Below the pieces are notes generated by a model. It did no database searches, was not told the origin of the DNA, and was given only the letters and a program-made list of their open reading frames with translations. From an uncultured Flavobacteriales bacterium (lineage in GTDB: Bacteria > Bacteroidota > Bacteroidia > Flavobacteriales_D > Parvicellaceae), in contig CAJQPO010000020.1 in assembly GCA_905480225.1 (NCBI GenBank), positions 1 to 64,000 of the forward strand: 64,000 nucleotides of DNA, in the 5' to 3' direction. Made by a program: the position numbers and the translations under genes. Within the stretch, counting starts at the first letter, position 1, and each line of letters begins with the position of its first letter. Shown piece by piece: positions 1 through 64,000 of the stretch.

Positions 1-1
1 G

Positions 2-1891
2 GTAACGTTTACCTCCGATCCTACCAGCTGCGGTGGGAATGATGGATCGATTACCATCAGCGGACTAGACCTAAGTACTACCTATGACATCAGCTACGAT
101 GATGATGGGGTACAGGTAGATTCGCTGGGAGTAACTACAGACGCTGCGGGTAATCTTGTAATCAATGGTCTTGACGCAGGAAGTTACAATAGCTGGAGTG
201 TGGATCTGTCGGGATGTACAGGTACGGATGTTACAGTAATTACTTTAACGGAACCGGCAGCGCCTACGATAACCGTAACATTAGTATTAAATCCTTCTAC
301 TTGCGGAGGTGCAGATGGATCGATAACAATTTCTGGTCTATCTCCCTCAACGGTGTATGACCTGCACTACGATGCTGATGGAACACAGATAGACTCATTA
401 GGTATGCTGTCAGATGCTTCGGGAAATATCGTTATATCGGGTCTGGATGCAGGTTTCTATGACAACTGGAATTTATGGAGCGTGGCGACCCCATTATGCA
501 TTAGTATGGACAATACTTCTATTGGGTTAACCGACCCCAGCACTCCGACATATGTGGTAACCTTTACCTCTGATCCTTCGAGTTGTGGAATTGCAGATGG
601 TTCGATTACCATAAGTGGTCTGGACCTAAGTACTACCTATGACATTAGCTACGATGATGACGGGGTGCAGGTAGATTCGTTGGGAGTAACAACAGACGCT
701 TCGGGTAATTTAGTGATCGGTGGCTTGGATGCAGGGAATTACGATAACTGGAGTGTCGATCTTTTTGGCTGTACGGGAACAGATGCTACGGTAATTACTT
801 TAACAGATCCATTGGCACCTTTGTTTACGGTAGCATTAACACTTGATCCAAGTAGCTGTGGCGGTTCAGATGGGTCGATAACCATAAGTGGACTAGTAGC
901 TGGATCAACCTATGATGTAGGTTATGATGATGATGGAACTCCTGTAGCTTCTGCTGGATTGCTTGCGGATCCAAGCGGCGAGATAGTAATCAGTGGCTTG
1001 GATGCAGGGAATTACGATAACTGGAGCGTCGATCTTTTTGGATGTACGGGAACGGATGCTACGGTAATTACTTTAACAGATCCATTGGCACCTTTGTTTA
1101 CGGTAGCATTAACACTTGATCCAAGTAGTTGTGGTGGTTCAGATGGGTCGATAACCATAAGTGGACTAGTAGCGGGATCAACCTATGATGTAGGTTATGA
1201 TGATGATGGAACTCCTGTAGCTTCTGCTGGATTACTTGCGGATCCAAGCGGCGAGATAGTAATCAGTGGTTTGGATGCAGGGAATTACGATAACTGGAGT
1301 GTCGATCTTTTTGGCTGTACGGGAACGGATGCTGCGTTAATTACTTTAACAGATCCGCCTACGCCAATTGCACCAGTTTCAGGTGATGATTCTAGTTATT
1401 GTGAAGGAGACCTTTTAGCATCTCTTACGGCAATTAGTGGATTTGGTGGAACCTTGAACTGGTATAATGAATCTTCGCTGACAGTTGTCCTAGGTTCTGG
1501 GCCAAGTTTTGTTCCAGCTGCAACTTTAGGAACAACCATTTATTACGTAAATGAAACGTCAAATGGATGTGTCGGTCCTGCATCATCAGTAATGATTGAT
1601 GTTTCAAACTGTCCAATAGCAGAGTTAATACCGAATATTTTCACGCCTAATGGAGACGGTGTTAACGACGTGTTGGTTTTTAGTAGAACTGGCGTTGATG
1701 AACAGCAAGGTTTTATTTATAATCGATGGGGAGAAATGATATTTTCTTGGAGCCAAGAAGTTGCTGCTTGGGATGGGCGGAATAATGCAGGTGAAATTTG
1801 TTCTGCAGGAACTTATTATTACGTATTTACAGTCGTTACGTTTAGTGGAGAACAAATTATTTATAATGGAAGTGTTACCTTAGAAAGGTAA
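2..1891 (+). CDS. Large repetitive surface protein with gliding-motility-type C-terminal domain (5' end outside window)
   Basis: The frame is open to the left edge, so the true start is outside the window; 629 residues are visible. Five consecutive modules of about 90 residues follow one another (the first cut by the edge), sharing the pattern SCG-DGSITISGL, YDDDG, GLDAG-YDNWSVD and GCTGT. Next comes an Ig-like module with a Cys pair (about visible residues 455-540) and a C-terminal domain starting at PNIFTPNGDGVND. In Bacteroidota that domain is the type B (CHU_C/gliding-motility) signal for secretion by T9SS and surface attachment. An adhesin or motility role like that of SprB-type proteins is inferred from the architecture only. 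Base composition looks less AT-rich than in the neighbouring genes. The ligand is unknown. Confidence 0.85.
   Translation, partial: VTFTSDPTSCGGNDGSITISGLDLSTTYDISYDDDGVQVDSLGVTTDAAGNLVINGLDAGSYNSWSVDLSGCTGTDVTVITLTEPAAPTITVTLVLNPSTCGGADGSITISGLSPSTVYDLHYDADGTQIDSLGMLSDASGNIVISGLDAGFYDNWNLWSVATPLCISMDNTSIGLTDPSTPTYVVTFTSDPSSCGIADGSITISGLDLSTTYDISYDDDGVQVDSLGVTTDASGNLVIGGLDAGNYDNWSVDLFGCTGTDATVITLTDPLAPLFTVALTLDPSSCGGSDGSITISGLVAGSTYDVGYDDDGTPVASAGLLADPSGEIVISGLDAGNYDNWSVDLFGCTGTDATVITLTDPLAPLFTVALTLDPSSCGGSDGSITISGLVAGSTYDVGYDDDGTPVASAGLLADPSGEIVISGLDAGNYDNWSVDLFGCTGTDAALITLTDPPTPIAPVSGDDSSYCEGDLLASLTAISGFGGTLNWYNESSLTVVLGSGPSFVPAATLGTTIYYVNETSNGCVGPASSVMIDVSNCPIAELIPNIFTPNGDGVNDVLVFSRTGVDEQQGFIYNRWGEMIFSWSQEVAAWDGRNNAGEICSAGTYYYVFTVVTFSGEQIIYNGSVTLER
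722..1356 (+). repeat. 273-bp near-identical tandem repeat inside the surface protein gene
   Basis: The segment starting GGCTTGGATGCAGGGAATTA recurs at 722, 995 and (with small changes) 1268, a period of exactly 273 bp (91 codons). The unit at 821-1093 and the one at 1094-1366 differ at only a few, mostly silent, positions. Outside this block the modules are clearly more diverged. This indicates recent in-frame duplication, probably by unequal recombination. It is also a likely site of assembly collapse, so the true copy number may be higher. Confidence 0.9.
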
Positions 1892-1916
1892 ATTCATCAA
1901 AAAAATCATATTTCGA

Positions 1917-1955
1917 GGCTCTTGTACATGTCGTATTTAACAAGGGTCTTTTTTT
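1917..1955 (+). terminator. Rho-independent terminator after the surface protein gene
   Basis: A 9-bp stem (1917-1925 with 1940-1948, including two G-T pairs) is followed directly by seven T residues. It lies 25 bases after the stop codon and before the ribosomal promoter, so it separates the two units. Confidence 0.7.
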
Positions 1956-1991
1956 GTGCTCAACATCTATCGAAAAAAATATTGAGCTCGG

Positions 1992-2021
1992 TTGTATAAT
2001 TAAGATATTCTTGTAACTTTG
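1992..2021 (+). promoter_or_regulatory. Promoter of the str/S10/spc/alpha operon (TTG-N19-TAACTTTG)
   Basis: TTG at 1992-1994 and TAACTTTG at 2014-2021 are separated by 19 bases. This matches the -33/-7 consensus (TTG, 17-23 bases, TAnnTTTG) of the Bacteroidota primary sigma factor. It predicts a start of transcription near 2025-2028 and a leader of about 50 bases before rpsL. No other comparable promoter was seen within the 18-kb cluster. Confidence 0.75.
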
Positions 2022-2023
2022 CA

Positions 2024-2047
2024 CCCCCTTAAAAGATACTAAGGGGG
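2024..2047 (+). promoter_or_regulatory. Inverted repeat at the 5' end of the rpsL leader
   Basis: CCCCCTT (2024-2030) and AAGGGGG (2041-2047) are perfectly complementary, with a 10-base loop. It begins three bases after the -7 box, so the transcript would start at or inside the 5' arm. It could be a 5'-terminal mRNA hairpin or a protein-binding dyad; which is not decidable from sequence. Confidence 0.5.
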
Positions 2048-2076
2048 AAATTATATTATATAAAGCACAGTAAAAT

Positions 2077-2451
2077 ATGCTAACAATTCAGCAATTAGTA
2101 AGAAAAGGCAGACATTCAAAAGTGAAGGTCAGTAAGTCTGCTGCACTTGATTCTTGCCCTCAAAGAAGAGGAGTTTGTATTAGGGTTTATACGACTACAC
2201 CGAAAAAGCCAAATTCAGCAATGAGAAAAGTGGCCAGGGTAAGGTTAACGAATGGTAAAGAAGTGAACGCGTATATCGGTGGTGAAGGCCACAACCTTCA
2301 AGAGCACAGTATCGTGTTGGTAAGAGGGGGACGAGTGAAAGATTTACCTGGTGTTCGATACCACATTGTTCGAGGAGCTCTTGATACAGCAGGAGTAGAA
2401 GGTAGAACGCAAAGACGATCTAAATACGGTGCTAAAAAACCGAAAAAATAA
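2077..2451 (+). CDS. rpsL: 30S ribosomal protein S12
   Basis: This 124-residue protein has the usual S12 length and sits at the decoding centre of the small subunit. The two conserved loops are present: TPKKPNSA near residue 42 and [13 protein letters not shown] near residue 88, the sites where streptomycin-resistance changes arise in other bacteria; both look wild type. It is the first gene of the str operon, about 50 bases behind the promoter, with rpsG 19 bases downstream. No Shine-Dalgarno sequence precedes the ATG, as is normal in this phylum. Confidence 0.97.
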
Positions 2452-2470
2452 TTAGTCAAGATTAGTAGTC

Positions 2471-2937
2471 ATGAGAAGAAGAAAAGCGAAAAAGCACATT
2501 CTAATACCAGATCCTAAGTTTGGTGATGTAGTTGTTACCAAGTTTGTGAATAACCTAATGCTTGACGGTAAAAAAAGTTTGGCTTATGATATATTCTATG
2601 ATGCCATAAGTATTGTAGATGAAAAATCAGAAGATAACGGTTTGGATGTTTGGAAGAAAGCGATTTCTAATATTACACCAGGAGTTGAAGTTAAAAGTAG
2701 ACGAGTTGGTGGTGCAACGTTTCAAATTCCAACACCTGTAGAGATAGTAGAAAAGAGTCTTTAGCAATGAAGTGGCTAATAGGTTATTCAAGAAAACGGA
2801 ATGAAAAAACGATGAGTCAAAAATTGGCTTATGAAATAATTGCTGCTGCCAAAGAAGAGGGAGCTGCTTACAAGAAAAAAGAAGATACGCATAGGATGGC
2901 TGAGGCCAATAAGGCGTTTTCACATTTTAGATTTTAA
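2471..2937 (+). pseudogene. rpsG: 30S ribosomal protein S7, frameshifted near codon 92
   Basis: The first frame (2471-2764) encodes a normal S7 N-terminal region up to TPVEI, then runs into VEKSL and a TAG. The rest of S7 ([11 protein letters not shown] through [18 protein letters not shown]) is intact in another frame, from 2749 to the TAA at 2935-2937. Compared with the family pattern VEVRP-x-R-x-x-L-A-M, the residues R-P-x are missing at the junction, so about 7 bases appear lost (9 expected, 2 present). S7 nucleates assembly of the 30S head and is essential, so an assembly or consensus error is more likely than a true null. There is no good slippery site for programmed frameshifting. Neighbours rpsL and fusA are intact. 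Confidence 0.85.
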
Positions 2938-2959
2938 GCGAACAGATTAAACAAGAGAA

Positions 2960-5062
2960 ATGGCTAGAGATTTAAAGTTCACGAGGAATATTGGTATCGC
3001 TGCGCACATTGATGCCGGAAAAACCACTACGACTGAAAGAATTTTGTATTACGGAGGCGTAAGTCACAAAATTGGTGAGGTTCACGATGGGGCTGCAACA
3101 ATGGATTGGATGGAGCAGGAGCAGGAAAGAGGTATTACCATTACTTCTGCAGCTACGACCTTGAACTGGAATTACAGAAACCAGTCGTACCATGTTAACA
3201 TCATAGATACTCCTGGTCACGTAGATTTTACGGTAGAAGTAAATCGATCACTTCGTGTACTAGACGGTTTGGTTTTTCTTTTTAGTGCGGTTGACGGCGT
3301 TGAGCCTCAGTCAGAAACAAACTGGAGATTAGCCAATAATTACAATGTTCCAAGAATTGGATTTGTTAACAAGATGGATAGGCAGGGAGCTGACTTCCTA
3401 AATGTTTGTAAGCAAGTTAAGGAAATGTTAGGTTCGCATGCTTTACCTCTTCAAATTAATATTGGAGCTGAAGATGATTTTCGAGGCGTGGTTGATTTAA
3501 TCAATTTCAAGGGAATCACATGGAATGAAGCTGACCAAGGAATGACATTTCAAGAAATTGAGATTCCTGAGGATATCATGGAAGAGGCAACTAAATTGAG
3601 AGAAGAGCTGTTAGAAGCTGTTGCTGAGTTTGATGATAACTTAATGGAAAAGTATTTCGAGGACTCGGAGTCCTTAACGGAGAGAGAGATTTTGGATGCT
3701 TTAAGAGAGGCAACTATCGCGGGTAAAGTTGTGCCAATGATGTGTGGTTCTGCTTTTAAAAACAAAGGTGTTCAAGCGATGCTTGACATGGTAATGGAAA
3801 TTTTACCATCACCACTAGACACAAAAGGTATCGTCGGTACAGTTCCTTTTTCAGAAGAAGAAACGACTAGGAACCCTAGTGTGCAGGAGCCGTTTGCGGC
3901 ATTAGCATTTAAAATTGCGACTGACCCATTTGTAGGTCGACTTTGTTTTACGAGAGCATACTCGGGAACGCTTCCGTCTGGTTCTTATGTTTTAAATACC
4001 AGAACTGGAAAAAAAGAAAGAATTTCTAGAATTTATCAAATGCATGCGAACAAGCAAAGTCAAATTGATGAATTGGCATGTGGAGATATCGCAGCATTAG
4101 TTGGATTTAAAAATATCAAAACAGGTGATACGCTTTGTGACGAGAAGCATCCAATTGTTCTGGAGTCTATGGATTTTCCAGAACCTGTAATAGGAATTGC
4201 TGTTGAGCCTAAAACGCAGGCAGACATCGATAAGATGGGAATTGCATTAGGAAAGTTGACTGAAGAAGATCCTACGTTTCAAGTAAAGACGGATGAGGAA
4301 ACCGGACAGACTGTTATTTCTGGAATGGGAGAACTTCACTTAGACATCATTCTCGATAGGATGAGAAGAGAATTTAAAGTGGAATGTAACCAAGGTGCTC
4401 CTCAGGTTTCTTACAAAGAAGCGATTACTGGAACGGTAGAGCATAGAGAGATTTATAAGAAACAATCTGGTGGTAGAGGTAAGTTTGCGGACATTGTGAT
4501 TACGATTGAAGCTGCTGAACAAGGAAAAGAGGGTCTTGAGTTTGTTAACTCCATTAAAGGAGGGAATGTGCCAAGAGAATTTATTCCTTCTGTAGAGAAG
4601 GGCTTCAAGGAGGCTATGAAAAATGGCGTGCTAGCAGGATTCCAAATGGATGCAATGAAAGTAACCTTAACTGACGGTTCTTTTCACGCTGTTGATTCAG
4701 ATGCGTTGTCTTTTGAATTGGCTGCAAAAATGGCATATAGGAATGCGGTTCCAAAAGCAGGAGCTGTTTTGTTAGAACCAATAATGAAGTTAGAAGTTTT
4801 AACTCCAGAAGAAAATATGGGTGACATTGTCGGTGACTTGAACCGTAGAAGAGGAATTATCAATGGAATGGATGACCGAGCAGGCTCAAAAGTGGTTAAA
4901 GCTTTTGTTCCTCTATCAGAGATGTTTGGTTATGTAACACAATTGAGAACCATCTCATCGGGTAGAGCAACATCAACGATGGAATTTGATCACTTTGAAG
5001 AAACTCCAAAAAGTGTTTCTGAAGAAGTAATTGCAAAAGTTAAAGGTAAAGTAGTAGCATAA
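2960..5062 (+). CDS. fusA: Translation elongation factor G
   Basis: This 700-residue GTPase drives ribosomal translocation and, with RRF, ribosome recycling. GTP-binding motifs are all visible: AHIDAGKT (residues 15-22), DTPGH (83-87), NKMD (137-140) and the SAFKN G5 motif. The effector-loop region [11 protein letters not shown] is also present. Domains II to V follow without interruption to the C-terminus. It lies 22 bases after the restored rpsG stop and 18 bases before rpsJ, so str and S10 operons are fused here with no tuf gene between them. Confidence 0.97.
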
Positions 5063-5080
5063 TATAAAAGATAATTGTAA

Positions 5081-5386
5081 ATGGCTCAGAAAATTAGAAT
5101 AAAGCTTAAGTCCTACGATCACAACTTAGTTGATAAATCAGCTGAAAAGATTGTAAAGACTGTGAAAAATACAGGAGCAGTTGTTAATGGACCTATTCCA
5201 TTGCCAACACACAAGAGGATTTATACAGTGCTCAGATCTCCACACGTGAACAAGAAATCGAGAGAGCAATTTCAACTGTGTTCTTACAAAAGATTGATGG
5301 ATATATATTCATCTTCTTCTAAGACGGTTGATGCTTTAATGAAGCTTGAGTTACCGAGTGGTGTAGATGTTGAAATTAAAGTTTGA
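5081..5386 (+). CDS. rpsJ: 30S ribosomal protein S10
   Basis: This 101-residue protein has standard S10 length and is part of the 30S head; in other bacteria it is also the transcription factor NusE. Conserved stretches include [10 protein letters not shown] at the N-terminus, GPIPLPTHK and the [12 protein letters not shown] loop that contacts 16S rRNA. It opens the S10 gene order, 18 bases after fusA and 19 bases before rplC, so co-transcription is very likely. Confidence 0.97.
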
Positions 5387-5405
5387 TAATTAAATTAGGT
5401 TAGAG

Positions 5406-6020
5406 ATGCCAGGATTGATTGGAAAGAAATTAGGGATGACTAGCATTTATAGTGCCGAGGGTAAAAACTTGCCATGCACGCTAATAGAATGTGGTCCTTG
5501 TGTTGTTACGCAAGTGAAAACCGTTGAAAAAGACGGGTACTCTGCAGTACAATTAGGTTATGGTGAGCGAAAGGAGAAAAATACTCCTAATGCCCTTAAA
5601 GGACACTTCAAAAAAGCAGGTACATCTCCTAAGTCGAAATTAATAGAATTTGCTGATTTTGAAGATTTGAATCTTGGAGATGAAGTGAACGCAGAACTTT
5701 TTCAAGAAGGCGAATTTGTTGATGTTGTTGGTACTTCTAAAGGGAAGGGTTTTCAAGGAGTCGTAAAGCGCCACAATTTTAGAGGTGTTGGTGATGCAAC
5801 GCACGGACAGCACAATAGGTTGCGAGCTCCGGGTTCAATCGGTGCAGCGTCTTATCCCGCTAGAGTTTTTAAAGGTATGAAGATGGCTGGTCAGATGGGA
5901 AATGAACGAGTTAAAGTACAAAATCTTCAGGTTTTAAAAGTACTTACGGATAAGAATGTTTTGGTTGTTAAAGGCTCTATCCCTGGACCAAAGGGGTCAT
6001 ATGTAATACTTGAGAAGTAA
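5406..6020 (+). CDS. rplC: 50S ribosomal protein L3
   Basis: This 204-residue protein has L3 length. L3 binds 23S rRNA early in assembly and reaches the peptidyl transferase centre. The [13 protein letters not shown]-terminus, the [14 protein letters not shown] segment and the [32 protein letters not shown] extension (about residues 137-168) are well conserved. The last base of its TAA stop is the first base of the rplD ATG, indicating coupled translation. Confidence 0.97.
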
Positions 6021-6646
6021 TGGAATTAGCAGTATACAATACGCAAGGAAAAGCGACTAGCAAAAAAGTGAAATTAAGTGATTCAATATTTGGTATAGAA
6101 CCAAATGATCATGCCATTTACTTAGATGTTAAGTTGATTATGGCCAATAAAAGGCAAGGTACTCACATGGCTAGAGAAAGAGCCGATGTAGCAGGAAGTA
6201 CTAAAAAAATTAAGAAGCAAAAAGGAACGGGAACAGCTCGTGCCGGAAGCATTAAAAATCCCTTATTCAGAGGGGGAGGAACAGTCTTTGGTCCTAGACC
6301 AAGAATTTATTCTTTCAAGTTGAATAAGAAACAAAGAAAATTAGCTCGAATGTCGGCACTTTCATACAAGGCCAAAGAAGACGCGATACTAATATTAGAG
6401 GATATCCAATTGGATTCACCTAAAACAAAGGAGTACACATCAGTATTGAATAATCTCAAGGTTGGAGATGTAAAGACTTTATTGGTAGTACCTGAAAATA
6501 ACACGAACGTTTACTTGTCATCGAGAAATGTAAAAAACACAAAGGTGTTGGAAGCTTCTCAAGTTAATACATACGATGTATTGAATTGTAAGAAGCTGAT
6601 TATTTCTGAAGGTGCGGTAGATAAAATTGAAAAACTTTTTAGCTAA
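6020..6646 (+). CDS. rplD: 50S ribosomal protein L4
   Basis: This 208-residue protein matches L4, which lines the peptide exit tunnel; in E. coli it also represses the S10 operon. The tunnel loop is recognisable around residues 70-100 (KKQKGTGTARAGSIKNPLFRGGG, FGPRPR). It overlaps rplC by one base and is followed after 5 bases by rplW. Whether L4 controls this operon cannot be told from the sequence. Confidence 0.96.
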   Translation: MELAVYNTQGKATSKKVKLSDSIFGIEPNDHAIYLDVKLIMANKRQGTHMARERADVAGSTKKIKKQKGTGTARAGSIKNPLFRGGGTVFGPRPRIYSFKLNKKQRKLARMSALSYKAKEDAILILEDIQLDSPKTKEYTSVLNNLKVGDVKTLLVVPENNTNVYLSSRNVKNTKVLEASQVNTYDVLNCKKLIISEGAVDKIEKLFS

Positions 6647-6651
6647 GAACA

Positions 6652-6948
6652 ATGAGCATCATAGTTAAACCAATAGCGCAGTCAGAAAAAGCACACATGC
6701 TTCAGGAAAGAAGAAATCAGTATTCTTTTATAGTAGAAGACAGTGCAAACAAGATTGAAATTGCAAAAGCTGTAGCCGAGATGTACAAGGTGGAAGTGGA
6801 AGCAGTGAACACCATGAGATACGGTGGTGGGAAAAAGAAAATGAAAAATACTACAAAAGGTATTAGTTACGAAAGAAATAAAACCTATAAAAAGGCAGTA
6901 GTCACATTAGCAGCTGGTGACGAAATTGACTTTTATAGTGCTATTTAA
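6652..6948 (+). CDS. rplW: 50S ribosomal protein L23
   Basis: This 98-residue protein sits at the polypeptide exit site and is the docking point for trigger factor and SRP in other bacteria. It shows the usual KPIAQSEKAHML start, FIVEDSANKIEIAKAVAEMY helix and the VNTMRYGGGKKK basic loop. It fits between rplD (5 bases) and rplB (11 bases) in the standard S10 order. Confidence 0.96.
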   Translation: MSIIVKPIAQSEKAHMLQERRNQYSFIVEDSANKIEIAKAVAEMYKVEVEAVNTMRYGGGKKKMKNTTKGISYERNKTYKKAVVTLAAGDEIDFYSAI

Positions 6949-6959
6949 CAAGTTGAGAA

Positions 6960-7784
6960 ATGGGAGTTAGAAAGTTAAAACCAATTACACCTGGGCAGCG
7001 TCACAAAATCATTAATGATTTTGAAACGATTACTGCGTCGAAGCCAGAGAAGAGCTTGTTAGCTCCGATTAAGAAATCAGGCGGAAGAAACAATACGGGT
7101 AAGATGACTATGCGTCAAAAAGGCGGTGGTCACAAAAGGAGATATAGAATTATTGAATTCAAAAGGAATAAATTTGGAGTGCCTGCAACGGTGAAAACCA
7201 TCGAGTACGATCCAAATAGAACTGCAAGAATTGCACTTTTAGAGTACAAAGACGGAGAAAAAAAATACATAATTGCCCCTGAAGGTTTGGTCGTTGGACA
7301 AACGGTTATTTCGGGAGAAGGTGTATCACCAGATGTAGGAAATGCTCTTTATCTAAGTGAAATTCCATTAGGAACAATTATTCATAATATTGAATTAACG
7401 CCTAATCGTGGTGCGGTATTGGCAAGGTCTGCAGGTTCATTTGCGCAATTGAGCGCAAGAGACGGTAAATATGCAATCATTAAGTTGCCTTCCGGTGAAA
7501 CCAGAATGGTACTTACTACTTGCATGGCAACTATTGGTTCTGTTGGTAATTCTGAACATAGCTTACAGGTTTCTGGAAAAGCTGGTAGAAGCAGATGGTT
7601 AGGTAAAAGACCACGAGTTAGAGGTGTGGCAATGAATCCAGTTGATCATCCAATGGGTGGTGGTGAAGGAAAGTCTTCAGGCGGGCACCCAAGATCAAGA
7701 ACAGGTCTTCCAGCGAAAGGTTATAAAACCAGAGCAAAAAAGAAGGCTTCTAATAAGTTTATCATTGAAAGAAGAAAAAAATAA
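6960..7784 (+). CDS. rplB: 50S ribosomal protein L2
   Basis: L2 (274 residues, normal length) is needed for subunit association and peptidyl transfer. The diagnostic C-terminal block is present: [19 protein letters not shown] with its conserved His, then PAKGYKTR. The N-terminal [24 protein letters not shown] segment is also typical. The gene is 11 bases after rplW and 8 bases before rpsS. Confidence 0.97.
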
Positions 7785-7792
7785 TTTAGGCC

Positions 7793-8068
7793 ATGAGTAG
7801 ATCATTAAAAAAACCACCGTTTATTCATTACAAGTTAAATAGCAGAGTACTTGAAGCTCAGGATTCAGGAAAAAAATCTGTTATCAAAACATGGTCGAGA
7901 GCGTCTACAATTTCTCCTGATTTTGTTGGGTTAACGATTGCAGTGCATAACGGAATGAAATTCATACCAGTTTATGTTACTGAAAACATGGTAGGTCATA
8001 AATTAGGTGAATTTGCACCAACCCGAAATTTTAGAGGGCATGGTGGCAAAAAAGATAAAAGAAGATAA
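7793..8068 (+). CDS. rpsS: 30S ribosomal protein S19
   Basis: This 91-residue protein has S19 length and forms the 30S head with S13 near the A site. Motifs [32 protein letters not shown] and the [16 protein letters not shown] segment are all conserved. It lies 8 bases after rplB and 18 bases before rplV. Confidence 0.97.
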
Positions 8069-8086
8069 CATTATACGAATTGAACA

Positions 8087-8482
8087 ATGGGTTCTAGAAA
8101 AAGAAATACAGCAGAAGCAATAGCAGAGTCTAGAAAGACTGAAAGTATCGCGAAGTTGAATAATTGTCCAACTTCACCGAGAAAAATGAGACTAGTTGCA
8201 GATATTATTAGGGGTGTAGAAGTAAATAAAGCGCTTCACATTCTAAAATATAATCCAAAAGAAGCCTCTAAAAGACTCGAGAAATTATTGCTATCAGCAA
8301 TTAATAACTGGGAGCAAAAAAACGAAGATAAATCGTTGGATTCCGCAAACTTGATTGTTCGAGACGTATACGTTGACAGTGCAAGAATGCTTAAAAGAAT
8401 ACAACCAGCTCCGCAGGGTAGAGCACATCGAATTAGAAAAAGATCAAATCACGTAACACTAATAGTGGATAGTGCTAAATAA
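8087..8482 (+). CDS. rplV: 50S ribosomal protein L22
   Basis: This 131-residue protein matches L22, which lines the exit tunnel. The N-terminal extension [11 protein letters not shown] is typical of Bacteroidota L22. The core follows: [19 protein letters not shown], then the [21 protein letters not shown] hairpin (about residues 107-127) that reaches into the tunnel and carries macrolide-resistance changes in other species. It is 7 bases before rpsC. Confidence 0.96.
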
Positions 8483-8489
8483 GATTTAA

Positions 8490-9212
8490 ATGGGACAAAA
8501 GACAAATCCAATAGGAAATAGATTAGGTTACATCAAGGGTTGGGACTCTAATTGGTACGGTGGAAGAAATTACGCCGATAAAATTGTTGAAGACGATAAA
8601 ATTAGAAAGTATCTAACGGCTCGATTAAGAAAGGCTAGTATTTCAAAAGTAATTATTGAAAGAACCTTGAAATTGGTAACTGTAACGGTCAACACAGCTA
8701 GACCTGGTGTTATTATCGGTAAAGGTGGACAAGAAGTTGACAAGTTAAAGGAAGAGCTAAAAAAGGTTACGAGCAAAGAGGTTCAAATAAACATATTTGA
8801 GGTAAAGAGGCCAGAATTGGATGCTACTTTAGTAGGGGATTCTATTGCGCGACAAATAGAAGCTCGGATATCTTTTAGACGAGCGATTAAAATGGCTATA
8901 GCATCAACCATGAGAATGGGTGCTGAAGGAATTAAAGTTAAAATTAGTGGTCGTTTGAACGGGGCAGAAATGGCTCGTAGTGAAATGTACAAAGATGGAC
9001 GGACGCCACTACATACTTTTAGAGCAGATATTGATTATGCATTAGCCGAGGCGCAAACTACCTACGGTAAAATTGGAATTAAAGTTTGGATTTGTAAAGG
9101 TGAGGTTTACGGTAAAAGAGACTTGTCTCCAAACCTAGGTCTTAGCCAAAAGAAAGGACCAAAGGCCGGAGCCAATAGAGGCGGTGGTAATTTCAAAAGA
9201 AAAAGAAAATAA
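8490..9212 (+). CDS. rpsC: 30S ribosomal protein S3
   Basis: S3 (240 residues) guards the mRNA entry channel. A KH domain is visible with its GxxG loop in [16 protein letters not shown] (about residues 70-86). The C-terminal domain contains [28 protein letters not shown]-like sequence. A short basic Gly-rich tail ends the protein. It follows rplV by 7 bases and precedes rplP by 26 bases. Confidence 0.97.
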
Positions 9213-9238
9213 GAATAAAGAGATTTAAAGATTAAGCG

Positions 9239-9664
9239 ATGTTACAACCAAAGAGAACGAAGTTCCGAAAAATGCAAAAAGGCCGTATTAAAGGCAATGC
9301 TCAAAGAGGGGCACATATTGCTTTTGGATCTTTTGGAATTAAAGCGATGGAAGAAGGTTTTATTACCTCTAGACAAATTGAGGCTGCTAGGATTGCTGTA
9401 ACGAGATACATGAAGCGTCAAGGGAATGTATGGATTAGAATATTTCCAGATAAGCCGATAACATCTAAGCCCGCTGAAGTTCGAATGGGTAAAGGAAAAG
9501 GTGCACCTAGCCACTGGGTAGCTATTGTGAAGCCGGGAAGAATAATGTTTGAAGCTGACGGAGTTCCATTTGAGGTGGCTAAAGAAGCGATGAGATTGGC
9601 ATCTCAAAAGTTACCGATTAAGACGAAGTTTGTTGTAAGAAAAGATTATCAAGCATTAAATTAG
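9239..9664 (+). CDS. rplP: 50S ribosomal protein L16
   Basis: L16 (141 residues) binds near the A-site tRNA elbow and is needed for late 50S assembly. Conserved elements include [15 protein letters not shown], the [27 protein letters not shown] block, [20 protein letters not shown] and the C-terminal KLPIKTKFV. Order rpsC-rplP-rpmC-rpsQ is standard. Confidence 0.97.
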
Positions 9665-9673
9665 ATTGAAACT

Positions 9674-9877
9674 ATGACTCAAGGAGAAATAACAGAATTG
9701 TCTACGCCAGAATTAATCGAGAATCTCGATGAGAAGGTGATCTTATTGGACAAATTGAATCTGACTCATTCAGTTTCAGAAGATGAAAATCCAATAAGAA
9801 TTAGATACGCTAGGAGAACCGTTGCGAGGATAAAAACTGAATTACGGAAAAGAGAACTTGCAGAAGCTGCAAAGTAA
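9674..9877 (+). CDS. rpmC: 50S ribosomal protein L29
   Basis: This 67-residue, mostly helical protein matches L29, which packs beside L23 at the tunnel exit. It shows the TPELIENLDEKVILLDKLNLTH helix and the C-terminal ARRTVARIKTELRKRE signature of the family. It is 9 bases after rplP and 12 bases before rpsQ. Confidence 0.95.
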   Translation: MTQGEITELSTPELIENLDEKVILLDKLNLTHSVSEDENPIRIRYARRTVARIKTELRKRELAEAAK

Positions 9878-9889
9878 TAGAGCATCGAA

Positions 9890-10144
9890 ATGGAAAGAAA
9901 TTTAAGAAAAGAAAGAATAGGCGTTGTCACAAGTAACAAGATGGGTAAATCCATTGTTGTTGCAGTGGAGAGAAAGGTAAAGCACGCTAAATATGGAAAG
10001 TTTGTTAAGCAAACTTCAAAGTTTGTTGCTCATGACGATAAGGATGATTGCAATATTGGAGATACTGTGAAAATCATGGAAACTAGACCGTTGAGCAAGA
10101 CCAAAAATTGGAGACTTGTAGAAATTTTAGAAAGAGCTAAATAA
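9890..10144 (+). CDS. rpsQ: 30S ribosomal protein S17
   Basis: This 84-residue OB-fold protein binds the 5' domain of 16S rRNA early in assembly. Signature segments are [16 protein letters not shown], the [18 protein letters not shown] strand-loop and the [25 protein letters not shown]-terminal half. It sits 12 bases from both rpmC and rplN. Confidence 0.96.
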
Positions 10145-10156
10145 TAGTAGTTAATA

Positions 10157-10525
10157 ATGATACAGCAAGAATCAAGATTAGGAGTAGCCGACAACAGTGG
10201 AGCCAAAGAAGTTCTTTGTATTCGTGTCTTAGGTGGAACTAAAAGGAGATACGCCTCTATAGGAGACAAAATTGTTGTCACTGTTAAGAGTGCAATGCCA
10301 TCAGGAAATGTGAAAAAAGGTCAGGTTTCTACAGCTGTGGTGGTTAGAACAAGTAAAGAAGTTAGAAGGGCAGATGGGTCTTACATCAGATTCGATGATA
10401 ACGCTGTTGTTTTGCTTAATCAAGCTGATGAAATGCGTGGAACACGGATTTTTGGACCTGTAGCAAGAGAGCTTAGAGAAAAGCAATTCATGAAAATTGT
10501 TTCATTAGCGCCGGAAGTACTTTAA
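10157..10525 (+). CDS. rplN: 50S ribosomal protein L14
   Basis: L14 has its canonical length of 122 residues. It starts [19 protein letters not shown], has the [19 protein letters not shown] barrel segment and ends [25 protein letters not shown], as in almost all bacteria. L14 sits at the subunit interface and is the target of RsfS silencing in other organisms. The gene is 12 bases after rpsQ and 10 before rplX. Confidence 0.97.
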
Positions 10526-10535
10526 GATAGAAATC

Positions 10536-10865
10536 ATGCAAGGAAAATTACATATCAAAAAAGGAGACAAGGTTAGAGTTATTGCTGGTGTTGCAAAAGA
10601 TCAGGAAGGAACTATTCTTGTTATTGATACAAAGAAAAATAGAGCCATTGTTGAAGGTTTAACAGCTAAAATAATTAAGCACCTTAAACCTCAAGCGGAT
10701 AAAAATAATCCAGACGGTGGAAGAATTGAAAAGGACATGAGCATCCATATATCTAACCTAATGCTTTTGGATAGCAAAGGGAATCCAACAAAGGTTGGAA
10801 GAAAGGCTGGTGAAGATGGAAAATTAGCTCGTTATGCTAAAACTACAGGGGAGGTATTATCATGA
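10536..10865 (+). CDS. rplX: 50S ribosomal protein L24
   Basis: This 109-residue protein begins 50S assembly at the 5' domain of 23S rRNA. A KOW motif is seen near the N-terminus ([21 protein letters not shown]). The rest of the L24 pattern follows ([22 protein letters not shown]). Its end overlaps the rplE start by 4 bases (ATGA), so translation of the two is probably coupled. Confidence 0.96.
10848..10855 (+). promoter_or_regulatory. Shine-Dalgarno-like GGGGAGGT before rplE
   Basis: This G-rich stretch ends 6 bases before the rplE ATG and lies inside the last codons of rplX (Gly-Glu-Val). Because the coding constraint could produce it by chance, its role as a ribosome binding site is uncertain. 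Confidence 0.35.
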
Positions 10866-11410
10866 GTTACGCGCCAAGATTACAAGAAAAATACAATAAC
10901 GAGGTTGTGGGTAACTTACAGTCTAAGTTCTCTTACAAGTCGGTAATGCAAGTGCCTAAAATTCAAAAAATTTGTTTGAATCAGGGAGTTGGAGCTGCGG
11001 TTGCGGATAAAAAGCTAATCGAAAATGCAGTAGAAGAAATGACAACTATTACCGGTCAAAAAGCACTTTCTGTGAAGTCGAAGAAAGATGTTTCGAATTT
11101 CAAGTTAAGAAAAGGGATGCCTATAGGTGCACGAGTAACTCTGAGAGGTGATAAAATGTACGAATTTCTTGATCGATTGATTTCTGTGGCATTGCCTAGA
11201 ACAAGAGATTTTAAAGGAATTAGTGCGAAAGGATTTGACGGTAGAGGAAACTTTACTTTTGGAATTCAAGAACAAATTATATTCCCTGAAATAGATATTG
11301 ATAAAGTTAATAAGATTACTGGAATGGACATTACGTTCGTCACGAGTGCAAGCAACAATGAAGAAGCTAAGGCACTTTTGGATGAATTTGGATTTCCATT
11401 TAAAAAATAA
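10862..11410 (+). CDS. rplE: 50S ribosomal protein L5
   Basis: L5 (182 residues) anchors 5S rRNA in the central protuberance. It has the [22 protein letters not shown]-type start, the [16 protein letters not shown] loop, the [25 protein letters not shown] core and the [19 protein letters not shown] segment. It overlaps rplX by 4 bases and is followed after 5 bases by rpsN. Confidence 0.97.
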
Positions 11411-11415
11411 GAGTC

Positions 11416-11685
11416 ATGGCAAAAGAGTCAATGAAAGCAAGAGAGCGTAAAAGAGCAGCGATGGTTGCTAGATATGCTGAAAAGAGAAAGACACTTAAGG
11501 AAGCTGAAGATTGGGAAGGGTTGCAAAAGTTACCTGCAAATTCTTCTGCAGTTAGAATGCATAATAGGTGTCAATTAACGGGTAGACCAAGAGGTTACAT
11601 GAGACAATTTGGAATCTCAAGGGTTACTTTTAGAGAAATGGCAAATCAAGGATTAATTCCGGGTGTCAAAAAAGCAAGTTGGTAA
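11416..11685 (+). CDS. rpsN: 30S ribosomal protein S14 (zinc-free form)
   Basis: This 89-residue protein is the long form of S14. It keeps the C-terminal signature [19 protein letters not shown] and ends in KKASW. Only one cysteine is present, so the CxxC-CxxC zinc site of the short form is absent. It is 5 bases after rplE and is followed by an unusually long 73-base gap before rpsH. Confidence 0.96.
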
Positions 11686-11702
11686 ATAATAATTTAATAA
11701 CA

Positions 11703-11738
11703 AATATGTAAGCCTTTTCAATGAAGGAACTACATATT
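11703..11738 (+). promoter_or_regulatory. Stem-loop in the rpsN-rpsH gap, possible r-protein control element
   Basis: Outer arms AATATGTA (11703-11710) and TACATATT (11731-11738) pair perfectly. An inner stem CCTT (11713-11716) with AAGG (11724-11727) closes a 7-base loop. It has no T-tract, so it is not a classical terminator. It sits 20 bases before rpsH, whose product S8 is an operon repressor in E. coli. A regulatory role is inferred only. Confidence 0.4.
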
Positions 11739-11758
11739 CGAGACTAACAAGAAAAAAA

Positions 11759-12157
11759 ATGTATACTGATCCAATAGCAGATTACCTAACAAGAGTTAGA
11801 AATGGTATCATGGCCGGGAAGAAAGTTGTAGAGATTCCTGCTTCTAATTTGAAGAAGGAAATTACAAAAATCCTACATGATAAAGGTTACATCTTAAACT
11901 ATAAGTTTTTAGATGACAACAAGCAAGGCATAATTAAAATTGCTTTAAAATATAACCCTACAACTAAGCAGTCAGCCATAACCAAAATTCAAAGGGCTTC
12001 ACGACCTGGTTTAAGAAAGTATGAAGGTGCAAGTGATATACCTAGAGTTCTAAATGGTTTGGGTATTGCAATTGTATCCACTTCAAAAGGAGTAATTACG
12101 GATAAAGAAGCGCGTAGAGATAATGTAGGTGGTGAAGTATTGTGCTACGTATATTAA
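11759..12157 (+). CDS. rpsH: 30S ribosomal protein S8
   Basis: S8 (132 residues) binds the central domain of 16S rRNA and is the spc operon repressor in E. coli. Visible marks are [18 protein letters not shown] at the N-terminus and the [34 protein letters not shown] rRNA-binding region, ending GGEVLCYVY. It is preceded by a 73-base gap with a stem-loop and followed by rplF after 16 bases. Confidence 0.97.
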
Positions 12158-12159
12158 TT

Positions 12160-12165
12160 AGGAGG
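12160..12165 (+). promoter_or_regulatory. Strong Shine-Dalgarno AGGAGG before rplF
   Basis: A perfect AGGAGG lies 8 bases before the rplF ATG, in non-coding sequence between rpsH and rplF. It is the only strong non-coding Shine-Dalgarno I saw in the ribosomal cluster. Bacteroidota ribosomes generally do not use such sites, so it may mark special translational control. Confidence 0.6.
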
Positions 12166-12173
12166 AACAAGAA

Positions 12174-12722
12174 ATGTCAAGAATAGGAAACGCAATAATT
12201 ACCATACCAGAAGGTGTTGAAGTAAACGTCTCAGAAGGAATGGTTTCAGTTAAAGGAAAAAAAGGTGAGCTAACGCAAGCCATTGATTCTGCAATTACTG
12301 TTGTCGTAGCAGACGGGGTTATTACTTGTAGTAGGGAGTCAGACTCTCCCGAAAACAGGTCCAAACATGGTCTTTACAGGTCTTTGATCAACAATATGGT
12401 TGTTGGAGTTTCTGAAGGATACAAAACGACTCAAGAGTTAGTTGGTGTTGGATATAGGGCTAAAACACAAGGTCAAACACTGGAGTTAGCTCTGGGGTAT
12501 TCACATCCAATTGTAATGGAGCTGCCAACCGAAGTTAAAGTTGTGGCTACGATGGAAAAAGGGAAAAGTCCAACTATCGAATTAGAATCTTGCGACAAGC
12601 AGCTGATTGGACAAGTTGCTGCAAAAATAAGATCACTAAGAAAGCCTGAACCTTATAAAGGAAAAGGTATCCGATTTAAAGGAGAAGAAATAAGACGTAA
12701 AGCAGGAAAAGCTGCAGGTTAA
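12174..12722 (+). CDS. rplF: 50S ribosomal protein L6
   Basis: L6 (182 residues) lies at the base of the L7/L12 stalk near the factor-binding site. Its two L6 folds are seen: the first around GVEVNVSEGMVSVKGKKGEL, the second with the signature GYRAKTQGQTLELALGYSHP and the C-terminal PEPYKGKGIRFKGEEIRRKAGK motif. It carries an unusual upstream AGGAGG. rplR follows after 21 bases. Confidence 0.97.
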   Translation: MSRIGNAIITIPEGVEVNVSEGMVSVKGKKGELTQAIDSAITVVVADGVITCSRESDSPENRSKHGLYRSLINNMVVGVSEGYKTTQELVGVGYRAKTQGQTLELALGYSHPIVMELPTEVKVVATMEKGKSPTIELESCDKQLIGQVAAKIRSLRKPEPYKGKGIRFKGEEIRRKAGKAAG

Positions 12723-12743
12723 TAATAGTTAATTAGTACAGTA

Positions 12744-13097
12744 ATGGGACTTACTAAAGTAGAAAGAAGAGCAAGAATTAAAAAGAGAATCCGAAAGGTA
12801 GTTAACGGTACATCAGAGAGACCGAGGATGGCTATTTACCGGAGTAATAAACAGATTTATGCTCAATTAATAGATGACGTGAATGGTGTAACTCTTGCAT
12901 CTGCTTCATCAATGAAAAACGAAAAAGCACAAGGCGTTCCAAAAATCGTCCAGGCTACTGTCGTTGGTGGTGATATTGCAGAAAAAGCAAAATCAGCTGG
13001 CATTAACAATGTAGTTTTTGATAGAGGTGGATACTTATATCACGGACGAGTAAAAGCTTTAGCTGAAGCAGCTAGAGAAGGTGGATTAAAATTTTAA
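12744..13097 (+). CDS. rplR: 50S ribosomal protein L18
   Basis: This 117-residue protein binds 5S rRNA together with L5 and L25. Conserved features include the basic N-terminus, [21 protein letters not shown], the [34 protein letters not shown] helix block and the final GGLKF. It lies between rplF (21 bases) and rpsE (16 bases). Confidence 0.97.
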
Positions 13098-13113
13098 TAA
13101 ATAAAAAGTTGTA

Positions 13114-13626
13114 ATGGCTAATTCAAAACAAGTTAGGTCAACTGACATAGAATTAAAAGATAAACTGGTTACTATTAACCGGGTTACGAAAGTAACCAAA
13201 GGAGGTAGAACATTTAGTTTTTCTGCAATTGTAGTTGTTGGAAATGAAGATGGAGTTGTAGGTCATGGTTTGGGCAAAGCAAAAGAGGTTACTGAAGCTA
13301 TTGCTAAAGCGATCGATGATGCTAAGAAGAATCTGATTAAGGTACCAGTTTTAAAAGGTACAATACCGCATAGTCAGTATGGAAAGTTTTCTGGTGCAAA
13401 GGTTCTTATTAAGCCGGCATCCGGTGGTACTGGTGTTATTGCTGGTGGTGCTATGAGAGCAGTTCTTGAAAGTGTTGGAGTGAAGGATGTTCTTGCTAAA
13501 TCTCAGGGATCATCAAATCCACATAATGTGGTTAAAGCAACAATTGACGCCTTATCTCAACTGAGAGATGCAATGACAGTAGCAAGACAAAGAGGTGTTT
13601 CAATGGATAAAGTATTCAACGGTTAA
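13114..13626 (+). CDS. rpsE: 30S ribosomal protein S5
   Basis: S5 (170 residues) acts in decoding fidelity and at the mRNA entry site. The double-stranded-RNA-binding-like N-terminal domain holds [33 protein letters not shown]. The C-terminal half has [43 protein letters not shown]. Both are highly conserved. rpmD follows immediately. Confidence 0.97.
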
Positions 13627-13637
13627 TTTTGGAAACG

Positions 13638-13811
13638 ATGGAAACAATAAAAATTACTCAAGTAAGAAGTGCAATTAACAGACCTAAAAATCAAAAGTTA
13701 ACTTTGCAGGCTTTAGGCTTGAAAAAAATGCATCAAACTGTTGAGAAGAATGCTACTCCTCAGATTTTAGGAATGGTGAAGACTGTTCAACATTTGGTAA
13801 AAGTTAATTAA
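13638..13811 (+). CDS. rpmD: 50S ribosomal protein L30
   Basis: The 57-residue product METIKITQVRSAINRPKNQ... matches L30, including LQALGLKKMHQTVEKNATPQILGM. I take the ATG at 13638 rather than the in-frame TTG at 13629, because METIKI is the usual N-terminus and the TTG version only adds METM-like extra residues. It is 11 bases after rpsE and 14 before rplO. Confidence 0.93.
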   Translation: METIKITQVRSAINRPKNQKLTLQALGLKKMHQTVEKNATPQILGMVKTVQHLVKVN

Positions 13812-13825
13812 TAAAAGAAATAGAA

Positions 13826-14350
13826 ATGGACTTAAGTAATCTCAAACCTGCGAAAGGATCTACAAAAAGCAAAAAGCGAGTTGGTAGAGGTGAAGGTGCT
13901 GGTACTGGTGGAACTTCCACTAGGGGACATAAAGGCGCTAAATCAAGATCTGGTTATTCGCGAAAAATCGGATTTGAAGGTGGACAAATGCCACTTCAAA
14001 GAAGGGTTCCTAAATTTGGTTTCACGAATCCGAATAGAGTAGCTTATAAAGGGATAAACCTAGATACGCTGCAAGAGTTAATTGACACGAAAAAAGTAAA
14101 AGCTATTGATGCGGAATTACTGGTTTCGAATGGATTAGCGAGTAAAAAAGACTTAATTAAAATCCTCGGAAGGGGAGAGTTAACGAGCAAAATTGAAGTA
14201 ACTGCGCATGCTTATTCTGGAACTGCTAAGGCAGCTATAGAAGCCAAGGGTGGTAAGGCAAGTGTAATCGAAAGTATACACGATAAGCCTGTAGAAGCAG
14301 TTGCAAAGGCAGTTAAAAAAGAAGATGTAGGAACCTCTGAAGAGGAGTAA
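13826..14350 (+). CDS. rplO: 50S ribosomal protein L15 with short acidic tail
   Basis: L15 binds 23S rRNA near the central protuberance. The typical start DLSNLKPAKGSTKSKKRVGRGEGAGTGGTSTRGHKG, the GGQMPLQRRVPKFGF box and the AHAYSGTAKAAIEAKGG C-terminal segment are present. At 174 residues it exceeds the usual length of about 145-150. The extra 24 residues form an Ala/Val/Glu tail ending TSEEE. secY follows after 25 bases. Confidence 0.96.
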   Translation: MDLSNLKPAKGSTKSKKRVGRGEGAGTGGTSTRGHKGAKSRSGYSRKIGFEGGQMPLQRRVPKFGFTNPNRVAYKGINLDTLQELIDTKKVKAIDAELLVSNGLASKKDLIKILGRGELTSKIEVTAHAYSGTAKAAIEAKGGKASVIESIHDKPVEAVAKAVKKEDVGTSEEE

Positions 14351-14375
14351 TTGAATTTAAACCATCCAAAGAGAG

Positions 14376-15695
14376 ATGAAGAACTTTTTTGAAACATTAA
14401 GAAATATTTGGAAGATTAACGATTTACGTGGTCGCATTATTCTTACGTTATCGCTGATTCTAGTCTATCGAATAGGGTGTTTTGTCATATTACCTGGTGT
14501 CGATAGCAATGAGCTGGGAGGCGCTACAGGTGGTTTAGGAGGGCTTCTTGATCTTTTTACCGGAGGTGCGTTCAATAATGCATCCATTTTTGCATTAGGA
14601 ATCATGCCTTATATTTCAGCTTCAATTATCATGCAATTAGCTGGAATTGCCGTTCCTGCGATCCAAAAGCTGCAACGTGAAGGTGAAAGTGGTAGAAAGA
14701 AGATTAATCAATGGACGCGTTACTTAACGATTATTATTTGCTTTTTTCAAGCGCCAACATATTTACAAACGTATGTTTATGGATCAGGTACAGCAGTAAT
14801 ATATGATACTTGGTTGTGGTATGTGGCAGCAGTCACAATTCTAATCTCAGGTACCATGTTTGTCGTGTGGATTGGAGAAAGAATAACAGATAAGGGTATT
14901 GGTAATGGTATATCATTATTAATTATGATTGGAATTATCGCTCGGTTCCCAGCCGCTCTTATTGAAGAAATGAATTTCAAGATGGATAATATGGGGATGG
15001 TTATATTTCTTGTAGAAGTTGTCTTTTTCGTATTGGTTATCGCCTTTTGTATTCTTTTGGTTCAAGGTACGAGAAGAATTCCTATTCAGCATGCGAAAAG
15101 AATTGTTGGAGGAAGAGGTGGCAAACAAATGCTTTCACAAGGACAACGTCAGTATTTGCCTTTAAAAGTGAATGCAGCTGGTGTAATGCCAATTATCTTT
15201 GCCCAAGCCATTATGTTTATTCCTGCTTTGATGTTTGGGGGCAGTACTTTTGCTGATATTTTTGGATTTTGGTATAATCTAGTCTTTGCCTTTATGATCA
15301 TCATATTTACCTATTTCTATACTGCGGTTACTGTTGACCCGAATAGAATTGCTGATGATTTAAAAAGATCGGGTGGATTTATTCCTGGAGTAAAACCTGG
15401 AAGGAAAACAGCGGAATTTATTGACAATTTATTATCTAGGATTACACTTCCTGGTTCTATTTTATTGTCATTGGTGGCGATTTTACCGGCATTTGCAAAT
15501 AAGTTTTTTGGAGTGCAGCAAAACTTTGCATTGTTTTACGGAGGAACCTCTTTACTAATTATGGTAGGAGTAGTTCTAGACACATTACAGCAGATTGAAA
15601 GTCATTTGTTAAGCAATCATTACGATGGTTTAATGAAAGGTACTAAGATTAAAGGAAGAGGCTCAAGTTTGCCTCCTGTTGGTCAGGCGTTTTAA
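14376..15695 (+). CDS. secY: Protein translocase subunit SecY
   Basis: This 439-residue membrane protein forms the Sec channel. Ten hydrophobic segments can be picked out. Signatures include RIGCFVILPGVD in the first transmembrane region, GIMPYISASIIMQL (plug/TM2 region), ITDKGIGNGISLLIMIGI and the cytoplasmic loop DPNRIADDLKRSGGFIPGVKPGRKT. It lies in the usual place between rplO and map. Confidence 0.97.
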   Translation: MKNFFETLRNIWKINDLRGRIILTLSLILVYRIGCFVILPGVDSNELGGATGGLGGLLDLFTGGAFNNASIFALGIMPYISASIIMQLAGIAVPAIQKLQREGESGRKKINQWTRYLTIIICFFQAPTYLQTYVYGSGTAVIYDTWLWYVAAVTILISGTMFVVWIGERITDKGIGNGISLLIMIGIIARFPAALIEEMNFKMDNMGMVIFLVEVVFFVLVIAFCILLVQGTRRIPIQHAKRIVGGRGGKQMLSQGQRQYLPLKVNAAGVMPIIFAQAIMFIPALMFGGSTFADIFGFWYNLVFAFMIIIFTYFYTAVTVDPNRIADDLKRSGGFIPGVKPGRKTAEFIDNLLSRITLPGSILLSLVAILPAFANKFFGVQQNFALFYGGTSLLIMVGVVLDTLQQIESHLLSNHYDGLMKGTKIKGRGSSLPPVGQAF

Positions 15696-15706
15696 AGATA
15701 GATTAG

Positions 15707-16486
15707 ATGATCTTCTTAAAAACGAATGAAGAAATTGAACTGATTAGAGAAAGTTCTTTGCTTGTTGGAAAAACCTTAGCAGAAGTTGCTAAGCACATAA
15801 AACCAGGAGTCACGACTTTAGAGTTGGACAAAATTGCTGAAGATTTCATTCGAGATCATCAAGCTGAACCGGGTTTTTTAGGATATGGGGGATTCCCGAA
15901 TTCACTCTGTACCTCAGTTAATGAGGCAGTAGTGCACGGAATTCCAAATGCTAAACCGCTTGTAAATGGAGATATTGTTTCTATTGATTGTGGTGTGCTG
16001 AAAAATGGTTTCTATGGAGATTCAGCTTATACGTTTGAAATAGGCGAAGTTTCTGAAGAAATCAAGAAACTACTGGAAGTAACAAAAGAATGTTTGAACC
16101 GATCTGTCGCGGCTGCTATAAGTGGTAATAGGTTGGGTGACATTGGATTTGCATGTCAATCATTTGCTGAATCAAATGGTTATGGTGTGGTTAGAGAATT
16201 GGTTGGTCATGGTTTGGGTAAAAACCTACATGAAGAGCCACAGGTACCAAATTATGGCAAAAGAGGAAGAGGAATTAAATTGAAAGAAGGTTGGGTGCTA
16301 GCGATTGAACCAATGATTAATTTGGGAACTAAAAATGTCAAACAACTGAAAGATGGTTGGACAATAGTCACTTCAGATGGTAAGCCATCTGCGCACTTTG
16401 AACATGACATTGCTATTGCTAAAGGAGAACCGTTGATACTTTCAACGTTTGACTTTATAGAAGAGGTTTTGAAGAATAAGAATTAA
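15707..16486 (+). CDS. map: Type I methionine aminopeptidase
   Basis: This 259-residue enzyme removes the initiator Met from nascent proteins. The five metal ligands of the family are visible in context: SIDCG and FYGDSAYTF (two Asp), VGHGLGKNLHEEPQVPN (His), AIEPM (Glu) and HFEHDIAI (Glu). No N-terminal zinc-finger extension is present, so it is the plain bacterial type Ia. It is 11 bases after secY; a 48-base gap with an inverted repeat separates it from infA. Confidence 0.96.
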   Translation: MIFLKTNEEIELIRESSLLVGKTLAEVAKHIKPGVTTLELDKIAEDFIRDHQAEPGFLGYGGFPNSLCTSVNEAVVHGIPNAKPLVNGDIVSIDCGVLKNGFYGDSAYTFEIGEVSEEIKKLLEVTKECLNRSVAAAISGNRLGDIGFACQSFAESNGYGVVRELVGHGLGKNLHEEPQVPNYGKRGRGIKLKEGWVLAIEPMINLGTKNVKQLKDGWTIVTSDGKPSAHFEHDIAIAKGEPLILSTFDFIEEVLKNKN

Positions 16487-16493
16487 TAGTAGC

Positions 16494-16517
16494 GTTTAAA
16501 ACGGAATGGTTTTAAAC
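16494..16517 (+). promoter_or_regulatory. Perfect 9-bp inverted repeat before infA
   Basis: GTTTAAAAC (16494-16502) and GTTTTAAAC (16509-16517) are exact reverse complements around a 6-base loop GGAATG, starting 7 bases after the map stop codon. The 3' arm is followed by A residues rather than T residues, so it is unlikely to terminate rightward transcription. It may be an mRNA processing or translational control hairpin for infA. Confidence 0.5.
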
Positions 16518-16534
16518 AAAAATGAATATAGAAT

Positions 16535-16753
16535 ATGGCTAAACAAGCCTCGATAGAACAAGATGGAGTAATAATAGAAGCATTGTCTAACGCGATGTTT
16601 AGAGTTGAGTTAGAAAATGGTCATATCATTACAGCGCATATCTCAGGAAAAATGAGAATGTATTATATAAAAATATTACCTGGAGATAAGGTGAAAGTAG
16701 CGATGTCACCGTATGATTTAACAAAAGGTAGAATAACATTTAGATACAAATAA
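16535..16753 (+). CDS. infA: Translation initiation factor IF-1
   Basis: The 72-residue OB-fold protein is the normal length for IF-1, which occupies the A site during initiation. The pattern [53 protein letters not shown] is nearly the family consensus. It is followed after 9 bases by rpmJ. Confidence 0.97.
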
Positions 16754-16762
16754 CAAAGGGTC

Positions 16763-16879
16763 ATGAAGACAAGAGCATCAATAAAGAAACGTTCAGCAGA
16801 TTGTAAAATCGTACGACGAAAAGGACGTCTTTTTGTAATTAATAAGAAGAACCCTAAGTTCAAACAAAGACAAGGGTAA
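16763..16879 (+). CDS. rpmJ: 50S ribosomal protein L36 (zinc-free form)
   Basis: A 38-residue frame from ATG 16763 to TAA 16877-16879 reads [19 protein letters not shown] and ends FKQRQG, the L36 signature. Of the four zinc ligands of the classical form (Cys11, Cys14, Cys27, His32) only Cys14 is kept, so it should not bind zinc. It lies 9 bases after infA and 12 before rpsM, its usual position. Confidence 0.96.
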
Positions 16880-16891
16880 AATAAGAATAGT

Positions 16892-17269
16892 ATGGCAAGA
16901 ATTGCAGGAATAGATCTACCAAAGAACAAAAGAGGGGTTATCGGATTAACCTACATCTATGGTATAGGAAGAAGTTCATCAGCGGGAATTTTAAGTAAAG
17001 CTGGGATTGATCATAATATTAAAGTTTCGGATTGGAATGATGATCAATTGGCCGCTATTCGAAAATTGATTAGTGAAGAGTTTAAGGTTGAAGGTGCTTT
17101 GAGGTCAGAGACACAGTTGAACATCAAACGATTGATGGATATTGGATGTCAAAGAGGGATTCGTCATAGAATGAGCCTTCCTTTAAGAGGCCAAAGAACC
17201 AAGAACAACGCGAGAACAAGAAAAGGAAAGAAAAAAACAGTTGCTAACAAGAAAAAGGTAACGAAATAA
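16892..17269 (+). CDS. rpsM: 30S ribosomal protein S13
   Basis: S13 (125 residues) forms intersubunit bridges from the 30S head. It shows [26 protein letters not shown], the [45 protein letters not shown]-terminal region that reaches the P-site tRNA. It opens the alpha-operon order rpsM-rpsK-rpsD-rpoA-rplQ. Confidence 0.97.
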
Positions 17270-17273
17270 TAGA

Positions 17274-17306
17274 CAGCTGCTCCTGGATTTAATTTGGGGA
17301 ATGCTG
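17274..17306 (+). promoter_or_regulatory. Weak stem-loop in the rpsM-rpsK gap
   Basis: The 55-base gap contains CAGC (17274-17277) pairing with GCTG (17303-17306) and an inner TCC (17281-17283) with GGA (17298-17300), separated by a small internal loop. Pairing is limited, so this is only a candidate element. Confidence 0.2.
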
Positions 17307-17324
17307 ATCTAATAAGAAAAGATT

Positions 17325-17711
17325 ATGGCAAAGTCGAATAAAAAATTGAAAAAGAATGTGAAAGTTGATGCAGTAGGTCAAGCTCACATCCATGCTTCGT
17401 TTAATAACATTATCATCTCGTTAACGAATAATAACGGTGATGTTATCTCTTGGTCTTCAGCTGGAAAGCAAGGTTTTAGAGGATCAAAAAAGAATACACC
17501 GTATGCTGCTCAAGTAGCTGCAGAAGAGTGTTCCAAAGAAGCATATGAATTCGGTTTAAGAAAAGTAAAGGTTTATGTAAAGGGTCCAGGTAATGGTAGA
17601 GAATCTGCAATCAGGACAATTCACAACAATGGTATTGAAGTGATGGAAATCATGGATGTTACTCCGTTACCTCATAACGGATGTAGACCACCAAAGAAGA
17701 GAAGAGTATAA
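17325..17711 (+). CDS. rpsK: 30S ribosomal protein S11
   Basis: S11 (128 residues) forms the platform that supports the Shine-Dalgarno helix. Conserved segments are [46 protein letters not shown] and the C-terminal [17 protein letters not shown]. The gaps on both sides (55 and 78 bases) are long for this cluster. Confidence 0.97.
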
Positions 17712-17725
17712 TTATTTATAACCAG

Positions 17726-17774
17726 AGGTGGATTACGATTATCGAAGGACAGACCTTAATTCATAATCCCACTT
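17726..17774 (+). promoter_or_regulatory. Two-part stem-loop leader before rpsD
   Basis: An outer stem of about 10 pairs (17726-17735 with 17764-17774, one bulged C) encloses an inner hairpin AAGG (17745-17748) with CCTT (17754-17757) and a 5-base loop. It fills most of the 78-base rpsK-rpsD gap. S4, the product of rpsD, represses its own mRNA in E. coli and B. subtilis through different RNA structures, so autogenous control is a reasonable guess. No experimental support is available here. Confidence 0.45.
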
Positions 17775-17789
17775 CACAAACAATTAAAA

Positions 17790-18395
17790 ATGGCAAGGTA
17801 TACCGGTCCAAAATCAAAAATCGCCAGGAAATTTAAGGAGCCAATTTTCGGTCCTGACAAGGCGTTAGACAAAAAAGCTTATCCTCCAGGGCAACATGGT
17901 CCAAATAGAAGAAGAGGAAAGAAATCAGAATATGCAGTTCAGCTAGCGGAAAAGCAAAAAGCGAAATATACATATGGGATTTTAGAAAGACAATTTTCGA
18001 ACCTTTTTAAGAAAGCCAATGCTCGCCCAGGTATTACTGGTGAAATTCTTTTGCAATATTGTGAGTCAAGATTAGATAATACAGTCTACAGACTTGGTAT
18101 TGCTCCTTCAAGAAGCGGTGCTAGACAATTAGTTTCGCACAGGCACATTACTGTTAATGGTGGGATTGTGAATATTCCATCTTATCAATTAAAAATTGGT
18201 GATGTTATTAGCATACGGGAAAAGTCTAAATCTTTAGTAGTGATTTCCGATTCTTTAGCTGCAAATACAGCTAAATTTGATTGGTTAGAGTGGAATGGAT
18301 CTACTTTTAGTGGAACATTTTCAGCTGTACCTGAAAGAGAGCAGATTCCTGAAAACATTAAAGAACAATTAATCGTCGAGCTTTACTCGAAGTAA
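17790..18395 (+). CDS. rpsD: 30S ribosomal protein S4
   Basis: This 201-residue primary rRNA-binding protein nucleates 30S assembly. It starts [25 protein letters not shown] and has the [34 protein letters not shown] segment. An S4 RNA-binding domain follows around [44 protein letters not shown]. No N-terminal cysteine zinc site is present. Likely subject to feedback control through the preceding structured gap. Confidence 0.97.
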
Positions 18396-18427
18396 TATTA
18401 ATAATTAACATTGGAATTTAGCCAAAG

Positions 18428-18459
18428 GGTCTGCAAGACGTTCTTCAAGCTTCAGGACC
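18428..18459 (+). promoter_or_regulatory. Nested stem-loops in the rpsD-rpoA gap
   Basis: GGTC (18428-18431) pairs with GACC (18456-18459). Inside it AAGA (18435-18438) pairs with TCTT (18442-18445) around a 3-base loop. The whole gap is 98 bases, the longest within the ribosomal cluster. The function is unknown; it could be an RNA processing or translational control site. Confidence 0.3.
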
Positions 18460-18493
18460 GCGCAACTAAAGGACAATTAAAAAGAAGAAAAAA

Positions 18494-19486
18494 ATGGCAA
18501 TATTAGATTTTCAAAAACCAGATAAAGTGATTATGATCTCTGCCGATGATAATCATGGTGAATTCGAATTCCGTCCTCTCGAACCAGGATATGGAATTAC
18601 TGTAGGTAATGCGTTAAGGAGGATTTTACTTTCTTCATTAGAAGGATTTGCAATTACTTCGGTTAAAATAGAAGGTGTAGATCATGAGTTTTCTACGATA
18701 AAAGGAATCGTTGAAGATGTTACTGAAATTGTGTTGAATTTGAAGCAAGTAAGATTCAAAAGACAAATTGAGGAAACAGACTCTGAAAAAGTAGTAATTA
18801 ACATCGCAGGTCAAGACCAATTGACAGCCGGTGATTTGGGTAATTTCACCTCAGCTTTTCAAGTGCTTAATCCACACCATGTGATTTGTAACATGGAATC
18901 AAAAGTGAAATTAAATATTGAAATGACTATAGCAAAAGGTAGGGGATATGTACCTGCTGAAGAAAATAACACTGGCGGTGCGGCCGTAGGTACTATTTTT
19001 GTTGATTCAATTTTTACTCCGATTCGCAATGTAAAATACAGCATTGAAAACTATAGAGTAGAGCAAAAAACAGATTACGAAAAGTTGGTTCTAGCTATTG
19101 ATTCAGATGGTTCGGTGCATCCAAAAGAGGCACTAAAAGAAGCAGCGAAAATTTTAATTCATCACTTTATGTTGTTCTCAGATGAGAGAATAACCTTGGA
19201 TGATGATGAGAAATCAGAAACAGAAGAATTTGACGAGACTTCATTGCACATGCGTCAGTTATTGAAAACAAAGCTTGTAGACATGGATTTGTCTGTACGG
19301 GCATTAAATTGTTTGAAAGCAGCAGATGTAGAAACACTTGGAGATTTAGTTTCTTATAATAAGAATGACCTCTTGAAGTTTAGAAACTTCGGTAAGAAGT
19401 CTTTAACAGAATTAGAAGATTTAATCGAATCTAAAGGATTGTCTTTCGGAATGAATGTTTCGAAATATAAATTAGATAAAGATTAA
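18494..19486 (+). CDS. rpoA: DNA-directed RNA polymerase subunit alpha
   Basis: This 330-residue protein has normal alpha length. The N-terminal assembly domain contains [48 protein letters not shown]. The C-terminal domain (about residues 255-325), which contacts promoter UP elements and activators, holds [46 protein letters not shown]. The linker is acidic ([13 protein letters not shown]). It is preceded by a 98-base gap and followed after 36 bases by rplQ. Confidence 0.98.
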
Positions 19487-19522
19487 TATAATAATTCAGC
19501 GAATTAAAAAAGTTTTACCGCG

Positions 19523-20239
19523 ATGAGACACGGGAAAAAGTTCAATCATTTAGGGAGAAAAAAGGCTCATAGAGAGGCGATGTTAAGAAACATGGCTTGC
19601 TCCTTAATAGAACACAAAAGAATAAAAACAACCGTAGCTAAGGCGAAAGCGCTTAGAATGTTTGTTGAGCCTCTAATTACAAAGTCTAAGACTGATGTAA
19701 TGCATTCAAGAAGAACGGTGTTCAGTAGCTTGAACAATAAGCACGCTGTAACAGAGTTGTTTCGAGAAGTAGCGCCAAAAGTCATTGATAGAAATGGTGG
19801 TTACACAAGAATCATAAAGATTGGTAATCGACTAGGAGATAATGCAGAAATGTGTTATATCGAGTTAGTGGACTTCAATGAATTGATGCTTGCAGATTCT
19901 AAGCCAGCCGGTAAAAAAGCGAAAAGAAGTCGAAGAGGTGGTGGTGCTAAAAAAGCTACGAGTGACGTTGCTGCTGCAGCTGCAGCAGATGCGGTGGTCG
20001 TATCAGAAGAAGCAGCACCTGTAGAAGATGTAGAAGCAGTTGTCGAAGAAGCCGCTCCTGCAGTTGAATCAGAAGCAGTTGCTGAAGAGGCGGTTCCTGA
20101 AGCAGAAGCAGTTGTCGAAGAAGACGTTCCTGCAGTTGAATCAGAAGCTGTTGCTGAAGAATCAGCTTCTAGGGAAGATGAAGAAAAAGACGACGAAGAC
20201 CAAGAGAATTCGGAGGACACTAAATCTGAAAAAGAATAA
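19523..20239 (+). CDS. rplQ: 50S ribosomal protein L17 with long basic-then-acidic C-terminal tail
   Basis: Residues 1-120 form a complete L17 core ([25 protein letters not shown] start, CYIELVDFN end). L17 lies beside the tunnel exit. The E. coli protein has 127 residues, this one has 238. The extra part has a Lys/Arg stretch (about 131-145), an Ala run and an 80-residue tail of Ala, Val, Glu and Asp with an internal 24-residue duplication. The tail has no recognised fold and is probably disordered. Tails of this kind occur on L17 of some Bacteroidota as far as I recall, but not usually this long. It is the last gene of the cluster. Confidence 0.95.
20033..20165 (+). repeat. 72-bp direct repeat in the rplQ tail
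   Basis: GAAGCAGTTGTCGAAGAAG begins at 20033 and again at 20105, a 72-bp (24-codon) period. Both copies continue with CCTGCAGTTGAATCAGAAGC. The repeat encodes EAVVEE[13 protein letters not shown] twice, so the acidic tail grew by in-frame duplication. Confidence 0.85.
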
Positions 20240-20260
20240 TAAATTAATTTCATTCATAGG

Positions 20261-20290
20261 AAAGGGAGGCTGTTGCTTCCCTTTTTTTTT
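20261..20290 (+). terminator. Terminator of the ribosomal protein supercluster
   Basis: AAAGGGAG (20261-20268) pairs with the segment ending TCCCTTT (20277-20284), and the stem runs straight into a tract of nine T residues. It starts 21 bases after the rplQ stop codon and marks the end of the 18-kb cluster. Confidence 0.85.
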
Positions 20291-20339
20291 GCATTCAACT
20301 ATGAAACTGTTAACATTAGGTGAAGAAATTTAACAACTT

Positions 20340-20373
20340 TTGCTAAAGCTTAATACGACAAAATTTATCTTTG
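20340..20373 (+). promoter_or_regulatory. carA promoter (TTG-N23-TATCTTTG), nearly leaderless
   Basis: TATCTTTG at 20366-20373 matches the Bacteroidota -7 box exactly; TTG lies 23 bases upstream at 20340-20342, at the long end of the usual spacing. Only four bases separate the -7 box from the carA ATG, so transcription should begin at or beside the start codon. Confidence 0.65.
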
Positions 20374-20377
20374 CATT

Positions 20378-21496
20378 ATGAGAGCGCAAGAAAGAACTCC
20401 AGCAATCCTGTTATTAGAAGATGGTACAGTGTTTCAAGGATATGCTGCTGGTTCGGTTGGAACCACTACCGGTGAGATAGCATTTAATACAGGTATGACT
20501 GGATATCAAGAGATTTTTACAGATCCTTCGTATTTCGGTCAAATTATAATAATGGCGACATCCCACATTGGTAATTATGGCATACAGAATGACGAAATAG
20601 AATCAGATTCTGTGAAAATTTCAGGAATGGTTTGTAAAAAATTCTCTGAGGTAGCTTCACGATATGGAGGTGATGGTTCATTGAATGATTACTTTGAAAA
20701 AGAACATTTGGTTGGTATATGTGAGTTGGATACTAGAAAGTTAGTGCGGCACATTCGACATAAAGGGGCAATGAATGCCATCATTTCTTCAGAAGAATTG
20801 GATATTGAAATTTTAATGTCAAAACTTAAGACGGTTCCTTCCATGGCAGGCCTTGAATTGGCTTCAAAAGTTTCTTGTACTGAGAGTTTTGAAATAGGTA
20901 CTGAAAACCAAAACAAAGTCGCTTTGCTGGATTTTGGGGTGAAAAAGAATATCATCAGGGCATTAGTTGATAGAGGATGCCACATCAAGGTTTTCCCATG
21001 GAATTCAAAGGCCAGTGAGATAATGGCCTGGAATCCTGATGGAATAATGCTTTCTAACGGACCAGGTGATCCATCTGTAATGCCAGAAGTTATCACTACT
21101 GTGCAAGAAATCGTTGCTTCAGAAATTCCTGTATTTGGAATATGTTTAGGCCATCAATTACTAGCATTAAGTCAGGGATTGGTAACGAAAAAAATGCACA
21201 ATGGTCACAGGGGGATTAATCATCCGATTAAAAATATGATTACTGGCAAGTGTGAAGTTACTTCACAAAATCACGGTTTCGTTGTTGACATGGATTCAGC
21301 GAATGAACACGGTAATATAGAAGTAACACATGTTCACCTGAATGATAACACATTGGCTGGAATTAAGGTGAAGGATAAGTTAGCGTTTTCGGTGCAATAT
21401 CATCCTGAAGCAGGACCAGGACCGAATGATGCTAAATATCTTTTTGATAATTTTTTAGAGAATATTATCAAAGCAAAACAAATTCAAACAGTGTAA
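20378..21496 (+). CDS. carA: Carbamoyl-phosphate synthase small (glutaminase) subunit
   Basis: This 372-residue subunit hydrolyses glutamine and passes ammonia to CarB for arginine and pyrimidine synthesis. The N-terminal domain has LLLEDGTVFQGYAAGSVGTTTGEIAFNTGMTGYQEIFTDPSYFGQ. The class I amidotransferase domain has Cys256 in FGICLGHQL and His342/Glu344 in QYHPEAGPGP, completing the triad. carB is not in the window. The gene has its own promoter after the rplQ terminator; eno follows after 21 bases and is probably co-transcribed. Confidence 0.97.
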   Translation: MRAQERTPAILLLEDGTVFQGYAAGSVGTTTGEIAFNTGMTGYQEIFTDPSYFGQIIIMATSHIGNYGIQNDEIESDSVKISGMVCKKFSEVASRYGGDGSLNDYFEKEHLVGICELDTRKLVRHIRHKGAMNAIISSEELDIEILMSKLKTVPSMAGLELASKVSCTESFEIGTENQNKVALLDFGVKKNIIRALVDRGCHIKVFPWNSKASEIMAWNPDGIMLSNGPGDPSVMPEVITTVQEIVASEIPVFGICLGHQLLALSQGLVTKKMHNGHRGINHPIKNMITGKCEVTSQNHGFVVDMDSANEHGNIEVTHVHLNDNTLAGIKVKDKLAFSVQYHPEAGPGPNDAKYLFDNFLENIIKAKQIQTV

Positions 21497-21502
21497 TCGT
21501 AA

Positions 21503-22795
<1,293 letters not shown>

Positions 22796-22863
22796 TACAA
22801 TTGGTATCACTTTCCGATTCCAACGTGTCACGTCCTCGATAATTTACGATATTTGACACCTTT

Positions 22864-24222
22864 ATGCGGGGATCACAAACACTGGGTACAGAACCAATAG
22901 GTAAACTGCTTTTTAAGCAATCTTTACCAGCAGCTATTGGTTTTATGGTGATGTCTCTAAATTCAGTAGTAGACACCATTTATCTTGGAAAGTTTATTGG
23001 AGATGATGCGATAGGTGCGGTAACAGCTGTTACTGCAATTATTTTTTTGTTTGCGGTTTTAGGAATGGCCATTGGAATGGGAGGGGCTTCGATTGTATCA
23101 AGAGCACTCGGCGCAGGAGATAAAGAAAAAGCATCTTGGGCATTGAATAATCAGATATCCATGGTCTTGATTTGCTTCATCGCCATTGTTACCTTGGGTT
23201 ATTCATTTTCTGATTCTTTAGTTTGGTTATTTGGTGCTAAGGGGGATATATTTCCATTAGGACTTGACTATTTTAAGATTGTACTAGTTGGTATTCCTTT
23301 TCTAGCTTGGGGAATGATGTGCAACAATAATATTCGCGCTGAAGGTCGTGCTACCATGGCAATGATGATTTTACTGGTTCCTTCTATTGTCAATATTGTT
23401 TTGGATGATGTTCTAATCAGGCAAATGGGAGGAGGAATTGAAAGTGCTGCTTGGGCTACGACTATTTCATTTATGTTGAGTAGTGTTTTTACTTTTTACT
23501 TTTATTTCTTTGGTAATTCTGAATTGAAATTTTCCTGGGCCCAAATGAGACTGAAAAAAGAACTGGTTAAAGAGATTGCTGCGCTTGGAAGTGTTAGTTT
23601 GATTAGACAAGGCTCAATATCTTTATTGATGATCATTCTAGGTTGGTCGCTGCATAAATACGGTGCTCAAGACATTCCTGCGCCAAACGGCGGTGAGATG
23701 GCCTATTCATCTTATGGAGTTGCTTCTAGATTAGCAATGTTTGTCTTTTTTCCATTAATTGGAATTTCACAGGGCTTTATGCCCATCACAGGTTATAATT
23801 ACGGCGCAAAACAATATGTACGAGTTCGCAAGGCCATTACACTTTCCGTTGTGTTTGGGACTATTATTGCCGCATTTTTGTGTGCTATTCTTCTTATTGG
23901 GGCTAATTATATACCGTCCTTGTTTTCAGTAGGTCCGGAAATGACAATTTATGCGTCAGATGCTATCTTTTATGTTTTTTTGGCTACTCCGTTAGTTATG
24001 TTTCCATTTATTGGAAGTAGCTATTACCAAGCAATTGGCAAACCATTACCGGCTATGTTATTGACTTTAACCAAGCAAACTTTTTGTTTGGTTCCAATTA
24101 TCTATATTCTTCCAATTTTTTACGGATTAAAAGGAGTTTGGTATTCCTTTCCGATTGCCGATTCATTAGCGGCTATAATATGCCTGTACTATTTATTAAG
24201 AGCCATTAAACGGTTGAAATAG
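22864..24222 (+). CDS. MATE family multidrug/sodium antiporter-like exporter
   Basis: This 452-residue protein has about 12 hydrophobic segments in the two-bundle MATE pattern. The start resembles the family (GKLLFKQSLPAAIGFMVMSLNSVVDTIYLGKFIG), as do GMGGASIVSRALGAGDKEKA in the first half and ISQGFMPITGYNYGAKQYVRVRKA in the second. Such proteins export cationic compounds using sodium or proton gradients; the substrate is unknown here. A one-mismatch -7 box (GATATTTG) ends 8 bases before the ATG. The 3' end overlaps the convergent GT87-like gene by 17 bases. Confidence 0.9.
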   Translation: MRGSQTLGTEPIGKLLFKQSLPAAIGFMVMSLNSVVDTIYLGKFIGDDAIGAVTAVTAIIFLFAVLGMAIGMGGASIVSRALGAGDKEKASWALNNQISMVLICFIAIVTLGYSFSDSLVWLFGAKGDIFPLGLDYFKIVLVGIPFLAWGMMCNNNIRAEGRATMAMMILLVPSIVNIVLDDVLIRQMGGGIESAAWATTISFMLSSVFTFYFYFFGNSELKFSWAQMRLKKELVKEIAALGSVSLIRQGSISLLMIILGWSLHKYGAQDIPAPNGGEMAYSSYGVASRLAMFVFFPLIGISQGFMPITGYNYGAKQYVRVRKAITLSVVFGTIIAAFLCAILLIGANYIPSLFSVGPEMTIYASDAIFYVFLATPLVMFPFIGSSYYQAIGKPLPAMLLTLTKQTFCLVPIIYILPIFYGLKGVWYSFPIADSLAAIICLYYLLRAIKRLK

Positions 24223-25366
24223 GCTGTTGAGGTTTTAATCGCAGCATGTTAAATGTCAGAGATACCCAAATAAGTATGCAGGGAAATGCTTTCATTGCGT
24301 AAGGTGTAATGAATGCTTCTCTCCATGATTGGGGAAATATGTCGGTTGGAGATACAATTGTAAATAAGAAACACATTGTAACTAAAGCAATTTCTACCCA
24401 GCTTCTTTTTGAATTGATAAACCAAATATAAGCGCCAATCACCGCAATGATATACGTAGGTGACTCGGCCTTATGGTTAAATATGACAACCCAAATAACA
24501 GCACTGGCAAACATCATAGTTTGAAAGGTGGAAGTCTTGATAGCTTTATAGTTAAAGAGCGGTAATAGTAGGCCAACAATTCCAAAAACCAAAACAAGAC
24601 TCTTATTGGGTTGTATCGTAAACCACAATTCAAGCCAACCTTTAAAGGAGTAGGAACTGGAAACAGACGAGTCATTAATTAACATGTGCCACCAATTCTG
24701 ATATTGCCAAATCAACTCATTCCATCCAGTTATCACTATAGGAAATAGGGCTAAAAGAGAAAACCACAATATGCTATATGAGATGAATTTTATCTTCTTC
24801 GGATAAAATAGGAATAGTATAAAAAGTACAAGTCCAAAAATTTTTATAAATACCGTAAGACTTAGAAATAAGGCGGCTTTTATAATTTGTTCTTTTTGAA
24901 AGGATTGATATGCTAAAAGGAAAAGCCCAATAATCAAGATATTACATTGGGAGTTTTGTAAAGATGTTATCAATTCCAGAAAGATAAAAAACCAAAAAAA
25001 TAATTGTAATCGTTTATTTTTGAAATCAAAATCTTTAACACCAAAATACAGAACAATCACATTTAGTAGATTCCAACACAATAGACCTGCCCAATTGGGC
25101 ATCCATGCTAGCATACCCATGAACAGACTGAATATGGGGCTGTATTTGTAAAGGTCCCAATAATCTACGGGGTAAGGAGTATATAAATTTTGCCCCTCAA
25201 TCAAATGAAAAAAAGAGTTTTTAAAAATAAGGTAGTTGTTGTAATGTGTAAATACAGAATCACCGTTGATTCTTGGCGGTAAGTTGAGTACTTGTATACT
25301 GACACCTATAGCAGTAAGAATTAATACGGATAGAATGATGAACTGATATTTCCTAGAAGACATCAT
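24206..25366 (-). CDS. GT87-family (DUF2029) integral membrane mannosyltransferase-like protein
   Basis: This 386-residue protein has about ten transmembrane segments. The pattern fits family GT87: an early periplasmic Asp (NGDSVFTHY), the SLQNSQCNILIIGLFLL segment, the IKAALFLSLTVFIKIFGLVLFILFL helix and HKAESPTYIIAVIGAYIWF. These enzymes transfer sugars from polyprenyl-phosphate donors. The acceptor here is unknown. It lies 24 bases after the helix-hairpin-helix/barrel gene on the same strand and probably ends that operon; its 3' end overlaps the MATE gene. Confidence 0.7.
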   Translation of the reverse strand: MMSSRKYQFIILSVLILTAIGVSIQVLNLPPRINGDSVFTHYNNYLIFKNSFFHLIEGQNLYTPYPVDYWDLYKYSPIFSLFMGMLAWMPNWAGLLCWNLLNVIVLYFGVKDFDFKNKRLQLFFWFFIFLELITSLQNSQCNILIIGLFLLAYQSFQKEQIIKAALFLSLTVFIKIFGLVLFILFLFYPKKIKFISYSILWFSLLALFPIVITGWNELIWQYQNWWHMLINDSSVSSSYSFKGWLELWFTIQPNKSLVLVFGIVGLLLPLFNYKAIKTSTFQTMMFASAVIWVVIFNHKAESPTYIIAVIGAYIWFINSKRSWVEIALVTMCFLFTIVSPTDIFPQSWREAFITPYAMKAFPCILIWVSLTFNMLRLKPQQPISTV

Positions 25367-25390
25367 AATTTAATCAATGTAAAGCTAATC

Positions 25391-27487
25391 TTAAAACTTG
25401 AATCTAACTTGCGCCCGGATGTCTGATTTGGTATTGCCCAAGATTAATTCGTTGCCAGCACCTATTTCATCTACGTTGTTTAAATGCCATTGCGCCCACC
25501 TAAACCATACATCAATGCCTTTCCGCACTTGATATTTAATAGTGAGGTAAGTTCGAGATCCTGTTCTGTAATATGCTGGTATAGAAAAATAATAAAGCAC
25601 ATCATTTTCATATGCATAGACCCTTGAATTATAAGAATCGGTTTCGAAAAGTGCATAGCGAAAAGAAAATGAGAATGGATTACTTAAGGGTTTGTAAATG
25701 ATATCTTGATAGACCAAATAGCCTTGTTCTTTTTGGGCCATTCCACGCTTGTAATCGACAAGTTCTATTCTATTTCTTAATGTAAAAGACTCAGAAACCT
25801 TATAGGTTATGTTGTACCTGTAATTCGTTTGTTTTTTTGCTACAACAAAATCGATATCGTCAATTTCCTCGATTGAATTAACGGGTTTATCACGACTTCG
25901 TATTCGTCCGTACATAATTAATTTTTTACTTGGCTTGTATTGTAATTGAACTAAATAGTCGTGCCCATACGTGTTGGGCTTATCTACCAAGTATTTTAGC
26001 CAAGGAAATTTAAATTGATCGAGGTAAGCATTAAGCGTAAGCTTTTTTCCTTTGGAAAGTTTAAGTCCAATCATTACACCTTTTTCGTTGATGTTTTTAC
26101 TGCTCTCGGCAAATGCATTGCTCAGGTTATTTTGAAAATCACGCTGGTAATCTCGATATACGATAGACAATGCTACACTCGGATCTAACGAAATAAGTGC
26201 ACCGTGAATCTGTGCCATTCCGCCATTTGCGCTGCGTGAAACTTCACCGTAAAAGTTAAAGTTTTTAAAGAGTAAATTATAATCGGCGCCTAAAACGGTA
26301 TTTTTATTGGTGTTAAATTCAAATTGGTTGTAATAGGTTAAGTTTCTTTGAACATTTGCATTGTAATCGGAATGCAACCCGGTAAATCCTATTCTTAATT
26401 TTCTTGTATTGAATTGCAAATTACCTCCAAGATGAGATTCACTGATTACTTTTTTATCCTGCAGCTCACCAGGAGTTCTATGCAATCCGGTAAGTTGAAA
26501 TGAAGTAATGGTATAGCCATCAAAATTCGAACTAGTGTCGTCATAAGATATATTCGCGTCTATTTTTTTGTGCGATCCAAAAGCGGTAAATGCTAACTTA
26601 CCAAACTCAAGAGTCGCTCCTGCACCTCTCAGAAATAAGTTTTCATCGACTGACGCGTACGGACGCAGGCCTCTTGCATTTCTTTTAGAGGTCATAACGT
26701 CAGCACTTTTGCCAAATGCAAGACCGCTCCATACCGTTAATCCCTGGCCAAATTGTGCATGAAAATCTCCTAATGCCAGTGCTTTTAATTTGCCAAACCC
26801 TCTTAAATACAAATGTCCTGAATAAAAATCGAAACCATTTTTTTGATTGCCTGAAAAATATTGTTCTCCGGCGTCTTTTTCACCAGTAAAACCGAGGCTT
26901 ACGTTGTTCCTAAATTTAAATCGATATCGACTATAAATTTTATCAGGACTACCATTGTACCGTTTATTTGGGCTTGCTGCTAACGTTGAATCATCAATTG
27001 GTAAATACCCTTCTTGTTGCTCAAGAATTCTTGAATACCTAATGAATACTTCATTAGTACTATTCTTTAGCATTTCTTTAAAAGAAATAGATGGAGCATA
27101 TAAATTAACATTGACTGTAATAAATGGAAGCATGTTTTTAATTAGAGCCAAATTCCAGCCTGGTACTGCTTGTAATTCATAGATTGAGATTAGTTTTCCG
27201 TTTCGGTTAATGTGCTCATATAAATTATTGATTTGGATATCAGTAAGCATCTTGAGTTGCTGGAGCTCCTCTTCGTTTTTTGGGTTATTAATATTTAATG
27301 GGTGATCGTAGATGTACGACAAATAATCAAATAAGGTGGTGTAATCGATGTCTTCGTCTTCTGTATTCTCTGCAATAGTTTCAATCCGTTGCTCTAATAA
27401 ATTAAATTTTTGTTGATCGTTTTTTTGCCCATGCAATGATAGGGGTGCAAGCAACAGCATAAAGAAGAATAACTGTAAATTGTTCAT
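25391..27487 (-). CDS. Helix-hairpin-helix domain protein with predicted outer-membrane beta-barrel
   Basis: The protein has 698 residues. A signal peptide (MNNLQLFFFMLLLAPLSLHGQ) is followed by a ComEA-like helix-hairpin-helix region at about residues 62-122 (HPLNINNPKNEEELQQLKMLTDIQI, then GKLISIYELQAVPGW). The remaining 550 residues are rich in alternating aromatic/polar strands and end in VRFKF, as expected for an outer-membrane barrel C-terminus. Similar proteins are widespread in Bacteroidota and to my knowledge uncharacterised. It overlaps the upstream barrel gene by 4 bases, so the two are probably made together. DNA binding or uptake is a speculation based on the HhH fold. Confidence 0.75.
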   Translation of the reverse strand: MNNLQLFFFMLLLAPLSLHGQKNDQQKFNLLEQRIETIAENTEDEDIDYTTLFDYLSYIYDHPLNINNPKNEEELQQLKMLTDIQINNLYEHINRNGKLISIYELQAVPGWNLALIKNMLPFITVNVNLYAPSISFKEMLKNSTNEVFIRYSRILEQQEGYLPIDDSTLAASPNKRYNGSPDKIYSRYRFKFRNNVSLGFTGEKDAGEQYFSGNQKNGFDFYSGHLYLRGFGKLKALALGDFHAQFGQGLTVWSGLAFGKSADVMTSKRNARGLRPYASVDENLFLRGAGATLEFGKLAFTAFGSHKKIDANISYDDTSSNFDGYTITSFQLTGLHRTPGELQDKKVISESHLGGNLQFNTRKLRIGFTGLHSDYNANVQRNLTYYNQFEFNTNKNTVLGADYNLLFKNFNFYGEVSRSANGGMAQIHGALISLDPSVALSIVYRDYQRDFQNNLSNAFAESSKNINEKGVMIGLKLSKGKKLTLNAYLDQFKFPWLKYLVDKPNTYGHDYLVQLQYKPSKKLIMYGRIRSRDKPVNSIEEIDDIDFVVAKKQTNYRYNITYKVSESFTLRNRIELVDYKRGMAQKEQGYLVYQDIIYKPLSNPFSFSFRYALFETDSYNSRVYAYENDVLYYFSIPAYYRTGSRTYLTIKYQVRKGIDVWFRWAQWHLNNVDEIGAGNELILGNTKSDIRAQVRFKF

Positions 27488-28302
27488 TGCTTGCCTAATA
27501 CGTAGGTTAGCGAAAGCTGTGGGCTAAAACCTAAAATTTGATGATAAGTACTTGAAATGTCGGCTTTAAACGAGTCGAAGTTAAGTCCAAAACCAAAGGC
27601 AATTATTCCTGGATTTGTTGCAATACCACCCCTTAAGTAGAGCATCTTCCCAGGAATATATTCCAACCCACTTCTGAATACGGCTTTATGCTCAAGGTCT
27701 TTTTCAACTTCACTGGTTACCAATACTTTATCAGAAAACTGGTAGCTCATTCCAAATCTCATTATCGAAGGAATACGCTCATCATTGTAGTCATTTAATT
27801 TGGTTTTAGTAGGGTTATAAACGTGAACTCCAATGGTCAGATTATCGGTTACTTTTGCTTGAATTCCAGATTCAATAGAAAAAGCCATAGTGGAACCATA
27901 ATTACCACCGAGACGAAGTGAATGATAATTTGCCTGTATACCGCCAGCTATTTTTTCGTTAAATTTCATAGCGTAAGCAAAACCCACTTTACTTTCTTTG
28001 TACAGGGACCAGCCAAAACTTGAATAATTTAATCCAAAGCAACCATTTCCAACAGGAATAGCAATAGCGGCTCCCAAATGACTAAGTTCCTTGAGCCCAA
28101 ATCGGTTCTCAAAATAAACACCGGCATTAGGACTTTTTAGCCATCCTAATCCTCCTTGGTTGTGGTGGGTAGACCAAACATCTGAAAGTGTAATAGAGGC
28201 ATGAGCCATTCCAGCGCTTCTAGCACCCAAATGCCAATTGTCATTTCCCGCTAATGCAAGGGTAGAGGGTATCAGCAAGTATAATAGTAAATACTTTTTC
28301 AT
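27484..28302 (-). CDS. Outer-membrane beta-barrel protein, PorV/PorQ-like
   Basis: This 272-residue protein has a signal peptide (MKKYLLLYLLIPSTLALAG). It then shows the GARSAGMAHASITLSDVWSTHHNQGGLGWLKSPNAGVYFENRFGLKEL pattern seen in PorV/PorQ and related barrels of Bacteroidota. Beta-rich repeats follow to the C-terminus. PorV-type proteins act in T9SS shuttling, but the family is broad and I cannot assign this member. Its stop overlaps the start of the helix-hairpin-helix gene by 4 bases. Confidence 0.7.
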   Translation of the reverse strand: MKKYLLLYLLIPSTLALAGNDNWHLGARSAGMAHASITLSDVWSTHHNQGGLGWLKSPNAGVYFENRFGLKELSHLGAAIAIPVGNGCFGLNYSSFGWSLYKESKVGFAYAMKFNEKIAGGIQANYHSLRLGGNYGSTMAFSIESGIQAKVTDNLTIGVHVYNPTKTKLNDYNDERIPSIMRFGMSYQFSDKVLVTSEVEKDLEHKAVFRSGLEYIPGKMLYLRGGIATNPGIIAFGFGLNFDSFKADISSTYHQILGFSPQLSLTYVLGKQ

Positions 28303-28363
28303 CTATTGGTCAAAATAGTGATTTTGAAAAGAAAAGATGAAAAAAGTAGCCGTAATAATGAGA

Positions 28364-28876
28364 TTAATTCACTCTATACTTGAAAGAATACTCTTTAAGG
28401 TCTTCGTTCGCCTTTACTATTTTTTCTTTCAGTTCTTTTTTGAACTGAACACATTTTGAATAGATTTTTTCATCACCTGTTGCAAGTATTTGTGCAGCTA
28501 AAATACCTGCATTTCTAGCACCATCTAAACCTACCGTAGCTACTGGAATTCCAGGAGGCATTTGAAGAATAGACAGAATGGAATCCCATCCGTCTATAGA
28601 AATTGACGACCGGCACGGAACACCAATTACAGGGACAGGCGTAAAGGCTGCCATAACTCCAGGTAGATGCGCGGCTCCGCCTGCACCAGCAATTACTACT
28701 CTAATGCCTCTCTCATATGCAGAGCTTGCATATGCCTCAACCTTTTCAGGGGTTCGATGCGCTGAAAGTGCATTGATTTCAAATGGAATTTCAAAATGGT
28801 CTAAAATTTTTGCGGCTTCCTGCATAACTGGCATGTCAGATGTGCTGCCCATAATAATACTTACTAAAGGATTCAT
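28364..28876 (-). CDS. purE: N5-carboxyaminoimidazole ribonucleotide mutase
   Basis: This 170-residue class I PurE converts N5-CAIR to CAIR in purine synthesis. Signatures are IIMGSTSDMPVM near the N-terminus, SAHRTPEKV with the catalytic His, and IAGAGGAAHLPGVMAAFTPVPVIGVP. The partner purK, often adjacent in this phylum, is not in the window. It lies 61 bases upstream of the barrel gene on the same strand, and back to back with hpt, another purine gene. Confidence 0.95.
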   Translation of the reverse strand: MNPLVSIIMGSTSDMPVMQEAAKILDHFEIPFEINALSAHRTPEKVEAYASSAYERGIRVVIAGAGGAAHLPGVMAAFTPVPVIGVPCRSSISIDGWDSILSILQMPPGIPVATVGLDGARNAGILAAQILATGDEKIYSKCVQFKKELKEKIVKANEDLKEYSFKYRVN

Positions 28877-28896
28877 TTTTGTTGTTTTATGAAATG

Positions 28897-28904
28897 CAAA
28901 ATTA
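28897..28904 (-). promoter_or_regulatory. -7 box of the purE promoter (TAATTTTG)
   Basis: On the minus strand TAATTTTG fits TAnnTTTG exactly and is followed by CAT. It ends about 20 bases before the purE ATG. No clear TTG lies at the -33 distance. Confidence 0.45.
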
Positions 28905-28925
28905 GTAATTGAGTTTGTAATTTCA

Positions 28926-28956
28926 TTGTTTTACACTACTTAATTTTTTAGATTTA
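28926..28956 (+). promoter_or_regulatory. Probable hpt promoter (TTG-N20-TAGATTTA)
   Basis: TTG at 28926-28928 and TAGATTTA at 28949-28956 are 20 bases apart; the -7 box differs from consensus only at the last base. It lies 12 bases before the hpt ATG and partly shares the short intergenic region with the divergent purE promoter. Confidence 0.4.
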
Positions 28957-28968
28957 CTGCTCTTTTTA

Positions 28969-29508
28969 ATGCGTACTATTTGTCTACATAATAAGCAGTT
29001 TAAATCTCACATTTCAGATGAAGCAATTGAAGCAGCCATTTTAAATGTATCCAATCGAATCAATCGAGATTACCAAGGTAAAAAGCCATTATTTTTAGGA
29101 ATATTAAATGGAAGCTTTCTTTTTGTTGCTGATCTCATGCGGAAAATAGATTTAGAATGTGAAATTTCATTTCTTAAAGTCAGTTCGTATAGCGGCACGA
29201 GTACAACAGGTACAATTAAGGAATTGGTCGGGTTGAATGAAGATGTGTCAGGTAGAGATTTGATTATTCTCGAAGATATCGTAGATACAGGCATTACCAT
29301 TGATAGTATATTTAATTCGTTATTGGGAAAGGGTGCAAATTCTATAGAGGTTGCCACCCTATTGTTTAAACCCAATTCGTATCAAATGGATTATCCAATT
29401 AAGTATGCTGCACTCGAAGTGGGTAATGAGTTTTTGGTAGGGTTTGGATTAGATTACGACGGTTTAGGACGAAATTTAAAGGACATTTACATAATAAATG
29501 AAGATTAA
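28969..29508 (+). CDS. hpt: Hypoxanthine phosphoribosyltransferase
   Basis: This 179-residue enzyme salvages hypoxanthine (and probably guanine) with PRPP. The PRPP-binding signature is DLIILEDIVDTGITID (about residues 95-110), preceded by the flexible loop VSSYSGTSTTGTI. The C-terminal PIKYAALEVGNEFLVGFGLDYDGLGRNL motif binds the base. adk follows after 3 bases, giving a purine nucleotide pair. Confidence 0.95.
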   Translation: MRTICLHNKQFKSHISDEAIEAAILNVSNRINRDYQGKKPLFLGILNGSFLFVADLMRKIDLECEISFLKVSSYSGTSTTGTIKELVGLNEDVSGRDLIILEDIVDTGITIDSIFNSLLGKGANSIEVATLLFKPNSYQMDYPIKYAALEVGNEFLVGFGLDYDGLGRNLKDIYIINED

Positions 29509-29511
29509 GTC

Positions 29512-30093
29512 ATGTTAAATATTGTATTATTTGGGCCTCCAGGGGCAGGAAAAGGAACCCAATCAGAAAGATTGAGAGACCAGTATGGATTAGTACATAT
29601 ATCTACTGGTGATGTATTCAGAGGTTTAAATCCCAATTCAGAGCTAGGTAAATTGGCCAAAAGTTTCGCGGATAAGGGTGATTTGGTACCTGATGATATC
29701 ACAATTGCGATATTAGAGTCAGAAGTTCAAAAATTTCCAAACGCTAAGGGAGTAATTTACGATGGATTTCCACGAACGACAGCTCAGGCTCAGGCACTTG
29801 ATGATTTTTTATCCTCAAAAAATACAGCAGTATCCATGATGTTGTCTTTGGTAGTAGATGAAGTTGAATTGAAAACAAGATTATCTAAACGGGCTAGTAA
29901 AGCTGGAAGACCAGATGACGCAGATCCTGAAATAATTCAGAATAGAATTAATAATTATAATGAGAAAACTGCACCGGTTGCTGAATATTATGATCGTCAA
30001 AATAAATTGATTGAAATTGATGGTGAAGGGCCTATTGATGGTATTACGAACCGACTTTTTGTGGCCATTGATAATCTAAATTCGGAAAAGTAA
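29512..30093 (+). CDS. adk: Adenylate kinase
   Basis: This 193-residue enzyme interconverts ATP, ADP and AMP. The P-loop GPPGAGKGTQ (residues 8-17), AMP-binding region HISTGDVFR, DGFPRT and the lid residues are present. The lid is the short form, without a zinc-binding insert. It is 3 bases after hpt and ends with a terminator, so hpt-adk form a unit. In many bacteria adk sits next to secY; here it has moved out of the spc cluster. Confidence 0.97.
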   Translation: MLNIVLFGPPGAGKGTQSERLRDQYGLVHISTGDVFRGLNPNSELGKLAKSFADKGDLVPDDITIAILESEVQKFPNAKGVIYDGFPRTTAQAQALDDFLSSKNTAVSMMLSLVVDEVELKTRLSKRASKAGRPDDADPEIIQNRINNYNEKTAPVAEYYDRQNKLIEIDGEGPIDGITNRLFVAIDNLNSEK

Positions 30094-30114
30094 TTATTAC
30101 AGCAACTCGCAATG

Positions 30115-30144
30115 AAGGCTGAATTACTGTTCAGCCTTTTTTAT
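30115..30144 (+). terminator. Rho-independent terminator after adk
   Basis: AAGGCTGAA (30115-30123) and TTCAGCCTT (30130-30138) form a perfect 9-bp stem with a 6-base loop. The stem is followed by TTTTATTT. It separates hpt-adk from obg. Confidence 0.85.
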
Positions 30145-30163
30145 TTAACCTATTTTTACCGAC

Positions 30164-31153
30164 ATGGCAGGAACTAATTTTGTTGATTATGTGAAAATTA
30201 ATTGTCGCTCAGGAAAAGGCGGTGCAGGATCAGTTCATCTTTTTAGAGATAAAAATACTGCCAAAGGAGGGCCAGACGGAGGAGACGGGGGCCGAGGCGG
30301 TCACATCATTATTCGAGGTAATAAACAGCTCTGGACTTTGTTGCATCTCAAGTATAGAAAGCACATTAAGGCCGAACATGGTGGACCTGGACAGGGAGGA
30401 TTGAGACATGGAGCAAATGGTAAAGACAATATAATAGAAGTGCCACTTGGTACCATTGCAAAGGATATCGAATCTGGTGAAATATTATTTGAAATTACTG
30501 CAGATGGTGAAGAGAAAGTATTGCTTCCAGGAGGAAGAGGGGGCTTAGGTAATGATCACTTTAAATCTTCAACCAATCAAACTCCGAGATTTGCACAACC
30601 GGGCGAAGATGGAAAGGATGAATGGAAAATATTGGAATTAAAAGTATTGGCAGATGTTGGGCTAGTGGGGTTCCCCAATGCAGGTAAGTCTACATTGCTG
30701 TCTGTAGTTTCTGCTGCAAAACCAGAAATCGCTAATTACCCATTTACCACACTAGTACCTAATTTAGGCATAGTATCTTATAGAGAGCATCGATCATTTA
30801 TCATGGCAGACATTCCAGGTATTATTGAAGGTGCACATAGTGGTAAAGGAATAGGTCTTCGATTTTTGCGCCATATAGAACGAAATTCCTTATTATTATT
30901 CTTGGTTCCAGCAGACAGTAATGACATTCATAAGGAGTATGAAATTTTATTAAATGAACTCAAACAATTTAATCCAGAACTTTTAGATAAGACAAGAATA
31001 CTGGCAATATCAAAATCTGATATGTTAGACGACGAACTGAAATCGGAAATAATACTGGATTTGCCAGATGTACCGCATTTATTTATTAGCTCGATTGCGC
31101 AGCAAGGATTGCAAGAACTGAAAGATTTACTTTGGACAAGTATGCAAACATGA
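30164..31153 (+). CDS. obgE: GTPase Obg
   Basis: This 329-residue GTPase acts in 50S maturation and stress control. The glycine-rich OBG domain fills residues 1-158 ([56 protein letters not shown]). The GTPase domain has [15 protein letters not shown] (P-loop), [25 protein letters not shown] and a SKSD G4 motif. No C-terminal OCT domain is present. Its stop overlaps the next start (ATGA). Confidence 0.97.
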
Positions 31154-31725
31154 TTAGCTGGTTAGAACAAATAGACCGAGACTTGTTCCTGGTGTTGAAT
31201 GGTTGTCATTCTCCATTTTTTGATGACGTATTTTGGGTAATAACAAGCAAGTTCTTTGGTATTCCTTTTTACATGCTTGCCGTGTTTTTACTGACTAAAA
31301 AATACGGATGGAAGACTGGTTTATTGCTCACAACTGGAGGCTTAGTAGCCTTCGGGCTTGCTGATCAAATTTCAAATCACGTGTTCAAAGATGTTTTTTT
31401 AAGGTGGCGTCCAGGTTATAATCTGGAAATCAAGCACCTGGTTCATAATGTCATGGTAGATGGAGCGCTTTATCGGGGAAAAATTGATGCAAGCTTCTTG
31501 TCTGCTCATGCTGCAAATATGTTTGCAATAGCTACGTTTGTTGGATTAATGAGTACCAAAAAAATACTATTAGTCGGTTTTTTTATTGCGGCCTTAATCG
31601 GGTACTCAAGAATTTATCTAGGTGTTCATTACCCTTTAGATATTGGATGTGGAGCTTTGTTGGGAGCGCTTATAGGGTGGTTGATATATCGCGTTTATGT
31701 GAATAGTTTAAATTTGAAGCAATGA
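31150..31725 (+). CDS. PAP2-family membrane phosphatase
   Basis: This 191-residue protein has several transmembrane helices and the three PAP2 signatures. The first is [10 protein letters not shown] (K-x6-RP), the second [12 protein letters not shown] (the usual SGH is SAH), the third [17 protein letters not shown] with catalytic His and Asp. Such enzymes dephosphorylate undecaprenyl pyrophosphate, lipid A or phosphatidate; which one is not clear. I chose the ATG at 31150, giving the normal N-terminus [13 protein letters not shown] and a 4-base overlap with obg, rather than the in-frame TTG at 31132. It overlaps crcB by 4 bases. Confidence 0.88.
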
Positions 31726-32090
31726 CTTGGATTGCAGTCTTTATAGGTGGTGGACTAGGAAGTATCTCCAGATATGGTTTAAGTCTGCTAGCAAATAGAA
31801 TTTATTCTGGCCCTTTTCCTTTAGGTACTTTTTTGGCTAATCTATTGGCTTGTATCTTTTTGGGTTTAGCCATTGTTTATTTTTCATCGAAAAGTCAATT
31901 TAATGAGGCATACAAGGCCCTTGTCCTTGTCGGATTTTGTGGAGGGTTTAGTACTTTTTCCACTTTTAGTCATGAAACGTTAACGCTAGTTAAAGAAGGA
32001 CAATGGGGGTGGGTTACGGCCAATGTTTTTATCAGTATTGTTGCGTGTATTGGTGTTTTATATCTTTTTTCAAAATATCAATCTAGCTAA
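31722..32090 (+). CDS. crcB: Fluoride ion channel CrcB/Fluc
   Basis: This 122-residue protein has four transmembrane helices. Fluc signatures are GGGLGSISRYGLSLL, GTFLANLLACIFLGLA (with the conserved Asn) and GFCGGFSTFSTFSHE (the Phe box and TM3 break). It exports toxic fluoride as a dual-topology dimer. No fluoride riboswitch lies upstream; instead it starts inside the PAP2 gene (ATGA overlap), so it is translated from the obg operon. Confidence 0.93.
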   Translation: MTWIAVFIGGGLGSISRYGLSLLANRIYSGPFPLGTFLANLLACIFLGLAIVYFSSKSQFNEAYKALVLVGFCGGFSTFSTFSHETLTLVKEGQWGWVTANVFISIVACIGVLYLFSKYQSS

Positions 32091-32094
32091 GTTC

Positions 32095-33105
32095 TTAGCT
32101 CAGGTTTTTCATAATTCCAATCGCTTTTTCAATATCATTTTCAGATACATCCAAGTGCGTTGTAATTCTAATTCTATTTGGACCGAAGCCAATTGCCTGC
32201 ATATTATTAGCTGATAATTTTTTTAAATAGGCATCAGCACTTATGTCCAGATCTACCATTAGAATATTGGTTTCAGGTAATTCTGTTCCTAGAACAAAAG
32301 GGGCACCTTGAATACTATTTGAAATATGTTTTGCTCTAAGATGGTCATCTGCTAACCGCTCTACATTGTGATCGAGCGCATAAATACCGGCGGCGGCGAG
32401 GTATCCCACTTGCCTCATTCCTCCACCCATTACTTTACGAACGCGATGCGCATTTTGTATAAATGCTTTTGATCCAAGCAGCAAAGAACCTGCAGGTGCA
32501 CCTAGACCTTTAGATAAACAAATGGAAATGGAATCAAATAAGCTTCCATATTCTTTTGGATTTTCATTTTTAGCTACTATTGCATTAAATAGTCTTGCAC
32601 CATCTAGGTGATATTTTAAGCCATTTTCACGACATGCATCTGCAATGTTTTTTACCGTTTGCATATCATAACATTTTCCGCCTCCTCGATTAGTTGTATT
32701 TTCAATAGATACCAATGTAGTATTGGTGTAATGTGAATCCGATGGGTTAATGTTATTCATTACATCATGGGAAGTTAAAAAGCCGTCATCATTTCCAACT
32801 AGCCTGACCTGTGCGCCAGAGTTTCGAGCAATTCCTCCCCCTTCGTAATTATATATATGTGATTGATAGCTGCAAATTACCTCATCACCAGGTTGCGTAT
32901 GCACATTAATGGCAATTTGATTGGTCATGGTTCCACTTGGACAAAATAGTGCGGCTTCCATATCAAACATGGTAGCGATTTTCTCTTGCAACGCATTTAC
33001 GGTAGGATCTGCTGCAAACACATCATCTCCAACTTCTGCAGATAGCATTACTTTCAGCATTTCTTCATTGGGCTTGGTTACAGTATCGCTTATAAAATTG
33101 AGCAT
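32095..33105 (-). CDS. ltaE: Low-specificity L-threonine aldolase
   Basis: This PLP enzyme splits L-threonine or L-allo-threonine to glycine and acetaldehyde. The N-terminal SDTVTKPNEEML, GDDVFAADPTVNALQ and LFCPSGTMTNQIAI segments are typical, as are YHLDGARLFNA and the PLP lysine in ISICLSKGLGAPAGS. I prefer the ATG at 33105 (MLNFISDTVTKP, 336 residues). An in-frame ATG at 33147 would add 14 residues, and the one at 33165 lies inside the promoter. It is convergent with crcB, 4 bases away. Confidence 0.92.
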   Translation of the reverse strand: MLNFISDTVTKPNEEMLKVMLSAEVGDDVFAADPTVNALQEKIATMFDMEAALFCPSGTMTNQIAINVHTQPGDEVICSYQSHIYNYEGGGIARNSGAQVRLVGNDDGFLTSHDVMNNINPSDSHYTNTTLVSIENTTNRGGGKCYDMQTVKNIADACRENGLKYHLDGARLFNAIVAKNENPKEYGSLFDSISICLSKGLGAPAGSLLLGSKAFIQNAHRVRKVMGGGMRQVGYLAAAGIYALDHNVERLADDHLRAKHISNSIQGAPFVLGTELPETNILMVDLDISADAYLKKLSANNMQAIGFGPNRIRITTHLDVSENDIEKAIGIMKNLS

Positions 33106-33162
33106 CGATTGATTTTTTTGTGAAGTTATGTAAAATGATTTGTTCATTGTACAAAGACAATG

Positions 33163-33170
33163 CAAACCTA
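33163..33170 (-). promoter_or_regulatory. -7 box of the threonine aldolase promoter (TAGGTTTG)
   Basis: TAGGTTTG on the minus strand matches TAnnTTTG exactly and is followed by CA. It predicts a transcript starting near 33157, which excludes the ATG at 33165 as start codon. No TTG is found at the -33 distance. Confidence 0.5.
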
Positions 33171-33200
33171 TTGTCTAGTAATTACGTTAACTTATAATTA

Positions 33201-34865
33201 TTGAAGTGTATTCTTACCATAACAATGGCAATAGTCGTATTGAGTACTTGTGCTCAGGAAAAATATTGGGTTTATTTTTCAGACAAAAAAGGGGTGACCT
33301 TTAACCCTAAGGAATATTTTCATCCCAATGCCATTGAACGAAGAATAAAAAGTAATTATCCGATTAATCATTACAGCGACAGGCCCCTTGTTGAAAGTTA
33401 TGTGCAAGAAGTTGTTGACTTGGCCACTTTGTACAAAGGAGTATCCAGATGGTTAAATGCCATCGTAGTAACAGCAAGTTATTCTCAAATTGAGCAAATT
33501 AGAGCGCTTCCTTTCGTTACGAAGATAGAAGCGAGCGCGTATCATTCAGTTGTATGTACGTCAGAAGAAATCAATATTACCGGTAATGATTTTGAAAAAA
33601 GAGACCTGATACGATTTCAGCTTGACCGGATGAATGCTCATCAATTTAAGGAGCATGGTATAACAGGTCGAGGATTGACGATTGCTATTTTTGATGCAGG
33701 GTTTCCTGGTGTTGATGAAGCACCGATGTTTGACCATATCAGAGCAAGAAAGGGAATAGTAGGAACTTATGATTTTATTCGTAATACTGATAATGTTTAT
33801 AGAAAAATTGAACATGGCAGTATGGTTTTTTCTTGTATTGCTGGTGTTACAAAAGATTCCCTTCGATTAGGAGTTGCAACAGGTGCCAATTTTTTACTCG
33901 CCATAACAGAGAAATTAATGAAGGAAGGTCTAGCTGAAGAAGAAGCGTGGTTATTTGCGGCAGAATGGGCAGATAAAAATGGAGCAGACATTATAAACAG
34001 TAGCTTGGGGTATACAAGACGGAACCATTTTAAAGAAGACATGGATGGTCAAACAGCTATCATAACAAGGGCGGCAAATTTAGCAAGTGCTAAGGGCATT
34101 CTAGTAGTCTCTTCTGCTGGAAATGAAGGGAATAAACGGCATTGGATGATGGTTGCTGCGCCAGCTGATGGAGACAGTGTTCTTGCCGTTGGCGCAATTA
34201 ATCCTTGGAGTGGGTTTCATACCAATTTTTCTTCATTTGGACCATCTTCAGATAAGGAGTTGAAGCCGAATGTAACTGCTGTTGGACATGTTATTGCTTA
34301 TAATGAGACCAAAACAATTAGTGAAACGCAGGGCACATCCTTTTCTGCTCCATTGGTGGCAGGATTTGCGGCTTGTGCTTGGCAAGCCAATCCTACATTA
34401 ACAAATTGGGAACTTTTAAAACGAATTGAATCTTCTGGAGATCTGTATCCCTATTTTGATTATGCGCACGGATACGGTGTGCCACAAGCCGATTGCTTTT
34501 TATCCAATACCGCTTCTAAATCAAATGATTCCGTTTTTATTGTAGATGTAGGGGATAGTGTCGTAACCATTTCGATAAAAACTGATTTAATAATTAATGA
34601 TACTTTATTTCATTTTTCTGAAAATCACGATGGCGTAAAAAACATCATTACGAAAAGAGAAGATGGTATTAAAATTGATAAAAATCATCCATTTATAAAA
34701 CATGAATTGTTTTATTATCACCTAGAAAATAATGAGGGGTTTTTGGATGAGTTTTCTGTGTTGTCTGTTGAAAAAAATCCGATAGCTCAAATAGACTTAT
34801 TCCGTTTAAAAGATAGAATATTACGTATTCATTATTTAGGTTTTACGCGTTCAATACAATTTTAA
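33201..34865 (+). CDS. Secreted subtilisin-like serine peptidase (S8)
   Basis: The product has 554 residues. A signal peptide (MKCILTITMAIVVLSTCAQ) is followed by a short prodomain (about 20-125) and an S8 catalytic domain. The triad is Asp165 in IAIFDAGF, His205 in EHGSMVFS and Ser380 in GTSFSAP, with the oxyanion Asn308 in SSAGNEGN. No clear T9SS sorting domain is seen at the C-terminus. The start is a TTG at 33201: a stop codon lies two codons upstream and the first ATG (33225) would remove the positively charged signal start. The next gene starts 4 bases after the stop. Confidence 0.92.
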   Translation: MKCILTITMAIVVLSTCAQEKYWVYFSDKKGVTFNPKEYFHPNAIERRIKSNYPINHYSDRPLVESYVQEVVDLATLYKGVSRWLNAIVVTASYSQIEQIRALPFVTKIEASAYHSVVCTSEEINITGNDFEKRDLIRFQLDRMNAHQFKEHGITGRGLTIAIFDAGFPGVDEAPMFDHIRARKGIVGTYDFIRNTDNVYRKIEHGSMVFSCIAGVTKDSLRLGVATGANFLLAITEKLMKEGLAEEEAWLFAAEWADKNGADIINSSLGYTRRNHFKEDMDGQTAIITRAANLASAKGILVVSSAGNEGNKRHWMMVAAPADGDSVLAVGAINPWSGFHTNFSSFGPSSDKELKPNVTAVGHVIAYNETKTISETQGTSFSAPLVAGFAACAWQANPTLTNWELLKRIESSGDLYPYFDYAHGYGVPQADCFLSNTASKSNDSVFIVDVGDSVVTISIKTDLIINDTLFHFSENHDGVKNIITKREDGIKIDKNHPFIKHELFYYHLENNEGFLDEFSVLSVEKNPIAQIDLFRLKDRILRIHYLGFTRSIQF

Positions 34866-34869
34866 TGAG

Positions 34870-35601
34870 ATGAGAATTGCGTTAATTGCATATGTGTTAG
34901 TTTTTCCAATGGTTTGTTTTGGTCAGGAAACTTTGTTGCACAAGAAAACCGTTGAAACACTCCGGGAAGGTGATTTTGGTCCGAATAAAAAAAGATACAT
35001 TCACACCTTTTTTAAGGTTGGATTCTATCAAAAGACGAATGCATGGAATGCATGTTCAATTCAAGGTGGAAATTCTTTTACAACGGGTTACGGAATTAGA
35101 TACAAGCGAAAGTTATCTTCAAAATTGTCTTACGGTTATGACCTGGGTTATGACTTCAATCAATATCGTTTTAAAAGAGACTCGAGTTCTTTGTATTCGC
35201 AACTCAATGGGTTTTTAACGGCAGATTCATTAAAAACAGATAAATTGACATTTGGTATGTTGGAGTTAGCACCCTATTTCCGAATTAATTTTGGTCAACG
35301 AGGAGATCATCTGGGCAAATATCTTGATTTTGTCTTATCTGGGGGCCTCATGCTTTCATCAAAACACGTTCTGAAATGGGATCACCCGAATAGCAGCATC
35401 ATAAAAAAATCAACATACAAATCGAGAAGATTAGGTTATACTAATAAATTGTTTTTCGGGATAGAAATCCGATATGGAAATGCATTTTATAACCTTTTTA
35501 TTAGGTATCGCTGTGTAGACATTTTTAATTCAAAACTGAATGAGCGTCCTTATCAGCCAAGTTTAATTAGATTGGGTGGATATCTCATTATTCCAGATTA
35601 A
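34870..35601 (+). CDS. Exported protein of unknown function, predicted outer-membrane beta-barrel
   Basis: I do not recognise a named family. The 243-residue product has a clear signal peptide (MRIALIAYVLVFPMVCFGQ). It then shows beta-strand-like alternation with many Tyr/Phe (YGYDLGYDFNQYRF, FVLSGGLMLSS, FFGIEIRYGNAFYNLFIRYR), resembling small outer-membrane barrels. It lies 4 bases after the subtilase gene, so the two are probably co-transcribed. It overlaps the convergent O-methyltransferase gene by 4 bases. Confidence 0.65.
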   Translation: MRIALIAYVLVFPMVCFGQETLLHKKTVETLREGDFGPNKKRYIHTFFKVGFYQKTNAWNACSIQGGNSFTTGYGIRYKRKLSSKLSYGYDLGYDFNQYRFKRDSSSLYSQLNGFLTADSLKTDKLTFGMLELAPYFRINFGQRGDHLGKYLDFVLSGGLMLSSKHVLKWDHPNSSIIKKSTYKSRRLGYTNKLFFGIEIRYGNAFYNLFIRYRCVDIFNSKLNERPYQPSLIRLGGYLIIPD

Positions 35602-36239
35602 ATTTTTCGTGCAACCATAAGACCATCTCGTATTGGTAAGAGTACATTTTCAACTCGAGGGTCTGCTTGAATTTTTCGGTTGTAGTTAAGAATTGCGATA
35701 GTATCCACATCGCTATCTGTTATTTCCTTAACTACTTTACCGCTCCAAAGAACATTATCGGCGATAATGTATCCTCCGCTACTAACTTGGTCAATAATCA
35801 AGTCAAAATAATTGGAGTAGTTTGTTTTATCTGCGTCTATAAAAACAAGGTCGAATGTATTTTTTATGGTTGGAATAATTTCAATAGCATCTCCGATTAT
35901 GACATCAATTCGATCGGTCATTTGTGCTTCAGAAATGTATGTATTAACCATGTCTTCGAGCTCTTCATTTATATCAATGGTGATGAGTCGTCCACCTGAT
36001 TCCAAACCCTCTGCAAGGCAAATAGCAGAATAACCGGTATACGTTCCAATTTCAAGAATACATTTTGGCTTTATCATGTGGCTTAACATACTCAATACTC
36101 TACCTTGCAAGTGGCCCGATAGCATTCGTGGAACAAGAACTTTTTGATAAGTTTCTCGGTTTAGCTGATGGAGTAATTTTGATTCCGGGACGGTATGGGC
36201 TTTAATGTAAGCCTCTATTTCTTCTGGTAAAAATTCCAT
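35598..36239 (-). CDS. SAM-dependent O-methyltransferase (caffeoyl-CoA OMT type)
   Basis: This 213-residue protein has the class I methyltransferase fold. The SAM motif I is CILEIGTYTGYSAICLAEGL, followed by ITIDINEELEDMV, DLVFIDADKTNYSNYFDLI (metal/substrate site) and YIIADNVLWSGKV. Bacterial members methylate catechol-like or other hydroxylated small molecules. The substrate is unknown. It is 15 bases after the DUF255 gene and is the last gene of a minus-strand series starting with the RND pump. Confidence 0.9.
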   Translation of the reverse strand: MEFLPEEIEAYIKAHTVPESKLLHQLNRETYQKVLVPRMLSGHLQGRVLSMLSHMIKPKCILEIGTYTGYSAICLAEGLESGGRLITIDINEELEDMVNTYISEAQMTDRIDVIIGDAIEIIPTIKNTFDLVFIDADKTNYSNYFDLIIDQVSSGGYIIADNVLWSGKVVKEITDSDVDTIAILNYNRKIQADPRVENVLLPIRDGLMVARKI

Positions 36240-36254
36240 TTTGAATCGACTGAT

Positions 36255-38360
36255 TTAGTGTAATTGTTGCAATACTTTAGAGACTTCAGTTTCTGGCATT
36301 TTACAGGCTTTATCTTGACAAACGTATATCATTGTATTGCCTTTCATGTATTTTCCTTCAAGTAGTTGTAACGTTCCTTCATTTTTTCCACCCATCATTA
36401 AGATATTGGGAAGGTAGTTTTTATCTAATTCTGCTCTTTTTTCCTCCCAATTTTTACCAACTATAGCTACTTCAAATAACGGTCGAGTGAAATGTGCCTC
36501 CACACTGGCCCAGTTTGCATAGAAATAAAGATTTTTTTGAATGTCATTTTTAACATTGAGGTATAGCTGTCGTGCCTTATTTACGTAAGATTCATTGTAA
36601 TAATAATGGCCTAAATACAGTAGGTTTTTTGCCATTTCAGAATTAGAAGAGGGTATAACATTATCTGCAACTTCCATTTTTCTTGCAATCAGATTAGCGT
36701 GATTGCGGTTGGTGTAAAAGAACATGCCTGAATTTTTATCAAAAAAATGGGCAATGGCATATTCGGAAAGTTCAAAAGCCTCAGTGAGCCATTTTTCTTC
36801 AAAGGTTGCCTGGTACAGGTCAATAAACGCTGATATGGTAAAGGCGTAATCATCCAGGAACCCTGGAACAGTTGACAAGCTATTTTTGTAATTTCGATTT
36901 AAACCACCGTCTTTATTTTTAGCCTTATTGATAATGAAATTGGCATTTTCTTTGGCTTTCTGCAGATATTCTTTGTTGCCAAACGCGCGATACGCGTCAA
37001 CATACCCCTTCATCATCAGGCCATTCCATGCAGTTAATATTTTGTCGTCTAGTGCCGGTTTAATTCTTGTCTCCCTTTTAACCATAAGAGCAGAACGGCT
37101 GGCATTGAGCGATTTTCGTACTTCCGATACATCTCTGTTTTTCCGTTCAGCATATGTTTTTATGGATTCTTTGGTATACAAAATATTTTTTCCGTCTTCC
37201 CAATTCCCAGTTTTGGTTACCTGATAAAAGTCTTCAAATAATTTGGATTCCTCTCCCAGTAGTTCCATTATTTCGGTTTTAGACCAGACATAAAATTTAC
37301 CTTCTTCCCCTTCACTATCGGCATCTTTTGATGAAAAAAATCCGCCTTCTTTTGAGGTCATTTCCCGACTTACGAATGTCAGAATTCCATGCACTACTTC
37401 TTCGTATTTTGGATTTTTTGTTTTTTGCCATGCATGACTGTACAGGCTTACTAATTGACCATTGTCGTACAACATTTTTTCAAAATGGGGAACGTGCCAA
37501 TTTACATCCGTTGAATATCGAGCGAATCCACCACCAATGTGGTCATAAATTCCACCAGACGCCATGTTGTCTAGGGTTGTTTCTACTAATGACAGGGCTT
37601 CCTCATTATTGTGACTAGCTCCATACTGGAGTAAATAATTCCACATACAAGGCATTGGAAATTTTGGAGCTTGATTACCACCGCCTCTTATAGGATCTGC
37701 ATTTTTTTTCCATGCATCAAATCCATTATCCAAGTCCTTTTTAGAAGATAAAGTAGTTTCTGTTGACAAAGGGACATTTTCAATTGATCTAATTCCTTGG
37801 GTTACCTGCTCCGCTTGCTCAAGTATAGACGCAGGATTTTCACTTTGCATGTCAACAAAATATTCCAGTACTTTCATCCAATTGTCTTTTTGAAAGTAGG
37901 TGCCGGCATAAAATGGTTGTCCATCTGGCAGAGCCAGTGCATTCAATGGCCATCCCCCTTTTCCGGTAATAAGTTGTGCGGCTGTCATATAAATTTGATC
38001 AACATCCGGCCGCTCTTCACGATCAACTTTTATCGCAATAAAATGTTTATTCATTAACTGCGCAACAAGGGTATCTTCAAAGCTCTCATGCTCCATTACG
38101 TGACACCAATGGCAAGCCGAATAGCCAACGCTGATAATTAACATTTTGTTTTCAGCTTTCGCTTTTGCAAGTGCCTCTTCTCCCCATGGATACCAATTAA
38201 CAGGATTATGAGCATGTTGAAGTAAATAGGGACTACTTTCATTAATGAGCTGGTTTGTAAAAGGATATTGCTTTTCGTTTTCATTTATTCCTGAAACGTG
38301 TTCTTGTCCACACGATGATAAAAACATCATCAATAATATGGTAGAAAATGAATATTGCAT
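36255..38360 (-). CDS. Thioredoxin-fold DUF255 lipoprotein (YyaL/SPATA20 family)
   Basis: About 700 residues. A lipoprotein signal ends at the lipobox LSSC. The N-terminal thioredoxin-like domain carries the family hallmark [17 protein letters not shown] (a CxxC pair), after [22 protein letters not shown]. The rest resembles the six-hairpin glycosidase-like domain ([43 protein letters not shown]). The function of the family is not established. I chose ATG 38360; ATG 38381 and 38408 are in frame, the last overlapping the tolC-like gene. Finding it exported and behind an RND efflux operon is less common. Confidence 0.87.
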
Positions 38361-38391
38361 AAAAGTTAGAAGTGCTGTCATTTTATATTGG

Positions 38392-39696
38392 TCATAAGTT
38401 ATTTCCAATTGCTACAAACAAAGCGTATTGGGCTTTATTAAATTTTGTTATTGCATTAAGGTAGTCTAATTGTGATTTAATAAAAACTTCTTGTACCTGA
38501 AGTAATTCAAACGGTCTTACTGTTCCAGATTTTTGTCGTAAAATACATTGGTCTAATGCTTTTAAGGCAAATTCTTTTCCTTCGTTTGAGATATTTATTT
38601 GCTCTTCGGAAATCTGTAATTGATTTTTAGCACGAAGTACTTCTTCGTTAATCTGGGCTTTGATTTGATCAATTTTATTTTCTTTGATAGCTATTCTTGC
38701 ATCATATTGCTGTACTGCACCACCGTTATTTATTTTACCAGCCGGAATGCGCCAAATTAAAGCAGCATTTACTTCTCCAGTTGGGTTTAAGGGAGAAAAA
38801 ACATCACCGAACATTGAACCGTAAGTGCCTAACCGCAATTCTGGTATATAAAGCGCATTCGTAACTGTTTTTTTTTCTTCTTTTATGGATTTCAGCTGAA
38901 AGTGAACACTTTTAATTTCTGGCCTTTTCGAATGAATGGAGTCAAGTGCCAAAAGGCTATCTGTATCGTTTAATCGGATTGGTGCTAAAATTGAATCTGA
39001 GGCTAGAAGGCTGATTGTAGGATCAAGGTTCAGTACGCTGACAAGTTTGGCAGACCAGTTATTGTAGGCTGTTTTTGCCTGAAGCATTTCGATTTTTAAG
39101 TGGTTATTGTTGCTTTGAGCGATTAAGAATTCCGATTCGAATTGAAGACCAGCATCGACTCGAATTTTAATTTGTTTGGAGATAGTTTCAGCCTGTTTTA
39201 AAAGATTGCTGTAAGCTTTGTATTGCAATTGTGCTTCCAGAAAGTCATAATAGATATGTATGGTATTGAGTATTGCTGTGTTTTTTTTTGCCTGAGTTTC
39301 GTGAGCTGAGGCTTGCACTTTGAGCTGAGCTGCGTTTTTAGTGAAAATGCCTTGGCCAAAATCCCAACTTGCATTAATGCCAAGACCAGCCCAGAAATTC
39401 TGTCGGTTAACGGATTGAAAGAAATTTCCATCACCATTCATTGCGCTTCCCCACAACTGATGAATGGTAGTTCCAGCATAAAAGTCTGGTAGCCACCATT
39501 CTTGGGCTCTTTGGGCATTTGCCATTACTAACTCTTGTTTTCTTATGTATTCTTTGATAACGAGGTTGTTGGCGCCACTCAGTTTTAAAACTGTTTCAAG
39601 ATTTAGCACATGCAAATTATTTTGAGCAAAGCTTGAAACAGATGTACCTGTATAGAGGCCAAAGAATACCAATATGCAGCATAAGTTTACTTTCAT
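38392..39696 (-). CDS. TolC-like outer-membrane efflux protein
   Basis: This 434-residue protein has a signal peptide ([25 protein letters not shown]) and the two-fold helical/strand pattern of outer-membrane efflux factors. Conserved bits include [12 protein letters not shown] near the start and the C-terminal half repeat ending [21 protein letters not shown]. It would form the outer-membrane channel for the RND pump encoded just upstream. It overlaps the adaptor gene by one base. Confidence 0.9.
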
Positions 39697-40799
39697 TAGT
39701 TTTCTTTTTTCAAGATTGGAATTACTTTTTGACTGGGCTGTACTTGACCTTTCCCTTGAATAATCACTTTTGTATTTTCGTCAATGGCATTATTCAAAAT
39801 TTCCATATAATCTTTATTGGCAAGTCCTTTTCTAAGTGGAATGCGCTCAACGATTGAATCGTTTACTGCCATAATGAATGCTTCGTTTTGAAAAATCCAC
39901 TGGGTGGAAACTGGAAGCGAAAGTACTTCTTGTTCATGTCCAATTTGCATTAGTACTTTAGCATACATGCCAGGTTTAATAATTCCTGAAGGATTTTCAA
40001 TGTCGATTTCAACTTGCATTGTTTTCGAAGAAGGATTTAATGCACCTGCAATTCGACTTACTTTGGCTTTTATGGAGTCTCCGGGTAATTCTGGAAAAAC
40101 AACGGCTACTGATTGGCCTTTGGAAATGGAATTTACATCACATTCTGGCAGTGGCACAATAACTCGGACAGGATCAATTTCTTGTAATTCGAATAATCCT
40201 TTAGGATTGGAATCTGTTAATCCATTCTGAATCAATGAACCATGATCTACAAATCGTTGTGTAATTTTACCAGAAAATGGTGCTTTAATTTGAAGGAAGC
40301 TAACCCGGTCTTGTACACTTTCTAAAGCTGCTTTTGACGATAAATAGTCCGCTTCTGTTTCTTCTAATAAGTGTAATGGAGTTATAGCGGGGGTATTCTT
40401 GTACGTTGATTTAAGACGTTCATACATATTTGATTTTGCTTCTAGTTGCGCGACACGTTCATCCTGGAGCCGCATTAGCTCGGGATTGGAAAGTACAGCA
40501 ATTACTTCACCCGCTTTCACCAAATCACCTATGTCTTTGTATACACTTTGAACATAGCCACTTTCTCTGGCATAGACCGTAATTTTTTGGTTAGATCTTG
40601 CTGTACCTGTAATTTGTATTTCTGCCCGAAATGCGCGTTTTTTAGGTTGGACAACTTCAACGGTTTGAAGTTTCATTCCTGGATTACTGGTGGTGTTGGA
40701 AATTTCCATTGTTGTTTCTTCAGTGCAGGAAGAAAGCCACGAAACGCCTGCGATTACAATAGAAATCAAACCAATATTTCTAACAATCAATAATTTCAT
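39696..40799 (-). CDS. RND efflux periplasmic adaptor (membrane fusion protein), lipoprotein
   Basis: This 367-residue protein has a lipoprotein signal (lipobox LSSC near residue 25). A biotinyl-lipoyl-like half-motif (SGYVQSVYKDIGDLVKAGEVIAVL) is followed by a coiled-coil hairpin and the second lipoyl half (LQIKAPFSGKITQRFVDHGSLIQNG). A beta-barrel region (PLPECDVNSISKGQSVAVVF) comes next. It links the inner-membrane pump to the TolC-like channel. It overlaps the pump gene by 4 bases, so translation is coupled. Confidence 0.92.
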   Translation of the reverse strand: MKLLIVRNIGLISIVIAGVSWLSSCTEETTMEISNTTSNPGMKLQTVEVVQPKKRAFRAEIQITGTARSNQKITVYARESGYVQSVYKDIGDLVKAGEVIAVLSNPELMRLQDERVAQLEAKSNMYERLKSTYKNTPAITPLHLLEETEADYLSSKAALESVQDRVSFLQIKAPFSGKITQRFVDHGSLIQNGLTDSNPKGLFELQEIDPVRVIVPLPECDVNSISKGQSVAVVFPELPGDSIKAKVSRIAGALNPSSKTMQVEIDIENPSGIIKPGMYAKVLMQIGHEQEVLSLPVSTQWIFQNEAFIMAVNDSIVERIPLRKGLANKDYMEILNNAIDENTKVIIQGKGQVQPSQKVIPILKKEN

Positions 40800-43700
40800 A
40801 TGGTTTTATTTTTAGTAGCAATTAAGGAATACAGGATTGGGATAATGTAAAGGGTTAAAAAGGTAGCCATGAAAGTACCACCAATTACAGCTATTGCTAA
40901 AGGAACGTTTGCTTCAGTACCTGGGCTTGTAGCTAAAGCTGTGGGCAATAAACCAAATATAGTTGTTGCCGCGGTCATCAATACGGGTCTGAATCTGTCC
41001 GATGCTCCGTTGACAATTGCGTCTTTCTTTGCTACACCTTTTTTCAGTAGAGAATTAATTCTGTCCATTAATATGTTTCCATAAGAAACAGCAATGCCAA
41101 CCATCATTATAATTCCCATGATTGATTGAATATTTAAATTTGTATTTGTTAACCACATTAGTAAAGCCACTCCAATAATTCCAAGCGGAAAAGTTGCAAT
41201 AATAATTAGTGGTTGCCGGAATGATCGAAATAAGGGCATAATAATTAAGAAAGCAAGAATAATAGCTAATCCCAGTCCTAATCCCAGATCGCCAAATGAA
41301 CTTTTCATTGTAGCAATTTCACCTTGAAAATGAACTTCATACCCTTTAGGTAAATCCATTGCATCAATGCGTCTTTGAATTTCATCTGAAACTGCACCAA
41401 TATCAGTGCCCTCAACATTGGTATAAACATTAAATTCTCGCTGAAGGTTGTAGTGATTGATCTCAACAGGATTAGTTGACTCACTAATTTTAGAAAAATT
41501 TCGGAACGGTACAGGTTTATCATGTGTACTACTTGTCACATTCACATTTTCCAGAATGTGTTCGTCGTTGATTAAAAATTCTGGATAAGTAACACCAACG
41601 TAATAATGATTGCCATTACGTTCATCAATCCAAAAAGCTTTGTCAAAAGTAGCCGATGAATTAAGTGCAGATACCATGTTCTTTATTGCATCTACTGGTT
41701 TCACGCCTAATTCTGCTGCTTTAATTCTATCAATATCAATGTCTTTGGTTGGCTGATCGATACGCTGCAAAATCCTTACGTCCTTTGTTGAAGAAATTTG
41801 ACTAATCGTATCTTTTAATCGCTCTGCAATTTGCCTGAGCACTTTTAAATCGTTACCAATTATTTGTACATCAACGGGTGCGGATTTCCCCTCATTTAAG
41901 GCGGCGGTTATTAATCCACCTGTATTAAAACTTATTTCAACGCCAGGGAATTCTGTGTGCATTCTTTTACGCAATTGACTTGCGTATTGAAATGTACTCA
42001 CCTTATGATTTTCATTTAGCTGAACGCCTATAAATGCATCTTGCGTACCGGAATTTGGTGTGTAAGCTGCGGGTAAATCGTAGAATATTCCAATGTTGGC
42101 GATTAATTGTTGTAAATCGGCTCCTAATTCTTCCCTAATCAGGATTTCCATCTTGTTAATGGTCTGCTCTGTAGTTTTAAGTGGTGTTCCTGACTCTAAT
42201 CGGACTTGTATTTCCATTTGGCCCACATCAGATTGAGGAAATAATTCATAGCCTAACTTATTTTTCATAATGAACAAGGAAAAAACAAATAAGCCAATAA
42301 CACCGATCAAGACAATCCACCTAAGCTGTAGTGCCTTTAAAAGGGACTTTTCATATAACTTTCTGAGCCAATCAATCAATCGTTGAAAAATACCTGCCCG
42401 TTTTTTTGACGTATTTGCAGAACGTTTGTTCCGAAATAGATAGGCGGCTGCAAGCGGCACAAGTGTTAGGGAAAAAATATAAGATCCTATCATCGATCCT
42501 GCTACCGTTATTGCGAGTGGTGAAAACATGAACTTGGCCATTCCGGTTAAGAATACCACGGGTACAAAAACGGCAATGATTACCAAGCTGGATGCGAGAA
42601 CTGGTTTCGAAACTTCTAGCGTTGCATCTAATGCAGCTTGCCAAGATGATTTACTCATCTTAAGGTGCCTATCGATGTTCTCAATAACGACAATGGAATT
42701 GTCAACCAAAAGTCCAAGAACAAGTGCGATACCACCTAAAGTAATGCTGTTAATAGCTTGTCCTGTAATGGCAAGCACAATAAAGGCAAAAAGTACAGCT
42801 AATGGCAGGCTAATGCATACAACAAGGGCTGATCGAAAATTGCCAAGGAATAGAATAAGTACAAGAATTACTAAGATTAAGCCTCCAATCCCCGCATTTG
42901 CCAGGCCTGATATTGCATTTCTAACATAGGAGCTTTGATCAAAAATAACATTCAATTGAACATCATCTGGCATTCTAATTTTCAATCCTGGTATAGCTGC
43001 TTTCACTGCTTCTACGGATTCGATGGTATTGGCTCCAGGTCGTTTAAATATGGGTAGATAAACTTGTTCTTTGCCATCGACCCTGGCAATATTGGTTTGA
43101 ATCATACTTGCATCATCGGCATATCCAATGTCTTTAATATAAATGGGATTGCCGTCTTTATAGGTTACAACAATGTCATTGAAATCTGCTACATCGATAA
43201 TCATTCCTTTAGCATCAATGCCATAATTGAGCAATCCAATTTCTGCAATCCCCGATGGAATCAGGGTTGTATTTTCCTGAATCGCTTTGTTGACTTCAGT
43301 TTGGGAAATATTGAGTGCTTCCAATTTTGCAGGATCAACATAAATATGTATTCTTCTTTTGGAACCTCCATAAGCAGCTGGAGCTACAATTCCAGGAACA
43401 CCGCTAAGCATTTGCCGTAGATTGTAATAGGCAATATCATACAACTCTTTTCCGCTTTTCTCTTTGCTACTTACCGTTAAGAGCATTAAAGGTTTGCTGG
43501 CTGTAGGGTCAAAAGGTTGTACCATTGGCGGTAAAGTACCTGGCGGTTGATAATACATATCGCTCATTGCATAGGCGGATGTGTTCGCCATAGCTTCAGC
43601 AGGGTCTATTTCGGGACCGTAAAAATTGGTAACGAGACTTACCCCCATCAGACTTTTTGATCGTTGCTTTTCGATGCCGGGTGATTGGCCAGTCCATCTT

Positions 43701-43897
43701 TCCATTCTACTGGTGATGTCTTTTTCAACAACCTCAGCAGGCATGCCCGGGTACAATGTTAATATTTGCATAGACGTTTTGTCCGATTGCGGCAAAATAT
43801 CAACCGCCATTCTAGGAATTAAAACAGCAGATAATACAATAACAAGGATAGCCAGTACAATAATTATGTATAGATTCTTGAAGGCTAGTTTGGTCAT
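40796..43897 (-). CDS. RND-family efflux transporter permease (AcrB/HAE-like)
   Basis: This 1033-residue inner-membrane pump has 12 predicted helices and two large periplasmic loops, the AcrB plan. TM1 is followed by MAVDILPQSDK and the porter domain. TM4 contains GIALVLGLLVDNSIVVIENIDRH, where AcrB has an Asp pair (here Asp-Asn). The second half repeats the pattern (GIIMMVGIAVSYGNILMDRINSLLKKG, PVLMTAATTIFGLLPTAL). The substrate cannot be predicted; HAE-type drug or lipid export is more likely than metal export. It is the first gene of the operon pump-adaptor-TolC-DUF255-OMT. Confidence 0.93.
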   Translation of the reverse strand: MTKLAFKNLYIIIVLAILVIVLSAVLIPRMAVDILPQSDKTSMQILTLYPGMPAEVVEKDITSRMERWTGQSPGIEKQRSKSLMGVSLVTNFYGPEIDPAEAMANTSAYAMSDMYYQPPGTLPPMVQPFDPTASKPLMLLTVSSKEKSGKELYDIAYYNLRQMLSGVPGIVAPAAYGGSKRRIHIYVDPAKLEALNISQTEVNKAIQENTTLIPSGIAEIGLLNYGIDAKGMIIDVADFNDIVVTYKDGNPIYIKDIGYADDASMIQTNIARVDGKEQVYLPIFKRPGANTIESVEAVKAAIPGLKIRMPDDVQLNVIFDQSSYVRNAISGLANAGIGGLILVILVLILFLGNFRSALVVCISLPLAVLFAFIVLAITGQAINSITLGGIALVLGLLVDNSIVVIENIDRHLKMSKSSWQAALDATLEVSKPVLASSLVIIAVFVPVVFLTGMAKFMFSPLAITVAGSMIGSYIFSLTLVPLAAAYLFRNKRSANTSKKRAGIFQRLIDWLRKLYEKSLLKALQLRWIVLIGVIGLFVFSLFIMKNKLGYELFPQSDVGQMEIQVRLESGTPLKTTEQTINKMEILIREELGADLQQLIANIGIFYDLPAAYTPNSGTQDAFIGVQLNENHKVSTFQYASQLRKRMHTEFPGVEISFNTGGLITAALNEGKSAPVDVQIIGNDLKVLRQIAERLKDTISQISSTKDVRILQRIDQPTKDIDIDRIKAAELGVKPVDAIKNMVSALNSSATFDKAFWIDERNGNHYYVGVTYPEFLINDEHILENVNVTSSTHDKPVPFRNFSKISESTNPVEINHYNLQREFNVYTNVEGTDIGAVSDEIQRRIDAMDLPKGYEVHFQGEIATMKSSFGDLGLGLGLAIILAFLIIMPLFRSFRQPLIIIATFPLGIIGVALLMWLTNTNLNIQSIMGIIMMVGIAVSYGNILMDRINSLLKKGVAKKDAIVNGASDRFRPVLMTAATTIFGLLPTALATSPGTEANVPLAIAVIGGTFMATFLTLYIIPILYSLIATKNKTI

Positions 43898-44122
43898 GAA
43901 AGGGTACTTAAGTGTTTATAAGAAAAGAGATCAGCTTTTAAATTGTCGTTTTCAACAACTCTTATTGATTTAAAACACAACTAAATAATTTGTTTTGAAC
44001 TTGGGCTTTAATTGATATTGGTAATAAATGTACACTTTTGGTTGGGCATAGCAATATTCTTATGATTTAATCCGCGCATTCACCATGATAATAATATATT
44101 TGCAGGCAGATAAAAAAACAAA
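43898..44122. promoter_or_regulatory. Divergent intergenic region between RND operon and FKBP cluster
   Basis: These 225 bases hold no gene that I can support. The right part contains the FKBP -7 box listed separately. For the leftward RND operon I see no exact TAnnTTTG. No obvious regulator-binding dyad stands out apart from an 8-bp ACTTAAGT palindrome close to the pump start. Confidence 0.5.
44095..44102 (+). promoter_or_regulatory. -7 box for the FKBP gene cluster (TATATTTG)
   Basis: TATATTTG matches TAnnTTTG exactly and is followed by CAGG, 20 bases before the first FKBP ATG. No TTG lies 17-23 bases upstream, so the -33 element is weak or missing. Confidence 0.5.
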
Positions 44123-44824
44123 ATGAAATTACTAGGAACTTATATTGCGATTTTGTGCACAACTGTTATGGTTGGATCATGTGATGCTCAGAAAGATGCA
44201 GTAAATAACAACGATAATATGGAGTTAAAAACAGAATTGGATTCAGTAAGCTATGGAATAGGTGTTAATATTGGCAAAAGTCTTGCTAGTCAAGGAATGG
44301 AGGCGCTTAATACAGACGCGATTGCTCAGGCAATGAGTGATGTGCTAGGAGGATCTGAACTTAAAATGACCGAAGAAGAGTGCATGCAAATAGTGACGGG
44401 CTATATGCAAGCTGCTGAGGCTCAAAAATCACAAGGAGTGATTGAAGAAGGAAAAAAGTTTTTGGAAGAAAACGGAAAACGAAGCTCAGTAGTTACATTA
44501 TCTAGCGGTTTGCAATATGAAATTATGACTGAGGGTAATGGACCGAAACCGGTGGCAACTGATAAAGTAAAAACACATTACCATGGAACTCTATTAAATG
44601 GAGATGTTTTTGATAGTTCTGTAGACCGAGGTGAACCCATTTCTTTTCCAGTTAATGGAGTAATCAAAGGATGGACCGAAGCATTACAATTAATGCCTGT
44701 TGGTTCAAAATGGAAATTGTTTATTCCTTACGACCTTGCATACGGAGAGCGGGGAGCTGGTGCGCAAATTGGCCCATTTTCCACTTTAATATTTGAAGTA
44801 GAATTAATTGATATTGAAAAATAA
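44123..44824 (+). CDS. FKBP-type peptidyl-prolyl isomerase, Mip-like lipoprotein
   Basis: This 233-residue protein starts with a lipoprotein signal (lipobox VGSC). An FKBP N-terminal dimerisation helix region (SVSYGIGVNIGKSLASQGMEALN ... EECMQIVTGYM, about 40-115) is followed by a C-terminal FKBP domain with VKTHYHGTLLNGDVFDSS, VIKGWTEALQLMPVGSKWKLFIPYDLAYGERGAG and LIFEVELIDIEK. It should catalyse prolyl isomerisation of exported proteins in the periplasm. It is the first of three adjacent FKBP genes. Confidence 0.93.
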   Translation: MKLLGTYIAILCTTVMVGSCDAQKDAVNNNDNMELKTELDSVSYGIGVNIGKSLASQGMEALNTDAIAQAMSDVLGGSELKMTEEECMQIVTGYMQAAEAQKSQGVIEEGKKFLEENGKRSSVVTLSSGLQYEIMTEGNGPKPVATDKVKTHYHGTLLNGDVFDSSVDRGEPISFPVNGVIKGWTEALQLMPVGSKWKLFIPYDLAYGERGAGAQIGPFSTLIFEVELIDIEK

Positions 44825-44830
44825 AATAGC

Positions 44831-45307
44831 ATGAAGTATTTATTATTGTTGACTATACTTAGTGCAGGCCTAATTTCTTTTAGCCAAGAAAAATCGGCGG
44901 CACCAAAAAAAGAAAAGTCTGAACTACAGTCAGGTAAAGATTTTTTTGCAGAAAATTCCAAACGGAAGGATGTCGTTACGTTGGCAAGTGGTTTGCAATA
45001 TGAAATAATGACTGAAGGTAATGGACCAAAACCGGGCCCAACTGATAAGGTGAAGACGCATTATCATGGGACCCTGCTTAACGGGACTGTTTTTGATAGT
45101 TCTGTGGAAAGAGGTGCACCGCTTTCTTTTCCAGTAAATCGTGTAATAAAAGGATGGACAGAAGCACTCCAATTAATGCCTGTTGGCTCGAAATGGAAAT
45201 TATATATTCCTAGTCATCTAGCATATGGAGAGCGTGGTGCAGGAGCGAAAATTAAACCAAATGCTGCTTTAATATTTGAAGTAGAATTATTAGATATTGA
45301 AAAATAA
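44831..45307 (+). CDS. FKBP-type peptidyl-prolyl isomerase, secreted, single-domain
   Basis: This 158-residue protein has a signal peptide (MKYLLLLTILSAGLISFSQ). A short charged linker leads to an FKBP domain nearly identical to that of the preceding gene: same LASGLQYEIMTEGNGPKP entry, HYHGTLLNGTVFDSSVERG, WTEALQLMPVGSKWKLYIP and AYGERGAGAKI. The N-terminal dimerisation domain is missing. This points to a local duplication with loss of the N domain. It is 6 bases after the first FKBP gene. Confidence 0.93.
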   Translation: MKYLLLLTILSAGLISFSQEKSAAPKKEKSELQSGKDFFAENSKRKDVVTLASGLQYEIMTEGNGPKPGPTDKVKTHYHGTLLNGTVFDSSVERGAPLSFPVNRVIKGWTEALQLMPVGSKWKLYIPSHLAYGERGAGAKIKPNAALIFEVELLDIEK

Positions 45308-45308
45308 T

Positions 45309-46016
45309 ATGAAACATGCATTTTATATAGTGTTGGCAATACCTTTTGTCATTTTATCTTGCTCTGAATCAATCGAAAAAGTTGAAACTGAAATCGATTT
45401 GAGTTCAGATAACGCGAAGATATCTTATGCTCTGGGTGCTCAGCAGGTAGAGGGGCTTATACAGCAGCAAATGATGAAATATTTTGATATAGACGCTTTT
45501 ACCATGGGCTTGAACGATTCCTACAATGGAGATAGTTTAGCTGTTTCTATGGAAGAAGCATTTGCTATTCTACAGAAGTCAGCACTAGAACCGTTTTTAC
45601 CTAATAAAGAAGCAGGAGAAAAGTTCTTAGCTGAAAATGCACTAAGGGAAGGTGTTATTACACTTCCTAGTGGTTTGCAATATGAAGTTTTAACCGAAGG
45701 AACGGGTGAAAAACCGGGTCTTTTAGATCAGTTTACAGCCCATTATACAGGAACTTTGATAGATGGCACGAAATTCGACAGTTCCTATGATCATCCTGAA
45801 GGAGAGCCCTTGAAATACGGAGTAAATCAGGTGGTTCCAGGTTGGACTGAGGCCTTACAATTGATGGCAGTTGGATCCAAATGGAAAATATATTTGCCCT
45901 ATCAATTAGCATATGGTGAAAGAGGAACTCAGGGAGGTCCCATTGAACCTTATGCAGCACTTATTTTTGAAATGGAGCTGTTAGGAGTTGAAAAATCGGC
46001 GGCAAGCCCGCAATAA
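45309..46016 (+). CDS. FKBP-type peptidyl-prolyl isomerase, Mip-like lipoprotein
   Basis: This third tandem FKBP (235 residues) starts with the lipoprotein-type signal MKHAFYIVLAIPFVILSC. It has an N-terminal domain (ISYALGAQQVEGLIQQQMMKYFDIDAF) and a C-terminal FKBP domain (FTAHYTGTLIDGTKFDSS, VVPGWTEALQLMAVGSKWKIYLPYQLAYGERGTQGGPIEPYAALIFEMELL). It is more diverged than the first two are from each other. The ATG at 45309, one base after the previous stop, is preferred to the upstream in-frame TTG at 45297. Confidence 0.92.
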   Translation: MKHAFYIVLAIPFVILSCSESIEKVETEIDLSSDNAKISYALGAQQVEGLIQQQMMKYFDIDAFTMGLNDSYNGDSLAVSMEEAFAILQKSALEPFLPNKEAGEKFLAENALREGVITLPSGLQYEVLTEGTGEKPGLLDQFTAHYTGTLIDGTKFDSSYDHPEGEPLKYGVNQVVPGWTEALQLMAVGSKWKIYLPYQLAYGERGTQGGPIEPYAALIFEMELLGVEKSAASPQ

Positions 46017-46052
46017 ATCACGCTGTTTTCTGAGCGCATTTTAGGAAAGCAT

Positions 46053-49010
46053 TTACCGGTAAATTATTCGTTTACTCACCTGTCCTGAACTACATGAAAA
46101 AGAGAATACGTATTGGCCTTTTGCTAAATTAATTTCTTTGAAATTTAGCAGTATTTGGTTGTTGCCAGTTTTTAATTTCATGTATTCTTGGTAGGTTATG
46201 GCACCTTTTGAGTCAAATATTCGATATAGGATTATTTCAGATGTTGGGCTATTAACCACTATCGTCATTTCACCGGAGGTCGGATTGGGGGCCAGCACGT
46301 AATCGAATTCTATTGGCTTTTCCACCAATCCTAAAGGATTAAAGACATGTACAATAACCGTATCGGAGTTTTCTCCACATGAAGCGCTGTAAGCCGTAAG
46401 AACGACCGAATATTGATCCGCAATAGTATAGGTGTGCCACGGATTGCTATCAGAAGATGAGTAACCGTCTCCAAAATCCCAATAATAGGAAGACGCATGA
46501 ACAGAAGTATTGGTTAAAGTTAGCGTAGCTGCAGGCAGGAATAGTGAGTCAGAACTCTCAATAAAGTCTGCTTCAGGTCTTGGGACAATAATAAAATGGA
46601 TATTCTGAATTGTTGTGTCGCTTCCTCCAGGACCATTGGCAATTAATTGAATTTGATAGATGCCACTGGAGTCCAATGTAATCCAAGGATTCACAGCTGA
46701 ACTGCTGATAGGGTTTGCCTCAGGCATTGTCCATTCAAAACTGGTAGCATCTATCGAATTATTAACCAGTTGTACACTGTCATCAGCACAAATTGTCGAA
46801 GAAGATATAGAGAAAGAAGCTGTTGGTTCTGTTGGGCCTGGCAGAGAACATGTCCAGATTGCTTCCCAACCACTGGCTGTTGTTCTAGAATCAGAAGTGA
46901 AACGAAAAGTAAGGTCATTTCCCGTTGATGTGAATGCGCCAGGGCTTACAATACCACTAAAAGGGCTTCCGGGAATTTGTGGAGAAATTATTGAAGGTCC
47001 ATCATAGATATATAAATAATCGTAATTATTTTCTATGTTAAAAGAATTGAAATCGATTGATATTGGACCGCTGGTATTAAGGGTACAAGTGTAGTCTTCA
47101 TTATCAATATATACGCCAATAGGACCTCCTGAATCACGAAATATCCCATTACATTCTTGAATGATGAAAGTTCCTGTTGCAGCGGGAGTTGTGAACATCT
47201 TTCCTGCAAAACTAGACGTGTCAGATCCGCAAATCGAAGCAACTCCCCAATAGTATTCACTATTCGACGATAATCCGGTTAAAGAATAGGATAGGGCAGT
47301 AATAGTTTCGTAAGTCCATGGGGTATAGGTGTGATCTCTGTATCTAAGTAGGTAGGTCCCCGCCGTCCCGTTCCAATTTAATTCTGCTGACATGGGAGAA
47401 ATTGAATTTTCAATCAATGTGGTGGGCACAGGACAAGAAAGTGGCGTGTAGGAAGCTGAATAAGTAGCAGACCAACCCGGATTGGTTGTAGCACAATCTG
47501 ATCGGAATTCCATTAATAAAGAGCCGCTCTCGGCGATGAATGTTCCTGGAGTTGTAGCTCCTGTAAAAACACCAATTAAATCATCGTGGACGCTTTTACC
47601 ATCGTATAAATAAAGATAATCCCAGTTTAGTTCAATATCAAATTGACTGAAGGCTATTGAAATTGATTTTGCACCGGGTGGTTCAATTAGCCAAAATAAT
47701 CGCTCATCATCATTGTAATTACTTCCTGCGCCACCAGAGTCATATAAGTCTCCTGTTGCTGAGGTTACAGAGGTTGCAACCGGTGTCGAGCTATCATTCA
47801 ATAAACGATAAAAATAACTCCAGTCCCAATTAAGTCCTGGATCTCTGTGTGTGGTATTATTAAAATGTTGGTGGCCTTTTAATTTTGTGCAAGAACCAAG
47901 CACATTGATATTATATTCGGGAGGACCTTTGTGCGCCCGCAGTGGATCAATGTTGTAATTGTTCATTGCATTTAAACAAACATTGCTGGAAGCTTGATAC
48001 ATAGATTCAGTATACCAACCTTCGTAATCTGCCTTGCCTTCATGTTCCAATCCGATTGTATATGGATTTTCCGTTCCAACATGCCAAGCCTTATCCGATT
48101 CGCAAACCATCTGAGTAACTTGACCATCGATAGAACGCAAGCAATAATGTGCGCTGACATTAGCCATAGGGTTTTGAAACCAAGCTATTGCGCCTGCATA
48201 GGTTCCTTCAATGTCATGAATGGTAATTGCTGATATGCTCGTTCCACCTCTTGTGGAAAAGTTCGTGGCATCGGCAGCTACCCAAATAGAACCAGGAAAG
48301 TCTGCACATGGCCCAGGCATCTTAGTGTACTTGTCGCCTGAATTGCTTTTAATTTCTTCCCTATTAATAGAGATAAAATTACTTGAAAGCACTTTGTAAT
48401 TTTCCTCGCCAAAGATCCTGGATAGGTCCAGCATATGGTCAGGGAATTGAAATTCTTCTTGAAATTCTGGCTGATTTAAAAACCAAAGCATCACATAAAT
48501 CTGACTATTAAGTGCAAAATCCTGTTGAATCGTATTTTGAGGTAACTCACTCAAAGCTTTCAGCACATCAACATGCCTATTCCAGTCCGATTGGGTTGTT
48601 TTCGTAAGAAGCTTGGAATAGGCCTTGGCATAACCCAAAATTGAACTTTCAGGTTTTTCTTTTAGTTCTTTTTTGCTGAAGCCAGATAAGACTGAAACAT
48701 AAGTTAAGTTATTTTTAAAAAATCCCTTGCCGTTTTCAGTAAGCCCCATAACACCGTGTGTTTCAGGAATTCCTATACAACTTGTTTGTGTTGTTTCAAT
48801 GGATTGATGGTGCTGAATACGTGTATAGCTAAATGCGATGGCTTCTAAAATTCCCTTAGGGATATCGGGTTGCTGAAGGTATGCGTTATGAAAATAAGCA
48901 TCGTATTGATGAATCTCTGGGTGTAGAAGCTTAGAATTGAATGAGTATGCGGGAAAGTTTAGGAGCGCAAAAAATACGAGAATAATTTCCTTTATTGAGT
49001 ACCGTCTCAT
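46053..49010 (-). CDS. Secreted multidomain N-acetylmuramoyl-L-alanine amidase with T9SS type A sorting domain
   Basis: The product has 985 residues in this order: signal peptide (1-23); a region resembling a lytic-transglycosylase-like module (about 45-190; PKGILEAIAFSYTR, GVMGLTENGKGFF); an amidase_2 domain (about 245-405) with zinc ligands His265, His380 and Asp390 and Glu322 in IGLEHEG; a CUB domain (412-525); a fibronectin-III-like domain (528-612); a second CUB (613-725); two PKD-type domains (727-893); and a type A T9SS domain (900-985) with APNPTSGEMTIV. It should cleave the stem peptide from peptidoglycan outside the cell, either for predation, nutrition or own wall turnover. The start is the only fitting ATG with a signal peptide. 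Confidence 0.88.
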   Translation of the reverse strand: MRRYSIKEIILVFFALLNFPAYSFNSKLLHPEIHQYDAYFHNAYLQQPDIPKGILEAIAFSYTRIQHHQSIETTQTSCIGIPETHGVMGLTENGKGFFKNNLTYVSVLSGFSKKELKEKPESSILGYAKAYSKLLTKTTQSDWNRHVDVLKALSELPQNTIQQDFALNSQIYVMLWFLNQPEFQEEFQFPDHMLDLSRIFGEENYKVLSSNFISINREEIKSNSGDKYTKMPGPCADFPGSIWVAADATNFSTRGGTSISAITIHDIEGTYAGAIAWFQNPMANVSAHYCLRSIDGQVTQMVCESDKAWHVGTENPYTIGLEHEGKADYEGWYTESMYQASSNVCLNAMNNYNIDPLRAHKGPPEYNINVLGSCTKLKGHQHFNNTTHRDPGLNWDWSYFYRLLNDSSTPVATSVTSATGDLYDSGGAGSNYNDDERLFWLIEPPGAKSISIAFSQFDIELNWDYLYLYDGKSVHDDLIGVFTGATTPGTFIAESGSLLMEFRSDCATTNPGWSATYSASYTPLSCPVPTTLIENSISPMSAELNWNGTAGTYLLRYRDHTYTPWTYETITALSYSLTGLSSNSEYYWGVASICGSDTSSFAGKMFTTPAATGTFIIQECNGIFRDSGGPIGVYIDNEDYTCTLNTSGPISIDFNSFNIENNYDYLYIYDGPSIISPQIPGSPFSGIVSPGAFTSTGNDLTFRFTSDSRTTASGWEAIWTCSLPGPTEPTASFSISSSTICADDSVQLVNNSIDATSFEWTMPEANPISSSAVNPWITLDSSGIYQIQLIANGPGGSDTTIQNIHFIIVPRPEADFIESSDSLFLPAATLTLTNTSVHASSYYWDFGDGYSSSDSNPWHTYTIADQYSVVLTAYSASCGENSDTVIVHVFNPLGLVEKPIEFDYVLAPNPTSGEMTIVVNSPTSEIILYRIFDSKGAITYQEYMKLKTGNNQILLNFKEINLAKGQYVFSFSCSSGQVSKRIIYR

Positions 49011-49069
49011 GTGTTAAAAGTAGTTAGTTAACTAAAATACACAAAGCACTCGTAATTATTATGAAAAAG

Positions 49070-49648
49070 TTAATTCCCTATGCCTAAAATTAATCCGCCA
49101 CGAATAATGATGGGTAAATTTGAAGGGCCAAATAAATATTCGCTTCGGTACGGAGAATCTCTATTGTTGATGGCATCATAGAGTACAAGAATCTGGAAAT
49201 AAGTATTACCTACACCTTGTCGATAACCTCCACCTAACAATCCAACAGGAATCCACCTCCGCGTTAAAGTGGTTGATAAAAATGGCCTTACTTCAGCATT
49301 CATTGTTTCCAATTCAGCGTGAGCAATAAAAGAGTCTCCAATAAGATATCGGGCAAATATACTGCCTCCAAACATAGAATTACTGTATTCCCAATTGTAC
49401 TCCGGATAACGTTCTCTGTAGTAGATGTATTTTAAGCTAACTCCAGCAGACAATTGTTCGTCTATCATATAACCTAATATGGGATTGACGTTAATAAAAG
49501 TTAGATTACCTAAACTTAAGCCAAGGTCGCCACCAGTGTATAACCTATCCTTGAAAGGAGAATTACTTAATGAATTCGAGTTGTCTGTTTTTTGCCCAAA
49601 TGATTGGATGCAAAAACAAAGTACTAAAAGAGTGCATATCCATTTCAT
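49070..49648 (-). CDS. Exported protein of unknown function, predicted small outer-membrane barrel
   Basis: No family name can be given. From ATG 49648 the product has 193 residues, with signal peptide MKWICTLLVLCFCIQSFGQ. Beta-rich sequence follows: YTGGDLGLSLGNLTFINVNPILGYMIDEQLSAGVSLKYIYYRE, then GGSIFARYLIG and IPVGLLGGGYRQGVGNTYFQILVLYD, ending GGLILGIGN. The longer in-frame start at 49768 is rejected because it lies upstream of the promoter and lacks a signal peptide at its end. This sort of protein is common in Bacteroidota, with outer-membrane-beta-barrel predictions. Confidence 0.7.
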   Translation of the reverse strand: MKWICTLLVLCFCIQSFGQKTDNSNSLSNSPFKDRLYTGGDLGLSLGNLTFINVNPILGYMIDEQLSAGVSLKYIYYRERYPEYNWEYSNSMFGGSIFARYLIGDSFIAHAELETMNAEVRPFLSTTLTRRWIPVGLLGGGYRQGVGNTYFQILVLYDAINNRDSPYRSEYLFGPSNLPIIIRGGLILGIGN

Positions 49649-49698
49649 AAACATAAATTTACGATAATCTTCCAAATAATCTCTTACTGCAACGCAAT

Positions 49699-49725
49699 CA
49701 AAGGTAATCATACCACTCAGCTCAA
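49699..49725 (-). promoter_or_regulatory. Promoter of the 49.1-49.6 kb barrel gene (TTG-N16-TACCTTTG)
   Basis: On the minus strand TTG (49725-49723) and TACCTTTG (49706-49699) are 16 bases apart, close to consensus. It lies at the very end of the E1 gene, about 50 bases before the barrel start. Confidence 0.5.
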
Positions 49726-51815
49726 TACTTAAGCAGTCTTTCAATGGCATCGCCCACTTTGTCGGCATTTGGAAGTAATGTTTCTTCCAATATTGAATTT
49801 AACGGAATTGCCGGCGTATCAATCGAACCAACTAATTGAATCGGAGCATCTAGATATTCAAAACAATTTTTTTGAATTCTACCAGAAAGACTCAGCCCAA
49901 ATGAGCATTCACAAGATTCTTCCGTCACAATGATTACTTTACCGTGTCTTTTAGTTAATGAGAACATAGCTTCTTCATCCAACGGGTTCAAAGTCCTCAA
50001 ATCAATAATCTCCACTTGCCCTGGAAAATGTTTTTCTGCTTCCAGCGACCAATAAACACCCCTGCCATAGGTAACAACTCCCAAAGAGTCTCCAGAACTG
50101 ACATTGGATTCAGTTGCTTCAATTACAGTACGGGCACTTCCAAAAGGAATGATATAATCTGCATCAGGTTCGATTGTTGCCGCTCCTTCCGTTCCTTTTA
50201 TCTTACTCCAGTAGAGTCCTTTGTGTTCAAAAATCACAACAGGATTAGGATCATAATAAGCTGATTTTAATAGCCCTTTTAAGTCTGCACCAGTCGATGG
50301 ATATGCTACCTTGATGCCTCTAATGTTGGTGACTACCGATTCTACACTGGAAGAATGGTAAGGACCGCCAGAGCCATATGCACCAATAGGAACGCGCAAA
50401 ATCATTGATGTAGCCCATTTACCATTAGACAGATAGTACGACCTACTTACTTCGGTAAAGAGCTGATTGAGACCTGGCCAAATGTAATCGGCAAATTGAA
50501 CCTCTACAATTGGCTTTAAACCAGCTACCGACATGCCGACGGTGCTACCAACAATAAAAGCTTCTTGAATAGGTGTGTTAAATACTCTTTCATCTCCGAA
50601 CTGTTGAGCAAGCGTAGCCGCTTCTCTAAAAACACCACCAAGTCGCCCACCTACATCTTGACCATACAGCAAGCATTCGGGATGCTTCTCCATAAGTTCA
50701 CGTACGGCAAACAAAGCTGAATCAACCATGACAGTTGCCTCTTTGCCTTCTGGTGCTCTTATGCCTTCTTCTTTTGTAATGGGTGTTGGTGCATACATGA
50801 AGTTCGTTAAGTCTTCCGGTTTAGGATCTTCTTCTGCTAAAGCACGGTTATAATCTTTTTGCACGTCCGCTTGTGCTTTTTTAACAACATCTTTAAGGAT
50901 TTCATCTTCAATACCTGCATCTAACAATTGTTTTTGTAGAAGAGGAAACGGATCTCTTTTTGATTGTTCTTCCAAATCATCTCGGTACCATTCCATTCTT
51001 ACACCTGATGTGTGGTGATTAAGTAAAGGTACTTTTGCGTGAATGATAAAAGGTCTTCTTTCTTCTCGTACTATTTGGATTACTTCTTGAACCGTTTGAT
51101 AGCTTTCGGTAAAATCTGAACCGTTAATTGTGCGAATTCCCATCCCTTTAAATCCTTGAGCATAATGACTTATATCTTGAGCTCTTGTTTCTTCAGCACT
51201 TGCAGAAATGTCCCATTCGTTATCTTGAACTAAATATATAATCGGTAATTTTTTGAGCACGGCCATTTGAAACGCTTCAGAGACTTCACCTTCAGTGCAG
51301 GATGCATCACCAAGAGAACAAATTACAATGGGATTATTTTCAGGGTTTTCATTAGAAGTCATCCCTGTAATTTCCTTGTATTGAATTCCCATTGCTAAGC
51401 CAGTAGCCGGGATGGCTTGCATTCCAGTAGCAGAAGATTGATGAGGAATCTTAGGTTTGTCAGGGTCATTTAAAGAGGGGTGGGAATAATAGGTTCTTCC
51501 CCCTGAAAATGGATCATTCTTTTTAGCGAGTAGCTGGAGCATTAAATCAAATGGCAACATACCAATACCTAGAAGAATGGAATCGTCTCTATAATAGGGT
51601 GCAGCGAAATCGATTGGTTTGAGCTGCATACCAACGGCTAACTGTATGGCTTCATGTCCTCTTGATGTGGCATGCACGTATTTAGAAGTAACTGCTTTAT
51701 TTTTTTCATAAAGGTCAGTCATTGCTATTGCAGTAGCCATTAATCCAAACCCTTTTAAAAGCAAATCGGGGCTTAAATTCTCGTTTTTTGATTTTTTCTT
51801 AGTAGCTGTAGCCAT
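49722..51815 (-). CDS. 2-oxoacid dehydrogenase E1, fused alpha and beta subunits
   Basis: This 697-residue protein joins both E1 chains of the branched-chain/pyruvate-type complexes. The alpha part (1-340) has the HATSRGHEAIQLAVGMQL entry, RDDSILLGIGM, and the thiamine-diphosphate motif SLGDASCTEGEVSEAFQMA...NEW. The beta part (355-697) has VDSALFAVRELMEKHPECLLYGQDVG, TPIQEAFIVGSTVGMSVAGLKPIVEVQFADYIWP and the C-terminal transketolase domain GVVTYGRGVYWSLEAEK. It decarboxylates a 2-oxoacid and acylates a lipoyl E2, which is not in the window. Substrate is not certain; branched-chain oxoacids are likely. The long leader and a dyad in its promoter suggest control. Confidence 0.9.
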   Translation of the reverse strand: MATATKKKSKNENLSPDLLLKGFGLMATAIAMTDLYEKNKAVTSKYVHATSRGHEAIQLAVGMQLKPIDFAAPYYRDDSILLGIGMLPFDLMLQLLAKKNDPFSGGRTYYSHPSLNDPDKPKIPHQSSATGMQAIPATGLAMGIQYKEITGMTSNENPENNPIVICSLGDASCTEGEVSEAFQMAVLKKLPIIYLVQDNEWDISASAEETRAQDISHYAQGFKGMGIRTINGSDFTESYQTVQEVIQIVREERRPFIIHAKVPLLNHHTSGVRMEWYRDDLEEQSKRDPFPLLQKQLLDAGIEDEILKDVVKKAQADVQKDYNRALAEEDPKPEDLTNFMYAPTPITKEEGIRAPEGKEATVMVDSALFAVRELMEKHPECLLYGQDVGGRLGGVFREAATLAQQFGDERVFNTPIQEAFIVGSTVGMSVAGLKPIVEVQFADYIWPGLNQLFTEVSRSYYLSNGKWATSMILRVPIGAYGSGGPYHSSSVESVVTNIRGIKVAYPSTGADLKGLLKSAYYDPNPVVIFEHKGLYWSKIKGTEGAATIEPDADYIIPFGSARTVIEATESNVSSGDSLGVVTYGRGVYWSLEAEKHFPGQVEIIDLRTLNPLDEEAMFSLTKRHGKVIIVTEESCECSFGLSLSGRIQKNCFEYLDAPIQLVGSIDTPAIPLNSILEETLLPNADKVGDAIERLLKY

Positions 51816-51951
51816 TTAACAGAAATAGTGTATTGCAATTTAGGGAATTTCAGCACAAAAATTTGTGATAAAATGAAGATTTAGAATAATAGCAAATTAA
51901 AACTGAAAATAACGATACAATATTTGTTAAAACGGGTTGTAGTTGACCAAT

Positions 51952-51982
51952 CAAAATTATTTGCTTGATCAAGCTAGAACAA
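51952..51982 (-). promoter_or_regulatory. Promoter of the E1 gene (TTG-N20-TAATTTTG)
   Basis: On the minus strand TTG (51982-51980) and TAATTTTG (51959-51952) are 20 bases apart, a full match to the phylum consensus. The predicted leader is about 130 bases. A perfect palindrome lies in the spacer (see the dyad entry). Confidence 0.6.
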
Positions 51983-51988
51983 ATAATT
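51955..51988. promoter_or_regulatory. Nested dyad: 12-bp palindrome inside a 9-bp inverted repeat
   Basis: The palindrome GCTTGATCAAGC (51963-51974) lies between outer arms AATTATTTG (51955-51963) and CAAATAATT (51980-51988). It covers the -7 box, spacer and -33 box of the E1 promoter, so a repressor site is one reading. The other is a weak AT-rich terminator for the exonuclease gene, whose stop is 23 bases away; on the minus strand the 3' arm is followed by TTGATT, a poor T-tract. Confidence 0.45.
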
Positions 51989-52010
51989 GAAATTAAGCGG
52001 CATTGGTGAA

Positions 52011-53366
52011 TTATTCCAATGGGATTATTTTACGTACTTTTTTTTGATGAATAAAACTTCGAATGATCGCCCTTACGTCTTTATTATCTTCGTAACTATC
52101 GATGTACGCATCCAACTCCAAGAGATTGGAATAATGCAATGAGCGCTCAAAAAATCCGTATCCTATGTATTTACCATTTTCAATCTTTATACAAGACTTT
52201 TCATTATTATTTCTTCCTCTATCAATAATATAAAAGGACTTGTCTGGAATTTCTTGGTCATCAATTAATAGCTGCACGCGTTCGTTATATTCTGGTGCAT
52301 TTTCTTCGTTGCAACATGCACCTCTGCATTGTTTGAGATTATAATGAAAGCACGGAATTCCATCAGCTCCTTTTAAAAGACCACAGAGTTTCTGACATAG
52401 CTGATATTTCTCCACCCAATTAAATAATTCATTTTGAGCACCTTGCTTCGTCGCATATCCGTTAATAAAGGAGCAGTTTGGAAGCTCTGCTTTTCCAATA
52501 CCTATTCTATAAAAACCATCCTTTGCTATGTAAGCATAGGTATTCCAGGCATGCAATTTTTTCCGCTGTCTTCTATTGTAAACCGGGTTGTATTTCTTGA
52601 TTTCGTTGGATTCTTTTAAAAGAGCAATTAATTCACTACCTAAGAGTTCGTAATCAATCTTCGCAATTTGCTCAATTATCTTTTGTCCTTTTTTTGTTTT
52701 GTAATTGGCCAAATGTGTCTTTACACGTTGTCTAATATTTTTACTCTTACCAATGTAAATTACATCATCAGATTGATTCAAAAAATAATAAATCCCTGTT
52801 TTATTGGGTAGGTCATCCACACTTAATCGCTCATGAAGAATGTTCGTTTTTCTTATGTCGTCGATATCCCCAGTATTTTTCGATAAGCACAGGTGTAAAA
52901 TTTCAGAGGCGGCTTGTGCATCATTTAGCGCTCGATGATGACTTACATTTTCAATATTTAAAGACTTACATAGTTTACCCAATGAATAAGATGGTTGGTC
53001 TGGAATTACACGTCTCGAAAGTTGAACGGTACAGACTGTATCTCTTTTGTAGTTGTATCCTATTTCATTGAATTCTTTCCGAATATGATTATAGTCAAAG
53101 CCGACATTGTGCGCAACAAAAATCATTCCTTCTGTTTTTTCAACAATGTCTTTCGCTATTTCGTAAAATTTTGGTGCGTTTTCAACCATTTTACTGTCTA
53201 TTCCAGTTAGTCGAGTGATGAAAACAGGAATTTCACGTTCAGGATTGACGAGTGTCTGGTAGGTGTCAATTACCTTGATTCCATCAGAAATTACGATACC
53301 AATTTCTGTAATTTTCGAATCTTTTGGCTTGCCGCCAGTAGTCTCAATATCAACAATCGCATACAC
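52011..53366 (-). CDS. DnaQ-like 3'-5' exonuclease fused to a GIY-YIG (UvrC-type) nuclease domain
   Basis: The product has 451 residues. The N-terminal exonuclease domain (1-160) has DEDDh-type motifs: AIVDIETTG, FVAHNVGFDYNHIRKEF and HRALNDAQAA. The middle (about 190-270) is a GIY-YIG domain: NKTGIYYFLNQSDDVIYIGKSKNIRQRVKTHL. The C-terminal part contains a cysteine-containing stretch (GIPCFHYNLKQCRGACC) as in UvrC/Cho-type proteins. This fusion is known from other bacteria and may act in excision repair; the DNA substrate is not established. It is 29 bases downstream of the S9 peptidase gene. Confidence 0.9.
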   Translation of the reverse strand: MYAIVDIETTGGKPKDSKITEIGIVISDGIKVIDTYQTLVNPEREIPVFITRLTGIDSKMVENAPKFYEIAKDIVEKTEGMIFVAHNVGFDYNHIRKEFNEIGYNYKRDTVCTVQLSRRVIPDQPSYSLGKLCKSLNIENVSHHRALNDAQAASEILHLCLSKNTGDIDDIRKTNILHERLSVDDLPNKTGIYYFLNQSDDVIYIGKSKNIRQRVKTHLANYKTKKGQKIIEQIAKIDYELLGSELIALLKESNEIKKYNPVYNRRQRKKLHAWNTYAYIAKDGFYRIGIGKAELPNCSFINGYATKQGAQNELFNWVEKYQLCQKLCGLLKGADGIPCFHYNLKQCRGACCNEENAPEYNERVQLLIDDQEIPDKSFYIIDRGRNNNEKSCIKIENGKYIGYGFFERSLHYSNLLELDAYIDSYEDNKDVRAIIRSFIHQKKVRKIIPLE

Positions 53367-53375
53367 TCTTTAAAG

Positions 53376-53396
53376 GTAATTGAAATAATCAATTAC
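53376..53396 (-). promoter_or_regulatory. Stem-loop between the S9 peptidase and exonuclease genes
   Basis: GTAATTG (53376-53382) and CAATTAC (53390-53396) pair perfectly around a 7-base loop, directly after the S9 stop codon on the minus strand. The following bases are CTTTAAAG, not a T-tract, so termination would be partial at best. Confidence 0.3.
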
Positions 53397-55546
53397 TACT
53401 CAAGTTTTTCAGTAACGTAGTCAAGTACTTTTGTCATGAGATGAACTCGATCTTTTCCGCGAACATTATGTTGATGGTTAGGGTAGGGGAAAAAATCAAT
53501 TTGTACTCCTTCATCAACACAAGCTTTAACAAAAGCCAAATTGTGTTGCATAACAACGACATCATCGACTGTACCATGAATCATTAATAAATCCCCTTGA
53601 AGTGATGTAACCTTATCTAAAAGGCTGGCTTCTGCATAACCTTTTTTGTTTTGCTCAGGAGTGTCCATATATCGCTCTCCATACATGATTTCATACCACT
53701 TCCAATCTATAACTGGGCCGCCGGCAACGCCACATTTAAAAGTGCCTGGTTTTTTTAACATCAATGATGTAGTCATAAATCCTCCAAAACTCCAGCCATG
53801 TACAGCCATTCTTGCCGTATCTACATATGGAAGTGATCTGAGGTAGTCTACTCCAGCCATTTGATCTTCTATCTCTAATGTTCCAAGTTGTCTATGAATA
53901 ACACTTTCAAATGCAAACCCTCGATTTGCCGAACCTCGCCCATCAATTGTAAAGACAAGATAACCTTGTTCCGCAAACCAATTCATCCATAAACTACTTC
54001 CGCCTAACCACGAATTGGTGACTAATTGAGCATGCGGTCCGCCGTAAACGTACACCAGCACAGGGTACTTTTTTTGTTTATTAAAATGAGAAGGTTTAAT
54101 GATGCGCCCATATAGTGCGGATCCATCTGAATTTTTTAGTGTAAGAAGTTCAGAGGTACCATATTTGTATCCTTTAAGTGGGTTTGAAACTTTGTGAATC
54201 ACCTTCCTTTTGTCATTGCTAATATTAATAGTGGTAATGATTTTTGGTACTTCTAAAGAAGAATAGCTGTCTAATAACTTCGTTCCATCCGTAGATAATT
54301 GAACAAGGTGCGTTCCTGGTTCTTTGGTTAGTGCTTTCATTTTTCCCGTTGCAATTTGAAAACTAAAAGCATGTTTTTCTCTTGGGTCCGGACCCGTGCC
54401 TTCGACAATTACAGATTTGCGATCCGAACTGAAGCCTAAAACGTTTTGAACAACCCAATCAACTTTTGTTACCTTGTTTAAAAGAATCCCAGCACTGTCG
54501 TAATGGTACAAGTTCATGAATCCTTCTCTTTCTGAGAACCATAAGAATTCACCCGCGCTTTCAGGAATAAAAATGGGTGCGTATTCAGGCTCTACATATT
54601 TTTTATTTTGTTCTATAAACAAGGTGTTTATTAATTCTCCAGATGTTGCATCATATTTGTTTAGTTCCATGTAGTTCTGGTCTCTATTAACTTCTGCGAG
54701 ATAGACGAATGAATCTGTGGGATCCCAAGCTAAATTTGTTAGATAATGCTCTTTACCTAGTTGGCTTGAGTTGGTTTTTAGATAAGTTAGTTTTCCTGAT
54801 GATACATCAAAGACTCCGACCTCTGCCATCTCGCTTCTTTGCCCAGCCATTGGGTATTTTATTGATTTCAATTCGCCAGGAGTTTTAGACATATCTAAAA
54901 GCGGGTAGTCGTGAACGTCGGATTCATTTTTTTGGTAAAAAGCAAGTTTATTACCAGCATTGTTCCAAAATGTTCCTTTGGAGATACCAAATTCAAAACG
55001 AGCAATTGCTTGACCTGCGACTACATTTTTATTACTGAAATGCGTTACAACGCTCATTTTGTCTGAGTCTTTGTCAGAGGCGATATACAGATTGTTTTTT
55101 ATTGTGAATGCACACCGCTGGGACTTGCTGTGGTAGTCGATATTTTGACTTTCTTTTTTGCACGTGACTACTTTTTGCGTTTTTTTATGATTGATATCAA
55201 ACTCGTAAAAAGTATTTTCATGGGCAAAAATGAAACTGGCTGATGAAACCCATTTTTTAAATGGAATGTACTTTAATTCAATACCTATGGTTTTGGATAG
55301 TTGTTTAAAATGAACAGTATCCGTTTTTTCTTTTTTAACGATAATTAATTTGGTGGACCCTTCAATTAAATAAGAATAATTGTTAGTGTTAGGTATCCAC
55401 TGCAAACCTGCAAGACCAGACGGGTAAAGGCGCTCCTTTGTTTCTGCATCATAGTGCATAACCGCTTTAGTAATTGTAAGCTCTTTCCCTTGACCAAAAG
55501 TAGTTATGGCAATAGCCATCAGGCTTAATTGAAGAATGATTTTCAT
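53396..55546 (-). CDS. S9 family dipeptidyl-peptidase IV-like serine peptidase
   Basis: This 716-residue protein has a signal peptide (MKIILQLSLMAIAITTFGQ). An eight-bladed beta-propeller DPP IV N-terminal region (about 40-450) precedes the alpha/beta hydrolase domain. The triad is Ser586 in VHGWSFGGFM, Asp661 in IHGTVDD and His693 in YPNHQHNV. It should release N-terminal X-Pro dipeptides in the periplasm. The ATG at 55546 gives the signal peptide directly; an in-frame ATG 7 codons upstream (55567) adds residues without benefit. Confidence 0.93.
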   Translation of the reverse strand: MKIILQLSLMAIAITTFGQGKELTITKAVMHYDAETKERLYPSGLAGLQWIPNTNNYSYLIEGSTKLIIVKKEKTDTVHFKQLSKTIGIELKYIPFKKWVSSASFIFAHENTFYEFDINHKKTQKVVTCKKESQNIDYHSKSQRCAFTIKNNLYIASDKDSDKMSVVTHFSNKNVVAGQAIARFEFGISKGTFWNNAGNKLAFYQKNESDVHDYPLLDMSKTPGELKSIKYPMAGQRSEMAEVGVFDVSSGKLTYLKTNSSQLGKEHYLTNLAWDPTDSFVYLAEVNRDQNYMELNKYDATSGELINTLFIEQNKKYVEPEYAPIFIPESAGEFLWFSEREGFMNLYHYDSAGILLNKVTKVDWVVQNVLGFSSDRKSVIVEGTGPDPREKHAFSFQIATGKMKALTKEPGTHLVQLSTDGTKLLDSYSSLEVPKIITTINISNDKRKVIHKVSNPLKGYKYGTSELLTLKNSDGSALYGRIIKPSHFNKQKKYPVLVYVYGGPHAQLVTNSWLGGSSLWMNWFAEQGYLVFTIDGRGSANRGFAFESVIHRQLGTLEIEDQMAGVDYLRSLPYVDTARMAVHGWSFGGFMTTSLMLKKPGTFKCGVAGGPVIDWKWYEIMYGERYMDTPEQNKKGYAEASLLDKVTSLQGDLLMIHGTVDDVVVMQHNLAFVKACVDEGVQIDFFPYPNHQHNVRGKDRVHLMTKVLDYVTEKLE

Positions 55547-55650
55547 AATTGTTAATTTATTAACCAAGGTTTTTTGAACACGGTTTTACATAATTGCTAA
55601 TAAAATTAAACAAGCAAACGGTGTTCAATATTGCTTGGGTAATGCTTGCT

Positions 55651-57384
55651 TTATATGCTGTCTTCTTTCGGTAGCAATCGCAATTGACTTTTCAATCTGT
55701 CTATTTGATCTTTGGCATTATCAATTTTTGAATTGACTCCTCCAAGCAGTGCTGCTGCACCTTTACTATTTTTAAAAAATCCCAAATTATTTTCGTACTG
55801 ATTTATTTCAGCGCTTAAAAAAGTAATCTTTTTTCGAATCTTATCTTTTTCATCTCGAATCATTCTACCGGGATTCGAACTGGATAAAATTTGATCAATT
55901 TTCACTTCGAAAAATAATTTCTCTTTTTCTAAGTCTGTCATATCAAGCGCTTCATAATGTTTATCGATAGCAGCTTTAAATGCGTTGTTTACTTTGTCTT
56001 TATTGGGCGAGGGAACATGACCGATTTCTGCAAATTTTCTTGTGAAAACTTTGAGTTCTTCTACCGTTTCTTTTTGTTCTTTTTTCGATTGAAATGAATT
56101 CACTTCTTCAATGAGCTTTTCTTTCAATTCAAGATTAATTTTTAATTGCTGCTCTTTTTGTTTGAAGTGTTCGTCTTTTTTAGTGAAGAAATCATCACAA
56201 GTAGTTCTGAACTTTTTCCAAAGTTTTTGTTCTGCGTGTCTTCCGGCATGACCAATCTTTTTCCAGTCTTTTTGGAGATTGATGATTTTAAGTGTGGCTT
56301 CTTTGAAATCAGAGGCATTAAGAAGCTCTGTTGCTTTATTTATTAATTGATTTTTACGTTTTTCATTTACTTTATAACCGTCGTTTTGCTCTTTGAAAAA
56401 TGCCGATTTTTCATCAAAAAACGCGTTACATAAAGTTCTGAATTCTTTCCAAAGCTCTTTACTCTCTTTGGATGTAGCATAGCCAGTAGCTTTCCATTTA
56501 TTTTGAAGATCAATGAGATCTTTAGAAACTTGATCGTATGTTTTGTTGTTCGTTCTTTCGTCTTCTAGTCGAGCTTTTGCTTGTTGCAGGTATTCTTTTT
56601 TTAAGGCTAAATTTTTCTCTTGTTCTACCTTCCTTTGTTCGTAAAAGGATCTGATTTTTTCATAGATTAAATTTTGAGTATCGTAATAATCGCTTTTCAG
56701 TTTATCCCAGTGTTCCTGATAAGTCGGGCCGATTTCAGCCCAATCGTTTTGAAACATCCTTAGCTGATTTTGCACCGTAGTAATGCGTTCTTCAGCTAAA
56801 AGTTCTTTCATTTTATGTACAATTTGATTTTTTAAAGAGTAATTTTTCTTCAGATCATTTTCCTTGAGCTCTTTGTAGATATTTATATTGTAATAAAATT
56901 GTTCTGTAAGGTTGTGGTATTCGTGATTAATCTCTTGAGCAAGTTTTCTAGGAATATTACCTATTTCTTTCCAATTTTCTTGAATTTCTTTAATCTCAGA
57001 AAATAGAACTCCAATGTTTTCTTCATGCTGAATCAGGTTTCTAAGTCTGGCAATAATTCCTTTTTTGATTTCCAGGTTTTTTTGTTCCTCTTGTGCAACG
57101 GATTTTTCAAAAGAGGTTTTTCTTGATTTAAAGCTTTCAATTAACTTCTTTATTTCGTTGTCAATTTCATCGGTTGAATTTCCGTCATCGACCGATTCGC
57201 CTTCTTCAATTTCTGCTGTTGAATTCTCGTCTTCAACCAAGTCCTCATTCTCTATATTTGCAAGCTCTTCATTAACAATGTTCCAAAATGCTTGAGACAA
57301 TTCTTTGCCTTTGTTTAAATGGCTTTGAATATTATCTTGGCTTAATATCTCTTCTAATTGTGTTTTAATTTCGGTTTTATTCAT
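55651..57384 (-). CDS. DUF349 repeat protein
   Basis: The product has about 577 residues, mostly charged coiled helix. It contains several DUF349 units, each with a W-K/A-E/T-I/G-G/P... pattern: NWKEIGNIPRKL, DWAEIGPTYQEHWDKLK, KWKATGYATSKESKELWKEFR, DWKKIGHAGRHAEQKLWKKFR and FAEIGHVPSPNKDKV. The function of the family is not established. It was linked to stress or ribosome-related roles in some species only loosely. The start is MNKTEIK at 57384 (MTMNK at 57390 is equally possible). It has its own well-formed promoter and stands alone. Confidence 0.88.
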   Translation of the reverse strand: MNKTEIKTQLEEILSQDNIQSHLNKGKELSQAFWNIVNEELANIENEDLVEDENSTAEIEEGESVDDGNSTDEIDNEIKKLIESFKSRKTSFEKSVAQEEQKNLEIKKGIIARLRNLIQHEENIGVLFSEIKEIQENWKEIGNIPRKLAQEINHEYHNLTEQFYYNINIYKELKENDLKKNYSLKNQIVHKMKELLAEERITTVQNQLRMFQNDWAEIGPTYQEHWDKLKSDYYDTQNLIYEKIRSFYEQRKVEQEKNLALKKEYLQQAKARLEDERTNNKTYDQVSKDLIDLQNKWKATGYATSKESKELWKEFRTLCNAFFDEKSAFFKEQNDGYKVNEKRKNQLINKATELLNASDFKEATLKIINLQKDWKKIGHAGRHAEQKLWKKFRTTCDDFFTKKDEHFKQKEQQLKINLELKEKLIEEVNSFQSKKEQKETVEELKVFTRKFAEIGHVPSPNKDKVNNAFKAAIDKHYEALDMTDLEKEKLFFEVKIDQILSSSNPGRMIRDEKDKIRKKITFLSAEINQYENNLGFFKNSKGAAALLGGVNSKIDNAKDQIDRLKSQLRLLPKEDSI

Positions 57385-57442
57385 TGTCATGATCTTGTAT
57401 TGCAAACACGCGTATTGGTTGTTCTTTTTATTTGTTGCGGGG

Positions 57443-57473
57443 CAAAACTAATTCAACTTTAGAATTAAAGCAA
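57443..57473 (-). promoter_or_regulatory. Promoter of the DUF349 gene (TTG-N20-TAGTTTTG)
   Basis: On the minus strand TTG (57473-57471) and TAGTTTTG (57450-57443) are 20 bases apart, matching the Bacteroidota consensus fully. It predicts a leader of about 50 bases. It lies in the 155-base gap after the crotonase gene. Confidence 0.65.
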
Positions 57474-57560
57474 CATAATTTTTCTATAGACCTTTAAATT
57501 AAATTATTCTTCATTGAACCCTTTATAGTTAAGGAAAGGATTTCATACATTCAGACGCTT

Positions 57561-58334
57561 CTATTTTGATTTAAACGCTGCAATCGCATGCTTAGTAAAG
57601 TCTGAAAGAACAAGCTGACCGCTAACTGCAGCTCTTTCAGCCAACAGCTCATCCCAGTTTTCAGTGTTCTCCCAAAATGTTTTCTTTAATAACCGCATAG
57701 CTTCAGGGTTTGAACTCGATAGTTTGTTGGCTAACACATCAATTGCTTGATCCATTTCCTCAGTAGAATCGAATACATTTGCATATAAGCCTTGCTCTTT
57801 GGCCCAAGCTGCAGAATACCAATTGGTAGCATTTATGGCTAACATACTCATGGCTGAATTGCCGATTTTGCGTGCTACTGCCGGGCCAACAACGAAAGGG
57901 CCAATTCCCACTGCCAATTCAGACAGCTTTACGGACGCATAGCTTGTTGCATAACAAAAATCAACAGCGCTGGCTAAACCGACGCCACCACCAACTGCTT
58001 TGCCCTGTACCCGACCAATAATTAATTTGGGGCATTTCCGAGCCGCGTTAATTACATTTGCAAATCCTGAAAAAAAGCGTTTTCCTTCATCTAAATCTTC
58101 AATAGATGCCAATTCTTCAAAAGAAGCCCCGCCGCAGAAGGCTCGCTGTCCAGCAGATTTTAAAACAACAACTTTAACTAAGTCATTGTTACCTGCTTTG
58201 GTAATGGCTTCAGTTAGTTTAGTCAGAAGATTGGCTGGTAAGGAATTGCTCATAGGATGTTCAAATTCTATTGTTGCAATGCCTATTGAACTTATTACTT
58301 CGGTTACCTTTCCTTGTGCTAATGGATTACTCAT
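57561..58334 (-). CDS. Enoyl-CoA hydratase/isomerase family protein (crotonase)
   Basis: This 257-residue protein has the crotonase fold. Marks are GIATIEFEHPMSNSLP, the oxyanion region LKSAGQRAFCGGASFEELASI, and PKLIIGRVQGKAVGGGVGLASAVDFCYATSYASVKLSELAVGI. The Glu of LSELAVGI sits at the position of a catalytic Glu in hydratases. Placed 29 bases downstream of paaZ, it may act as PaaF- or PaaG-like enzyme in phenylacetyl-CoA breakdown, but leucine or fatty acid degradation is also possible. Confidence 0.88.
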   Translation of the reverse strand: MSNPLAQGKVTEVISSIGIATIEFEHPMSNSLPANLLTKLTEAITKAGNNDLVKVVVLKSAGQRAFCGGASFEELASIEDLDEGKRFFSGFANVINAARKCPKLIIGRVQGKAVGGGVGLASAVDFCYATSYASVKLSELAVGIGPFVVGPAVARKIGNSAMSMLAINATNWYSAAWAKEQGLYANVFDSTEEMDQAIDVLANKLSSSNPEAMRLLKKTFWENTENWDELLAERAAVSGQLVLSDFTKHAIAAFKSK

Positions 58335-58363
58335 TTTTTTGAATTGCAGTTTTAGATATAAGG

Positions 58364-60412
58364 TTAATTACGTTGGTCTAATTTTTTTACCATCGTTAAA
58401 ATCGTCGCTAAAGCAACTGTTTCGCCGGTTTCATCATAAACATCAACTAAGAATCGTACAATTCCTTTGGCGATGTCCTCTTCAGAGCGTTTTTCTTGAT
58501 CAATTTTTTCCTTTACCGTAAACTTCACTCCAATTGTCGCACCAGGATATACGGGCTTGATAAACCGTGCCTCATCTAATCCATAATTGAGAAGTACTGG
58601 GCCTTTTTTAGGGTCGACAAAAAGTCCTGCTGCTTTAGAAAGAATAAAATAGCCATGTGCTACACGTTGTTCAAAAATAGTTCCCTCCAAGGATGTTGCA
58701 TCCATGTGTGCATAAAAATTATCTCCACTTACATTTGCAAAGTTTACTATATCAGCATCGGTAACGGTGTGTTTATGTGTAAATACAGTATCGCCAACCA
58801 TTAATTCTTCGAAATGTTGTCTAAAAACATGCGGATTAGCTTCCGTTTGATCCGCACCAACTTGAAATTGTGCTGTAATTTTTGTAATCGTTTGTGGATG
58901 TCCTTGGATAGCCGTTCGTTGTAAATAGTGGAGTATTCCTCGTTTTCCGCCCATTTCTTCGCCACCACCTGCTCTTCCAGGGCCACCGTGGGTTAATAAT
59001 GGCATCGGCGAGCCATGTCCTGTACTTTCTTTAGCACATCGCTCATTTAATACCAAGATTCTTCCATTACTGCAAGCAGCTTCTATAACAAAATCTCTGG
59101 CCAGTTCATCATTGGCAGTTACAATTGAAGTTACCAAAGAACCTTTGCCTAGCTTAACCAACTCTACGGCTTCTTCTAATGATTGGTAAGGCATAATGGT
59201 CGAAACTGGACCAAATGCCTCAATATTATGGCCTTTTAATTTTTTGAACGGATCATCATTGAACATTACAATAGGTGAGAAAAATGCCCCTTTTGATTTA
59301 TCTGCTCCAATGACATCAAATTTTTCTAGATCACCATAAACAAGTGCCTGTTCAGCTAATAATTCGGCCACATTTTCTTTTACTCGCGCAACCTGAGTCT
59401 GAGAAGCTAATGCACCCATTCTAACACCTTCATGCGCTGGGTCGCCTATAACCGTTTTGTCGAGTCGTTGACTGATGGCATGTTGCACATCGTCTACCAA
59501 TTTTTCAGGGACAATAATCCTCCTTACAGCTGTACATTTTTGGCCCGTTTTAACAGTGATTTCCTTTTGTACTTCTTTAATAAATAAGTCAAATTCAGCT
59601 GATCCTGGTACGGCATCTTCACCTAAAACAGCTGCATTTAATGAGTCTGCTTCTAAATTAAATGGAACGGAGTTTTCAATAATTTGTGGAAGGCTTTTTA
59701 ATTTTTTTCCTGTGTGTGCTGAGCCGGTAAAAGTGACGACATCGTTGTGATTTACGTGGTCAATAATGCCTCTGCCTAACCCGCAAACAAGCTGCAAGGC
59801 TCCTTCGGGTAATATTTTAGACGCAACAATTTCTCTTACCATTAGTTCTGTAAGGTAACAGGTGTATTCAGATGGTTTTACAATCGCTGGAACTCCGGCC
59901 ATTAGGTTCACTGCAATTTTTTCGAGCATCCCCCAAATAGGGAAATTAAAAGCATTGATATGGATAGCGACTCCTTGTTTCGGAACCATGATATGGTGCC
60001 CGATGAATGTACCATTTTTCGATAACTGGGCAGCTGTGCCATCAACATAATAAGGAAGATCTGGGAATTGTTTTCTTAAAGAAGCATTTGCAAATAGATT
60101 CCCTATTCCTCCTTCGATGTCAATCCAAGAGTCAATTCGAGTCGCGCCTGTTGCAGCACTGAGGGTGTAGAATTTTTCCTTGATGCTGATTAAATGGAGA
60201 GCTAGCGCTTTCAACATTCTCCCTCTTTCTTGGAAGGTCATTGACCTCAATGCAGTGCCACCTAATTTGCGGCCGTAATTCAGCACTGACTCGAAGTCTA
60301 TTCCCAAACTAGATGTAGTTCCTAGTTGTTCACCGGTTATGGCATTGAAAAGTTCCAGTTCAGTCCCTTCTCCATTCATCCATTTCCCTTGTATGTAATT
60401 TTGTACGTTCAT
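58364..60412 (-). CDS. paaZ: Bifunctional PaaZ: oxepin-CoA hydrolase / semialdehyde dehydrogenase
   Basis: The product has 682 residues, the E. coli PaaZ length. Residues 1-515 are an aldehyde dehydrogenase with catalytic Cys293 (TGQKCTAVRR) and Glu254 (NLEADSLNA). Residues 535-682 form a MaoC-like hydratase with Asp564 and His569 in VSGDNFYAHMD. In aerobic phenylacetate degradation PaaZ opens the oxepin ring and oxidises the semialdehyde. The epoxidase genes paaABCDE, ligase paaK and others are not in the window. The crotonase downstream is likely co-transcribed. Confidence 0.93.
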   Translation of the reverse strand: MNVQNYIQGKWMNGEGTELELFNAITGEQLGTTSSLGIDFESVLNYGRKLGGTALRSMTFQERGRMLKALALHLISIKEKFYTLSAATGATRIDSWIDIEGGIGNLFANASLRKQFPDLPYYVDGTAAQLSKNGTFIGHHIMVPKQGVAIHINAFNFPIWGMLEKIAVNLMAGVPAIVKPSEYTCYLTELMVREIVASKILPEGALQLVCGLGRGIIDHVNHNDVVTFTGSAHTGKKLKSLPQIIENSVPFNLEADSLNAAVLGEDAVPGSAEFDLFIKEVQKEITVKTGQKCTAVRRIIVPEKLVDDVQHAISQRLDKTVIGDPAHEGVRMGALASQTQVARVKENVAELLAEQALVYGDLEKFDVIGADKSKGAFFSPIVMFNDDPFKKLKGHNIEAFGPVSTIMPYQSLEEAVELVKLGKGSLVTSIVTANDELARDFVIEAACSNGRILVLNERCAKESTGHGSPMPLLTHGGPGRAGGGEEMGGKRGILHYLQRTAIQGHPQTITKITAQFQVGADQTEANPHVFRQHFEELMVGDTVFTHKHTVTDADIVNFANVSGDNFYAHMDATSLEGTIFEQRVAHGYFILSKAAGLFVDPKKGPVLLNYGLDEARFIKPVYPGATIGVKFTVKEKIDQEKRSEEDIAKGIVRFLVDVYDETGETVALATILTMVKKLDQRN

Positions 60413-60513
60413 AGGTACCTCTATTTCATTTTAGTAATGTATCCAATGTTGTCCCAATAAATACGTTGCAAAATATCAATTTTTAATCAGGTGTTCAACG
60501 ATTTATAATTGGT

Positions 60514-62658
60514 TTATTGATGTATAATGCCACGAGGGTCTACATTTTTAAATTTTACAATATAATGCGTTCCACTCCTAGTTGTGTCCTGAGTAATGGT
60601 TCCATCTAGTTGACTAACCAACGTTAGGATTAAATCCATACCAAGTGTGTCAGGTGTTTCTAAATTAACATCATCTGAAATGCCAATACCGTTGTCACCT
60701 ATACTCATTTCACAATCTTGATTTTCATTGGTAATGATATCAATGTAAATTTCGGGATTCTCAATTTTATCAGACTTAAATCCGTGTTTTAAACTGTTTG
60801 TAATCATTTCATTGATAATCAGACCCAATGGAATCAAAGTGTCAATTCCCATGAAGTCAATGCCAACATTGTGTTTGAAACCAATTTTCTTGTCAATCAC
60901 GTATGCTTGTAACAAATCATTACCAAGCTTGCTTATATATTCATTAAGTTTTACGCTCGATAAGTCGTCCGTGCGATAAAGTTCTTCATGAACCAATGCC
61001 ATTGACTTAACCCTGTCTTCACATTCTTGAAACAAGCCGATAACTGCCGGATCATCTATTTTTGAGGATTGTAAACGTATTAAGCTGTTTATTACTTGTA
61101 GATTATTCTTTACCCGGTGATGTATTTCCTTTAAAAGAAGCTCTTTTTCGTCTTTGCTAATAAGTGTTTTTTTCAATTCTTCATTCGTTTCTTTTAATCG
61201 CGCCGTAATCCGTTTGATGTGTTGTAACTTTCTGTAATTATTGGCTAACAAAAGAGCAACCAACAAGACTATAATCACAAGGCTGTAAATAATGACCTGA
61301 AGCTGAACCTTTCTATTTTGTTCATCAATTTTATCTTTTGTGAGCAATTGATTTTCTAGGCCTAAAAGCTCATTTTCTTTTTCGGATTCACCAAGTGAAT
61401 AGATGGTTTGTAATTCTGCTAATCTTTGATTGTTTTCATTTTTTAGAATACTGTCTTGGTACGATAAATATTTTTTAAATAGTTGTAAAGCCTCATCGGA
61501 TTTTCCTGCTCTTTCTTTGAATTCGGATTTTTTCTTAAATAGGTAGGCCAATTCATCCTTAACTTCAAACCTTTTTGCCATGGCCATTCCTTCATCAAAA
61601 TAATAATTAGCTTTTGAGGTGTTCCCCAATTTCCCATAAACTGAAGCTAAGTTTGCATAGGTCCGAGGAACAGAATAGATTAATTTATTTTCCAATTTAA
61701 TGTCAAGTGATTTAATAAAGTTGTTTCGAGCAGATTCGAATTTATTTTGTCTTTCCAAAACCAAACCAATATTGTTGTAAGCTTCAGCAGAGGCATTCAG
61801 TTGATTTGCTTCTTCAAATAATCGAATGCTTTGATAGTAATGGGCTAATGCTTGATTTAAATCGCCTGTTTGTCGGTAAATATCGCCCAGTACATTCGTT
61901 GTTTGCGCAATTCCGAGCGGGTTTTGTATGGCCTCAAAGTGTTTTATCGCTTCAGTGAAAAAATTATTAGCTAAAGGGAAGTCACCTTTTAGCGTGTATA
62001 TTTCACCAATTTTGACCATGGTATTGGCTTCCTGTAAAAAAAGACTGTCTTTTTGTGCTAAATCTAAAGCCTGAAAATAAAATTCAAGAGAAATTCCAAG
62101 GTTATTAAGATTTTTGTGGAGTTCTCCTAGTCCATTTTTTACTTGCGCAACTCCTGTTATATCGTTGTTCGATTCGTATATAGAAAGGGCATTTTCGAAA
62201 GATATTTGTGCTTTAGATCCCGCTCCTAATTTTGTATAGAATTTAGCTAATTCAAAATAAGATTGGGCTAACTGCACGACGTAATTGTTAATTTCCCAAG
62301 TATCAATTTCCTTTAACTTCCAATCAATTGCTTCGATCAATTGGTTGTTTTTTGCGTGGACTTTTGAGATGTTTCTGTAGGCCAGTGCACAATATTTTTT
62401 GGTTCTTAATCGCTCGCCAATATCGACACCAAACCGAGCATACACCAGCTGATCGCGATAGTTGTCGTGAGCATCACACAATTCAAAAATGATTTTGAGT
62501 GTATCAATTTTATTAGATGCTAAGTCGAGATTTTTTATCAAAGAATCAATGGCTCTAGAATTCTCCTGAGCGAACGAACTTGACGTGATCGTAGAGAAGG
62601 TAAGCAATAAGAACATTGTTACATTGAAAAAGCTATGTTTTAAATTCTTGGTGCTCAT
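60514..62658 (-). CDS. TPR-containing sensor histidine kinase (HisKA_2 type)
   Basis: This 714-residue protein begins with a signal-like segment ending SSSFAQ. About ten TPR-like repeats follow (roughly 30-430; for example AQVKNGLGELHKNLNNLGISLEFYFQALDLA), then a coiled region, one transmembrane helix (VIIYSLVIIVLLVALLLANNY) and a HisKA_2 dimerisation/phosphoacceptor region with His in LLKEIHHRVKNNLQVI. The HATPase domain has GLIINEMITNSLKHGF and GDNGIGI. No response regulator is adjacent. The TPR part should face the periplasm. It overlaps the acetyltransferase gene by 4 bases. Confidence 0.92.
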   Translation of the reverse strand: MSTKNLKHSFFNVTMFLLLTFSTITSSSFAQENSRAIDSLIKNLDLASNKIDTLKIIFELCDAHDNYRDQLVYARFGVDIGERLRTKKYCALAYRNISKVHAKNNQLIEAIDWKLKEIDTWEINNYVVQLAQSYFELAKFYTKLGAGSKAQISFENALSIYESNNDITGVAQVKNGLGELHKNLNNLGISLEFYFQALDLAQKDSLFLQEANTMVKIGEIYTLKGDFPLANNFFTEAIKHFEAIQNPLGIAQTTNVLGDIYRQTGDLNQALAHYYQSIRLFEEANQLNASAEAYNNIGLVLERQNKFESARNNFIKSLDIKLENKLIYSVPRTYANLASVYGKLGNTSKANYYFDEGMAMAKRFEVKDELAYLFKKKSEFKERAGKSDEALQLFKKYLSYQDSILKNENNQRLAELQTIYSLGESEKENELLGLENQLLTKDKIDEQNRKVQLQVIIYSLVIIVLLVALLLANNYRKLQHIKRITARLKETNEELKKTLISKDEKELLLKEIHHRVKNNLQVINSLIRLQSSKIDDPAVIGLFQECEDRVKSMALVHEELYRTDDLSSVKLNEYISKLGNDLLQAYVIDKKIGFKHNVGIDFMGIDTLIPLGLIINEMITNSLKHGFKSDKIENPEIYIDIITNENQDCEMSIGDNGIGISDDVNLETPDTLGMDLILTLVSQLDGTITQDTTRSGTHYIVKFKNVDPRGIIHQ

Positions 62659-63155
62659 TGGTTAAGTAATTTTTCGAAACAAGCAAATGGCGCCTCTATT
62701 GAACGGAAATATACAAATCCAATTTTTTTATAATTCAAATTTTTATAGAATCTCATGTTTCCATTATTTTTGGTGTACGTATCTAAACGGATAGCATCAA
62801 TACCAATATTTAAACAATGTTCTTCTACAAAGTTCATTAAATTTTTTGCAATACCCATGCGTTGAAATTTCGGATGGACTGCAAGACGGTGAACAACGCG
62901 AAATGTTGATTTTGTCCAGTTTATTGTCTTATATGCTGGACTTTCTTCCAAATTTAAAGTTATGGTTCCAGCAATAACCTGGTTGGTTAAATAAACCCAG
63001 ACTTCTTCTTTGTTTATGTTTCGATTTAAATCTTCTGATCTTGGATAATGTTCATCCCATTGATGAATTCCTTCAGTAATCATGGCTTTCGCACAATCTT
63101 GAAATAGTTGAAAAATATCCGAGTAATCATCTTTTGTTGCAAGACGTATTTGCAT
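62655..63155 (-). CDS. GNAT family N-acetyltransferase
   Basis: This 166-residue protein has the GNAT fold: MQIRLATKDDYSDIFQLFQDC at the N-terminus, the acetyl-CoA loop region VHRLAVHPKFQRMGIAKNLMNFVEEHC (R-x-x-G-x-A) and IRLDTYTKNNGNMRFYKNLNYKKIG at the C-terminus. The substrate is unknown. It is the first gene of a two-gene unit with the histidine kinase, whose ATG overlaps its stop. Confidence 0.9.
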   Translation of the reverse strand: MQIRLATKDDYSDIFQLFQDCAKAMITEGIHQWDEHYPRSEDLNRNINKEEVWVYLTNQVIAGTITLNLEESPAYKTINWTKSTFRVVHRLAVHPKFQRMGIAKNLMNFVEEHCLNIGIDAIRLDTYTKNNGNMRFYKNLNYKKIGFVYFRSIEAPFACFEKLLNQ

Positions 63156-63206
63156 TAATTCTGTATTGCATTTTTATTCCTTGTGGGAGGCTGGAACATT
63201 TACATG

Positions 63207-63233
63207 CAAAAATAATAAAAAAATGAAGGCCAA
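63207..63233 (-). promoter_or_regulatory. Promoter of the acetyltransferase-kinase pair (TTG-N16-TATTTTTG)
   Basis: On the minus strand TTG (63233-63231) and TATTTTTG (63214-63207) lie 16 bases apart, near consensus. It predicts a leader of about 45 bases. Confidence 0.5.
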
Positions 63234-63241
63234 AAATTAGA

Positions 63242-63269
63242 TTGCCCTATGGAAATATCGATAGCTTTG
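63242..63269 (+). promoter_or_regulatory. Promoter of the small 63.3-kb gene (TTG-N17-TAGCTTTG)
   Basis: TTG (63242-63244) and TAGCTTTG (63262-63269) are 17 bases apart, a full match to the phylum consensus. It lies 19 bases before the ATG and is back to back with the leftward promoter. Confidence 0.65.
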
Positions 63270-63288
63270 TATAGAATTTATTATTGTT

Positions 63289-63549
63289 ATGGAAATAAAA
63301 ATAAAAGTTCAAGTTGAGAATGCAGATGAGATACTGAAAGCCCATAAAGGTGGTATACTTGGCTTTTTTGCAGACGTAGTTCTGAGTAAAGAAAAGAAGC
63401 AAGTTAAAGTTGAAAAAGCAGTCTGTGAACAAATTGTTCATCATTTGAAATTAGAAATGCCAAGAAGGTTAGAAGAGGAACAGGTTAAGACTAATTTAAA
63501 ATTTGAAATTGTGAACAATACTGATTTTGACGACCAAAACGCCTTTTGA
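63289..63549 (+). CDS. Small conserved-looking protein of unknown function
   Basis: I do not recognise the family. The 86-residue product is charged, without a signal peptide: MEIKIKVQVENADEILKAHKG, a short hydrophobic GGILGFFADVVLS segment, a Lys/Glu-rich middle and an acidic end (NNTDFDDQNAF). Its own consensus promoter and normal coding character support it as a real gene. It is convergent with menA, whose stop is 9 bases away. Confidence 0.6.
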   Translation: MEIKIKVQVENADEILKAHKGGILGFFADVVLSKEKKQVKVEKAVCEQIVHHLKLEMPRRLEEEQVKTNLKFEIVNNTDFDDQNAF

Positions 63550-63558
63550 AACCCCTTT

Positions 63559-64000
63559 TTATACTGGAACAACCAAGCTAAAGGCAAAGATTAAAGCTGT
63601 TATAAATGTAGTTAATGCCAGCTTCTTTAATTCGGGATCGAGGTCTTTTTCTTGGGTAACTTTGTATACACGTTTAATTGCAGTTAGTACAAGGATAAAA
63701 GGAATTAATAAAATCAATACCACATATCCAGACTGCAATTTGATTAGGTAAAGCGCTAAAAGAATAATCGGGAATACAGTTAAAATTAAGTGATACGCCT
63801 TTGCTGCAGATAGACCTAGTGTTACGACCAACGTTCGTTTATTACTGGCCGCATCGTTTTTGTAATCACGCATGTTATTCAGGTTTAAAACTCCTGCACA
63901 AAGCATACCCACAGCAGCAGCAGGTATAACGTCAAGCCAAGCTATAGTTTTACTTTGTAAGTATATCGTTCCAAGTACTCCAACTAAACCAAAAAATACG
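63559..64000 (-). CDS. menA: 1,4-dihydroxy-2-naphthoate polyprenyltransferase, C-terminal part
   Basis: The frame is open at the right edge; about 147 residues are visible, beginning VFFGLVGVLGTIYLQS. The UbiA-superfamily second Asp-rich motif is seen in NLNNMRDYKNDAASNKRTLVVTLG. Three or four transmembrane helices follow. MenA prenylates DHNA to demethylmenaquinone in the membrane, which fits a menaquinone-based respiratory chain. The 5' part, including the first Asp motif, is outside the window. Confidence 0.88.
   Translation of the reverse strand, partial: VFFGLVGVLGTIYLQSKTIAWLDVIPAAAVGMLCAGVLNLNNMRDYKNDAASNKRTLVVTLGLSAAKAYHLILTVFPIILLALYLIKLQSGYVVLILLIPFILVLTAIKRVYKVTQEKDLDPELKKLALTTFITALIFAFSLVVPV

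Follow-up and report, generated by a model that had tools for sequence, protein, structure and literature searches.

The window, a 64,000-nucleotide stretch of DNA from an uncultured Flavobacteriales bacterium, carries an alpha operon with its genes in the order rpsM, rpsK, rpsD, rpoA, and rplQ. The leader element under study lies on the forward strand in the intercistronic gap between rpsK and rpsD, at positions 17712 to 17789, and the flanking open reading frames bound this gap exactly: rpsK (17325 to 17711, + strand) ends with its stop codon at 17711, and the ATG of rpsD (17790 to 18395, + strand) begins at 17790. The 201-amino-acid product of rpsD is ribosomal protein S4, the expected ligand of the element. 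Downstream of rpsD follow rpoA (from 18494) and rplQ (from 19523), and a terminator-like hairpin with a T run lies 3' of rplQ (20258 to 20287, + strand), which is likely the end of the operon. The closest named rpsD loci are from Flavobacteriales, including Crocinitomicaceae, at 77 to 79% identity. Farther upstream, the fold of the rpsM-rpsK gap (17270 to 17324, + strand) beats its shuffles with a z score of -3.01; similar sequence is absent from the rpsM-rpsK gaps of relatives, and this hairpin is not conserved. Several Flavobacteriaceae (L037, L048, L052, L060, L067, L068, L084, L089, and L099) have a GAATCTGTTTGAAAT...TAGGATTC stretch in common in their rpsM-rpsK gaps, and this stretch is absent from the rpsM-rpsK gap of the window.

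The initial annotation had placed a candidate S4 autoregulatory leader in the gap before rpsD, folded into a 10-pair outer stem with an inner hairpin. Its coordinates are exactly those of the rpsK-rpsD gap, and the fold proved to be real: the minimum free energy of the gap is -14.8 kcal/mol, compared with a mean of -7.33 (standard deviation, 2.25) for 200 dinucleotide shuffles (z score, -3.32), and none of the 200 shuffles was as stable. The minimum-energy fold, with 7 + 4 pairs in its outer stem plus an inner hairpin, comes close to the structure given in the initial annotation.

The Rfam library includes the other S4 leader families (E. coli alpha operon, B. subtilis, Bacteroidia, Clostridia, and Fusobacteriales). 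When Rfam release 15 was searched, positions 17737 to 17768 (+ strand) matched RF03141, the S4-Flavobacteria ribosomal protein leader family, with 47.6 bits against a gathering cut-off of 35.2 and an E value of 1.4e-6 over the whole window. The alignment spans model positions 1 to 33 of 33 with no nonstandard pair, so that the consensus pairing of the core is kept. This is the sole RF03141 match in the host genome and the sole Rfam match below an E value of 0.1 in positions 13500 to 20400, where the E. coli alpha-operon, Firmicutes S4, and S4-Bacteroidia leader families gave no match up to an E value of 10. Table 1 of Eckert and Weinberg 2020 (PMC7247131) has an entry for the RF03141 motif, with S4 as ligand, "Prior" as basis, a rating of "Y," Flavobacteria as lineage, and rpsD, rpoA, and rplQ as the regulated genes. 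In the passages of that paper that deal with these motifs, the S4 assignment derives from operon content and analogy with other S4 leaders rather than from measurement, the authors call their own ligand assignments uncertain, and the Bacteroidia and Flavobacteria S4 motifs are stated to have no meaningful similarity to each other, to earlier S4 leaders, or to rRNA. The element in the window is a catalogued regulatory-RNA candidate and belongs to an already known family. The S4-leader reading thus stands as far as it concerns a conserved, structured RNA directly before rpsD with strong covariation, for which the published prediction also names S4; the accompanying remark that such a leader had not been described was mistaken. 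A search by title of the literature outside subscription journals found no experimental test of the S4-Flavobacteria leader. Since the family is already catalogued, the window adds one member to it, and the use of the present analysis lies in a corrected anatomy. The element shares with RF03141 (PMC7247131) the core sequence, the core pairing, the position before rpsD-rpoA-rplQ, and the lineage; it differs from the Rfam model, which is compared here in place of the figures of the paper, in that the model ends at the 33-nt core, whereas here and in most relatives an outer helix, P0, and a 5' bulge are added.

From the outside inward, the structure on the + strand begins with P0, a 7-bp helix outside the Rfam model (17725 to 17731 with 17769 to 17775), which was identified by an arm-swap test and by covariation. 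Between P0 and P1 lies an asymmetric 5' bulge of 5 nt (17732 to 17736), variable among relatives in sequence and in length (2 to 9 nt, mostly 5 to 7). Comparison then places P1 (17737 to 17742 with 17763 to 17768), a single pair between P1 and P2 (17744 with 17762), and P2, an AAGG/CCTT helix with the loop ACAGA (17745 to 17748 with 17754 to 17757), which is followed on its 3' side by an AATT bulge (17758 to 17761). This bulge and the last three pairs of P2 (GG/CC and the neighboring A-T) are unchanged in all 85 elements, and at model positions 8 and 27, 79 of the 85 have a G-C pair and the other 6 an A-T pair. The sequence of P1 varies with compensation, and its pairing is supported when the arms are dealt among the elements (12.01 versus 8.57; 0 of 500 as high). 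The upper pairs of the outer stem in the minimum-energy fold, which join positions 17732 to 17735 of the bulge to the 3' arm of P1, lack comparative support: across 74 elements they scored 5.97, compared with 6.00 for swapped arms, and 280 of 500 shuffles were as high. The 10-pair stem originally described was therefore right about P0 and had its upper part in the wrong register. We set aside a two-state switch, in which the 3' arm of P1 would have the bulge as an alternative partner: the arm-swap test gave no comparative support for it. In the window, the energy of the comparative structure is -12.9 kcal/mol (-14.2 without the 17744-17762 pair) versus -14.8 for the minimum-energy fold; because the two folds lie 0.6 to 1.9 kcal/mol apart, energy alone cannot decide between them.

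Covariation had been set beforehand as the check that could overturn the element, and it came out in the element's favor. For P0, we sought the best helix that the sequences flanking the core on its 5' and 3' sides can form and dealt the 3' arms randomly among 77 nonredundant elements, duplicate records (L017/L034 and L011/L046) having been removed before the test. The real arms scored a mean of 14.09, compared with 8.07 for dealt arms (standard deviation, 0.29; highest, 9.19), and 0 of 1,000 deals were as high. P0 has at least five pairs in 67 of the 77 elements, versus 47% with dealt arms; it is not universal, because 10 of the 77, some of them with short gaps, have fewer than five. Its sequence varies freely in relatives while the pairing is kept. 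In an alignment that was not fitted to a structure (A2), both partners change in all seven P0 pairs, with 92.5% of cells paired; A2, like our extended model R1, draws on 19 elements selected because their bulge is 5 nt long, which favors P0 in A2, and the swap test with all 77 nonredundant elements is free of this bias. All seven pairs also change on both sides in A3 (62 distinct sequences; 91.6% pair) and in A8 (19 loci outside the training set; 90.8% pair), and both A2 and A8 show covariation in P0 and P1 alike; A3 and A8, together with A5 and A7, were fitted to the model structure and so lean towards it. A8 holds 19 of the 23 loci found in a search of the class, after L104, L105, L109, and L124 were dropped as repeats of the window, L007, L013, and L009, respectively. 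RNAalifold was also run on A1, which comprises 57 of the 85 elements (the named loci and the window, excluding redundant ones and L009, L036, L041, L050, L064, L079, and L083), and predicted only P1 and P2, not P0; A1 is unable to show P0 because the variable bulges shift it out of register. Binding or structural work on the 33-nt Rfam model would omit a helix that most family members keep.

The distance from this helix to the start codon is also constrained. The 3' end of P0 lies 13 to 17 nt before the rpsD AUG in every one of the 67 elements that form five or more P0 pairs, and 14 nt before it in the window; P1 ends 18 to 24 nt before the AUG in 81 of the 85 elements. The spacer between P0 and the AUG is A-rich.

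Among 80 named loci with a close rpsD, 54 (14, 16, 11, and 13 per 20) have an RF03141 match above the cut-off just upstream of rpsD, and no other Rfam family matched those 80 loci at curated cut-offs. We examined 101 gaps in all, namely, the window, the 80 named loci, and 20 loci fetched from genomes because they hold the element; the core is missing in 16 of these, seven of which are gaps of only 25 to 34 nt. RF03141 was found in 21 of 60 genomes of relatives and in 23 of 296 genomes of the class. Its absence from 16 of 101 gaps and from many of the relatives indicates that the element is dispensable in some lineages. Wherever the RNA searches found it, its place is exclusively before rpsD, which is directly downstream in 44 of 44 loci (L001 to L021 and L102 to L124; 43 were checked by script and L123 by eye). 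R1 matches 63 of the 80 named loci and the window at E values up to 1, versus 54 of 80 for RF03141 at the stricter Rfam cut-off, so that the two counts refer to different thresholds. In whole genomes R1 is not more sensitive than RF03141, as the two models find an identical set of 23 among the 296 class genomes, and R1 recovered 18 of the 60 relatives, versus 21 for RF03141.

On these comparisons, we think it quite probable that this member of the S4-Flavobacteria leader family acts through S4 binding that blocks translation initiation at rpsD. Free S4 in excess of the available 16S rRNA would bind the hairpin, most likely recognizing the conserved part formed by P2, the loop-closing portion, and the AAUU bulge; the P0-P1 helix would keep that site a constant distance away from the start codon. 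With its base about 14 nt before the AUG, the S4-bound hairpin would then block 30S initiation at rpsD, and the block may reach rpoA and rplQ downstream. There is no T run 3' of the leader hairpin, and a terminator scan there was empty, which favors translational control over attenuation; transcription attenuation was set aside on this ground. In what PMC9976891 reports for Flavobacterium (F. johnsoniae), rpsD is without a Shine-Dalgarno sequence, and the fixed 13 to 17 nt between P0 and the AUG suggest that initiation is controlled sterically in bacteria that manage without Shine-Dalgarno pairing.

The identity of the ligand is where an S4-operated leader is most open to a competing account. 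Genes for S13, S11, alpha, and L17 belong to the operon as well, the published basis for S4 is "Prior," and the motif is without resemblance to rRNA according to the passages of PMC7247131 in which its authors discuss it, all of which would suit a real ribosomal leader that answers to L17, S11, S13, or RNA polymerase alpha. The element, however, lies directly before rpsD and nowhere else, and S4 is one of the proteins that bind rRNA directly as primary binders and has been proven to regulate its own synthesis in both E. coli and B. subtilis, as stated in the relevant part of PMC10931766; we therefore regard a ligand other than S4 as improbable. Rather less credible still is an intercistronic processing or stability hairpin, protected from or cleaved by RNase, that would set the ratio of upstream to downstream message with no ribosomal protein bound. 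Such a role would fit the location of the element, which is within the operon in the rpsK-rpsD gap and not at the 5' end of a transcript, and the sole adjoining promoter-like site (17684 to 17712) is one of 8 where 11.9 are expected in shuffles; having fewer such sites than its shuffles, the region gave us no reason to retain this one as a promoter. The invariant P2 and AATT bulge, however, resemble a recognition site and not a generic stem, and its constant distance from the rpsD AUG points to control of initiation. As for a chance fold of an A+T-rich gap, a z score of -3.3 is by itself no strong evidence for a single gap picked by eye, but the E value of the Rfam match and covariation beyond every shuffle refute this explanation, to which we give almost no credence.

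An S4-binding leader in this position would share its presumed ligand and its feedback logic with the other S4 leaders, namely, the E. coli alpha operon pseudoknot, the B. subtilis rpsD leader, and the Bacteroidia, Clostridia, and Fusobacteriales motifs; it differs from them in that none matches this stretch of the window in Rfam at E values up to 10. The control of rpsU by bS21 in Flavobacterium is likewise autogenous and acts on the gene of a small-subunit protein in the same lineage, but as described in the pertinent part of PMC9976891 it relies on an extended Shine-Dalgarno sequence and ribosomes without bS21 and not on a protein-bound leader.

The rpsD-rpoA gap holds a second element, a candidate leader for rpoA-rplQ (18410 to 18477, + strand), which was identified by comparison and RNAalifold. 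RNAalifold predicts three helices on the + strand: P1 (18410 to 18413 with 18474 to 18477), P2 (18416 to 18421 with 18466 to 18471), and P3 (18428 to 18433 with 18454 to 18459). The element is common to the rpsD-rpoA gaps of the window and 25 of the 80 named loci, and in a MAFFT alignment of these 26 sequences RNAalifold found 16 pairs, 9 of them with changes on both sides; shuffles and slid partners score far below the real pairing. In ten further genome matches aligned to the model, 10 of the 16 pairs change on both sides. Of 296 class genomes, 11 contain the element, in every case immediately upstream of rpoA, and a pattern search found it once in the genome of the window. It had no Rfam match up to an E value of 10 in the window, nor any at curated cut-offs in the 80 loci, and it is not named in the literature that we found by a title search outside subscription journals. 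In the window, the copy is no more stable than its shuffles (z score, -0.39), and the case for this element therefore rests on comparison. It was accompanied by the S4 leader in 23 of 25 loci (Fisher's exact test, P = 0.076), a value that counts R1 matches, of which L080 was missed despite an S4 core recognizable by eye, and that ignores relatedness. Within single genera (Lutibacter, Aequorivita, and Tenacibaculum), the rpoA element can be present or absent (e.g., L028 versus L030, L044 versus L072, and L085 versus L095); its absence leaves rpsD-rpoA gaps of 16 to 22 nt, a pattern of frequent loss or gain. We lean toward the view that the Flavobacteriales alpha operon carries two regulatory RNAs, an enlarged S4 leader whose P0 sets the spacing to the AUG and an Rfam-unmatched leader about 10 nt before rpoA, the latter perhaps uncoupling alpha and L17 from S4 feedback. 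The rpoA element is a more novel lead than the S4 leader.

Pedobacter and its relatives have a different leader before rpsD, for which a model was built from eight Pedobacter loci (L063, positions 1439 to 1500; L073, L075, L076, L088, L091, L093, and L094). At E values up to 1, no Rfam match overlaps this leader, and it is not named in the literature outside subscription journals that a search by title returned. If confirmed, this rpsD leader of the Sphingobacteriaceae and the rpoA element would be more cases of one operon being repeatedly fitted with different RNA regulators. The Pedobacter-type leader has an outer TTTAAAG/CTTTAAA stem and a covarying inner hairpin; its model matches 14 of 395 class genomes (L125 to L138), all of one family and each before rpsD, and in a model-fitted alignment 6 of the 9 inner pairs show changes in both partners.
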